From the NCBI GenBank assembly GCA_903824675.1, contig CAIJXV010000123.1:1-47299 (forward strand): a stretch of DNA of 47,299 nucleotides, given 5' to 3'. The notes under the pieces are model-generated. The model was given only the letters and a program-made list of their open reading frames with translations, was not told where the DNA came from and did no database searches. The translations under genes and the position numbers were made by a program. Numbering within the stretch: the first letter of the stretch is position 1; the number at the start of each line of letters is the position of its first letter. Below, in pieces: positions 1-47,299 of this stretch. This DNA is from an uncultured bacterium (lineage in GTDB: Bacteria > Verrucomicrobiota > Kiritimatiellia > CAIKKV01 > CAIJXV01).

Positions 1-75
1 CGCGCGGTCCGTCGGTGTGAGCGACGGGTCCGCCTTCAAGATTGCCTTCACCGCATCCAGACTTGTCGTTTGCAT
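1..75 (-). CDS. Partial gene: N-terminal 25 codons, possible HTH DNA-binding protein
   Basis: Reading the minus strand from 75 gives an open frame with ATG and 25 codons that leaves the window (begins MQTTSLDAVKAIL, ends LTPTDRA). A strong Shine-Dalgarno, AGAAGGAG, lies about 9 bases before the ATG. The opening 'xxxxAVKAILxADPSxTPxxRA' resembles the N-terminus of small helix-turn-helix/excisionase-like proteins I associate with Kiritimatiellota genomes, but the HTH itself would be outside the window, so the function is a weak inference. It lies beyond the 3' end of tRNA-Arg and reads away from it. Confidence 0.6.
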   Translation of the reverse strand, partial: MQTTSLDAVKAILKADPSLTPTDRA

Positions 76-560
76 GACTGCTTTCTCCTTCTGTTGTTCT
101 GTAGCTTTAACTTGCCCCTCTAATAGAGTTAGGAAATCAAGCCCCCCTCACATAGATACCCCATACTGTATGTACGGAAATCAACTGAAGAGTGACGCTA
201 AGTGCGGACAGAAGGGGTTTTTGTCAATCAACGGGGATCATTTTTTGCATAGCAGACGGTTGGACTTTGTCACCGCCAAAGTCGAAATGAGGAGCAGCCT
301 TCGGGTTAGCTGAAAACTAAATCCGCCAGGCTGCGATCAAACAGAAGGGGATAACGCGCGCGGGAATGAATAAAAAGAGAAGCCGAAGGGGCAAGCCAAA
401 CATGCTTCCGTTTTGCTACCGTTTGGAGACCCGTTTTTGAAAAGCCGCGAGCCGCGCACAACCGCAGAAAACGGACGGTTTCGAAAAGGCATTAACTCAC
501 GTAATGCCTGTAAATAAAGGGTAAAATCGATATTAGATAGGTCTATGGCGGGGGGAATAA
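76..560. other. Intergenic region between partial HTH gene and tRNA-Arg
   Basis: These 485 bases contain no convincing coding frame. A 98-codon frame at 17-313 has no ribosome binding site and overlaps the partial minus-strand gene. The stretch holds the likely tRNA-Arg terminator (482-509) and, near 75-100, the upstream region of the partial gene. It lies directly 3' of a tRNA, where integrative elements often sit, but I see no integrase gene and no second copy of the tRNA 3' end here. Confidence 0.6.
482..509 (-). terminator. Likely intrinsic terminator of tRNA-Arg
   Basis: On the minus strand an 8-bp stem (AGGCATTA / TAATGCCT, loop CGTGAGT) is followed by TTTTC. It lies about 50 bases downstream of the tRNA-Arg 3' end, in the right orientation for termination. 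The stem is perfect but AT-rich and the T tract is short. Confidence 0.55.
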
Positions 561-637
561 TGGCGTACCTGGCTGGAGTTGAACCAGCAACCTTCTGATC
601 CGTAGTCAGATGCTCTGTCCAGTTGAGCTACAGGTAC
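561..637 (-). tRNA. tRNA-Arg (anticodon ACG)
   Basis: The minus strand gives a complete cloverleaf of 77 bases: acceptor GTACCTG pairs with CAGGTAC, then discriminator G and an encoded CCA (561-563). The D arm is TAGCTCAACTGGACAGAGCA. The anticodon stem TCTGA/TCAGA encloses loop CTACGGA with anticodon ACG, and the T arm contains GGTTCAACTCC. ACG is read as ICG after deamination and decodes CGU/CGC/CGA. Confidence 0.95.
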
Positions 638-653
638 GTAAAATCGAACGCCC

Positions 654-682
654 TTTATAACGGATCAAGGTGGGGAATGCAA
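654..682 (-). promoter_or_regulatory. sigma70-type promoter of tRNA-Arg
   Basis: On the minus strand TTGCAT (682-677) and TATAAA (659-654) are separated by exactly 17 bases. The predicted transcript start falls about 10 bases before the mature tRNA 5' end at 637, the usual geometry for a tRNA gene. Confidence 0.65.
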
Positions 683-722
683 CCCCGTATTTTTGTGCAA
701 GGGGCGACGTTAAAAAGCGGGA

Positions 723-750
723 TTGCAATTTGCCGTAAGTCCGCTAGGAT
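723..750 (+). promoter_or_regulatory. Candidate promoter of tRNA-Ser
   Basis: TTGCAA (723-728), a 16-base spacer and TAGGAT (745-750) lie about 50 bases upstream of tRNA-Ser. The match is moderate; there is no experimental or comparative support. Confidence 0.4.
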
Positions 751-798
751 AGCGCCCGTTTTGTGCACAAGTGTTTTGCTAAGCGAATAGCGGCCCAT

Positions 799-889
799 GG
801 AGAGGTGACCGAGTGGCCGAAGGTGCAGCACTGGAAATGCTGTGTACTCCAAAAGGGTACCGGGGGTTCAAATCCCTCCCTCTCCGCCA
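799..889 (+). tRNA. tRNA-Ser (anticodon GGA)
   Basis: A class II tRNA of 91 bases with encoded CCA (887-889). The acceptor GGAGAGG pairs with CCTCTCC, followed by discriminator G. The anticodon loop CTGGAAA carries GGA, which decodes UCC/UCU. The long variable arm (GTGTACTCCAAAAGGGTACC) is typical of tRNA-Ser. The T arm contains GGTTCAAATCC. Confidence 0.95.
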
Positions 890-941
890 TTCGACGAGCC
901 TTTTGCGTAGCCTGACTTTCGGCTAGACCTTCCCCGTGTCA

Positions 942-3209
942 TTATTCTTCGCTCCCTGCTGCAGCCCGAAGATACCGATCCAAGTCTGATTTGAGGGCGA
1001 GACCCGCCGTCTCATTCGTTGACTCGCGTGCCACGGCCAGTGCCAATTCGGTCACTTCGGCGGCTTTTTGCGGGCGCCCCAGGGCGGCATATGCGGCAGC
1101 CAAGGCGGTCATGGGTTCCACTACATGATGTTCGGTGGTTTCACACGCCTGCCAGGCTATTTGCAGTGCCCGCGAGGGGTCTCTTAGCTGGGGTTCATGG
1201 GCCGAGATGAGAAGATGTGCTAACGGGAGGGCCGCATCCATCCACCCGGGATTGAGTCGGAGGGATTCGGTATAATGAGCCAACGCGCCAGCTTCATCAC
1301 CCAATTGCAGCAGCGCATCCCCCAGATATTTGTGGGCGCCGTGCGATTCGGGCTCGCGGCTGAGGACGAACTCGAAGTGATCGCGGGCCTTGGCGGGTTG
1401 CCCCAGGTGCAGGAGTACATAACCCATGCTTTTGTGAGCGCGGATGGATTGGGGGGAGTTCTCGATTTCGTGGCGCAGCAGGGGTTCTGCATCGGTGAAC
1501 TTTTGCAGGATCATGTAAACCATCGCCAGATTATTGATCGATTCACTGTAGTCGGGATTGATGTCCAGCGTGTGTCGAAAAATGGCGATGGCGGGGTCAT
1601 ATTCGTTTCGGCGTAAATACAGACATCCCAATAGATTTTGAAAGAAGAGGGTTTCAGGGCTTTCCTTGACCAGGGTCTTCGCCTGCTCGAGAACATCGTC
1701 GCCCACGTCGTTGACGATGATTTTGGCGCGTATCGAAAATGATTTACGGGCAATGTCGAGCCCGTCTTTGATGTCGCGCAAAGTGAACAAGGCGGCCCAG
1801 GCATCCTCATTGGTATAGGCGTCCGAGATGGATTTCTGCCCGCCGGCGACATACCCGAGGGCCTCCAGTTTGCGAATGTCATCGGATGCCAGCGGCTGGG
1901 AAATGGGCGGCGTGCGTTCGAGTGTTTTTTCGAAATCCCGCAACTGGTTCAATGCGGCCCGGCTTTGTTCAGCGTCATTCCATCGGTTGGTGTTTTCATG
2001 CGCATCCCGCGACAGGTCGAATAATTCCATTTTGGGTGAGCGAATCAATTTCCAATCCTGATTGATCAGGGCTTGTTGGGGGGCCCAGCCGAATTGGTGA
2101 TAGGGATGGATGGTTTCTGCATACAGAGAACGGGAGGGAATATTTTTTTTGCAGAGCAGCGGGAACAGGCTGCGGCCTTTGGAGCGGGCCAGTTGCGCTG
2201 CGGCCATTGGATGGTTGGCCAGACCGGTACATTCGAGAAGGGTGGGGAAGAGATCGACCAGTCCCACCGGAGTGGGGATGGGGCCGACAGACCGCAGACG
2301 GGGAGGGCCGGAAAGAATGAAGGGCACGTGCAGGGCGTTCTCGTAAAGCGTGAGACCATGAGTGGCTTCGCCATGTTCGCCCAGACTTTCCCCGTGATCC
2401 CCCACGATGACAATCAAGGTTTTTCGTTTGAGTCCGTACCGGTCAAGCCATTTGACCAGTCGCCCCACCTGCCAATCGGTGTAGGCGATTTCCTCATCAT
2501 AGGGATCCTCGCGCCTCAGTTGTGGAAGAGCGTCGTGCCGTTCATACGGATAATGGGGGTCGTACAGATGGACCCAGGCGAAAAACGGGCGGTCACGAAC
2601 CGTGTCGAGCCACACCAAGGCGTCATCGACCACTTGGGCGCCGGGCCGCATGGGGGGCGTCAGATCCGGAAGGTGTCCGGTCCGTTCGTAATCCTCACTG
2701 CTGATTTTTGGAGTTTCGATATGGTCGTTATAAATTTCACAGCCGCGATTGAGGCCGTGACGGTGATCGAGGACGGTGGCGGCGATAAAGGCCCCGCAGC
2801 GGTAGCCCGCATTGGAAAAGACCATGGGCAGGGTGACCAGTTCGGGGGCGAGCACATCCATCCCATTGACGCGGAGCCCGTGTTCCGGGGGATAAAGGCC
2901 CGTCATCATGGAGGCATGTGACGGGAGGGTCAGCGGGATAGGGGACCGGCAATGTTCAAAGCGGGTTCCTTCCCGGGCCAGTTGGTCGAGGGTTGGCGTA
3001 AGAGCCAGAGGGTAGCCGTAACACCCGAGCCGATCGGCCCGGGTGGTGTCCAGGGTAATCATTAACACGTTGTAACGGGCCGGTTGCAGGGAACGGCGGC
3101 AGGCGGTGATACCGGTCAGCATCAATAGGGATAGGAAGATGGAACACCCTTTAACGATTACCGTCCAACGGCAATCATTAAGGGGTGAAGATTCCGACGG
3201 GGCTACCAT
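942..3209 (-). CDS. Sulfatase-like lipoprotein with C-terminal TPR repeats
   Basis: This 755-residue exported protein belongs to the alkaline-phosphatase/sulfatase superfamily. ATG at 3209 is chosen because AAGGAA precedes it and it begins two bases after the sulfotransferase stop; the frame extends upstream but would overlap that gene. A lipobox (ITAC, Cys37) predicts a lipoprotein. The metal-binding signatures are LDTTRADRLG (Asp54) and VGDHGESLGEHG (Asp271-His272). The active-site segment is PLTLPSHASMMTG, so the usual (C/S)xPxR formylglycine motif is replaced by TxPxH, as in a TPR-linked branch of the family. Residues from about 520 to 740 are TPR repeats. Its substrate cannot be told; it may be a phosphatase or phosphotransferase rather than a sulfatase. 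The gene is co-transcribed with the preceding sulfotransferase. Confidence 0.88.
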   Translation of the reverse strand: MVAPSESSPLNDCRWTVIVKGCSIFLSLLMLTGITACRRSLQPARYNVLMITLDTTRADRLGCYGYPLALTPTLDQLAREGTRFEHCRSPIPLTLPSHASMMTGLYPPEHGLRVNGMDVLAPELVTLPMVFSNAGYRCGAFIAATVLDHRHGLNRGCEIYNDHIETPKISSEDYERTGHLPDLTPPMRPGAQVVDDALVWLDTVRDRPFFAWVHLYDPHYPYERHDALPQLRREDPYDEEIAYTDWQVGRLVKWLDRYGLKRKTLIVIVGDHGESLGEHGEATHGLTLYENALHVPFILSGPPRLRSVGPIPTPVGLVDLFPTLLECTGLANHPMAAAQLARSKGRSLFPLLCKKNIPSRSLYAETIHPYHQFGWAPQQALINQDWKLIRSPKMELFDLSRDAHENTNRWNDAEQSRAALNQLRDFEKTLERTPPISQPLASDDIRKLEALGYVAGGQKSISDAYTNEDAWAALFTLRDIKDGLDIARKSFSIRAKIIVNDVGDDVLEQAKTLVKESPETLFFQNLLGCLYLRRNEYDPAIAIFRHTLDINPDYSESINNLAMVYMILQKFTDAEPLLRHEIENSPQSIRAHKSMGYVLLHLGQPAKARDHFEFVLSREPESHGAHKYLGDALLQLGDEAGALAHYTESLRLNPGWMDAALPLAHLLISAHEPQLRDPSRALQIAWQACETTEHHVVEPMTALAAAYAALGRPQKAAEVTELALAVARESTNETAGLALKSDLDRYLRAAAGSEE

Positions 3210-3211
3210 GA

Positions 3212-3787
3212 TTAAGTTCCTTTTTTGTTCCGATACAAATCGGGGCGGATGACCTGCCGCATGGCCGCCGGATCTGGATGGCCATCCAGAAAGGCTGATA
3301 TATCGGTAAGCATCGGGTCGGGGTTTTGAACGAGCCGGTTGTAATCGCATTTCAGGCAGGGGATTTGTCGATCGTTGATCCACCGTTGGACTTTGACGAG
3401 ATGATTTTCAAAATGGCGACGCATTGGGTCGTCGGCGGGGCCGGGGTCGACGACGTTTCGCCGTTGAAGCATGATTCGCTGGGAAGCGAGAATTTCGTCC
3501 AGGTTGCGTTGCATAAAGAGAATACGGCAAGGCAAGCCGGGCGGAAGATCGTAGAGGAGCAGGGAGATGATTTTAATTGAACGGCCGCGTGCTTCGTTCA
3601 GCCAGGAGGAATCGGTCGCGAGTTGCTGGATCCGTTCCAGTTCGAAATATCCGGCGGGATTGTCGTCGTCGGCGGCGCGTAGTCCGTCCGTCAGGGGGGA
3701 GATGCCGCCGGCGGAGAGCATTTGCATCATGAGCGAAGTGCCTGAGCGGGGTAAACCGGAAACCAAGGTGATCCAATCAATTTGCAT
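3212..3787 (-). CDS. Sulfotransferase family protein
   Basis: A 191-residue P-loop protein. The N-terminal GLPRSGTSLMMQML (residues 11-24) is the 5'-phosphosulfate loop of PAPS-dependent sulfotransferases, and RNLDEILASQRIML is the expected 3'-phosphate-binding segment. At 191 residues it is shorter than most family members, but start and stop look intact. Its stop (3214-3212) is two bases from the start of the sulfatase-like gene, so the two are probably one transcript and translationally coupled. No clear Shine-Dalgarno precedes the ATG. The acceptor (protein, glycan or small molecule) is unknown. A related P-loop kinase is a less likely alternative. Confidence 0.85.
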   Translation of the reverse strand: MQIDWITLVSGLPRSGTSLMMQMLSAGGISPLTDGLRAADDDNPAGYFELERIQQLATDSSWLNEARGRSIKIISLLLYDLPPGLPCRILFMQRNLDEILASQRIMLQRRNVVDPGPADDPMRRHFENHLVKVQRWINDRQIPCLKCDYNRLVQNPDPMLTDISAFLDGHPDPAAMRQVIRPDLYRNKKGT

Positions 3788-3857
3788 GCTCTATAATTTA
3801 ACTTCTTTACCCGAAACAGGCACGCTTTTTCGGCTTCATTCTAAAACCCCATTGTGG

Positions 3858-3885
3858 TTGGACTTGTAATCCAAGCGGGGATACT
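3858..3885 (+). promoter_or_regulatory. Candidate promoter of the UroD-family gene
   Basis: TTGGAC (3858-3863), a 16-base spacer and GATACT (3880-3885) stand 40 bases before the ATG at 3925, in the 137-base gap between divergent genes. A similar TTGATT-17-GATACT occurs at 18921. Confidence 0.35.
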
Positions 3886-3924
3886 TCAAAATCCCGCAAT
3901 TAATCCTGATGATGGAGAACGATT

Positions 3925-5136
3925 ATGATGAACGGGCGTGAACGGATTCTGGCTGTCTTAAATCGTAAAACTCCCGACCGGATTCCGTATGATCTGGGGG
4001 GGACCGATTGTTCGTCTGTACATGTCATCCCCTATAAGAAACTCCGGCAAGCCCTGTCCTTGCCGGTGACCGAGCCGGTTGTGTGTGGGTGCCTGGCGCA
4101 GTTGATTGCGGCCAACGATGCGGATGTGATGGGGGCGCTGGGCTGCGATGCCGAGGGCTTGTTTTTTGGATCTCAGCGGACCAAAATCTGGCACACGCCG
4201 TTTGGAGTCGATCTGCGTGTCCCCGACCTCTTTCGCGTTGAAGATCGCCCCGATGGGTCCTCGTTGGTGCGCAATGCCGATGGGAAAATAACAGCGGAAC
4301 GCGCCGCCACATCCTACTATTTCGATCCCGTGGGCACGCCGTTGGCCGGGGTTTCTTCCGCCCGGGAATTGGATCAGTTCGAGGCGCTCTTCGAACGGTG
4401 GGATTATCCGGTGGTTTGCGACGAATCGTTGGAGGAGTTGGCGGAGCGGGCCCGGAGACAGTATCGATCGACCTCGCGGGCTGTGGTGGCCTTGTGGCGG
4501 ATGCACTATTTACAAGCCGGTCAGATCCTGCGGGGCTATGAGCAGTTTTTTGTGGATCTGATGACCGATGAATCGCTGGCCACCGCGGTGCTGGAAAAAT
4601 TGCATGTCGCTTATGTGCGGCGTCTGGAGCGATTCCTGGGCGCCTTTGGGGATGCCCTGGACATCGTGTTTTTAACGGACGATCTGGGGACTCAACAGGC
4701 GGGTTTAATTTCGCCGGAACTCTATCGCCGGATGATTTATCCCTGGATGGCAGATATCGTTGGACGGATCAAAAAGGCCGGCAAGAAAGTCGTCATGCAT
4801 TCCTGCGGCGCCGTGGCGGAATTCATTCCTTTCCTGATCGAGATGGGCGTGGATGCCGTGAATCCAGTCCAAGTTGCGGCGGCGGGAATGAATCCCCGCG
4901 AGTTAGTGCGCCGGTTCGGTAACGATATCGCCTTTTGGGGCGGTGGGTGTGATACCCAACATGCGTTGAATGCCGGCGACCCCGAGACCGTCCGACGGGA
5001 TGTTCGACGGCGCTTGGAGGAATTTGGCCCCCGCGCGCACCTCGTGTTCACACAAGTCCACAACATCCAGTTTGATGTGGTTCCGGCCAATATCCTGGCC
5101 ATGCGTGACGAATTTCGACGGATCGCGGGGGCTTGA
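3925..5136 (+). CDS. Uroporphyrinogen decarboxylase (UroD)-superfamily protein
   Basis: A 403-residue TIM-barrel protein of the UroD/MtaA/CmuA superfamily. Diagnostic segments are RERILAVLNRKTPDRIPYDL at the N-terminus, FLTDDLGTQQAGLISPELYR in the middle, and MHSCGAVAEFIPFLIEMGVD, where the HxCG motif can bind zinc in corrinoid methyltransferase relatives. It lacks the features of a housekeeping HemE, and no haem genes are nearby, so a corrinoid-linked methyltransferase or unknown decarboxylase role is more likely (inference). GGAG at 3914 supports ATG 3925; the adjacent ATG at 3928 is also possible. It converges with the ABM gene, leaving five bases between the stops. Confidence 0.85.
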   Translation: MMNGRERILAVLNRKTPDRIPYDLGGTDCSSVHVIPYKKLRQALSLPVTEPVVCGCLAQLIAANDADVMGALGCDAEGLFFGSQRTKIWHTPFGVDLRVPDLFRVEDRPDGSSLVRNADGKITAERAATSYYFDPVGTPLAGVSSARELDQFEALFERWDYPVVCDESLEELAERARRQYRSTSRAVVALWRMHYLQAGQILRGYEQFFVDLMTDESLATAVLEKLHVAYVRRLERFLGAFGDALDIVFLTDDLGTQQAGLISPELYRRMIYPWMADIVGRIKKAGKKVVMHSCGAVAEFIPFLIEMGVDAVNPVQVAAAGMNPRELVRRFGNDIAFWGGGCDTQHALNAGDPETVRRDVRRRLEEFGPRAHLVFTQVHNIQFDVVPANILAMRDEFRRIAGA

Positions 5137-5141
5137 TCGGG

Positions 5142-5447
5142 TTAGGCGTCTTGAAGCACTTTGAGCGAAACCCCGTCCACCATGTCCTTGGTTTTTTCCT
5201 TGTAGGCCTTCATGTGGGGGGCCGCCAGATGGTTGCGCAAGGCATCGAGACTGGTCCATTGTTCAATGATTACGACCGTATTCGGTTCGAAGATCTGGGG
5301 GGGGAGACCGGACTCAAGATCAACCACCGGTTGATATCCATGACAGCCGACTTCCGCTCTTACGGCTGGAACATTGGCTTTAAAAATAGCGAGAAACGCC
5401 TCTCGGCAGGCGGGTTTCACACGGATTGAAGCAAGGACATGGACCAT
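5142..5447 (-). CDS. Antibiotic biosynthesis monooxygenase (ABM/YgiN-like) domain protein
   Basis: A 101-residue single-domain protein of the dimeric alpha+beta barrel fold. The signs are the opening MVHVLASIRVKPACREAFLAIF, the central EVGCHGYQPVVDLE and the strand VIIEQWTSLDALRNHLAAPH with the family's E-x-W and H-x-x-x-P/H pattern. Such proteins are quinol monooxygenases, haem-degrading enzymes or uncharacterised stress proteins; the substrate cannot be assigned. AGGAG lies 7 bases before the ATG. It is convergent with the UroD-family gene and divergent from the 653-residue gene across a 230-base gap. Confidence 0.8.
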   Translation of the reverse strand: MVHVLASIRVKPACREAFLAIFKANVPAVRAEVGCHGYQPVVDLESGLPPQIFEPNTVVIIEQWTSLDALRNHLAAPHMKAYKEKTKDMVDGVSLKVLQDA

Positions 5448-5548
5448 GATGAACTCCTGAATGTTGTTGTCCGGCGAGGTGCCAAAACTGCCGTAAATAG
5501 TATCTTAAGTTTGAAAAATTGCGATACCGAAACTTAATCCAAGTGGAT

Positions 5549-5584
5549 TTCAAGCTTGAACACATGCAGTGGAGGTGGTATTTA
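5549..5584 (+). promoter_or_regulatory. 12-bp palindrome overlapping a candidate promoter
   Basis: TTCAAGCTTGAA (5549-5560) is a perfect palindrome. It overlaps a possible -35 (TTGAAC, 5556-5561) that is 17 bases from TATTTA (5579-5584), about 95 bases before the 653-residue gene. A repressor operator is possible, but a single short palindrome is weak evidence. Confidence 0.3.
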
Positions 5585-5677
5585 TTCGCCCCATTCTTTT
5601 TCGGATATTGGGGTCGGAAAACGAAAGATCAACAATCATTGTTTTAGAGTGGCAACCAGGCAAAAAAGGAATGTGCT

Positions 5678-7639
5678 ATGCTTAAATTCAGTCGCAAAGA
5701 CGGAGAATTCGTGGTGGAAACCTTGGCGGGCCGGATTACCTTTGATGCCCGATGCGGTGGGCAGATCACGGGATTTTCCTCCAAAAACGAGCTTTTCGCC
5801 CATGAGTTGATCAAGGCCGGTGGGTGTTGGCCAAACCTCGAATTTTTAGCTGACGGCCGCCGAGTTTCATTGTCGTCCGTTCCGGCGGAGATGACCCTGG
5901 TCAACAAAACCGCGGATTATGTGAAATTTAACGCCACGGCGGTTTTGCATAATGGCGCACTGGTGGTGACGCAGGAATTCGAAGTTCATGAAGAAGGGGC
6001 TTTTTTCTGCAATCTGGCGATTGAGACTCCTTCCGGAAAAAGTGTTGAACTGACGGACAGTGCGTTGAACCTGGCGGTCGAAACGGGCGACTGCAACAAA
6101 GTCCGCTGGGGCTGTTATACCCGGACGCCGAAATATAAACGCGACTATTCCACGGTTCATGCGTTTACCGGATACCAGATGTACAAGGGTCCGGAAGAGA
6201 GTTTGAATGTTCGCGAGTTATATCCTTTCCTGTCCTTGTCCCTGGGGTGGAATGAAACCCGTTTCTTCTCTAATCATCTGGAATTCTTTCTCGAAGATTG
6301 GACCGCTTATAATGATGGCGACCTCGAGCAGACCTGCACGCGCGTTGGGGGCGATGCCGGGCGGTGGCAGGCGCAGTGGCATTTTCATGAAGGCCGCACG
6401 GTGAAAATTCAAGGTCCCTGGCGATATCGCAATCGGTGGGGCTTCATGTTTGGCCGCGCACGCAACAAGAGTGGTGCAGACGCCGATCCGGCGGTTCGCA
6501 ATAATATGCTCGGCAGCCGTGTGTGTCACTGCATGTATCCCTATGCCCGGTCCAGCGACAAGTGGCCTTGGGTTTCGATGCCGATCAAACAGGTGGCAGC
6601 CCAGCCGCCTCAATTATTCAAGGGCAACCCCGATCTCAGCCGGGTCGATGAGGCCTGGAAACAGGGCGCCAACACGATGATCATCCACCAGTTCTGGATG
6701 ACCAATCCCGGATCCAATAATGAACCCATCGCCGATTATGTCGCCTCCGATCCCAAATGGCTCAAGGCGTTTGTGGCGAAATCGCATAAACGGGGAATGC
6801 GCGTGGCCTTTTACGTGCGGGGCACGGAAATGTACCAGCAGTTTTCCGATTTCTTCGAACGTTTCCTCGAAAAGGATCGCGATGGCTTATATGCCGATTG
6901 GAATACCTCATTCTGCATGGGGTACACCAAGTGTTCGCCGTTGCACGTTTCGGTTCACAACTACTTCCATTTCACCAAGGCCCTGCGTCGGCGCGTCGGG
7001 GATGGTGGAATCCTGTCGGGTCACACCGGCAATACGAACCTGATTGCCTCGGCCTGCTTTGATGTCGCTGTGGGCGGCGAATTTTCGGTTCAACACGACC
7101 AGTTATTGTCCTTCCCCGAATCCGCGGCCTATTACATGCATTTGGCCGGGGTGGGGGGCCATCTGATCAGCGGGAATCTTCCGGACCGGATCTTATTCTC
7201 AAGCCCGAAGGCGGCGGCGATGGATTCGGCATTGGGGATGACCAGTCATCCGTTCATGGAGCCGGGAGTGACTTTCCAGGAGCGGGTGGCGTTTCTGCAG
7301 CCGTTATGGGATGCGATGAACAGTCTCCCCGGGAATATCACCCAACTGCACAATCCGGCGTATATTCCGACGAAGGCGGTGACGACGGAATCTGCTGATT
7401 TGTATCCAAGCCTTTGGCAGTCAGATCGCAAACAGTCGCTGTTGTTGGTCACGAATATGGGCGAACAATCGACGACCGGGGCTGTTACCGTGAATCTGAA
7501 GGAATTGAAGCTGGGCAAAAATGCGCCCGTGCGCGTTTTACCGGTGGCCGGCAGTCATGTCGAGGCACGGTTTGACGGTGGCGCGGTGAGGGTTGAAGGA
7601 CTTCCTCCGCTGAAATTCACGGCGCTGTTGTTGGGGTGA
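5678..7639 (+). CDS. Glycoside-hydrolase-like (beta/alpha) barrel protein, family unassigned
   Basis: A 653-residue protein with no signal peptide. Residues 1-270 look like an N-terminal beta-sandwich. Residues 300-540 look like a barrel, with strands such as ANTMIIHQFW, GMRVAFYVRGTEMYQQF, DGLYADWNTSF and GGILSGHTGNTN. The C-terminal hundred residues are beta-rich (QSLLLVTNMGEQ...LKFTALLLG). This order resembles retaining glycosidases of the GH36 or DUF6259 type; the Asp of GLYADW is a possible catalytic residue. I cannot name a family with confidence. AAGGAA lies about 7 bases before the ATG. It is followed 127 bases later by a sugar-type Gfo/Idh/MocA oxidoreductase, which fits carbohydrate catabolism. 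A repeat-derived hairpin lies between the two. Confidence 0.7.
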   Translation: MLKFSRKDGEFVVETLAGRITFDARCGGQITGFSSKNELFAHELIKAGGCWPNLEFLADGRRVSLSSVPAEMTLVNKTADYVKFNATAVLHNGALVVTQEFEVHEEGAFFCNLAIETPSGKSVELTDSALNLAVETGDCNKVRWGCYTRTPKYKRDYSTVHAFTGYQMYKGPEESLNVRELYPFLSLSLGWNETRFFSNHLEFFLEDWTAYNDGDLEQTCTRVGGDAGRWQAQWHFHEGRTVKIQGPWRYRNRWGFMFGRARNKSGADADPAVRNNMLGSRVCHCMYPYARSSDKWPWVSMPIKQVAAQPPQLFKGNPDLSRVDEAWKQGANTMIIHQFWMTNPGSNNEPIADYVASDPKWLKAFVAKSHKRGMRVAFYVRGTEMYQQFSDFFERFLEKDRDGLYADWNTSFCMGYTKCSPLHVSVHNYFHFTKALRRRVGDGGILSGHTGNTNLIASACFDVAVGGEFSVQHDQLLSFPESAAYYMHLAGVGGHLISGNLPDRILFSSPKAAAMDSALGMTSHPFMEPGVTFQERVAFLQPLWDAMNSLPGNITQLHNPAYIPTKAVTTESADLYPSLWQSDRKQSLLLVTNMGEQSTTGAVTVNLKELKLGKNAPVRVLPVAGSHVEARFDGGAVRVEGLPPLKFTALLLG

Positions 7640-7654
7640 GGGTATTAACGAGAT

Positions 7655-7731
7655 AAACGGCGCGCAGGCGCGCCTACTACCAACACTATTTGGGCTTTTG
7701 TTTGTAGTAGCGCCGTGTGAGGCGCGTTTTT
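7655..7731 (+). repeat. Inverted pair of a short dispersed GC-rich repeat, possible terminator
   Basis: A left arm (7655-7680, ending CGCCTACTAC) and a right arm (7704-7731, GTAGTAGCGCCGTGTGAGGC...) are imperfect inverted copies of one another, separated by 23 bases. The right arm runs into TTTTT. The pair follows the stop of the 653-residue gene, so it may act as a terminator. A degenerate relative lies at 46500-46525, which suggests a REP-like dispersed element. Confidence 0.6.
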
Positions 7732-7766
7732 CGGCGATCTAATGAGTTATGAAAGGGTGTGTCTCG

Positions 7767-9029
7767 ATGAGTCAGAAAATTCCGGTTTGCATTGTGGGTG
7801 GCGGGATGATTACGCAGGTCCAAATCCTGCCTTCGCTTTATCAACTCCAGCGATTGGGACGGGTGGGGGATATTCACATTTGCGCCTTGAATAGCGCGCC
7901 TTTGCGCGATTTGGCGAACGACCCGATGTTGAAAAAAGCCTTTCCCGGGCAGTCTTTCATGGCTCATCCCTCACTGGAGACCGATCCCAAGGTGGGTGTG
8001 CCGGATCTTTTCAAGGACGTGATCGCCCGCCTGCCGAAACACAGCATCGTGGTGGTCGCGGTCCCGGATCAGCTCCATCATGGCGTGATCGAGGTCGCCT
8101 TGCGGCATGAGCACCATATCTGTTGCGTGAAGCCTCTGGTTTTGAAACATGCCCAAGCCGAAGCCATTGGGGAGGAGGCGTGTTCCAAGGGATTGATCGT
8201 CGGTGTGGAATATCACAAGCGATTTGACGACCGGAGTTTGATCGCGCGTCGGCAGTATCGGGCCGGGCGGTTCGGGGAATTTATGCTGGGCCAGGCCAAT
8301 TTGCATGAATGCTGGTATTATCGCCATTCGAACTTCCAGAATTGGTGTACTTGCGAGAATTCGGATGTGTTCACCTATATCGCCTGCCATTATATCGACT
8401 TGGTTCAGTTTATCACCGGCCTCAAGCCGACAGCGGTTTCCGTCTACGGAATTGCCGATCAGTATCCCAATGGGAAAAAGGGATACCTGTGGGCTGATGG
8501 ACGGGTCATCTGGGAAAACGGCGCCGTGATGAATGTGCAGAATTCCTTGAGCTACCCGGATGAAGGACCTGGCGGCAATTTTCAAGGAATGCGGATGTAC
8601 GGACGGGGCGCCGACCGCGGTACGATGATTGTGCATAACGATCAGTTCCGCGGGGTGGAACACGTCTATCTCGAAAAAAGCGATTCGCCGGGAGACACGA
8701 CGTATGCCCAGCCGAACCCCGATTATTTCCAGTTCCTGGATATCGGCGGCGAAGGTTTGACGCCTGTGGGATATGGCTATCGCTCGATCGAATATATCAT
8801 CCGCAATATCGCCGAGTGCATGGAGCAGACCGCGGGTCTCGGAGAAGCCCAATCGTTGGCGCACCGGCAAAAGACGATCCGGCGTCTGGACGATGAAGGG
8901 ATCATGGCCACGCCTCGGAACAGCGCTTATAATGAACTGGTGATGGAAGCGGGCCGATTGTCGATTCTTAACGGCGGCCGGGAAGTCGAAATCCAATACG
9001 GTGCGAATGCCGGGGTGAAGTTGAAGTAA
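7767..9029 (+). CDS. Gfo/Idh/MocA family oxidoreductase
   Basis: A 420-residue NAD(P)-dependent dehydrogenase of the sugar/inositol type. The Rossmann fold opens with VCIVGGGMITQ (Gly11-13). The family EKP motif appears as VKP with Lys122 kept, and CHYIDLVQFITG (His208, Asp211) supplies the catalytic His-x-x-Asp region. The start is placed at 7767, not the in-frame ATG at 7749, because AAAGGG precedes 7767 by about 9 bases and nothing suitable precedes 7749. Its likely role is oxidation of a sugar or cyclitol, perhaps released by the upstream barrel enzyme (inference). Confidence 0.88.
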   Translation: MSQKIPVCIVGGGMITQVQILPSLYQLQRLGRVGDIHICALNSAPLRDLANDPMLKKAFPGQSFMAHPSLETDPKVGVPDLFKDVIARLPKHSIVVVAVPDQLHHGVIEVALRHEHHICCVKPLVLKHAQAEAIGEEACSKGLIVGVEYHKRFDDRSLIARRQYRAGRFGEFMLGQANLHECWYYRHSNFQNWCTCENSDVFTYIACHYIDLVQFITGLKPTAVSVYGIADQYPNGKKGYLWADGRVIWENGAVMNVQNSLSYPDEGPGGNFQGMRMYGRGADRGTMIVHNDQFRGVEHVYLEKSDSPGDTTYAQPNPDYFQFLDIGGEGLTPVGYGYRSIEYIIRNIAECMEQTAGLGEAQSLAHRQKTIRRLDDEGIMATPRNSAYNELVMEAGRLSILNGGREVEIQYGANAGVKLK

Positions 9030-9052
9030 AGGATGATGGGTGTGAAGTGAAG

Positions 9053-9076
9053 CGCCCCCGTCTGGATGGGGGGGCG
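9053..9076 (+). terminator. GC-rich hairpin between convergent genes
   Basis: CGCCCCC (9053-9059) pairs with GGGGGCG (9070-9076) around a 10-base loop, followed by ATTTCTTTCC. It sits between the stops of the plus-strand oxidoreductase and the minus-strand rmuC, so it may terminate from one or both sides. The T tract is imperfect. Confidence 0.5.
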
Positions 9077-9086
9077 ATTTCTTTCC

Positions 9087-10361
9087 TTAAGCCGGGTCCT
9101 TGTTCGCAGCTAATTCCTCGGCTTGGACGATTCGGGGGACGGTTTCGATGGGATCGGGTGCGGTGATGATGTCCTGTCCCCCTGCGGCGTGGAGTTCATG
9201 CAGTTTCCGGGTGGATACCAATACCCGGTTCTCCAAAGTACCAATGGCCTTGTTGTAGGTTTTGACGGTGTCGTCCAGTTGCTTCCCGACCTTGGTCAGG
9301 TGTTCAGTCAAATCTCCCAGCCGCTTATAAAGTTCCGCGCCTAATTCGCTGATTTGGCGGGCATTTACGGTCAGTGACTCCTGTCGCCAGCCATAGGCGA
9401 CCGCCTTGAGGAGGGCGATCAAGGTTGTCGGAGTGGCGAGAATGACCTTGCGATTGACGCTATCCTCGATCAGGCCCGGATCCTGTTCCAGTGCGGCGCT
9501 GAAGAACTGTTCTCCCGGCAGAAAGAGCACGACAAAATCGGGGACCTGTTCGAATTGTTCCCAGTAAGCTTTTCGTGAGAGGCTTTCGATATGGGTTTTG
9601 ATCAAGCGGAGATGATCCTGAAGGCAATGAGTCCGTTGTTCCGGAGTTTCCGCCTGTAACGAATCGAGAAAGGCGGAGAGGGGCGTTTTGGCATCGATCA
9701 CAATATGGCGGTTCCCGGGTAAATGGACGACGACATCGGGACGCAGGACGCGACCGTCCACGTCTCCGGTCTGAACTTGCTCGGTAAAATCACAATGATT
9801 GAGCATGCCGGACAGCTCGATGACCTTGCGAAGTTGGAGTTCGCCCCATTGGCCACGGACCTGGGGAGCCCGCAGTGCAGTGACCAGACGGCCGGTTTCC
9901 AGGCGAAGATTTCTTTCCGATTCCTGCAGGGACCGCAGTTGTTCCGCAAGGGCGTTGAAGGAACCGATGCGATCCTTTTCAACCTGATGCAAATGAGCAT
10001 TGAATTGAGTCAATCCCTCACGAACCGGGGCCAGGGACTGGGCGATGGAGTCCTGTCGGTTTTGAAGATCCTGTGAGGCGCCTGTTTGCCAGCGAGCCAA
10101 CTGGGTTTGGGCCAATTGCAGGAAGGATTCACTATGGGATTTGAGGACGTCCGCAGAAAGGGATTTAAAAGTGTCCCCCAGCCGCGATTGGGCTTCTGTA
10201 AGCAGGGAGGATTGCGCGGCCACCGCCCGTTGTTCCGCTTCCAGTCGGATCTGCAGTTCACGGCAGGACGCCTGCTGTCGCCAGAGGCCGGCGAAGAAAC
10301 CCAAGACGGCTCCTGCCGCAAGGCCGAACATGAAAACGACGAGGGGAATAAAAATCGACAT
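9087..10361 (-). CDS. rmuC: DNA recombination protein RmuC
   Basis: This 424-residue protein has an N-terminal membrane anchor (residues 4-27, PLVVFMFGLAAGAVLGFFAG), a long coiled coil to about residue 185 and the RmuC domain at about 190-385. The RmuC domain shows RGQWGELQLRKVIELSGM, VIDAKTPLSAFLDS and FVVLFLPGEQFFSAAL, all characteristic; the DAK segment belongs to its nuclease-like core. In Escherichia coli RmuC limits inversions at short inverted repeats, and the family resembles endonucleases of the PD-(D/E)xK type. The start is supported by AAAGGTG just upstream. It lies 76 bases after the LolA-like gene on the same strand with no clear terminator between, so it may be co-transcribed with it. 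Confidence 0.93.
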   Translation of the reverse strand: MSIFIPLVVFMFGLAAGAVLGFFAGLWRQQASCRELQIRLEAEQRAVAAQSSLLTEAQSRLGDTFKSLSADVLKSHSESFLQLAQTQLARWQTGASQDLQNRQDSIAQSLAPVREGLTQFNAHLHQVEKDRIGSFNALAEQLRSLQESERNLRLETGRLVTALRAPQVRGQWGELQLRKVIELSGMLNHCDFTEQVQTGDVDGRVLRPDVVVHLPGNRHIVIDAKTPLSAFLDSLQAETPEQRTHCLQDHLRLIKTHIESLSRKAYWEQFEQVPDFVVLFLPGEQFFSAALEQDPGLIEDSVNRKVILATPTTLIALLKAVAYGWRQESLTVNARQISELGAELYKRLGDLTEHLTKVGKQLDDTVKTYNKAIGTLENRVLVSTRKLHELHAAGGQDIITAPDPIETVPRIVQAEELAANKDPA

Positions 10362-10437
10362 AGAACACCTTTAATAAATTCTCAACCACCGGGAAGCGGA
10401 ATTGATTAGCTTGGCCATTTTTATAAAAAAATGCATT

Positions 10438-11274
10438 CTATTGGCTTTTTGGGATAGACAAGGATTCATCCCCATTTCCCATGGCCTCTTCCGTCGCTTC
10501 CGGTAAATCGGCTCCGGACATCGAGTCGATGCGTAGAATCGTTTTGTGATTGTCGGGGAGAGTGCGGATTTCCAAATCCTTGATCATCCAGTGTTCCCCG
10601 ATTTTGCGGAAACTTTTAATGGTAACCCGTCGGATGACATGACCGAGTGGGTCCTGGGCTTCGGCGAGCATGAGCATGCCATGGGTTCGATCGATCCAGA
10701 GCCGCACGGAGGCATAGCGATCAGCGGCGGGATTGGGTGAGTAGAGATCGACCAGGTAACAGGACTGTCCGCGAATCTCCTGGACGCCGAGGGTCTTGCC
10801 GTCGGTCCACCACAGGAAGCCGAGGGTCAAGTCCATCCACAACAGGTCGGAATTCGGCAGGGAGAGGTTGAGCGAGGGGGATTTCACACTGCTGGGGGGG
10901 GATCCGGTTTCCAGGAGGAGGGTAGGTGGTGCACCGGGGGGGCGGCGGATGTCTAGATGCGCCAAAGGCGAACCAAAATTGTCCGCAATCAGGTAATTTC
11001 CCCGGGCCTCGGGACCCCGGGCGAGGATTTGCATTTCAATTCCGAATTGAGTCCCCCCCCCGTCGGCGGTCTTGTCGGCCTTCAACGACCCCCTCAGTGT
11101 CACCGTCTGATCCGGCAGTCGCTTGAGCAGGTTGTCGATTAAATCTCTTGCCGAGGGCAATTCCTGGAGTGCAGATGACGGTGGATTCCCGGTTGTTGTG
11201 TTTTGTGCGTACAACGTCAGTGACGCCGTGAGGCAGCAGGCTAACCGTAGAATGGGGTGTAACGAACTGTTCAT
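10438..11274 (-). CDS. Exported LolA-like (outer-membrane lipoprotein-sorting-like) protein
   Basis: A 278-residue protein with a Sec signal peptide (hydrophobic LACCLTASLTLYA, cleavage near residue 23). The mature part fits a LolA/LolB-type half-barrel: strands such as TVTLRGSLKA, FGIEMQILARG and GNYLIADNFG, a DLTLGFLWW segment, then SCYLVDLYSPNP, VRLWIDRTHGMLMLAEAQD and RVTIKSFRKIGEHWMIKDLE. Relatives are usually annotated as outer membrane lipoprotein-sorting proteins. Transport of a lipid or lipoprotein across the periplasm is the family role; the cargo here is unknown. TAAGGAG precedes the ATG, and a TTGACA-17-TATGCT promoter lies just upstream. Confidence 0.72.
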   Translation of the reverse strand: MNSSLHPILRLACCLTASLTLYAQNTTTGNPPSSALQELPSARDLIDNLLKRLPDQTVTLRGSLKADKTADGGGTQFGIEMQILARGPEARGNYLIADNFGSPLAHLDIRRPPGAPPTLLLETGSPPSSVKSPSLNLSLPNSDLLWMDLTLGFLWWTDGKTLGVQEIRGQSCYLVDLYSPNPAADRYASVRLWIDRTHGMLMLAEAQDPLGHVIRRVTIKSFRKIGEHWMIKDLEIRTLPDNHKTILRIDSMSGADLPEATEEAMGNGDESLSIPKSQ

Positions 11275-11297
11275 AGAGACTCCTTAATGCGCTGTTG

Positions 11298-11326
11298 AGC
11301 ATAGAGTCCCGACGAGTGAGTGTCAA
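11298..11326 (-). promoter_or_regulatory. Strong sigma70-type promoter of the LolA-like gene
   Basis: On the minus strand a perfect TTGACA (11326-11321), 17 bases and TATGCT (11303-11298) lie about 25 bases before the start codon at 11274. Confidence 0.7.
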
Positions 11327-11343
11327 AAACTTTTCCAATAACG

Positions 11344-11372
11344 TTGACACGGAAAAAACGCAGGCTTATGAT
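11344..11372 (+). promoter_or_regulatory. Strong sigma70-type promoter of hppA
   Basis: A perfect TTGACA (11344-11349), a 17-base spacer and TATGAT (11367-11372, five of six consensus bases) lie 66 bases before hppA. It is arranged back to back with the LolA-like promoter, leaving 17 bases between the two -35 boxes. Confidence 0.75.
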
Positions 11373-11438
11373 GCGCTGTTTTTTTTATTGGAGCCGAAAA
11401 ACAAACGGTAGCCTTAAATTAGAGAAGGACGGACGAAA

Positions 11439-13841
11439 ATGAGCAAAGGTTTAGTGGTTGCAGTGGCGGGATGGATGGCCATGAGTGGAACGACATGGGC
11501 GGCAGAGACGGCCAGTAGTGCGATTCCGTCGGCTTGGTGGGTGGCCCCGATCGCCTCGGTATTGGCTTTGATTTTTGCCTGGATCTTTTATCGGATGATG
11601 ATGGGCGCCAACCCGGGAAATGCCCGGATGGTTGAAATTGCCGGATATGTACGCGAAGGGGCCATGGCTTATCTCTTCCGCCAGTACAAGGTGGTGTCGA
11701 TGGTGTTTGCGGGCTTGGTGGTGATTCTGTTCGTGCTGGCCAAGTTTCATATTCAAAATCCATTTGTGCCGATCGCTTTCTTAACGGGTGGTTTGTTCTC
11801 TGGATTATGTGGCTACTTGGGAATGCGCACGGCGACGGCGGCTTCGTCCCGCACCGCACAAGGCGCCAGCGAAGGGCTGAATCGCGGTTTGACGGTGGCC
11901 TTCCGTTCGGGTGCCGTGATGGGCTTGGTCGTGGTGGGTTTCGGCTTGCTGGATATTTGTATTTGGTTCTGGGTTCTGGACCAGCTGGTGTTCACGCCGG
12001 AGCACATGCAGACGGGGTTGCACTTCTGGGGGATGACGTTTGTCCCCACCGGTTGTTTGGCGGCCGAAAAGTGGTCGGAAATCACGACGACGATGTTGAC
12101 CTTCGGAATGGGCGCTTCCACCCAGGCTCTGTTTGCCCGTGTCGGCGGCGGGATTTTCACCAAGGCGGCGGATGTCGGCGCGGACCTGGTCGGTAAGGTT
12201 GAGGCCGGGATTCCGGAAGATGATCCACGCAATCCGGCGACGATCGCGGACAATGTCGGCGACAACGTCGGGGACGTGGCCGGTATGGGCGCCGATCTGT
12301 ATGAATCGTATTGCGGATCGATTTTAGCAACCGCGGCCCTGGGTGCGGCCGTCGGCGCGGGCTATATCCAAAAAGGGATGGAGGAGAATCTGGCCATCTC
12401 CAAGACCATTGGTCTGATCGTGGCGCCGATGATTGTGGCAGGGATCGGGACCCTTTTATCGATCATCGGTATGTTCATGGTCCGCTGCAAAGAAGGTGCG
12501 GATCAACGCAATTTATTGCGGGCCCTCTTGATTGGAACCCTGGGCAGTTCGGCCCTGATCATTGTGGCGATGGCCGTGATGGCCGGAATGGGGTTTGTGT
12601 CGTGGGGTATTTTTGGCGCCGTGGTGGCGGGATTGACCGCGGGGGTATTGATCGGTCAGTCGACGGAATATTACACCTCTGATTCCTATGGGCCGACCAA
12701 GGGCATCGCCGGACAGGCGCGGATGGGTGCGGCGACCGTGATCATCGACGGGTTGGCGACCGGGATGATGTCGGCGACCTATCCGGTGATCATTGTGGCG
12801 ATCGCGATTCTTTGCGCGTTCGGCTTTGCGGGTGGATTCGGAGAATTCAGCATGGGGTTGTATGGGGTCGGTTTCGCCGCGGTGGGGATGCTGGCGACGC
12901 TGGGAATCACACTGGCCACCGATGCTTACGGACCGATCGCGGATAACGCGGGCGGCAATGCTGAAATGGCTCATCTCCCTCCGGAAGTTCGTGAGCGGAC
13001 AGATGCCCTGGATTCGCTGGGCAACACAACGGCCGCGACGGGTAAGGGTTTCGCCATCGGGTCGGCGGCATTAACGGCCATGGCTCTGCTGGCGGCCAAT
13101 ATGGAAGAGGTCAAGATTTGGTCCACGCGATTCGCCGGGGATGCCACCTTTACGATTGGACGAGACACCCTGACGGCCTCGGCCATCAAAGCGAGTACGG
13201 TGCTGGACTTCATGCAGAAATTCGAGGTGCATCTGCTCAATCCGATGGTGATTTGCGGATTGTTTATCGGCGGCATGATGGCGTTTCTGTTCTGCGCCCT
13301 GTCGATGAAGGCCGTCGGTCGCGCGGCCGGCAGCATGGTGGAGGAGGTCCGTCGCCAATTTAAAGAGAAGCCCGGCATCATGGCCGGCACGGATCGTCCG
13401 GATTACGCCCGCTGTGTGGCCATTTCCACGGCCGGAGCACAGCGCGAGATGGTTCTGCCTTCCTTGTTGGCGATCATTGTGCCGGTTGTGACGGGTTTGA
13501 TTTTCGGGATTTCCGGCGTCATGGGCATGCTGGCCGGCGGCTTGGCCACCGGCTTTGTGTTGGCCACGATGCTCAATAATGCCGGCGGTGCATGGGATAA
13601 CGCCAAGAAATATATCGAAAAAGGAAACCTCGGTGGTAAACGTCTCCCCGATGGATCCAAAAATCCGGTCCATGGTGCCGCGGTGATCGGCGACACGGTG
13701 GGCGATCCTTGCAAGGATACCAGCGGTCCGTCGCTGAATATTCTTGTTAAATTGATGAGCATGGTGAGCATTGTCTTTACTCCGGTGATACTGAAGTTTT
13801 CGCCCGCGGTTCAGAAGGTCCTGCATATCGTTAATTATTAA
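11439..13841 (+). CDS. hppA: K+-dependent membrane-bound ion-pumping pyrophosphatase
   Basis: An 800-residue integral membrane pump that couples pyrophosphate hydrolysis to Na+ and/or H+ transport. The signature is present: [17 protein letters not shown] from residue 260, then [12 protein letters not shown] to about residue 290, and later [17 protein letters not shown]. The K+-dependence site reads [10 protein letters not shown], with Ala532 and Gly535 where K+-independent enzymes carry Lys and Thr, so this belongs to the K+-dependent subclass. Glu289 in DLYES matches the position seen in Na+-pumping members, but ion specificity cannot be settled by eye. The length is somewhat above the usual 660-770. 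AAGGA precedes the ATG. It is a monocistronic unit behind a strong promoter. Confidence 0.96.
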
Positions 13842-13874
13842 GCGGTTTTTTGACGGGGCTGCAACAACAGGTAG

Positions 13875-13902
13875 CGGGTCGGTGCGCTTGCGCACCGACC
13901 CG
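13875..13902. repeat. Perfect 13-bp inverted repeat after hppA
   Basis: CGGGTCGGTGCGC (13875-13887) is followed after TT by its exact reverse complement (13890-13902). Weaker outer complementarity (ACAAC...AGGT before, ACCT...GTTGT after) could extend the structure. No T tract follows on either strand, so it is not a standard intrinsic terminator, though it could stabilise the hppA transcript end. Confidence 0.75.
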
Positions 13903-13991
13903 AATCGGCAACCTGCGACGTTGTCACCGGGCAGACGTGCACTCGGTGGGGCCGCTTCCGCGTTTCACTCAATGCTGAAATTGATGCGATT

Positions 13992-14762
13992 ATGAAGGTG
14001 ACGTTCTTAGGCACGGGAACTTCGGTCGGGGTACCGGTCATCGGATGTGATTGCGCTGTATGCCTGTCTAAGGATCCCAAAAACACCCGACTGCGATCCA
14101 GCCTGTATGTGGTGGTGGACGATTTACACCTGGTGATCGATACCAGTCCGGACTTTCGACAACAAGCTTTGCGCCATCGTATTCCCCGAGTGGATGCGGT
14201 CCTGGTCACCCATTCGCATGCTGATCATATCTTTGGGCTGGATGAAGTGCGTCGCTATAACACCCTCCAAAACAGTGTGATTCCAGTCTATGCGTCGGCC
14301 GAGACGGTTGAGGATTTGAAGCGGATTTTTAATTACATTTATGTCGAGGCCCCCCCGGGCACCTTTCGTCCCCGTCTCGAGATGATTGCGGTTGAGGTTT
14401 CATTTCGGTTGGGCCAGGTGACCGTGACCCCGATCCCGGTCCTTCATGGAAAAGTCAAAACCCTAGGGTTCCGCATCGATGCCGGTGGATACAGCATCGG
14501 ATATGTTCCCGATTGTCAGACGATGCCGGATTCGTCTCTGACTCTGTTGCGGGGGCTTGACCTCATGATTCTGGATGGGTTACGACATCGCCCCCATGCG
14601 ACGCATATGACCGTGGCGGAGAGTGTGGAGGTGTTGCGTCAGATCGGTGCCCGACGATCGTATCTGACCCATATGTGCCACGAGCTGGACCACGGTGAGA
14701 CCCAAGCGACTTTACCGGCGGGGATAGAACTTTCATGGGATGGGTTGGTGGTGACCCTATAG
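13992..14762 (+). CDS. PhnP-like metallo-beta-lactamase-fold hydrolase
   Basis: A 256-residue MBL-fold protein. It opens MKVTFLGTGTSVGVPVIGC and carries CDCAVC (Cys19, Cys21, Cys24), the structural zinc site of PhnP relatives. The metal-binding HSHADH is at residues 74-79, with further ligands likely at VLHGKVKTLGFR, VPDCQT and LTHMCHELDH. PhnP hydrolyses cyclic phosphoribosyl phosphates in phosphonate breakdown, but no phn genes are nearby, so a general phosphodiesterase role is safer. No strong Shine-Dalgarno precedes the ATG. It stands alone between the hppA palindrome and the tandem repeat array. Confidence 0.85.
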   Translation: MKVTFLGTGTSVGVPVIGCDCAVCLSKDPKNTRLRSSLYVVVDDLHLVIDTSPDFRQQALRHRIPRVDAVLVTHSHADHIFGLDEVRRYNTLQNSVIPVYASAETVEDLKRIFNYIYVEAPPGTFRPRLEMIAVEVSFRLGQVTVTPIPVLHGKVKTLGFRIDAGGYSIGYVPDCQTMPDSSLTLLRGLDLMILDGLRHRPHATHMTVAESVEVLRQIGARRSYLTHMCHELDHGETQATLPAGIELSWDGLVVTL

Positions 14763-14775
14763 ATTCGAGCCGACA

Positions 14776-15234
14776 GAAGTAAAGCCAGACCTACGGGATG
14801 GCTTCTGGGAAGCCGTGCGGTACGCCCGGCTGTACTGGCGGAAGTAAAGCCAGACCTACGGGATGGCTTCTGGGAAGCCGTGCAATACGCCCGGCTGTAC
14901 TGGCGGAAGTAAAGCCAGACCTACGGGATGGCTTCCGGGAAGCCGTGCGGTACGCCCGGCTGTACTGGCGGAAGTAAAGCCAGACCTACGGGATGGCTTC
15001 CGGGAGAAGCCGTGCGATACGCCCGGCTGTACTGGCGGAAGTAAAGCCAGACCTACGGGATGGCTTCTGGGAAGCCGTGCGGTACGCCCGGCTGTACTGG
15101 CGGAAGTAAAGCCAGACCTATACGGGATGGCTTCCGGGAGAAGCCGTGCGATACGCCCGGCTGTACTGGCGGAAGTAAAGCCAGACCTACGGGATGGCTT
15201 CTGGGAAGCCGTGCAATACGCCCGGCTGTACTGG
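14776..15234. repeat. Array of seven 65-69-bp tandem repeats
   Basis: Units begin GAAGTAAAGCCAGACCTACG at 14776, 14841, 14906, 14971, 15038, 15103 and 15172, giving periods of 65, 65, 65, 67, 65 and 69; the last is cut short near 15234. Every unit contains GGCTTC-loop-GAAGCC. The loop is TGG, CGG or CGGGA, so the two-base insertions fall in the loop and leave the stem intact. Units differ mainly in the loop and at GTGCGG/GTGCAA/GTGCGA. With a period not divisible by three, the reading frame shifts in each unit, which argues against coding. The rest of 14763-15325 holds only the downstream promoter. Confidence 0.95.
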
Positions 15235-15250
15235 GTGAGTATTTTTCTTT

Positions 15251-15280
15251 TTGATTGCGGGTAGGTCGATCTTTTATTAT
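15251..15280 (+). promoter_or_regulatory. Candidate promoter of the Gfo/holin/coiled-coil gene run
   Basis: TTGATT (15251-15256), an 18-base spacer and TATTAT (15275-15280) lie 45 bases before the ATG at 15326, immediately after the tandem repeat array. Confidence 0.45.
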
Positions 15281-15325
15281 TAAAGACAACTGCCGGTTCA
15301 TTTCGCCGGTGAAGGGGAATTTCAT

Positions 15326-16579
15326 ATGAATAAGCCGGTCAATTTCATCCATTTGGCGGGGAGCGGAGCCGCGCGGGAGTGGGGATCCTTCGCTTTGGAA
15401 TTTCCCCATCGGGCGCGATTTACAGCGGTGGTGGATGCGGATCGGAATCGGCGCGAAGCTTTTGCCGCGGAGCATAACATTGCCAAAAACCGTCAGTATG
15501 GCACCTTAAAACAGGCGCAGCAGGAAGGCCGCTTGGCCGATGCGGCGCTGGTCAGCGTCCCTGAAACCGAGCGGGCGGCTGCGATTCTCGGCATGTTAGG
15601 GGCGGGCTATGACGTGATGACGGAAACCCCCCTGGCCTTGACGGCGGCGGATGTGACGGCCATTGCCGATGCGGCGCGCAAAGGAGATGCTATTTTGGCG
15701 GCATTTCATCCTCTGCGGCACCATTCGCTGTTCCGTACCGTGCGCCAGATGATTCATTCCGGTGCTTTTGGCCGGGTGTTGGGCGTGGAATTGACCCGGA
15801 CCTTGAGTCATGTGGCCATGGCTCACTATCACGTGCGGGGTACCTTGAACACCCAGTCGGCCTTGCCGTTAATGGGTGCCTGTGCCGGAACAGAATTGGA
15901 TCTGTTGCGCGGCTGGGCCGACTGTCGTCCGCGCAAAGTTTGTTCGTCCGGTGTCTTAACGCATTTTAAAGCCGATCGCGCGCCCCAGGGAGCGCCGGCG
16001 TTTTGTCTGGACGGGTGTCCGATTCAGCGGGACTGTCCCTATCACGTGGTCCGTATGTATGGGGATGCGGGAGCGGACCTTTCCCTGGTACGGCAGATCG
16101 GCGCGTTCAAGGAACGTCACGAACTCTGGAATTCTCTCCGGAACAGTCGATATGGCCGCTGTGTCTACAAGTGTGATAACGATGTCTTGGATTTTCAAGC
16201 CGTTGCGATCGAATTCGAAGGGTCCGTTACCGCCCATTTAACCGTAACCGGGATGGGCGGGGAGGATGCCCGCATGGCGCGAATTGTGTTGGATAACGGG
16301 TTGATCGAACTCGATAGCCGGAACGGATTGATCCGCGCCGCGACCCTGAATCCCCCGATGCGCCGCGAAGTGGAATCCGTCGGAGCCCCGCCGGATCCGA
16401 TACGGGCGATGTTGGATGCCTTTATCGATGCGGTAGGGAGTCGGGATCGCCGCCATCTTCCGGCCCCTTTTGGGGCCTCCCTGGATGGCCATTGGATGGC
16501 CTTTGCGGCAGAGGAGTCCCGCCTTTCCGGAAAATGGGTGGAATTGCGAAATCCGGATGGTGGGCGCGGGCGGAATTAA
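15326..16579 (+). CDS. Gfo/Idh/MocA-like protein with degenerate active site
   Basis: A 417-residue Rossmann-fold protein of the Gfo/Idh/MocA family (start supported by AAGGGGA 8 bases upstream). The N-terminal HLAGSGAAREWG region and the DVMTETPLALT motif are family features, but the catalytic Lys of EKP is Thr101 (ETP). The usual (S/K)CHDLDLL segment reads ACAGTELDLL (185-194), so the catalytic His also appears lost. A Cys cluster, CLDGCPIQRDCPY (Cys227, 231, 237) plus CVYKCDND (Cys279, 283), matches a recognised subgroup and could bind metal. It may be an inactive, regulatory or altered-chemistry homologue. The holin-like gene follows after nine bases, so these are probably co-transcribed. 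Confidence 0.85.
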   Translation: MNKPVNFIHLAGSGAAREWGSFALEFPHRARFTAVVDADRNRREAFAAEHNIAKNRQYGTLKQAQQEGRLADAALVSVPETERAAAILGMLGAGYDVMTETPLALTAADVTAIADAARKGDAILAAFHPLRHHSLFRTVRQMIHSGAFGRVLGVELTRTLSHVAMAHYHVRGTLNTQSALPLMGACAGTELDLLRGWADCRPRKVCSSGVLTHFKADRAPQGAPAFCLDGCPIQRDCPYHVVRMYGDAGADLSLVRQIGAFKERHELWNSLRNSRYGRCVYKCDNDVLDFQAVAIEFEGSVTAHLTVTGMGGEDARMARIVLDNGLIELDSRNGLIRAATLNPPMRREVESVGAPPDPIRAMLDAFIDAVGSRDRRHLPAPFGASLDGHWMAFAAEESRLSGKWVELRNPDGGRGRN

Positions 16580-16588
16580 GGAGAGCCA

Positions 16589-17068
16589 ATGACCGGTTTA
16601 TTAATTCGATGGCTGGTTTTAACCGTGGCGGTTTGGGCGTCCAGTTTGATGCCCGGCATCTGGTATGACGATTTTTCGAGCATTGTGATCGCGGCGCTTT
16701 TCCTGGGAATCCTGAATGCGCTGGTGAAACCGATTTTGATTTTGGTTGCGTTGCCGATGGTTGTGATCAGCCTGGGTCTTTTTCTGTTCGTGATCAATGC
16801 TTTGCTAGTATGGGTTCTCGGGGCCGACCCACTGCACCTGGTGCCCGGATTTCACGTGGCGGGGTTCTGGCCCGCCATGGGCGGCTCGCTGATCATCTCG
16901 CTGGTAACGGTTTTTCTGGGAAAGCGTGTCGCTCGTCCTCGAGTTCAAACGTCGCGGCAGAATGGGGAATCGGTGGCCTCTGGTTTTGGTCGGACGGGCC
17001 ATTCAGCCCCCCCTCCGGGGCGTGGACCGATCATCGACGTGGAACCGATCGAGGAGAAAGAGATATGA
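16589..17068 (+). CDS. PF04020-type (YvlD-like) holin-family membrane protein
   Basis: A 159-residue protein with four hydrophobic helices in the first 112 residues: LLIRWLVLTVAVWASSLMPG, SIVIAALFLGILNALVKPIL, ILVALPMVVISLGLFLFVIN and GGSLIISLVTVFLGKRV. The NALVKPIL and P-x-x-x-x-x-x-G-L-F pattern fits the 'mycobacterial 4TM phage holin' family, which is widespread outside phages and of unknown function. A charged, proline-rich cytoplasmic tail follows. The Shine-Dalgarno AAGGAGA overlaps the stop of the preceding gene. Its stop overlaps the next start in ATGA (17065-17068). No phage genes are near, so lysis is unlikely. Confidence 0.85.
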   Translation: MTGLLIRWLVLTVAVWASSLMPGIWYDDFSSIVIAALFLGILNALVKPILILVALPMVVISLGLFLFVINALLVWVLGADPLHLVPGFHVAGFWPAMGGSLIISLVTVFLGKRVARPRVQTSRQNGESVASGFGRTGHSAPPPGRGPIIDVEPIEEKEI

Positions 17069-17802
17069 TCGGGCGGATGACTATTGTCCCTCAATCATCC
17101 GAGACGACGAATCGGCGATGTCTCCTTTTTGTGCGGCGGCTTTTCGTTCCTCCCTCCCCCCGGCGCGGGGGAGGGCCCGGGGTGAGGGGGAACCTCCGAA
17201 GAGAGACCCAGGTTTTTAACGATCCCCCTCACCCGACCCTCCCCCGCGCCGGGGGGAGGGAAAAACCTGCACCGCTTGCGAAATCGGGTGAAGTTACTGG
17301 GAAGTGTAGAACCCGTCATACTGCAACAGATCGGCATTGGGACTATTTGGGGCGTCTGGCGTGGTGGGCAAGGCCCGCATTGGCGATTGCGCTGGTTTGG
17401 ATGTTTGTGGGAATTGGTCCCGCCGGGGCGGCCGGAAATCCCGATGATGCCCGTAAGCGGATTCAGGTGATCGATGCTGAATTGAAACAGGTGGAGCAGG
17501 GGATGACGGATTCGGTGCGTCAACTCCGGGAAAATAATTCATTATTGGAAACAGCCTCTGACCAATTGGAAAAGGAAGATGCGGGATTCCGTCAATTGAA
17601 GCAGGAACTGAAGGATTTGGAAAAACGGGTGGATGAGGTAAAAAAAGAGATGGATCGAAGGGTGGCGGCGGTCGATCGGTTTGCCGGGTATTATGCAGCC
17701 TATCACCAGGCGTTGGTGCGGATCGAATCCTTGCGATTGCAGGAGCGACGCTTATCGGCCGAAAGAAGTGTCTTGTTATCGAGAATTGATAAAAAGGAGT
17801 GA
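17065..17802 (+). CDS. Exported or anchored coiled-coil protein with a repeat inserted in its N-terminus
   Basis: A 245-codon frame that begins at the ATGA overlap with the holin-family gene behind GAGGAG. Residues 28-66 are encoded by a GC-rich inverted repeat (17151-17261) of a dispersed type, giving PSPRRGGGPGVRG and PHPTLPRAGGRE. A hydrophobic segment (LAIALVWMFVGIGPAGAA, about residues 105-122) ending in an AxA-like site follows. The remaining 120 residues are a charged coiled coil (DSVRQLRENNSLLETASDQL, KQELKDLEKRVDEVKKEM). A TTG at 17347 would start a clean signal peptide (LGRLAWWARPALAIALVW), but it has no ribosome binding site. Possibly the repeat invaded the leader of an exported protein. 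The function is unknown; it may be a divergent member of the neighbouring coiled-coil family. Confidence 0.65.
   Translation: MIGRMTIVPQSSETTNRRCLLFVRRLFVPPSPRRGGGPGVRGNLRRETQVFNDPPHPTLPRAGGREKPAPLAKSGEVTGKCRTRHTATDRHWDYLGRLAWWARPALAIALVWMFVGIGPAGAAGNPDDARKRIQVIDAELKQVEQGMTDSVRQLRENNSLLETASDQLEKEDAGFRQLKQELKDLEKRVDEVKKEMDRRVAAVDRFAGYYAAYHQALVRIESLRLQERRLSAERSVLLSRIDKKE
17151..17261. repeat. REP-like GC-rich inverted repeat inside a coding frame
   Basis: The left arm (17151-17190) and right arm (17224-17261) are inverted copies, identical over their outer 25 bases (TCCCTCCCCCCGGCGCGGGG and on) and separated by 33 bases. The sequence type (CCCTCACCC...CCCTCCCCC) resembles a dispersed palindromic element found in many bacterial genomes. 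It lies inside the N-terminal part of the coiled-coil gene without breaking the frame. Confidence 0.85.
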
Positions 17803-17806
17803 CCAC

Positions 17807-18238
17807 ATGAAGAAATGGATTTTGTGCGTTTGCGCGACGGGGTTATTGGGCGCGTCGCATGTGCGAGCCCAATCTGCGGCGGCGAATACCAATCAGGCGG
17901 ATGCGATCAATCAGGAGATCCAGGTCTTATTGCAAGAGGAGACCGTGTTGCGCAGCGAATCGCGAACCTTATCCTCGCAGTTGCAGAATTTCGTTTCCCA
18001 AATGGGCACCAATAATGCCGCACTGGCCAAACTCCATCAGGACTGGCGTGCCGCCCAGGATAAAGCGGATGGGTTGCGGGCTGAGTTGCAGGGTCAGGTT
18101 GAATCCTCGTCCGCTTACAAGGACCTCAAGGCGCGGCGGGATGCGAACGAGGAGCGCATTCTCCAGATCACCATCCGATTGCGTGAAGTGATGAAGGAAC
18201 GGGGTCTGTCTGTGCGGGATGTGAAAAGTCGTAAGTAG
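17807..18238 (+). CDS. Small exported coiled-coil protein (family member 1)
   Basis: A 143-residue protein starting at MKKWILCVC, because AAGGAG lies 8 bases upstream and just before the preceding stop. The signal peptide (KKWILCVCATGLLGASHVRA) cleaves near residue 21. The rest is alpha-helical coiled coil, for example NQEIQVLLQEETVLRSESRT and RRDANEERILQITIRLREVM. The segment LRAELQGQVESSSAYKDLKA matches the 'K/ELxxLPxxK' block of the other small proteins in this cluster, so they look paralogous. Size and build resemble the periplasmic chaperone Skp/OmpH, but no sequence signature proves this. Codons with Asn and Thr are frequent, as in its neighbours. Confidence 0.8.
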   Translation: MKKWILCVCATGLLGASHVRAQSAAANTNQADAINQEIQVLLQEETVLRSESRTLSSQLQNFVSQMGTNNAALAKLHQDWRAAQDKADGLRAELQGQVESSSAYKDLKARRDANEERILQITIRLREVMKERGLSVRDVKSRK

Positions 18239-18250
18239 CCTGCCTGTACC

Positions 18251-18760
18251 ATGAGAAAATCATCCTGGGTCATCATTGTTATTTCGCTTTGGCATACGAC
18301 CTTATGTTGGTCTCAACAACGTCCCACGGATGTTCCCGCGGCAACCAATCAATTTCTTCTTACGCCGGCCAGTTCACGTTTGGAAATTGAGTCGAAGTTG
18401 CAGTCGATGCAGAAGCAGGCGGACGCCCTGCATCGGGAGGAGCGGGTTTTGCAAGGTGATATTGAACGGATCGATGATGGCGTGCGTGACTATCTCAAAG
18501 CGACTAATTCGATTACTGATCCAGACGTGCTGGCCTTGAAAAATCAGATGGATGAGTTGGAGTCCAAGTATCGGGCCTTGAATAGTGCCTTAACGATGAA
18601 ATTGCAAGAGCTGCCTCAGTTCCGGGGGCATTTCGAAATGAAGCGCGCAGCCTTTTACCGGCTTCGCCAGATCGAGCTCAAAATAAGCGAGCTCAATCAG
18701 GGGCAGAAAATTCTTAAAGATCGGATTGAGGTCCTTAATCCTCCATCGGCCAAACCTTGA
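18251..18760 (+). CDS. Small exported coiled-coil protein (family member 2)
   Basis: A 169-residue protein with a signal peptide (WVIIVISLWHTTLCWSQ, cleavage near residue 21) and a coiled-coil mature part. The middle reads ALHREERVLQGDIERID, then LKNQMDELESKYRALNSALT, and MKLQELPQFRGHFEMKRAAF carries the shared 'KLxELPxx' block of the cluster family. It starts 12 bases after the previous stop with little Shine-Dalgarno, so translation may be coupled. No recognised domain; a Skp-like holdase or a structural spacer are both possible. A 254-base gap follows before the next member. Confidence 0.78.
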   Translation: MRKSSWVIIVISLWHTTLCWSQQRPTDVPAATNQFLLTPASSRLEIESKLQSMQKQADALHREERVLQGDIERIDDGVRDYLKATNSITDPDVLALKNQMDELESKYRALNSALTMKLQELPQFRGHFEMKRAAFYRLRQIELKISELNQGQKILKDRIEVLNPPSAKP

Positions 18761-18920
18761 CGATCGACCTTACGCTGCCTCTTTTCCTGCGACCTGACAC
18801 GCGGCAATCTTTGCGCTCGTTTAGTCAGATGTGACGAGTCGGACGCATCTGTGGCGTCGATGGCATCTATAGCGATCAATTAAAATCGCCACATCAGGTT
18901 AAAAAAAAGAGCTTTTTGTG

Positions 18921-18949
18921 TTGATTAAGTTCCCGCAAAAGCAGATACT
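18921..18949 (+). promoter_or_regulatory. Candidate promoter of the giant-protein gene run
   Basis: TTGATT (18921-18926), 17 bases and GATACT (18944-18949) lie about 65 bases before the ATG at 19015, in the only sizeable gap (18761-19014) of the run. The same gap holds a GCGAT/ATCGC hairpin near 18872 and short degenerate GTCGGAC-like repeats near 18835. Confidence 0.45.
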
Positions 18950-19014
18950 CCGACCAGTGGTTTTTGGTCAAATTATTAAGTTAATGGCATATGCCTGAAC
19001 AACGAGGTTGTCAG

Positions 19015-19608
19015 ATGAATCGTAACCTGGTGTCGTTTTCTGTTCTATTGGGGTTTTCACTGTCCCTGGCTTCTGTATTTGCTGCGGATGTTCCGGCTCC
19101 GGCGAAAACAGAGACCCCGGCCGCCAAGGTGGAAAAACCCAAAGACGGCGGAGTGGAACTACAAGCCAAGAAAGAACGTCTATTAGCCCTTCAAAATGAA
19201 ATCTCCGCATTGAAACAACAGTACGCCCAGTTGCGCGATGCGATCAGTAAACATTTCATTTCCATGGACACCATTCATGCTGATGTCAATGCCCAGGATC
19301 AGGACTATATTTTATTGAAACAAGAATTGAAGCAGGCGGAATCCAAGGTGATGGAACTGCGCGCAAAACTCAAGCAGAAGACCGACACCATGCCGGAATT
19401 CAAGGATGCGGCCGATAAGATGGCCGCGCTCCAGGGCCAGATGCTGGACAATAGCCGGAAACTGACAGAGCTTCTCGCCCAAACCAGTCGGCTGAAGAGC
19501 GAGATCGTTGTGGCGACGCAGAAGGATAAACCGCCGGTTAAGGCGAAAGAGATTCCGCCCTTGCAAGCAGCTCCGGCCGCGAAATTGCCGCCGGCTGTTG
19601 GCAAATAA
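19015..19608 (+). CDS. Small exported coiled-coil protein (family member 3)
   Basis: A 197-residue protein. The start is MNRNLVSFS at 19015 because GAGG lies about 8 bases upstream; an earlier in-frame ATG at 18991 only adds a polar extension. The signal peptide (LVSFSVLLGFSLSLASVFAA) cleaves after AxA near residue 24. An Ala/Pro/Lys-rich linker follows, then a coiled coil (KKERLLALQNEISALKQQYA and onward). LRAKLKQKTDTMPEFKDAAD is the block shared with the other small proteins. The tail is Pro/Ala-rich (KEIPPLQAAPAAKLPP). It leads a probable transcript that continues into the 1386-residue gene 59 bases downstream. Confidence 0.8.
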   Translation: MNRNLVSFSVLLGFSLSLASVFAADVPAPAKTETPAAKVEKPKDGGVELQAKKERLLALQNEISALKQQYAQLRDAISKHFISMDTIHADVNAQDQDYILLKQELKQAESKVMELRAKLKQKTDTMPEFKDAADKMAALQGQMLDNSRKLTELLAQTSRLKSEIVVATQKDKPPVKAKEIPPLQAAPAAKLPPAVGK

Positions 19609-19667
19609 GGCGGGTGATTTCCGGATCGTCCTTTTTCACATTTTCTTCTCAACGGAAAAGGTGTTGA

Positions 19668-22600
19668 ATGAGTGACCAAAATAATGGGAAGGCCGAACGC
19701 GGATCGATCTTCAACGGGATCAGCCGTTGGGTCATCGGCGCTTTATTGGGCGTCGTTACGCTGTCGACCGCGAATGCGGTTTTCCCGCCTCACCCCTCCT
19801 ACCGGACGAATGCGCCGATCACTGGACAAATGTTGTCAGGAGAGGGCGGTGCGATTGTCGGACTGCAGGGGACCCGCGATTATTTTACAGCGACCAATCG
19901 ATATTTCTTATGGAACACGACCAATCGTTGGGTTGTCATTAACGATTCGACCGATCCGAGCTATACCGATACGAACACCTATGCCTATCGGCAGACCAAT
20001 GACTGGGCCGGCACGGATCCTGCGGAAATCTCGGCGGCTAATAACTTCAATACTCTCTATACGTTTTTCCGGGTAGCCTACGGACGGGATGGTTTTGATC
20101 GGAACGGGGCCATGGCCAGTCTCCATGTTCATGCGCAATCCTACAACAACATCCCCTCTTTTTATGGGGGGCAATTGGGGTTTTCGTTCGGCGATGGATC
20201 GCCGGGGATGGATGGCCCGTCGAGCGTATTGGATCTTTGCGGGTGGGTCTATGCCGATGCGATGATCCAGAATGACCTCCTTTATATTGGAGGCCAATAC
20301 GGTGGGGCCCTGCAAATTTCGTTCTGTAATATTTTCGGGTTTCTGTCCGAGTACTACAATCAACCCGACAACTTGGCGGCCTATCCGTCGGTCACTCCCG
20401 GGCAGTCCGATTGGTTGATCGGCGAAGATATGAAATTGAATTTTGTCGCTATTTATGACATTCGCAATCCGACTAATAATCTGGTTGAGCGTCCCCGGAC
20501 CAACTCTTTTTCCGGCGTTTCCAACGGCTCTGATTTTGATTCCGGCATTCAAGATACGGTTTTTTACTATCTTTGCCAGGGAGGATCCTGGACCGTTAAA
20601 CCTCTTAGCACCAATATCGTTGGGCTTCTAACCAATGAGGTTCAGGCCATTGGAATTGATGCTGCCGGTCGGATCGCCTATCGGGCGTTAACGAAATATT
20701 TCACACAAAATATGGATTTCCTGACTGCCAGAAGGGCTTGGGTGCAGGCGGCTGACGATTCCGATTCGTCAGGGCAAACAACCAATGCTGTTGAAAGTGT
20801 CATGCGAGCCTGGGCGGCGGTTGGAGTACCCGACCCTGCCCAGATCATTTATCCCGGCAGTGGATTTGTTGCCGGGGGAGAATATCCGCTAGGGCCTTAT
20901 CTCCCCTCCCAGAAAACCTATTGGGTTTTCAATAATTCTCTGTCCAATAATGAATGGGCCGTGAGCAGTAGTGTTCCCTGGATCGTGGTATCTGCGGATT
21001 CGCTGTCGATTACCGGGCGGTCCTATGCCAATGAAAATGTCAGCACCAATATAAGGGTCAGCTTTAATTCGGGTGACATTATTTCGATGGGAGAAGGGTA
21101 TTATACGAGTTCCATTATATTCACCAATATGACTATCAGCAATGCCTACTTCCGTAATGTCACGGTGGGCGGCGTGCGAAATTATCAGTCGATACCCACC
21201 GTCTATTCCTGGCGCACACCCGCTTCGCCGCCCACCTATTTGCCCTTGAGTGATGATCAAGTTTCGGGTCCCATCTCTGTGCCGTTTGCCAATGGATGGC
21301 GTTTCTTCGCTGAAAAACGAACACAGGTTTATATCGGAGCAAACGGATTGATGGGCATTAATCCTGCCAATATGGGTCTCAAAACGAATAGCTTTTTGGC
21401 TCGGATTGATACTCCCAATGGCATTGTTGCTCCCTTGTGGGATGATTGGGTTCCCACCACTTCCAGCACGTCGATTTTTTATTTTGTTCGTGGAACAGCC
21501 CCCAATCGTGAATGGGTGGTGACTTGGAATGATATGCACCATGCCTTGAGTATTGATACCCGCGCCTCGTTCCAGGTCGTTATTCCGGAAGCGGCTACGA
21601 ATTGCAATAATGACATCCTTTTTCAATACCGGACGATCACCGATAGTGGCGAATTCGGTGCGGGGCGGTCGGCGACCATTGGAGTGGAGGATCGACTCGG
21701 ATTTGTGGGGGGGATGTATTCCTCGAATGGGACCCATTGGATTACCAGTCAACGGGCGATTTTGTATTCGACCAATCCTCCTCCGGTAGACACCGTCCCG
21801 CCGACCGGTGAAATTGTCATGGAGTCATTCTCCCTGGCGGCATCGTCCGCTGTTTATGTCGTTCGATTCAGTGAATCCGTAACGGGTTTAGCATTGTCCG
21901 ATTTCGACTTGTCCGGTTCAACTGCGGGAGGGGTGGCCGCAAAGTTGGAGGGCGCCGGAATGGTTTACCGTTTGACAGTCAGTGATTTTTTACCCTTGGG
22001 AACATTATCGGTGGGGCTCCCGAGCGGATCTGTTTTGGATGAAGCGGGTTTGCCCAATGCAGTGGCGATTGAACCTGTTATTTACATCATTCCTATTCAA
22101 TCCAAGAATCCAACCGAAGACTTCGAAGGGGCCCTTGAATTTTGGCGGAAACCGACCAACAATTACGCCAATGCCTGGCGGGATGTTTGGCGTCAGGGAG
22201 TTCTCCCTGCAACGAATCCGCCAGGATATTCCTATAGTGGATCGCAAGTCTTGATGGCCGTCGTGACCAATACGGATTTGCCGTTGGATTCCTGGTTTGA
22301 ATCCCCTGAATTTTCGGTCGGAACCAACCCGATCATTCAGTTTGCAGTGTGGTATGACACTCAAGCTCGATTGACGGTGGAGGCCTATGATGGGACAACT
22401 TGGCGGAATGTGACTCCGGGTGCAGGGTGGACGGGGAGTTCCTATTATTGGTTACCGCAACAAGTGGCGTTGGATAATGCTCTTTTCGCCAATCGAGCGA
22501 TCCGAGTCCGATTCCGTTTGGTGGGATCTGATTCGGTGGGGATTCGCGCCGCGGTTGATGCCTTCCAACTGGTGGACGGTTTGAATCCAGGTGTTTATGT

Positions 22601-23828
22601 TTTAAGTTATGCGCCCACCAACTTATTGCCGTCATCGGTTAACCCGATTAGTTATACGATCTATAATAGTTCTTCTTCCACGGTATTCGGTGCTGTTGGT
22701 TTCCGCTCTGTGGCGGATCCCGGGGTGACATTTTTGGGGCCGGTTGTGATCGATTACGGCGATCTCTTGCCAGGAGATATTCAGTCTGTCAACGTCAATA
22801 TCGGAGTGGGTGCTTTAGTCGAACTTCAGGGGAATAAAGTCTCGCTTTTCCATTCAGTTACGGCGACCGTGGGGCGGGTTGGCGCAGATGTGCTCGATTT
22901 CACGGTCATTGGGGCAACCGATCAATTGGGTATTAACCGGCTGACCGTAAAGGGCGGCATCGTGACGAACGGGTTGAGCCTTCCGTTGTTTGGGGATGGG
23001 TCTTTGAATTCGTGTGTATATCAGATCCTGGATGCCGGACCGGATGGCATTATCAATCCTCCTTCGACCAATGGGGCGCCGACTGGAGACGATCAGATAT
23101 TATATTCCATTACTCCGATGGGCAATTTTGCCTTTGGCCGGTTTGGAGATGGTGCCGTACCCGAAAATGCAGGATATTTCGAGTCGCTTTTTGAATTATT
23201 CGATCCTATCCCGTTGTATCGTTCAGTTTATGCTCGTGCGTGGGATAGCGATAATTTTGGAACGGCCACCGCCTATGGGAACTCCGCGTTGGTGGAATTA
23301 GCAACCAATGGATCACAAACAGTTAATTTTGGCGAGTGGGGGGTAGGGAGTGCGATCAGTAATCTGGCGTCGACAGGGTTGATCACGGTGTCCAATACTC
23401 CGCTCGAGGGGGGGACGACATTGGGGGGTGGAAATTTTGCGATTGGCACTTTGCAGAGCATATCCGCCACTCCGAATCTGTTTTGGCGGTTTGTTAAGTG
23501 GACCGATGGCGACAGCAATAATCCCCGGTCCGTTTTGATCACCAGTGTCGGGTCTAACTATGTGGCGGAATTTACCAAGGAACTGATTCCGATTCTGATC
23601 AGCCAGATCAGGTCGAAGGGATTTAGCCTCAGTTGGAATGGAACCAATCAAGGTGTTTATCGGGTTGAAACCGCCACGAATGTCGCCTTTTTCCCCACCA
23701 ATAACTGGAGTGCAGCCCCGGGGCCACTGGTGACTTCGTTACTCAATGGAGTGGTGGTTTGGACGAATCCGGTGACCGTGACGAATACCCCTCAATTCTG
23801 GCGGGTGCAATGGATCAACGCACCATGA
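19668..23828 (+). CDS. Large secreted multi-domain beta protein (1386 residues)
   Basis: An exported protein with a long polar n-region, a hydrophobic WVIGALLGVVTLSTANA stretch and likely cleavage after residue 37. Residues 38-390 are an unrecognised beta-rich region. About 400-500 resembles a BACON-like domain (NNEWAVSSSVPWIVVSADS). About 505-690 resembles a nidogen-like beta module (GIVAPLWDDWVPT, EWVVTWNDMHH, NDILFQYRTIT). About 700-800 is a bacterial Ig-like domain (VYVVRFSESVTGLALSDFDL). About 807-975 is a jelly-roll (DFEGALEFWRKPTNNYANAW). About 1245-1300 is an InlB-type B-repeat (LFWRFVKWTDGD). The final 65 residues form a domain shared with the 7040-residue protein. No catalytic motif is seen. 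AAAAGGTG precedes the start. It is probably surface-associated or secreted. Confidence 0.85.
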   Translation: MSDQNNGKAERGSIFNGISRWVIGALLGVVTLSTANAVFPPHPSYRTNAPITGQMLSGEGGAIVGLQGTRDYFTATNRYFLWNTTNRWVVINDSTDPSYTDTNTYAYRQTNDWAGTDPAEISAANNFNTLYTFFRVAYGRDGFDRNGAMASLHVHAQSYNNIPSFYGGQLGFSFGDGSPGMDGPSSVLDLCGWVYADAMIQNDLLYIGGQYGGALQISFCNIFGFLSEYYNQPDNLAAYPSVTPGQSDWLIGEDMKLNFVAIYDIRNPTNNLVERPRTNSFSGVSNGSDFDSGIQDTVFYYLCQGGSWTVKPLSTNIVGLLTNEVQAIGIDAAGRIAYRALTKYFTQNMDFLTARRAWVQAADDSDSSGQTTNAVESVMRAWAAVGVPDPAQIIYPGSGFVAGGEYPLGPYLPSQKTYWVFNNSLSNNEWAVSSSVPWIVVSADSLSITGRSYANENVSTNIRVSFNSGDIISMGEGYYTSSIIFTNMTISNAYFRNVTVGGVRNYQSIPTVYSWRTPASPPTYLPLSDDQVSGPISVPFANGWRFFAEKRTQVYIGANGLMGINPANMGLKTNSFLARIDTPNGIVAPLWDDWVPTTSSTSIFYFVRGTAPNREWVVTWNDMHHALSIDTRASFQVVIPEAATNCNNDILFQYRTITDSGEFGAGRSATIGVEDRLGFVGGMYSSNGTHWITSQRAILYSTNPPPVDTVPPTGEIVMESFSLAASSAVYVVRFSESVTGLALSDFDLSGSTAGGVAAKLEGAGMVYRLTVSDFLPLGTLSVGLPSGSVLDEAGLPNAVAIEPVIYIIPIQSKNPTEDFEGALEFWRKPTNNYANAWRDVWRQGVLPATNPPGYSYSGSQVLMAVVTNTDLPLDSWFESPEFSVGTNPIIQFAVWYDTQARLTVEAYDGTTWRNVTPGAGWTGSSYYWLPQQVALDNALFANRAIRVRFRLVGSDSVGIRAAVDAFQLVDGLNPGVYVLSYAPTNLLPSSVNPISYTIYNSSSSTVFGAVGFRSVADPGVTFLGPVVIDYGDLLPGDIQSVNVNIGVGALVELQGNKVSLFHSVTATVGRVGADVLDFTVIGATDQLGINRLTVKGGIVTNGLSLPLFGDGSLNSCVYQILDAGPDGIINPPSTNGAPTGDDQILYSITPMGNFAFGRFGDGAVPENAGYFESLFELFDPIPLYRSVYARAWDSDNFGTATAYGNSALVELATNGSQTVNFGEWGVGSAISNLASTGLITVSNTPLEGGTTLGGGNFAIGTLQSISATPNLFWRFVKWTDGDSNNPRSVLITSVGSNYVAEFTKELIPILISQIRSKGFSLSWNGTNQGVYRVETATNVAFFPTNNWSAAPGPLVTSLLNGVVVWTNPVTVTNTPQFWRVQWINAP

Positions 23829-23866
23829 ACAATCGGTCCGATAATTCTTTAATAGGAGAGCTACGA

Positions 23867-24283
23867 ATGAACGGTTTGATCTTTATGCGTAATGCTTTTT
23901 ACCCGACCGCAAAAGGCCTTCTGGTCCTGTTGTCTGTTTTGTTAGTCTCCTGTTCGAAACCGAATCCTGATAATAAAGCCACCCTGAAATCGCCCGTGAA
24001 CCCAGAGCTCGCTCAAGTTCAACAGCAAATTCAAGCGGCGCAAAAGAAGATGGAAACCCTTTATCCTCAGCTGGTGGCGGTGGAATCGGCGGCGCGAACC
24101 AATCACCCGCCAATCCAGGCGCTGTTCGATGAGATGACCGCCAAGCGCGCTGAATATCAGGCTAAATTAAACGAATTGCCGGAAATGAAGGCACTGCATG
24201 AACAACTCGAGCTTAATCAGGCCGAGCTGGGCATGTTGTTAGAGCGTCAAAAGGTTCTTGTTACCCCGGAGACCAAACAATGA
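23867..24283 (+). CDS. Small coiled-coil lipoprotein (family member 4)
   Basis: A 138-residue protein starting at MNGLIFMRN (23867), because AGGAGA lies 9 bases upstream. A hydrophobic stretch ends in the lipobox LVSC, so it should be a lipoprotein. The mature part is coiled coil ([20 protein letters not shown]), and [20 protein letters not shown] is the clearest copy of the block shared with members 1-3. It starts 38 bases after the 1386-residue gene, and its stop overlaps the giant gene's start as ATGA (24280-24283). That overlap implies tightly linked synthesis of this protein and the giant. A chaperone or tether for the giant is plausible but unproven. Confidence 0.82.
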
Positions 24284-27200
24284 ATATGAGCCCTCTTGTA
24301 AATAATCGGTTTCGGCGCCTCTTTCTGCCCTTTCTGGTGTTAATGGGGATTGGGATTTCGAGCCTTTCTGCAGGGCTCGTCACCTTCCGTGTCTCTCCCA
24401 ATGCAAGCGGTACTGTTATCGTTTATAATGAGGATTTTACAGAACAACTGGCGACGATTTCCTCCTTGTCCGGGTTCGCAACGAATCTGCCGGTGGGTAC
24501 CAATATCGCGCTGGTTGTGGCGTCGGAGGGGACCGGTTTTTATTTTTATAATTGGTCCTATTTCGGCGGGGGAGCGATTACTAATCTGGATCCCTATATT
24601 CAGCCGGGGATTCCGCAGATTATTACGATTCCCAGCGGCTCGCCTACTTTGACGGCGAATTTCAACGCCCAAACCCGCAAGAAATACACGGTCAATATTA
24701 TCGGGTTAGGTGGAGTGACGCCAACCAATATGTTCTACTCGTATCCGACGGGCCCTGTCTCCGATTATAGCGTTACCGGGTATACATTTAATCCTTCGCG
24801 CATTTTGACGGCGGTCATCGGAACCAACTACCTCTTCCATCAATGGAATGGGTCCGGCATTGCGGTCCCCACCAATCCCATCACCTTGTGGAATCTGGTG
24901 GCTGGCGATAACCAGGCGGAACTGGTTTTGAAGTCCCGCTTCGTGGTGACGGTTTACAATCGTTCGTCATGGCTTCCGGGTGCCACCAACCGCTATGTGT
25001 ACGGCATGGGCGATACGGTTCCCTCCGATCGGATCAATCCTCCGAATCTCTTTATGTCTGAAAATCCGAACCTGCGATACCGGGTGACCGGATGGACCAA
25101 TGCGACGGGCGATTTCTCTCCGGCTTCGGCGAATCAGACGGCTATTGATCCCAACGGCTTGGAAGTATCAACCAATTCCACGATCTACTGGGTTTGGAAC
25201 ACCCAGCACCGCATTACATTGACTTTTAATTCAGGCTTTACGGATGTCACGCCGGTGGGCACCCTGTCGCAAACGGACGATTCTTTCTGGGATGCAGGAT
25301 CGACCAACGTGTCTTTCCGTGCGGTGGCCTTTGACCCGGCCTATGTCATCCTCGGTTGGCAGGGAACCGTGAATGGCGTTTTCACCAACGTCAATACCGA
25401 AACGATTACACTGCCGCTGATTGATGGACCGGTTTCCCTGTCGGTTGAATCGGCCAATCGTTTCGCGGATTCCAATGATGATGGGATTCCTGATTATTGG
25501 TGCCGGCAAAACGGATTGGATCCCAATGCCCCGCTTTATTCAGGGACTGGATCCAATCGGGTGGCGTCGTTTGAAGCGGCATATGGCGATCCGGATCGGG
25601 ACGGGCTCAGTAATTTGGCTGAATACCAGATGAGCATCAATAACGCCTATGGCTTGAGCATGAACCCCTTGAATTGCGATACCGATGGCGACGGGATAGA
25701 TGATGGATACGAGACCTTCCATATTGATGTCGCGACGAATATGGCGCTGATTCCGGCTTATGCCGCCCTTGACGATGGAGAACGCAATATCATTAACGGG
25801 CAACTCGGTAATCCCGATGGCGATAATTATTGGAACACCAGCAATGGATGGGAATACTCCAATTGGACATTGTCCAATATCGTGGAATATATTGGACCCG
25901 ATCAAATTGTTCCGTTTATTTTCACCAATGTCATGTGGGGCGAGCCCTTATATCCGTTTACCAACGTGGTGACCACCTTGCCGCGCTATTCCGTCAACTT
26001 GATGATGACCAATTCCTTGACTAATTCGTTGCTCTATTCCTGGACGAATGCGCCGGATACCCGCGATACCAGTTTCGGTAATGTAAAGGATACCGACGGA
26101 GATGGCTTTGACGATGGATTTGAATACACCTGGGATCAGTGGCAACAGGGGAATGGCGGCACCAGTGTGCTGTCCAAGGCCTCGGGCAGTGTGTGGATTG
26201 CGGCGGGTATAACGAACGGATTCGTTACCAACATGGTGCCGGTTTGGGATGGAACGAATGCCATTTATGGAGGCACCAATTTCAATCGCCGTTTCAATCC
26301 GGCGGAAGCCCATCGTCAGACACTTCCGGGTTATCAGCCCACCGGCGATGCCGATTTTGATTTATTATACAATTATCTAAGTGGCAGCCAGTTGCGTTGG
26401 TATATGGATATCGATGAGTATAATGCCTGGCAGATTGTGACCAATCCTACTTATTCGTATTCAACGAATTTTGTCCGAACAGCTGCACCCTTTGTGACCT
26501 CCGGTCGGTGGTGTACCCATCCGTTCTTATGGGATGCAGACGGCGATGATATGCCGGATGGGTGGGAAGTGGTGTTCGGATATGATCCTTGGTCGATTGA
26601 TACCGATCTTAACGGGATTGATGACGACAAGGAAAATCCGGATATGGATTCCATGGCATTTGGAACCATCGGTGGGGTTAAACGGCACAACCAGGTCTAT
26701 GCGAGTGGCAGTTACGGGTTCAACCCCTTCACCGGTGTCGCGTGGCTCGACGGAGGATATGCCTTTGGTTCATTCACTAATGATTTGGGCGGGTATTCAA
26801 ATATCGAAGAAATGCGACAGAATGGCTATCCCTATATTGCGATGCTGCCTGCGTTGCCAGGCGTGATCTTGATTGGGAATCATCCCTATAAGATCGATCA
26901 AGACGGAGACGGCATATGGGATGTATGGGAACTCTATGTTGGGTTGGATCCTCATAATCCCGCGGATGGGGGAGGGGATAGCGATCAGGATTTATTGAGC
27001 AATTATGAGGAATTTCATAGTTACTACACTACGACTAATATTCAGGCCGGGCTGACGCGGCTGCCCGATTGGCCCAATAAGATGTGGCCGACCGACCCCA
27101 ATAATCCGGATACCGATAACGATCAAGTCCAGGATGGAACTGAAAAAACTCTATTTAATGACATTCTTGTGACCCTGGGCGGCAATCTGCGGGGGCCTGT

Positions 27201-30200
27201 GGTTGTTTATGGTCAGAATAGTTTCCCGATGGGCGGGCCTGGCTTGCCGTATTCGATTATACAAGGTGGCGGATTGGATCCTTGTTGTGCCGACACCGAT
27301 GGCGACTTTCTCCCGGATGGATGGGAGATGATTTATCCGTATTCCGGGCTGGACGAGAATGGGGTGGCGGTTTTAGACGGCATGAATGGAACCCGGCCGG
27401 ATGCCTTTGAGGATTACGATGGCGACGGTTTAATAAACTATCAGGAATATCTGACCGGCGCCATTCGTCATTGGCAATATCTGAACAACTCCGGTGCGAA
27501 TGCATGGGCTTCTTCGGGGGATAATAGTTCCTGGTATTTCTTTGATGCGAGTGATGCGACCGGATCCGGTAACAATCGTAACAATGGTGGTGGCGCCTTG
27601 CATCCGCATGAGTGGGATCCTCGTTTTTATGCCTATTTAGACCCGCTTGCTGGACGTTTCGTTGAATATAGTTACATCTCTGGGATTGAACATATCGTCA
27701 CCCCGTTTTTGCGATTTAGCACAACGAGCCCAATTGATCGTGATAGCGATTTGGATGGAATGGACGATTACTGGGAAACTTACCATATGTTGAATCCGTT
27801 GATGGGACAGGCGGATATGGTTAGGTCGAAGTTTCTGATGCCCGGACTGTTATCCATCGCAGGATATGCAACAGCACCGGATTTGAATGAACCTTGGATG
27901 AATGGCTTACCAGGAATGGATGTCGATGGTGATGGTTTGCCCAATTTGACGGAGTCGGTACAGCCCAACGCCGGGATCCCCCCGTTCTATCACACCGATC
28001 CCTCTCCGGCCTGGTTGAGCGACCCCAGCTATGCGAGCAGCCATGTTAATTTGTACTATACGCCCAATGGAATGATGACCGCGGATAACTGGTGGTTCTG
28101 GAGTGTGCCGATTATGTCCACATTCCCGATGCCTGGATATACTCCACCAACCTACATGTTCGATGTGGAAATGGGCGAAGGATATGATACCGATAATGAC
28201 AATTTAGCCGACCGAGCTGAATTGGTCGATACGGTGGATAGTCCCGGAGCAACCGATCCCCTTACCTCTGAGGATCCAATCAAGCGGCGGGCGCTCTATC
28301 TGAATGGAACTGCCGCGGCCCGTTCGGCGGCCGGCCATTTGCATTCCTGGGATTCATTCCGGCTGTTTACCGTTGAAGCTTGGGTTCGGTCGATCCAGCC
28401 GGCCGCGGGACACGAACAGGTTATTGTGGAACGCCCTAGCGTGTTGCCGAACGGCAATCCATTGGGGTATCCGGAATCGGTTCGGGTGAATTTCCGTTTA
28501 GCATTGGATCCCTTGGGCCGTCCTTTTGTAGCCTATAACGGCGCCGGGTATGATGGGATTTATCAGATGGCGGGTGCGACTTTTGCCGCTCCGCTTAATC
28601 CCAATCAGTGGTATCATCTCGCGGGTGTATTTGAAGGCGGCTACCAGGTCAACAGCAACTGGGTCGGGACTCTTAAATTATATGTAAACGGGCAGTTGGT
28701 TGCGTTGAAACCGTCCTCGGAAATTCCCTGGAACGGCTGGGCGGTCGGTTTCCCGGGTGATTTCCTTCCCGGCTTTGACGGCATTCGGATGATGCCCATT
28801 GTTATCGGCGCCCATGACTACAGCCCTGATAATACACCGACCCTCTACTCTTTGTCCCCCTGCGCTTTTACAAATTATTTCCGCGGATGGGTGGATGAAG
28901 TCCGGTTATGGAGTGGTGCCCGGACGCAGGACGAAATCGTTCAAAACATGGGCAAACGTACGACGCGTCAGATGGCACAAGCGAGCCTGCCCAATTCAAC
29001 CAATGGCGGGGCGAGTCTCTGGTATGCCTACTCCTTCAATGATCTCCCGGATCCGGATCATAGTCCGGTGGCCCCGATCCGGTTCAATGATGTCATGACC
29101 GCCCTGGCTCCGGCGGATTTCACCCAGATCAATTGGTGGTCCGCCTGGCCTCAGCTGCGTTCTCGCGTTTATGATGATTATCGCTATGTGCCTTGGATCG
29201 AAAATCTGGCGGGCCATGTCGCTCTGAATCCGCCCATGGATTCGACCTTGCCTTTTGATGCCCAATCGAATGTTTATCAGAATACGGCGAATCCCTATAA
29301 TGTTCGATATCGGTCCGATGTCGCCATCAGTTCCGAAAACTTCCCCTTAGATGACACCAGTGTTCCGAGTGGGCAGGATCGGGGCGATAATTGCTGGGCT
29401 GACTTGTTGCCCATGCAATGGGCTGAAGCGGATGAAGATATAGAGATGTGGGACGGTGGGGGCATTCCGGCTCTCACGTCCTTCGATTCCGATGGCGATG
29501 GGTTGCCGGACGAATGGGAAACGTCACATGGATTGGATCCCTTGGATACCACCGGGGTTAATGGGGCCGATGCGGATCCTGATGGGGATGGATTGAGTAA
29601 TTGGGCTGAATATCGTTCCGGTACCAATCCCAACTCTCCTGATACCGATGGAAATGGCATTGCCGATGGTGATGAGGATCCCGACGGCGACGGGTTGATC
29701 AATCTGCTGGAGTTGAATATTTTCAACACTGACCCGCGTCTGGCCGACACGGATGACGATGGAATTGTCGATAATATTGAAGTATTGAGTGGCTTCAATC
29801 CCTCGAGTTCCATCAGTCCCCAAAATCAACGGGCGCTGGTGTTCAGTGGATTGCCGAATCAGTACGTGACCTTGCCGGCGGACAGTCGTTTTGGTCTGCG
29901 CAGTTTCACCTTTGAAGCCTGGGTGCGTCCGGCCACCAACTGCACTGGCGGTTATATTCTGCGCCGCACCATTCAACCCGGAGTTACCAACTATTTCTTC
30001 GGCTTGGATTCGGCTCTGCGGCCGGTTGTGGGCTTCGGCACTTCCGTCTTGACGGCGACCAATGTTATTTCCAATGCCGGCGGCACCAACTGGACGCATT
30101 TGGCTGCGACCTATACGATCAATGGTCAGCAAATCAAGCTGTTAATCAATGGCGTACCGGTTACCAATATGCTGGCGTTGGTTAATCCCAAGACCACAGG

Positions 30201-33200
30201 GGTTGGCCCGGTCGTTCAACGGATGGGTGAAGATTTCAAGGGCACTCTGGAGGAAGTCCGGATTTGGAATATCCCGCTGACGACCAACGATTTGGCGATA
30301 AATATGCACCGGACCTTAACCGGTGGAGAAAACGGGTTGGTCGCCTATTACCGCTTCGATGACGGATCGTCCTATATTGCCGGATTGGTTGGAACCAGCC
30401 GAAAAGGCGGATGGGTGCAAGGGCAGATCGAAGAGTTTAATGTCGCTTATCGCCGGAATTGGGAAGTCGATTGGCGGAATGCTGCGACGATCGTCGGGAA
30501 TACGACCGTCTTTACAAATCTGGCCTATGCCGAGAGTCCGGTCCTGGTCGCGGTGGACAGTGATGGCGATGGGTTGCCGGATGCGTGGGAAATTCTGTAT
30601 GCCCTGGATCCGTTTGATGCGACGGGAATTAATGGCGCAGATGGGGATCCCGATGGGGACGGTATTTCCAACTTGCAGGAATTCCTGGGCGGAACCGATC
30701 CCCGTATCCCGGATATTCTGCAGGCCAGTCCTTCGACCGTCAATGTCCAGGTGGGCGATTCCGTTACGGTCAACTTGATCCGTCCGCCCAGCGATACCAG
30801 CACGGTATTGAACGTCACGTTCTACTCCAGTGACGAGTCCCTGTTCCAGGTTGCCCCGACCAGTGGTGTTTTTGCGCTCGGGCAAACCAACTTGGCGATC
30901 CAAATTACCGGCATCACTCTGGGCGAAGGGATGGGGATGAACAACGGTATTTTGTCCGTTTCCAGCTTCCGCGGCGGCATGACATTGCCGGTAACGGTCT
31001 ATAATGGATTGAATTTGACGCTGTTCATGGCAGCGGCGACTCAGACCAACGTGGTGGCGGGTGATACCGTTACCGTTGGCGTTCGCCGAGAGCGGAGTGT
31101 GGGTGGAGTGAATACCCCGTTGATGGTGTTGCTGACGAGCTCCGATTCCGCCTCGTTGAACGTGCCGACCAATATGATTATTCCTCCGGGCGTGGATCAG
31201 ATGTATTTCACCGCCACGGGAGTTCAACCGGTTACCGGGGTTGTGGTGAAGGCTCAAGCCATTGGATATCCGGCCGCAGATCTGGTTATGAATGTTGAGG
31301 TTCCCGTTATTGAAACCTGGGTGAATGCCGCGCCGAAGACGCGCCTGGACGTTTCTGATAATGGTAAAGTTTCAGTCCAGTTGAAACGGCCCTGGAACCA
31401 GGTTGCAGCCGATCTGACCGTCAATCTGTTCTCCAGTGATTCGTCCATCTTTACGGTATCTGCATCGTCCATTGATACAAATTTGATTCCCCAGGACCCG
31501 TTCGGAGGATTATTTGGAAATGCGACGGTGGTCTTCCCGGCTGGATATCCTGCGGTTTGGATCGATATCAATGCCCAGAGTTCGGGGCAGGTTCTCGGAA
31601 AACGTTCGGCTATTTTCTACGGTCAGACGGGGCCGGCCCGGGTGGTCGAACGTCCGGTCATTGTGGGCGAAGATGATCCTGACGGGGACGGCTTGAGTAC
31701 GGCCTTCGAGGTGTTGGCCGGCACCAATCCGGACATGACGGATTCAAATGGGAATGGCATTCCCGATGGGGCTGAAGATCCGGATGGAGATGGGTTGCCC
31801 AACTCGGCCGAGCAGGTGGCGGGAACTCATCCGTTAATCCCCGACACGGATGACGATGGGTTCAGCGATGGATTTGAAGTGCGGATTTCAGGCGACCCGG
31901 TCGACTCGTTGGATCCTTTGGTCCAGCGCGGTTTATGGCTGAACGGCACCGCGACGAATTTCATGATACTGACCAATGCGCAGCGTTTTGCCCTTTCTTC
32001 CTGGGCAATTGAAGCTTGGGTCAAGCCGTCGTCGCTGACCAATCTCGCGTCCATCATCGAACGGGAAGTCAACCCCGGCGTTTACAACTATCGGCTCGGG
32101 CTCAGCACGAATGGGATTCCCTTTGTCCAATTCAGTTCGTCCGATTTGACGACGAATTTATGGATTCAAGGAATGATGGAGGATGCGTTACCCCTCGAAG
32201 CCTGGTCGCACATTCATGGCAGTTTTGACCGCTTAACAAAAACCCTCGCCCTGCACATTAACGGACGACCAGTCGCTTCACAAAAGACTGAATGGCTGCC
32301 CGCTGAAATCGGGAATGGACCGACCAATGTTACGGTGGGTCGAGGATTCAAGGGGATTATTGATGAAGTGCATCTCTGGAAAGCCGAACCGGGGGTGGAA
32401 ACGCTGGTGGCGGCGGCTTCGGGCCATGTCGATCCGACGGATGGACAGGGCGGAGACTTCCCCTCGTCGACGTTCCTGGGGGTCGGCAATTACGAGTTGA
32501 GTTATCAAGGCGGCTACTGGATCGATACCAACGGTATGTATCAGGGCTCGGTCGGTATTTCATCGACCCCCAATATGTCCGGTTTGATCGGTATCGCTCA
32601 AGGTGGGTTGCCGGTCCGATTCACTTGGCAGGGTGGGAATGCCTACCTGTTGATTCCCGTGGCGAATACGGCCAGTAACAGTGGGGTTGGGGTTGATTAT
32701 CAAATCGAACAAATCACCCAACGGTCCCGGACTTTCAATGAACTCACGGTGCCCCTGGTCGGCGACGAGACGAATCTGGTCAGTTATTTCCGCTTTGATG
32801 ACAGTAGTAACGCCAATGGCGTCAGTGGAATCCCCGCGTGGCGGCATGGCCAAGTGCAGGAATTCGCGGCCGGTTTTGAGAAAAACTGGTTATTGCAATG
32901 GCAGGATGGGGCAACCTTGACCGGAGGGGCGCAGATTGTAAATCTGGGCGTCGATACCCCGATTGCCGTGACCTCGACCGATAGCGACGCCGACGGCTTG
33001 CCCGATGCCTGGGAATTACAATTCTTTGCGAATCTGACGATTGCCGGTGCCGGCTCGGTGAATGGCTATACGGACTCTGATGGCGATGGATTGAATGATT
33101 ACTACGAATATCTCACTGGAAACAGTCCGATTGATACCGATACCGATAATGATGGAACACCGGATGCCCTTGAGGATGCGGACGGCGATTTCCTGAGCGA

Positions 33201-36200
33201 TGTTGTGGAACAACAGGCCGGTACCGACCCGATGTTGCCCGACACGGATGACGACGGAGTTTCGGACTTTGTGGAACTATTCATGCAGGTGCCCGGACAA
33301 ACCCGCTCGCCGTTGCACAGCATGGGGGCTTTCAGCAATCAAGTGCGGAGTCTTTCATTGACCAATGTGCCGAGTTCGGGCGTAGCCGTACCCCAGGCTC
33401 TGGAAGATATTCTGGCCACTCTGCCGTCCTGGACTTTGGAAGCCCATTTCCAATCCGCCAATGCGGCCGCTCAAACCGGTTCCTTCTTGAAAAAGACCGT
33501 CGGAACCCGTCTGGGCTTCGATTTCGGTGTCGTGGCCGGCGTGCCCTATATGGCTTTCGATTCGCGATTGACCAGCACTGCGATGGTCTCGCGGATCACA
33601 TTGACGGCCAACCAGGCGGTCTCCAATGGAGTCTGGACCCATATTGCAGCCGTTTGGAACGGTTCGACGCGAGAAATGAAATTGATCGTCGATGGCAACT
33701 TCATCTATACCCGTGTTCTGGGCAATAATGACGGCACGCCATTTGATGGGTATGGCACCTTATTAATGGGGACCTCCAGTGCGGGTTGGACCTCAGCCAG
33801 TCGTCTGGATAACATGCGATTCTGGAGCGCAGCCCGGTCCCTGTCAGAGATCGATGAAACCCGTCAGGAATTGATCAGCGCCGGCTCCAAGGCTGCGCTG
33901 CTGCGAGACTACCGGTTCGATGATGGTGGGTTGAAGATCGAGGACTTTGCGCATCCTGGAAATCTCCGATACGCCATCGATTCGCAAGGGTATGGCATTG
34001 GACAGGTCGGCGGACATGCCCTTTGGGTGAACACCAACGGGGTTGTTTTATTCGGAATCGATGACGCCAATAATAACAATATGGCCGATTGGTGGGAGAG
34101 CCTGCATCAGATCGATGGTATTTCCGGCGATCCGGATGGCGATCGATTGGGCAATCTCTATGAATACATGGCGCGAACGGATCCCAATCTGGAAAGCACC
34201 TTTAACGACGGAATTACCGACGGTGATCGCTTTGCTGCGGATAATAGCGGCGATGGGTTCTCCGATCTTCGTAATATCGAAGAGCAACAATTCGGTTCCG
34301 ATCCGCGGTATGACGACACCGATGACGACGGGATTTCAGATCGCGTCGAAATCAAGGGCAATCCGCTGCGCCCCTCTGAATACTGGCCGGTCAGCGATCC
34401 CACCCGCGCATTGATGAATGACACGAATGGACCGTACGTGATCCAGCGGTCCATGGAATTCGCCGGGACGAATCGGGTTGTGGTGCCTTCTTTCGCCAAG
34501 TATGCCTTGGAAAGTTGGACCGTTGAGGCGTGGATTTATCCCGCGGCCGCAACCAATGGGATTATTTTCCGGCGGGCGGTAGGAGATCTGGGGGCTGCCA
34601 CAGAACTGCTCAATTATGAGTTGGGTATCGAGACCAGCGGGTCAGGGGCGTTGATTCCCTATATTCGATACCTGGGCACCAATGTGTCCGGTAATGTTCT
34701 CTCGGTCGTGGGCGGTGCCACCTCGTCCAATATCTCCGGGACGTTGTCCGTTGCGCTGACCAATTGGACGCATGTGGCCGGATCTTTTGATGCCGTTCAA
34801 CGGGCTTTGACGCTTTATGTCAATGGTATGCCCGTGGGGCAGAGTTCAACAAATGGATCACTGCCGGTACCCTATATTTCCGGCAATGCCATTCCTGAAA
34901 TCACCATCGGCGGTGGCGTGCGAAGCGGTGCGACCGTTACCCGTGGTTTCAAGGGGCGGATTGATGAAGTCAAGATTTGGGGTGGAGCTCGTGATGCCGA
35001 CTCGATCTTTAGTCAGCATCGCGCTGCGGATGCCGCCACCCAAGGTGGCTATCAATTGGGTAAAAATGCCCAGCCCGGCAGTGAAACAATCCAGCAATTG
35101 GCTGTTGATCAGGCGTTGGCCCAAGGCTATGCGCCTAATGAACTTCTGGTTCGCTTCAAGCCTAATATGACCTCGGTCCAGATGCGGTCATTATTGACGG
35201 CGAGTGGGTACCAGATCATGACCAACTACCACCTGCTGCCTTTGTATCGGGTCAAGGTTGCCGACGGGGAGCCCTTGGCCAGCAAGCTGACCGCTCTGCG
35301 GATGGATCCGTCGGTGCTCTATGCTGAGCCCAATTACAAGGTCAAAGCCCTGCGTCAGCCCAACGATTCGCTGTTCAGCGAGTTGTGGGCCATGCAAAAT
35401 AGCGGCCAGTTCGGGGGCAAGCCCGGCGCCGACATCAGTGCTGTCAAAGCCTGGGATAAATCCATCGGCAGTCGGGATGTGATTGTCGCCGTGATCGATT
35501 CCGGCGTGGACTATAACCACCCGGATCTGGCCGGAAACATGTGGACTAATCCTCGTGAGATTCCAGGCAACGGGATCGATGATGACAATAACGGATACAT
35601 CGATGACGTTCATGGCTATGACTTTGCCTATGGCGATGGCGACCCCATGGACGGGGACGGGCATGGCACGCATGTGTCCGGGACCATCGGGGGTTTGGGC
35701 AATAATATCGGCGGCGTCGCGGGTGTGAATTGGCAGGTCCGCATCATGGCGTTGAAATTCCTCAGCGATGAGGGATGGGGCTATACGGCCGATGCGATCG
35801 CTGCAGTCGAGTATGCCGTGCGGATGGGAGCGAATTTGAGTAATAACAGCTGGGGTGGGGGTGGCTATTCCCAGGCTTTGTACGATGCGATTCGCGCTGC
35901 CGGTTCAGCCAACCAGTTGTTTGTCGCCGCAGCCGGCAATGCAGCTAACGACAATGACGCATCTCCCTCCTATCCTGCATCCTACGATCTTGAGAATATC
36001 ATTTCTGTCGCGGCCTCCGATCCGGCTGACCAGTTGACCTGGTTCAGTAATTATGGACGGAACAGCGTTGATGTGGCGGCGCCCGGTGAATGGATCCTGA
36101 GCTGTTATCCCGGCTCGAATTACGCCTACCTGGATGGAACCTCCATGGCCTCGCCGCATGTGGCCGGATTGGCGGCCTTGATATGGTCGATGAATCCCGG

Positions 36201-39200
36201 CGTGAGCGCGACACAAGTCAAGCAAATGATACTGGGATCGGTCGACAAAGTCGCCTCAATGACTGATCTGGTGCGCACGGGCGGACGTTTGAATGCCAAT
36301 GCGGCACTCAGCCAGGGAGGCGGTCTGTTGGCCTATTTCCGGGCTGATGACGGCGGCCAGACCATCGAAGATATGACCCATGTGAATGACGTGCTGGTCA
36401 ACTGGAGGCACGCGGCCCAGTTCGACGGCGCCCGGTTCGACAAGGTCCTCTTCGCTAAAATGCCCGGCGACTTGGATCAAGATGGCATGGCGGATGGCTT
36501 TGAAGCGGCTTATGATGTGAATGATGCCCTGGCCGATCCGGATAATGACGGGTTGAATAACCTCAATGAATATCTCTCCGGAACCAGTCCCCTCCATTAC
36601 GATACGGATCTGAACGGGGTGAACGACGATCTGGAGGATTCCGATGCCGACGGATTGAACAACATCGCGGAACAGCAGATTGGATCCGATCCAGGTTTGG
36701 TTGACACCGATGACGATGGACTGGCCGACGGGGCGGAGGTTTCGAATTATACCCATCCGGCTCAGTCGCTGTCGCCGCTGAATTTGCGGTCCATTATGTT
36801 GAATGGTGCAGCCGAACCCTTGCGGTTGCCCAATCATCCGCGGTTTGCCTTGGATAATAGCTGGACCCTTGAGGCTTGGATCTGCCCGGCGACCAATGAA
36901 TTGGATGGCGGGGTGATCCTGCGGCGGAAGGTCGGAACGGCGGGTGTCAATTTTGAATTCGGTATTGACGCTTCGCGCCAACCCTATACCCGCTTTGTCA
37001 GTCTGATTGGCACCAATGCTAGTGAACACAAACTGATCGCCGTCGGCGAAACGGTTCCCTCGCTGCAATGGACCCATCTGGCCGCGGTCTACAATTATGC
37101 CGATCAAACCTTGAATCTGATCATGAACGGCACTCTGGTGGCGACCAAGAATGTAACCGGATATCGGCCTGCGGCGAACCAACCCAGCGTGGTGTCCGCG
37201 ACCCTCGGCGACGGATTTTCCGGCAAACTGGATGAAGTCCGGATTTGGTCCATCGCGGAGAATGCCGGTGAGATTCAAACCAATCGTTATCTGATGCTGA
37301 CGGGGAACGAGGGTGGATTGGTTGCCTATTATCGTTTCGATGATGGCACCAGTTACAATCCAACCGGGATTACACCGGTCGGCACCAGTGGCGGCACGAA
37401 TTCAACCCGTATCCTGGTTGGCCAGGTGCAGGATTATGCCTCCGGCTTCGCCTCCGATTGGTTAAGCGGCTGGTATAATGCTTTGACCCTTAACGCAACG
37501 GGGGCGGTGACTTGGATTCCCCAAGGCAATCTGGAGACTCTCGACGTGGATTCCGATGAAGACAGTCTTCCGGATTGGTGGGAATTGGCCTATTTCGGCA
37601 ATCTGGGATCGACAGATGGCAGCATCGATTCCGACGGCGATGGGCTGATCGATTTGAATGAATATCGGACCGGTCTCAATCCGCGGAATCAGTATACCTT
37701 CGGCGGCGTGATCATGGATGGGTTGTTGGACAGTGATCGGGATGGTGAAACCAATCTTGATGAGCAAGATCGGTATGGCACCAATCCCGGCAATTCCGAC
37801 ACTGATGATGATGGGGTTAATGACGGGGTTGAAATTCGGGAAGTAACCAGTCCGCTTCATCCCATGAGCGTCTTCAGCACCAATCGCGTTCTGGCCAATA
37901 TGGCCGAACGGAAGAGTCTGGATATGGGCAAATTGGATGCCGCAGGATTAAGCCTTCCCAAAAATCAGCGCTTCGAATTCGGTACGAATGGCTGGACGGT
38001 CGAAACCTGGATTTACCCGAAAACCGATACGGATGGCGACATCTTTATTTACGAAGGCAAACAAGGCGATAGCATTCGTTTCTCGCTGACCAATGGATCT
38101 CCCTATGGCGTCATTTACAATGGCACCAATATCCGCGTGTATGTTGGCGGTCCGATTGATGCCAATCTGAAGGGATCGGCTGCGTTGATTTCCAATCGAT
38201 GGGCCCACTTGGCTTTGGTTTGGGCGCCGGACGCTAATTCGTTCCGCCTCTATGTAAACGGGGTGCAACTGTTTGCCGAAATGACCCTGGCGGTGTCTGA
38301 TATCCGCGAGGGCCGGGCCTACATCGCTCGCGGGTTCACCGACGGGTTTCTCGATGAATATCGGATTTGGAGTCGCACCCGTGAAACCCAGGAGATTGAG
38401 GATTGGTATGAGAAAATCGTGCCGACTCCGGGTTATGCCAGTCAAAGCATCACCGGGGAAGTGCCGGAACACGTGGGACCTTACGCCATTGACGGGACCA
38501 TCTCCGAATATGATCTCACGGATCATCTCTTCTACGCGTCCGCCTATGAGTATGGCCAGCCTCTGATGGCTTACTACCGCTTCGATGATGGAGGCAAGTT
38601 CATTGAGGACTTTGCGCATTTGGGCAAAACCGACTTCTCGGTGACCGGACCGATTACCAATGGACCGGCCTACAATCCGTTGGGTTGGGATGATGCCGAT
38701 GGCGATGGCCTGCCCGAGTGGTGGACCAAACTCCACAATATTGAACTCTGGCCGAATGTGAATATCGGCCCGTATCACGTCGGCGTGTGGCCTTTCGCCG
38801 ATCTCGATGCTCGGACCGATTACGCCGTCACATGGAACCGTGGGTGGACCACCGATGATGGAACCCTGGGTACCTATCGCGGACTCTATTTTACCTGGCG
38901 TTGGGGTGCGGATCAGTATGGAGTTCAGGTTTACAAATTCAATGTCTGGAAAGACGTTAATCCCAATCCGCCGACGAATGCGGCCTCCACCAATGGCCCC
39001 ACGGATGGCTTGGATGGCGCTTATGCTGGACAAGGCGAATATGACGATTGGGACGTGCAAGTCTGGTCCGATGATTCCATGTGGTTTACACCCACCGGGA
39101 CGGTTGGGCAGGCGGGTATGCTGTTCCACGATCTCGCCGGCGGGGGTGCCGCGAACGGCATGTATGATATCGGGGAGGATATCTGGCTCGAACGGTATGA

Positions 39201-42200
39201 ACCCCAGGGATCCACCGAGCCGCATTTCAATGTGGCGCAAATCGCGGGGATCTATTATCACCGGACGTTTGTCGCCTACAGTTCATTGGGGGCAAATACC
39301 GCGTGGGCCAAGATCGATCCACCTGCCACCAATTACGCCGATCAGATCGATTTGAATCGGTATGTCACCACCAAGGATAGTTCGGTGGGGGATGACGGGT
39401 TCTATTCGATCTTCCTCAAATACGTTTACATTAATAATGATCCCGTCTCGGCCAAGATGAAATTGATTCTCTTTGGTGCCGACAATCACTTCCTGTGGGT
39501 CAATGGCAACGAATACGATCCGGATCAGGATCCCGACGGTTCGGTGCTGCTCCGGCTGTTGCACCGGGGTCGAAACCACATCTATCTACGCACCGAAAAC
39601 AGCGTGTCTTTCCTGCTGGAAGAGGAAGATATCCACTATCGCAATGATTACGTCCGCGAACTCACCTCGGTCAAGTTCGATATGAACTTGAATGTCAACA
39701 ATGAGGACTTGATCGTCCGTGGCGATGAAACCATTATGGATCCTCGCTCGGTCTGGCACGGCGAGGCGTGGTCGCGATGGGTTGAGGAATCCCCGATCAT
39801 GGCGCCCGTCGCTGATTTGGATAATCTTCCGTTGGTCAACCAGAATTATGGTGTGCCGCAGGATATCGACCGCGATGGCTTGGATAACCAGTATGAAATC
39901 GTTCTCACCACCAACCCCCGCGATGTCGATTCGGATAACAACGGCGTCCCGGATGGCGACGAGGATTATGATGGCGATTTCCTGAAGAATTATGAGGAGA
40001 ATCGCGTCGGATCGGATCCGTTGCTGCCCGATACCGATGATGATGGTGTTCGTGATTCTCTGGAGGTGTCCGCCGGTGGAAGTCCCATCGATTCCCTCGT
40101 GTCGTTGCGGCCGAAAGCTTTGCAGTTAGGGGGAGCCGCATCGGACTTCCTGGAAATGCCGATTCAGCCCCGCTTCGCATTGAACGATTGGACGATCGAA
40201 GCGTGGGTCAGCCCGACCGGACCGGTCGCCAATGCCACGATTCTCCGCCGTCAGTCGGGAATCGCCGGCGGGCTCCAGGAAAATTACCGGTTGGGTATCC
40301 AGGCGGATCGGCCCTATGTCGCCTTCGGGTCCGTCACCAGCATGTCATCGTGGACCGTTTCGACCGTGGGCGGAACGAGTTGGACCTATGTGGCGGCGTC
40401 CTATTCCTCGGATCGGCGCCGAATTACCCTGATGGTTGGCACTAATTCCGTGGCCACCAATGCGCCCGAAATTCCTCTGCGATATGGGTCCGGTCCGATT
40501 GTCCAGCGTATCGGTGAGAATTTCGCCGGACGTATGGATGAGGTCCGGTTGCGGAATCAGGCCATTTCGGCAGAAACCCTGATCTCTGGCGCAACCAACT
40601 ATCTCGACGGTAGTGAACCAGAACTGGTTGCCTATTATCGCTTCGACGATGCCACATCCGGGACCAATGCCTTTGGGGCGGGGGTCAGTGGTAATCCTAC
40701 TTGGAAACAGGGTCAGGCTGAAGACTTTACGGCGCGTTATGGTTCGGATTGGAAGACGGAATGGCGTCATGCGGCAACCCTCTTTGGCAATGCGTCCATT
40801 GTGCCTCTCGCTCCTGGAAACAGCCCTATTCCGATCGAGCTCGATACCGATGGCGACGGGTTGCCTGATGAGTGGGAAAGCCAATACGGTCTCGATCCCC
40901 TGGATGCGAATGGGAATAACGGTCGCGATGGAGATCCGGATAATGACGGCCTCTCAAACTATCGCGAATATCGCGGCGGCACCAATCCGATGCAAGCGGA
41001 TGTCTTGACGGCCACGCCCAAAGCGGTGGTGGTGCTGGCGGGCCACACAGTGCCGGTCCGGTTACTTCTCTCGCAATTCGCCTCGAACCGTTTCTATCGG
41101 ATTGTCAGCAGTGATCCATCCCTGTTTACAGTGACCCCTGAAACCATCGATTTTGGGACAGATACGGTGGCCCAAGTCTTTGTTCACGGACAGGCATTGG
41201 CCCAAGGGTTGTTGGTCAATAACGGCTTGTTACGGGTCTTATCTGATGATGGCGTGCTGGAAACTCGCGTTACGGTCTACAACGGCATTTCGCTCGCCTT
41301 GACCATGCAAGGCCCCTATGCCTTGGTCGAGGGCGACAGCAAGACCATGATGGTTACGCGTGAGGCGCCGACCAATCTGGTGCCGACGTGTCTGAATTAT
41401 GATCTGGTGGTGGATCTGTTGGCCCTGGAAAACACCAAGGTGGCGGTGCCCGACTCAGTGGTTATTCCCGCCGGACAGATGAACGGGTATTTCCCGGTAA
41501 CCGGCATCGCCCAAGCGACCAGTGTCCACGTGGTGGCTAGCGCCGTCGGGTATCCTTCCACATGGACTAACATCGCCATTTTGGGCTTAGGTGCCAATCT
41601 GACTCTTGATGTATTCCCGAACCCCGTGTGCATGGGCGACAACGCTTATGCGCTGATCCGGCGCCCGATCGGCAACGCGGGCGGCGATCTGACCCTGCGC
41701 TTGCGCAGCGACGACCCAACTATCTTCAATATTGTTGGCGGGGATACGGTCGTTATTCCGGCCGGACGCGACAGTGCTTCGGTTGAACTCCTTGCGCTCA
41801 GTGCCGGTAACGCCAATCTCCAGGCCGAGACGGACGGCACCTTGGTCTATGCGCCTCCGGTGACGGTTACTATTCGACCGGTGGACGTACAACCGAAAGG
41901 GACCAACAAGGTGGTGTATGCGGGCGGGACGCTATCGTTGCGTTTGTCGCGTCCGTTGACATTGGCTACGAGTAATCTGGTGGTTTCATTAACTAGTGCC
42001 GATCCGAGTTCTTTGATCGTGCCGACGACGGTTGAGTTCTTGCCCTTGGCCACAGAAGCCAGTTTTGTCATCACGGGGCGTCAAACAGCCGCATCTGTGA
42101 CCGTTACGGTCGAAGCACCGGGTTATGCTCTCAGTACCTTTGATGTGAGGGTAAAGGATCCCACTCTGACGATTCAGCCATCGCCGATTAATGTTGAATT

Positions 42201-45200
42201 TGACAGTTTTACCGCCTTTACCATCCAGCGTCCCGTTTTACAGAGCGGTGGCGATCTGCTCGTTCTATTGCAATCAGGTGACACCAATGTGTTCATGGTG
42301 AATAGCGCTTCGTCTGGCAAGCCGCGAATCAAGACCAACGTGTCCATGCAGCCCAACCAGAGCGAGATTACCGCCTATGTCTTCGGCGGTGCCTCATCAA
42401 ACTGGATCGGCAGTAATGCCGTTCTGTTCGCCGCTGTTGGGAGCTATTCAAATACAGCGGTGGTTAATCTGGTTCCGGTTACAACCCGCATTAGCAAGAT
42501 GGAATGGGATGATCGGGATTTTGATAATCAATATAGCACGGGTGATTTTGTCGACGTCACCTTCACTGTGCCAATGTCTAATCTCACAATAACGATCACT
42601 AATTTGCAATTGATGGATCCAGTGGGAACGAATTGGGTTATAACTGAAGATGGAACTTGGGGAAGCGGTGCGACCGTATCGAATCTCGACAACAACACGG
42701 GCCGCGTCTTCCGAGTCTATGTCGGGTTGAATCCGGTCTTGCTGAAAGGCCCCTTGATGGCGTTGGATCCAAAATCGAATGCCGTGGATCGCGCGGGCAA
42801 TCCGGATGCAACGATTCCTCCGTTCCCGCTGCCACGGTTTTCCAAGTTTGGCGATATCGACCACGATGGTTTGCCCGATGGGTGGGAATTTGATCATGGA
42901 TTCGATCCGTTCGATCCCACCGGAGTGAATGGCGCTTGGGGCGATCCCGATGGGGATGGACTTTCCAATCTGGCCGAATATCTGGCTCGGCTAGAGGGGC
43001 TGGATCCCCATGTAGCCGATAGCGATGGGGATGGCTTCCTGGATTATGATTCTCGTGGCGGGCCCGGTGCCCGTACCTGGGGCGAGCTCTATGATGACGG
43101 CGACGGTATGCCGGGTGACTGGGAAGTCCAATATCAACGCATGGCTCCGACAACCGGAAAACCCGGCTTGGATCCGTTGAAATACGATGCCGATACCGAT
43201 CCGGATGAGGATGGGTGGTCGAATTTTGCGGAATATCAAAAGGGAACGGATCCTTTGGATCCGATGAGTTATCCCACTCCGCGGGTTCAGTTCCATTTCC
43301 GGTATCACGGTGATTTGGGCGATAATTTCGCCGCGGCCATGCCGTCCGGCACGGTTGTCAGGATGCAATTCTTCAAAACCGCGGCGATGGATGGTTTGCC
43401 GATTGCCACGCTGACGGTTCCGGGCGTTTCCAACATGACGCAAGTCGGGAATGCCTACTTTAGTGCCCGAATCCTGGATTCCGGGCATTTGGTGGAAGGC
43501 TCCAATTATGTCTTCGCGTATTTAGATGTCGATAATAACGGTCTATACGACATTCTCGACGATCCGGCGGGAATTGCCCAGACTCAACCGGCATGGTTTG
43601 GATGGGAAGACGGTGCGATGAATTTCGAAATCGGCCTGACCGATCAAGAGGAATACGACTATGGCATCAACCAGCGCATATCCTGGCCGGAACCGCTCAA
43701 TATGCATGGGGTCGATAAATACATCGTATCCATTAGTGCGATCAATTTCACTCGCACGCTGACAGCTAATCGAAACTTTTTGCACGAAGGTGATTATCTG
43801 GCGGCAGGAGTAACCGGTATGCCGTTGGGATTGAAGGTGGTAATCGTTTACACCAATACCTCGCCGGCCGGTTATTACACCAATGTGTATATTACGGTTC
43901 CGTCTGCCACGCAATTGGCCACTCCGGTCATTGTCACTCCGCACGATTCTGTCTTTACTTATGCGCGGAATGAGCTGGTTTGGACGATGGATCCCACTTC
44001 TGCCTGGTATCGAATTGAAGTGGCTCGCAACGCGACCAATAATTTACAGGGAACTGTTTTGCTGACCAATACCGCGGTGGCTCCTTACCGCGACCTGAAT
44101 GGCCAATACCGGGCCACCTTGCCGTTCTATGCCGGGGATACGAATTTTGGCAATCCGGCCTGGACGAATGGTCGGTATTGGGTGCGGATTGTGTCCGGCG
44201 CCCCGAATGCCAACAATAATGCCGCCTATGCGTCCACGTGGAGCGCGATCAATCTCAATCTTCAGCCGCCGGCGGTTGGCGGACGGTCGATGATTGCCGG
44301 AGATGTCTATTATTACGGGAAGACCTCGCATGCATTTGGCGACACGACGAATTCGCCTTTGCGGATCATCGTTCAATCGTTCGAGTTGCCGACGGCCAGC
44401 GATGGAATCTATGGGTTGCTGCCCTTTGCTGACAAGCGAGGCGAACCCGATGGCCAAGCGGAAGTCGATTACTTCTGCAAAACCAATATCCCGACCCCGA
44501 TGAAAGGATCCTATGCCTTGCGTGGTTTGCACGGCGCTGAAATGTTTGTCCGGGCCTTTATCGATTTGAATAAGAATCGAAAGCTCGATGCCTTTGAGCC
44601 GGTCGGTTATGCCCGCAATGCCTATTCTGATGCGCCGCTCCGGGTCAACTTGATCGGCACGGGGAATGGGGTGTCGATGAGCGGCATTAATATTGTCATC
44701 CGTGATCGGGATACCGATGCCGATCGGTTGCCGGATTCGTGGGAATGGATGTATTATGGCACCCTGACCAACGGGGCGCTTCAGATCGGGGCAAACGGGT
44801 TGACGCTCCTCCGGAATTATGAAATTGAACCTTTGGATCTGGATCCCACCCGTACGGATTATGACAATGATGGGCTCTCCGATATGTTTGAGGTGACCTA
44901 CAATGATGTCCTCGCCGGACGAGAACCGGATCTGAATCATTATGATCCTTATGATCCGGTAACTAATCCCAATGGGACGGACTTGAATCCCAATAACGGG
45001 GACACCGACGGGGATGGGTTGTCCGATGGTTACGAAATTGCCCATGGTCTCAATCCGCTGGATCCTTTCGGCGATGCCGATCGCGATGGCGTGATTGACA
45101 CTCTGGAAGTGCTGGGGATGCGGACGTCGCCGACCGATGCCGGCGATGTTCTGCGGATCACCGATTCCCGCATGTCCGATTCGGCGCTGGGTGAGGAAGC

Positions 45201-45402
45201 CGTGCCCAATCCACAGGCGTTCCGTCTGACTTGGCAGGGATCCGTAGGTGCCTCGTACCGGGTTCAGTACAGCGATGACCTGATGACTTGGACCGATGCC
45301 ACAGGTCCCGACGCTGCCTCTTCCGGTTCAGGAACTCACGTGTATATCGATTGGGTTTTAAATTCCGAAGTTCGTCGGTACTATCGGATTGTGGTTGAAT
45401 AG
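24280..45402 (+). CDS. Giant secreted protein (7040 residues) with LamG-like domains, TSP3-like repeats and an internal S8 protease
   Basis: One uninterrupted frame. The signal peptide ([20 protein letters not shown]) cleaves near residue 31. Residues 32-390 are InlB-like beta repeats. Throughout are calcium motifs such as [12 protein letters not shown] and [13 protein letters not shown], about 60 by eye. LamG-like jelly-rolls ([10 protein letters not shown]...GRIDEVKIW pattern) lie at about 1337-1561, 1849-2007, 2549-2707, 3020-3192, 3387-3577, 4168-4332, 4544-4707 and 5277-5434. A complete subtilase with prodomain sits at 3617-4013 (Asp3740, His3795, Ser3955). Calx-beta/Ig-like runs lie at about 2150-2380 and 5540-6080. 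Residues 4830-5190 match none of these. The C-terminal 60 residues match the end of the 1386-residue protein. No sorting motif such as LPxTG or PEP-CTERM is visible. Roles in adhesion, surface coating or polymer binding are inference. Confidence 0.93.
35128..36321 (+). other. Subtilisin (S8) domain with inhibitor-like prodomain inside the giant protein
   Basis: Residues 3617-3690 ([12 protein letters not shown]...[11 protein letters not shown]) look like an I9-type prodomain. The catalytic segments follow in order: [13 protein letters not shown] (Asp3740), [13 protein letters not shown] (His3795), [19 protein letters not shown] with the oxyanion Asn, and [15 protein letters not shown] (Ser3955). 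All catalytic residues are present, so activity is expected. The domain lies between LamG-like domains five and six rather than at an end, which is unusual. Confidence 0.95.
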
Positions 45403-45411
45403 TTCGGCCTT

Positions 45412-45440
45412 GGGGGGACGACCCTGGTGACGTCCTCTTT
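45412..45440 (+). terminator. Weak hairpin after the giant gene
   Basis: GGACG (45416-45420) pairs with CGTCC (45431-45435), with G-U and G-C extension outward, followed by TCTTT. It may attenuate rather than end transcription, since the next gene starts 76 bases after the giant's stop. Confidence 0.4.
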
Positions 45441-45478
45441 AAGGATGAGAAGGTTTAAATAAACGGAAAGGTGTGAGC

Positions 45479-46447
45479 ATGAAGAAAGCGATACGACTGT
45501 TAGCTGGCGTGGTATTGGCGGGAGCGTTGGCCGGGTGTGAATGGGAATCAACCCCGTCCAGTGAAGCGACCAGTTCAAGTGGTTATTTTGTCAATTTCAG
45601 CGGAGTTTATCGGGGGGCGCCTGGCCGCTACTTGGTTAGCTCCTACAGCTTGAGTTCGTCTTCAACCACCACGGGTGGTGGAACGTCGAGCGGGGGCTCG
45701 TCCAGCGTGGCTTTTGTTAATGAAAATCAAGGGTCCGCTTCCGGCTCGTCAGCTCTGCCGCTCACGAAATTCGGGGGCAATTTAGCCAAGATTCCCGTGG
45801 TGTCCGGTTCCGTGACCATTTTCATGCGGGATGCCAGTACCTCGACTTTGATCGGCACCTTTAATGATACGGGTGCGGGACAATTGCAGGGCACCGCATT
45901 GCTCGAAGGCGTTGTGCCGATCTCCGGCTTGGGTGAAATCAACTATGCGACCGGGGCTTGGTATATTAACCTCTCGTTGCCCGGCCTTACGGGCTCCTTC
46001 TCTCTGAGTGCCAGCTATCGGCAGGACACGACGCCCGAGAGTGATTCTTCAACGGTTGACACGGGTACCGTATCATCCGGCGCCACAGGGGGGACTATCT
46101 ACTCCTTTACGGTTCAGCAAGATGGGTCTTCGATTTCAATTATCGACAATAACGGCAAGCAATATTTTGGGACAGCCGCCGCGCCTGTCTTCACGTCGGA
46201 AAATTTGCAGTCATCGACCTCGGGTTCCACGACAGAAACGGTCACACAGGATGGCCCCGTTACGATGTCGTTCAATGCGACCGGCACCAGTGCGGCTGGT
46301 TTTACCGTGAATATTGTCGGATCGTTCAACGGGTTGTATACCGATGGGCAACGGGTGACCGGTCGGACGATTTCCGGGACTTGGATTGAAGTGGGCGGCA
46401 AGACCGGCGATATCTATGGTCTCGCCGACGATTCGACCGCTAATTGA
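45479..46447 (+). CDS. Ser/Thr/Gly-rich lipoprotein
   Basis: A 322-residue lipoprotein. ATG 45479 is chosen over GTG 45473 because GGAAAGG lies 7 bases upstream of the ATG and almost touches the GTG. The signal peptide KKAIRLLAGVVLAGALAGC ends in the lipobox LAGC. A low-complexity Ser/Thr/Gly linker (about 50-90) leads into beta-rich sequence with repeated short strands (VSGSVTIFMRDAST, AWYINLSLPGLTGSFSLSAS, GTIYSFTVQQDGSSISIIDN, GRTISGTWIEVGGKTGDIYG). The alternating pattern suggests a beta-sandwich or lipocalin-like sheet; I recognise no family. It closes the gene run, ending 18 bases before a strong terminator. Confidence 0.85.
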   Translation: MKKAIRLLAGVVLAGALAGCEWESTPSSEATSSSGYFVNFSGVYRGAPGRYLVSSYSLSSSSTTTGGGTSSGGSSSVAFVNENQGSASGSSALPLTKFGGNLAKIPVVSGSVTIFMRDASTSTLIGTFNDTGAGQLQGTALLEGVVPISGLGEINYATGAWYINLSLPGLTGSFSLSASYRQDTTPESDSSTVDTGTVSSGATGGTIYSFTVQQDGSSISIIDNNGKQYFGTAAAPVFTSENLQSSTSGSTTETVTQDGPVTMSFNATGTSAAGFTVNIVGSFNGLYTDGQRVTGRTISGTWIEVGGKTGDIYGLADDSTAN

Positions 46448-46464
46448 TTCTGAGATTGATCAAA

Positions 46465-46497
46465 AGCCCCAAGTGCCCTGCACTTGGGGCTTTTTTT
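46465..46497 (+). terminator. Strong intrinsic terminator
   Basis: AGCCCCAAGTG (46465-46475) and CACTTGGGGCT (46481-46491) form a perfect 11-bp stem with loop CCCTG, followed by an unbroken T tract to 46497. It ends the 15-46 kb gene run. Confidence 0.93.
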
Positions 46498-46499
46498 GT

Positions 46500-46525
46500 G
46501 ATTGTAGTGGCACCCTGTGGGGCTA
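46500..46525. repeat. Degenerate copy of the dispersed repeat seen at 7704
   Basis: The phrase ATTGTAGTGGCACCCTGTGG resembles TTTGTAGTAGCGCCGTGTGA at 7701. It lies between the terminator and the last gene and overlaps the area where that gene's -35 would be. Confidence 0.4.
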
Positions 46526-46530
46526 ATCAG

Positions 46531-46536
46531 TATAAT
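46531..46536 (+). promoter_or_regulatory. Consensus -10 box immediately before the VCBS-repeat gene
   Basis: A perfect TATAAT ends seven bases before the ATG at 46543, so transcription should start at or next to the start codon. No Shine-Dalgarno is present. The -35 region (TGGCAC at 17-base spacing) is poor. This is the layout of a leaderless mRNA. Confidence 0.5.
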
Positions 46537-46542
46537 ACTTAA

Positions 46543-47299
46543 ATGAAAATCATTTCTCATTGTATTTTCTCGATGGGATTTGCGCTTCTTTTTGTTTCAT
46601 CCGCCTATCCCGTGTCGGTCGCCAGCGATTATGATGGCGATGGCCTTTCAGACCAGCCCATTTTCGATTCTGTATCCGGCAACTGGTATGTAAAAACCGT
46701 GGCCAATCAGGTCCTTAAGTGGAGGGAACATTGGAAATGGGGTCTCGGACCAACGGTGGTCGGCGATTATGATGGCGACACTAAATCAGATTTTGCCCAA
46801 TTCGTTCCCGCCGGAGGTTATTGGTATATCCGGTCAGCGAACAGTAATGTGATTGCGTGTGGCCTTCAGTGGGGGTGGAGTAGCGCTCAGCCCGTGCCGG
46901 GGGATTACGATGGGGACGGCAAATCGGATCTGGCGGTTTTCGATACGACCGGCGGCTATTGGTACATTCGTGGGGTTGATGGCGCGTTGATTGCCTGGCA
47001 AACCCAATGGGGTTGGAGCAGCGCCAAGCCCGTGCCGGGGGATTATGATGGGGACGGCAAATCAGATCTGGCGGTTTTCGATACGACCGGCGGCTATTGG
47101 TACATTTTGAGCCTGACGGGATCTGTCATCGCTTGGAAACAGCAATGGGGCTGGAGCAGCGCCAAGCCCGTACCGGGGGATTATGATGGGGACGGCAAAT
47201 CGGATCTGGCGGTTTTCGATCAGACCGGCGGCTATTGGTACATTTTGAGCCTGACAGGATCCGTCATCGCTTGGAAACAGCAATGGGGCTGGAGTAGCG
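46543..47299 (+). CDS. Partial gene: secreted VCBS/FG-GAP repeat protein
   Basis: An open frame from ATG 46543 to the right edge (252 codons seen). The signal peptide is KIISHCIFSMGFALLFVSSA, with cleavage near VSVA. From 46627 it consists of 46-residue repeats of the form GDYDGDGKSDLAVFDTTGGY, then WYI, an aliphatic strand and QWGWSSAKPVP. The DxDGDGxxD loop is the calcium site of FG-GAP/VCBS beta-propeller blades. Five units are seen, the last incomplete; the last three are nearly identical in DNA. A propeller of about seven blades would need further units outside the window. It is likely secreted and perhaps binds carbohydrate or another surface protein. Expression appears independent of the upstream run, given the terminator and the adjacent -10 box. 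Confidence 0.9.
   Translation, partial: MKIISHCIFSMGFALLFVSSAYPVSVASDYDGDGLSDQPIFDSVSGNWYVKTVANQVLKWREHWKWGLGPTVVGDYDGDTKSDFAQFVPAGGYWYIRSANSNVIACGLQWGWSSAQPVPGDYDGDGKSDLAVFDTTGGYWYIRGVDGALIAWQTQWGWSSAKPVPGDYDGDGKSDLAVFDTTGGYWYILSLTGSVIAWKQQWGWSSAKPVPGDYDGDGKSDLAVFDQTGGYWYILSLTGSVIAWKQQWGWSS
46627..47299 (+). repeat. 138-bp tandem repeats within the VCBS gene
   Basis: The GATTA(T/C)GATGG phrase recurs at 46627, 46765, 46903, 47041 and 47179, a perfectly constant period of 138 bases (46 codons). The units from 46903 on are nearly identical in DNA, a sign of recent duplication or gene conversion; the first two are more diverged. Confidence 0.93.

Follow-up and report, generated by a model that had tools for sequence, protein, structure and literature searches.

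The tandem array at 14776-15234 of the window, the 47,299-nucleotide stretch of bacterial DNA under analysis, is in all likelihood a cluster of REP-like dimers of the REPIN/BIME type. REP and BIME elements are long known from E. coli and Pseudomonas, and the array shares the features by which they are recognised: an imperfect palindrome of 20-40 bp in high copy, an extragenic position, inverted dimers and tandem clusters of these dimers. A further hallmark, a RAYT gene with copies of the repeat on its flanks, was not found in this draft assembly, and the unpaired tag is GTAN, not strictly GTAG; the family is thus REP-like rather than a proven REP member. The array is mostly ordinary, its unusual points being the bacterial group in which it occurs and the missing partner transposase.

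Architecture of the array

TRF placed the array bounds exactly at 14776-15234, with a 65-bp period, 7.0 copies and 93% matches. The unit starts are spaced 65-69 bp apart (Table 1), bearing out the seven tandem units of 65-69 bp described in the initial annotation of this DNA. The body of each unit is an inverted pair of imperfect 23-bp palindromes with an unpaired GTA at each outer end (GTA-hairpin, spacer, hairpin-TAC), and the dimer consensus is 5'-GTA-[AAGCCAgaCCtayGGgcTGGCTT]-spacer-[AGCCrnGCGataCGCnyGGCTG]-TAC-3'. Two hairpin types are distinguished: P2, GTA-AAGCCAgaCCtayGGgcTGGCTT, and, on the opposite strand, P1, GTA-CAGCCrnGCGtatCGCnyGGCTG. In the orientations assigned by the covariance model described below, the window hairpins alternate perfectly with their tags outward, forming seven head-to-head dimers.

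Substitutions among the seven units are confined to three alignment columns. The 69-bp unit, which starts at 15103, carries two 2-bp insertions, one in the loop between GGCTTC and GAAGCC and the other, TA, in the loop of the AAGCCA..TGGCTT palindrome; the earlier statement that the two-base insertions fall in the former loop is right for the first of them but not for the TA.

Table 1. Coordinates of the array, its units and other features of the window
Feature	Coordinates	Strand	Remarks
Metallo-beta-lactamase-fold hydrolase (Lactamase_B_2)	13992..14762	+	Upstream of the array; 13 bp between its stop codon and the array
Whole array	14776..15234		Seven head-to-head REP-like hairpin dimers (very probable reading), pattern ()()()()()()()
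Unit 1	14776..14838	+	P2 14776-14805 (+ strand tag GTAA), P1 14809-14838 (- strand tag GTAC)
Unit 2	14841..14903	+	P2 14841-14870, P1 14874-14903; CAA variant in P1 loop
Unit 3	14906..14968	+	P2 14906-14935, P1 14939-14968
Unit 4	14971..15035	+	P2 14971-15000, P1 15006-15035; spacer 2 bp longer
Unit 5	15038..15100	+	P2 15038-15067, P1 15071-15100; variant as unit 1
Unit 6	15103..15169	+	P2 15103-15134 with TA insertion in loop, P1 15140-15169; spacer variant as unit 4
Unit 7	15172..15234	+	P2 15172-15201, P1 15205-15234; variant as unit 2
Weak promoter-like match, 9/12	15251..15280	+	Between array and Gfo/Idh/MocA gene; chance mean 0.5 per region
Gfo/Idh/MocA oxidoreductase	15326..16579	+	Downstream; start 91 bp past array
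1386-aa protein	19668-23828		Thermolysin-type (M4) peptidase domain and weak matches to bacterial Ig-like domains; immediately precedes the 7040-aa frame
7040-aa open frame	24280-45402		Eight LamG-like (Laminin_G_3) stretches, subtilisin-type protease domain in the middle, terminal TSP3 repeats
138-bp tandem units	46870-47299		Probably a coding repeat, 46 aa to the unit; truncated at the contig end

A dispersed hairpin family with covarying stems

A BLAST search of the unit against its own genome (a 96% complete draft of 4.24 Mb in 124 contigs) located it in 83 places, some within arrays and others isolated. Aligned side by side, all of them are built of one hairpin kind in two sequence types. 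A covariance model trained on 46 distinct hairpin copies detected at least 149 hairpins, a lower bound that follows from scoring 150 candidates and leaves out a few weak ones; two further hairpins lie at L203 and L211. The 149 form 57 clusters, of which 27 consist of one hairpin, 17 of a pair and 13 of more than two. The stems covary, with a score of 0.280 compared with 0.122 for shuffled alignments and at most 0.160 when the partners were slid. Within the stem alignment 84% of cells pair, and changes on both sides occur at five of the ten stem positions (A-U to G-C, G-C to C-G and others). The covariation analysis of more copies that the initial annotation had proposed is therefore positive, but for the stems of P1 and P2.

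Among the matches listed, GTA stands at the hairpin foot in 148 of 149, a count partly favoured by construction because the training copies of the model were chosen with a pattern containing TAC. The fourth tag base is variable in the same 149 matches (GTAC 57, GTAA 52, GTAG 29, GTAT 10). Spacers between paired hairpins differ from array to array. Gene context was assessed on 47 genome stretches with a simple longest-ORF caller: 55 of the 57 clusters lie outside ORFs of at least 150 aa, though such ORFs make up 80% of the DNA examined (p ~3e-36), and nearly all clusters occupy unrelated intergenic spots between unrelated gene pairs. Readings as integron attC sites, CRISPR or iterons were set aside as a judgement on layout: the palindromes are dispersed, alone or paired, among unrelated genes, and no integrase, cas or replication gene was noted in linkage with them.

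A search of the genome and of its relatives, also proposed earlier, gave a divided answer: the unit is dispersed in its own genome, but in 57 relatives the covariance model returned only single hits with E > 1e-4, so that the family is confined to one of the 58 genomes searched. The exact 21-base P2 pattern had no match in viral contigs, nor in 84,980 genomes, a set that may exclude the source genome or a very near one. As judged from these comparisons, the repeat family appears to be lineage-specific. The H+-pyrophosphatase encoded in the window is closest to that of a Pontiellaceae MAG (74%), a single-gene placement that points to Kiritimatiellota.

Local expansion of the arrays

Unit identity is 94.5% within arrays versus 74.6% between them, and none of 2000 label permutations was as extreme. 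This homogeneity indicates that the arrays are local tandem expansions, which supports the recent duplication that had been named earlier as an alternative to function. Non-adjacent units of the window share the same variants (1 equals 5, 2 equals 7, and 4 resembles 6), as serial duplication would leave them. Many arrays stop at contig ends, and three pairs of contig ends (C52|C4, C51|C121 and C67|C20) look like single arrays split in assembly. Because the arrays break the draft assembly, their copy numbers are lower bounds.

Relation to known REP systems and the search for a partner transposase

REP families tagged by GTAG, with their HH dimers or BIMEs, are described by Di Nocera et al. (2013; PMC3733652), including E. 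coli REP/BIME-2 and GTAG-17, GTAG-19 and GTAG-20 of Opitutus terrae, and such families are reported from the PVC superphylum. The present family resembles them in being made of extragenic, many-copy imperfect palindromes of 20-40 bp with a conserved unpaired tag at one end, and likewise in its inverted dimers, variable spacers, tandem reiteration and subfamilies with complementary stem changes. It differs in its GTAN tag, and it was not recognised among the families by their descriptions in the text (PMC3733652). As in the REPINs of Pseudomonas (Bertels and Rainey 2011, PMC3116915), the unit is a doublet of inverted REPs; whereas each Pseudomonas REPIN type adjoins its own RAYT, no RAYT here has these hairpins in its flanks, and the window array comprises seven dimers compared with at most four in the REPIN clusters of SBW25 (PMC3116915).

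The expected substrate of TnpA-REP/RAYT transposases, and of the IS200/IS605 transposases at the ends of their elements, is a hairpin with a 5' tetranucleotide guide, and GTAC guide variants are still cleaved by one RAYT, that of REPtron Mb (PMC8266576). The GTA-tagged hairpins of this family are like such substrates, but the genome's own Y1 transposases, such as the one on C27, are flanked by other repeats. These comprise two full genes (C1 and C27) and one fragment (C57); the two full proteins are related to the NCBIfam RAYT model with scores below its cut-off. In the flanks of the Y1 transposase loci of this genome and of the order, no hairpin-model hit above chance was found, the assembly being a draft of 124 contigs, many of which end in arrays. 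On this search of the flanks, RAYTs at these loci were set aside as the source of the hairpins.

The RAYT-like Y1 transposase of C27 (L193:1729-3439) has a 46-bp direct repeat on both sides, each copy holding a GTA-tagged hairpin that is unlike P1 and P2 and whose arms are GTAATCCTGCCGCG..GGGAGGATT (AATCCT..AGGATT). A genome search for this flanking repeat gave only its own two copies, and it was discarded as a dispersed family.

Single hairpin copies are inferred to move, or to have moved formerly, in single-stranded form through the action in trans of an HUH (Y1) transposase that recognises hairpins. That enzyme would probably have been lost since, or be unassembled or unlinked, and the hairpin dimers would then have multiplied in place via unequal recombination or replication slippage.

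Hairpin pairs within a MITE and a mosaic repeat

Part of the hairpin family lies within other repeats. A 235-bp MITE with 27-bp TIRs (GGGTGTAAGACAAATTTCGGAGAAA) is present in seven copies 97-99% identical, and in older ones, and holds a P1-P2 pair arranged tail-to-tail. One copy lies at L046:2139-2373 and six more on C55, C43, C75, C108 and C32, some with apparent target duplications of 8-9 bp. A mosaic repeat of ~220 bp, noted at L064, L049, L050, L051, L063, L067 and L069 and present in ~15 near-full copies, contains P2 and a decayed or half P1. Its outer modules, the first 66 bp and the last 44 bp, are also met separately at other sites of the genome. Because pairs are enclosed in the MITE and the mosaic repeat, part of the hairpin family has been copied by hitch-hiking, and the spread of that part may be due to another class of transposase.

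On a broader reading, the palindrome pairs would have travelled inside a TIR-bearing MITE that a DDE transposase, acting on double-stranded DNA, mobilises, and the arrays and lone pairs would be remnants or amplified MITE interior, not REPs of the RAYT type. The near-identical and older MITE copies that carry the pair favour this, as does the lack of a RAYT linked to the hairpins. We consider it unlikely, however, since most hairpins lie outside any TIR, and the tail-to-tail pair of the MITE is set against head-to-head pairs in the arrays and in many lone copies, with different spacers. The window array and the lone head-to-head pairs contain no TIR of the MITE type, and the window units end at their GTA tags. 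The absence of the pair from other elements that share this TIR suggests that the pair entered the MITE and not the reverse.

Elements that share the TIR but have another interior are found at L199:698-835 and at L200, L201 and L202. The three on C93, C57 and C58 are no more than a few hundred bases away from a contig end, as is expected of a multicopy insertion sequence.

Neighbouring genes and local regulation

The array had been described as lying directly upstream of the promoter of a long gene run. Its intergenic position and its flanking genes agree with that description, but the promoter is a weak 9/12 match. The 7040-aa frame farther downstream would encode a giant protein that is secreted or exposed at the surface.

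A structured RNA or cis-regulatory array, acting as an attenuator, a 3'-UTR stabiliser or a spacer ahead of the Gfo/Idh gene run whose effect depends on copy number, is a distinctly improbable alternative. Stable folds are predicted for the RNA of either strand (z -2.4 to -4.9), the array begins 13 bp past a stop codon with a promoter-like site just downstream, and genes flanking the hairpins are mostly co-directional genome-wide (31/43), all of which would suit such a role. Against it, the element adjoins 57 unrelated gene pairs, promoter and terminator scans around the array came out near chance, and an Rfam scan of the window matched only the two tRNAs and no family for the array. The orthologous hydrolase locus in 15 members of the order (52-65% identical) has no tandem repeat beside the gene, these loci being too distant for an empty-site comparison. 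Given the 57 unrelated spots and these 15 orthologues, neither a chromosome-organising site, suggested at the outset, nor specific regulation of the genes downstream is supported. Nothing points to a local regulatory role; the function of the array at the window locus is probably incidental, and any effect on its neighbours, such as 3'-end stability of the hydrolase mRNA or partial termination, would by this analysis be of the incidental REP kind.

Origin of the GGCTTC/GAAGCC stem

The initial annotation had singled out a GGCTTC/GAAGCC stem, which we confirm in all seven window units with TGG, CGG or CGGGA as the inner sequence. It consists of the facing inner arms of P2 and P1, paired across the spacer. 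The 4-bp core GGCT/AGCC comes to stand face to face because inverted copies of the hairpin have AGCC and GGCT arms, and TC/GA extends it to six pairs. The stem is a by-product of the inverted palindrome pair. Folding predictions for the unit in single-stranded DNA give separate P2 and P1 hairpins (z -2.5 to -3.1), not the GGCTTC/GAAGCC hairpin; in minus-strand RNA, a single long hairpin is predicted with this stem at its tip.

That the stem does not vary within the array gives no evidence of selection, since only three columns vary and the chance that 12 stem columns escape three substitutions is ~52% (C(51,3)/C(63,3) = 0.52). Given the GGCT/AGCC ends, the window spacer folds no better than its shuffles, 15-26% of shuffled spacers folding at least as well. 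The six-base form is restricted to the window array, with an analogue, GGCTCC/GGAGCC, in one other array (C14), where the inner stem folds better than shuffled spacers. A six-base stem is impossible in arrays C51/C121 and C105 and in the lone dimer C116, whose spacers measure only 2 nt; the spacers of C4/C52, C7 and C89 do not match it, and in the lone dimer C13, too, it is absent or impossible. Broken stems in copies elsewhere had been named at the outset as refuting evidence, and these broken or impossible stems largely refute selection specific to this stem; selection on the hairpin as nucleic acid, as first proposed, is supported genome-wide for the covarying P1 and P2 stems but not for GGCTTC/GAAGCC. 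That selection acts on the GGCTTC/GAAGCC hairpin itself, as a site of protein binding or chromosome organisation, is highly improbable: the seven intact stems, the C14 analogue and the structured spacers on record for REP dimers (PMC3733652) are outweighed by the arrays and lone dimers that lack the stem, and by an in-array invariance and a spacer fold that chance would readily give.

Implications

An inverted palindrome pair yields a secondary, seemingly invariant hairpin that can be taken wrongly for the functional feature. As REP-like dimers, the hairpins add a family of this kind to a lineage near Pontiellaceae (Kiritimatiellota). The lack of a linked RAYT bears on how REP populations persist, as weak evidence given the fragmented assembly. 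A tentative and rather doubtful extension is that this is a REP-like population whose tag has relaxed to GTAN, whose own RAYT is gone and which is now spread by capture in the MITE and the mosaic repeat and by in-place growth of arrays. If that extension is true, REPs would persist and multiply without the transposase thought essential to them.
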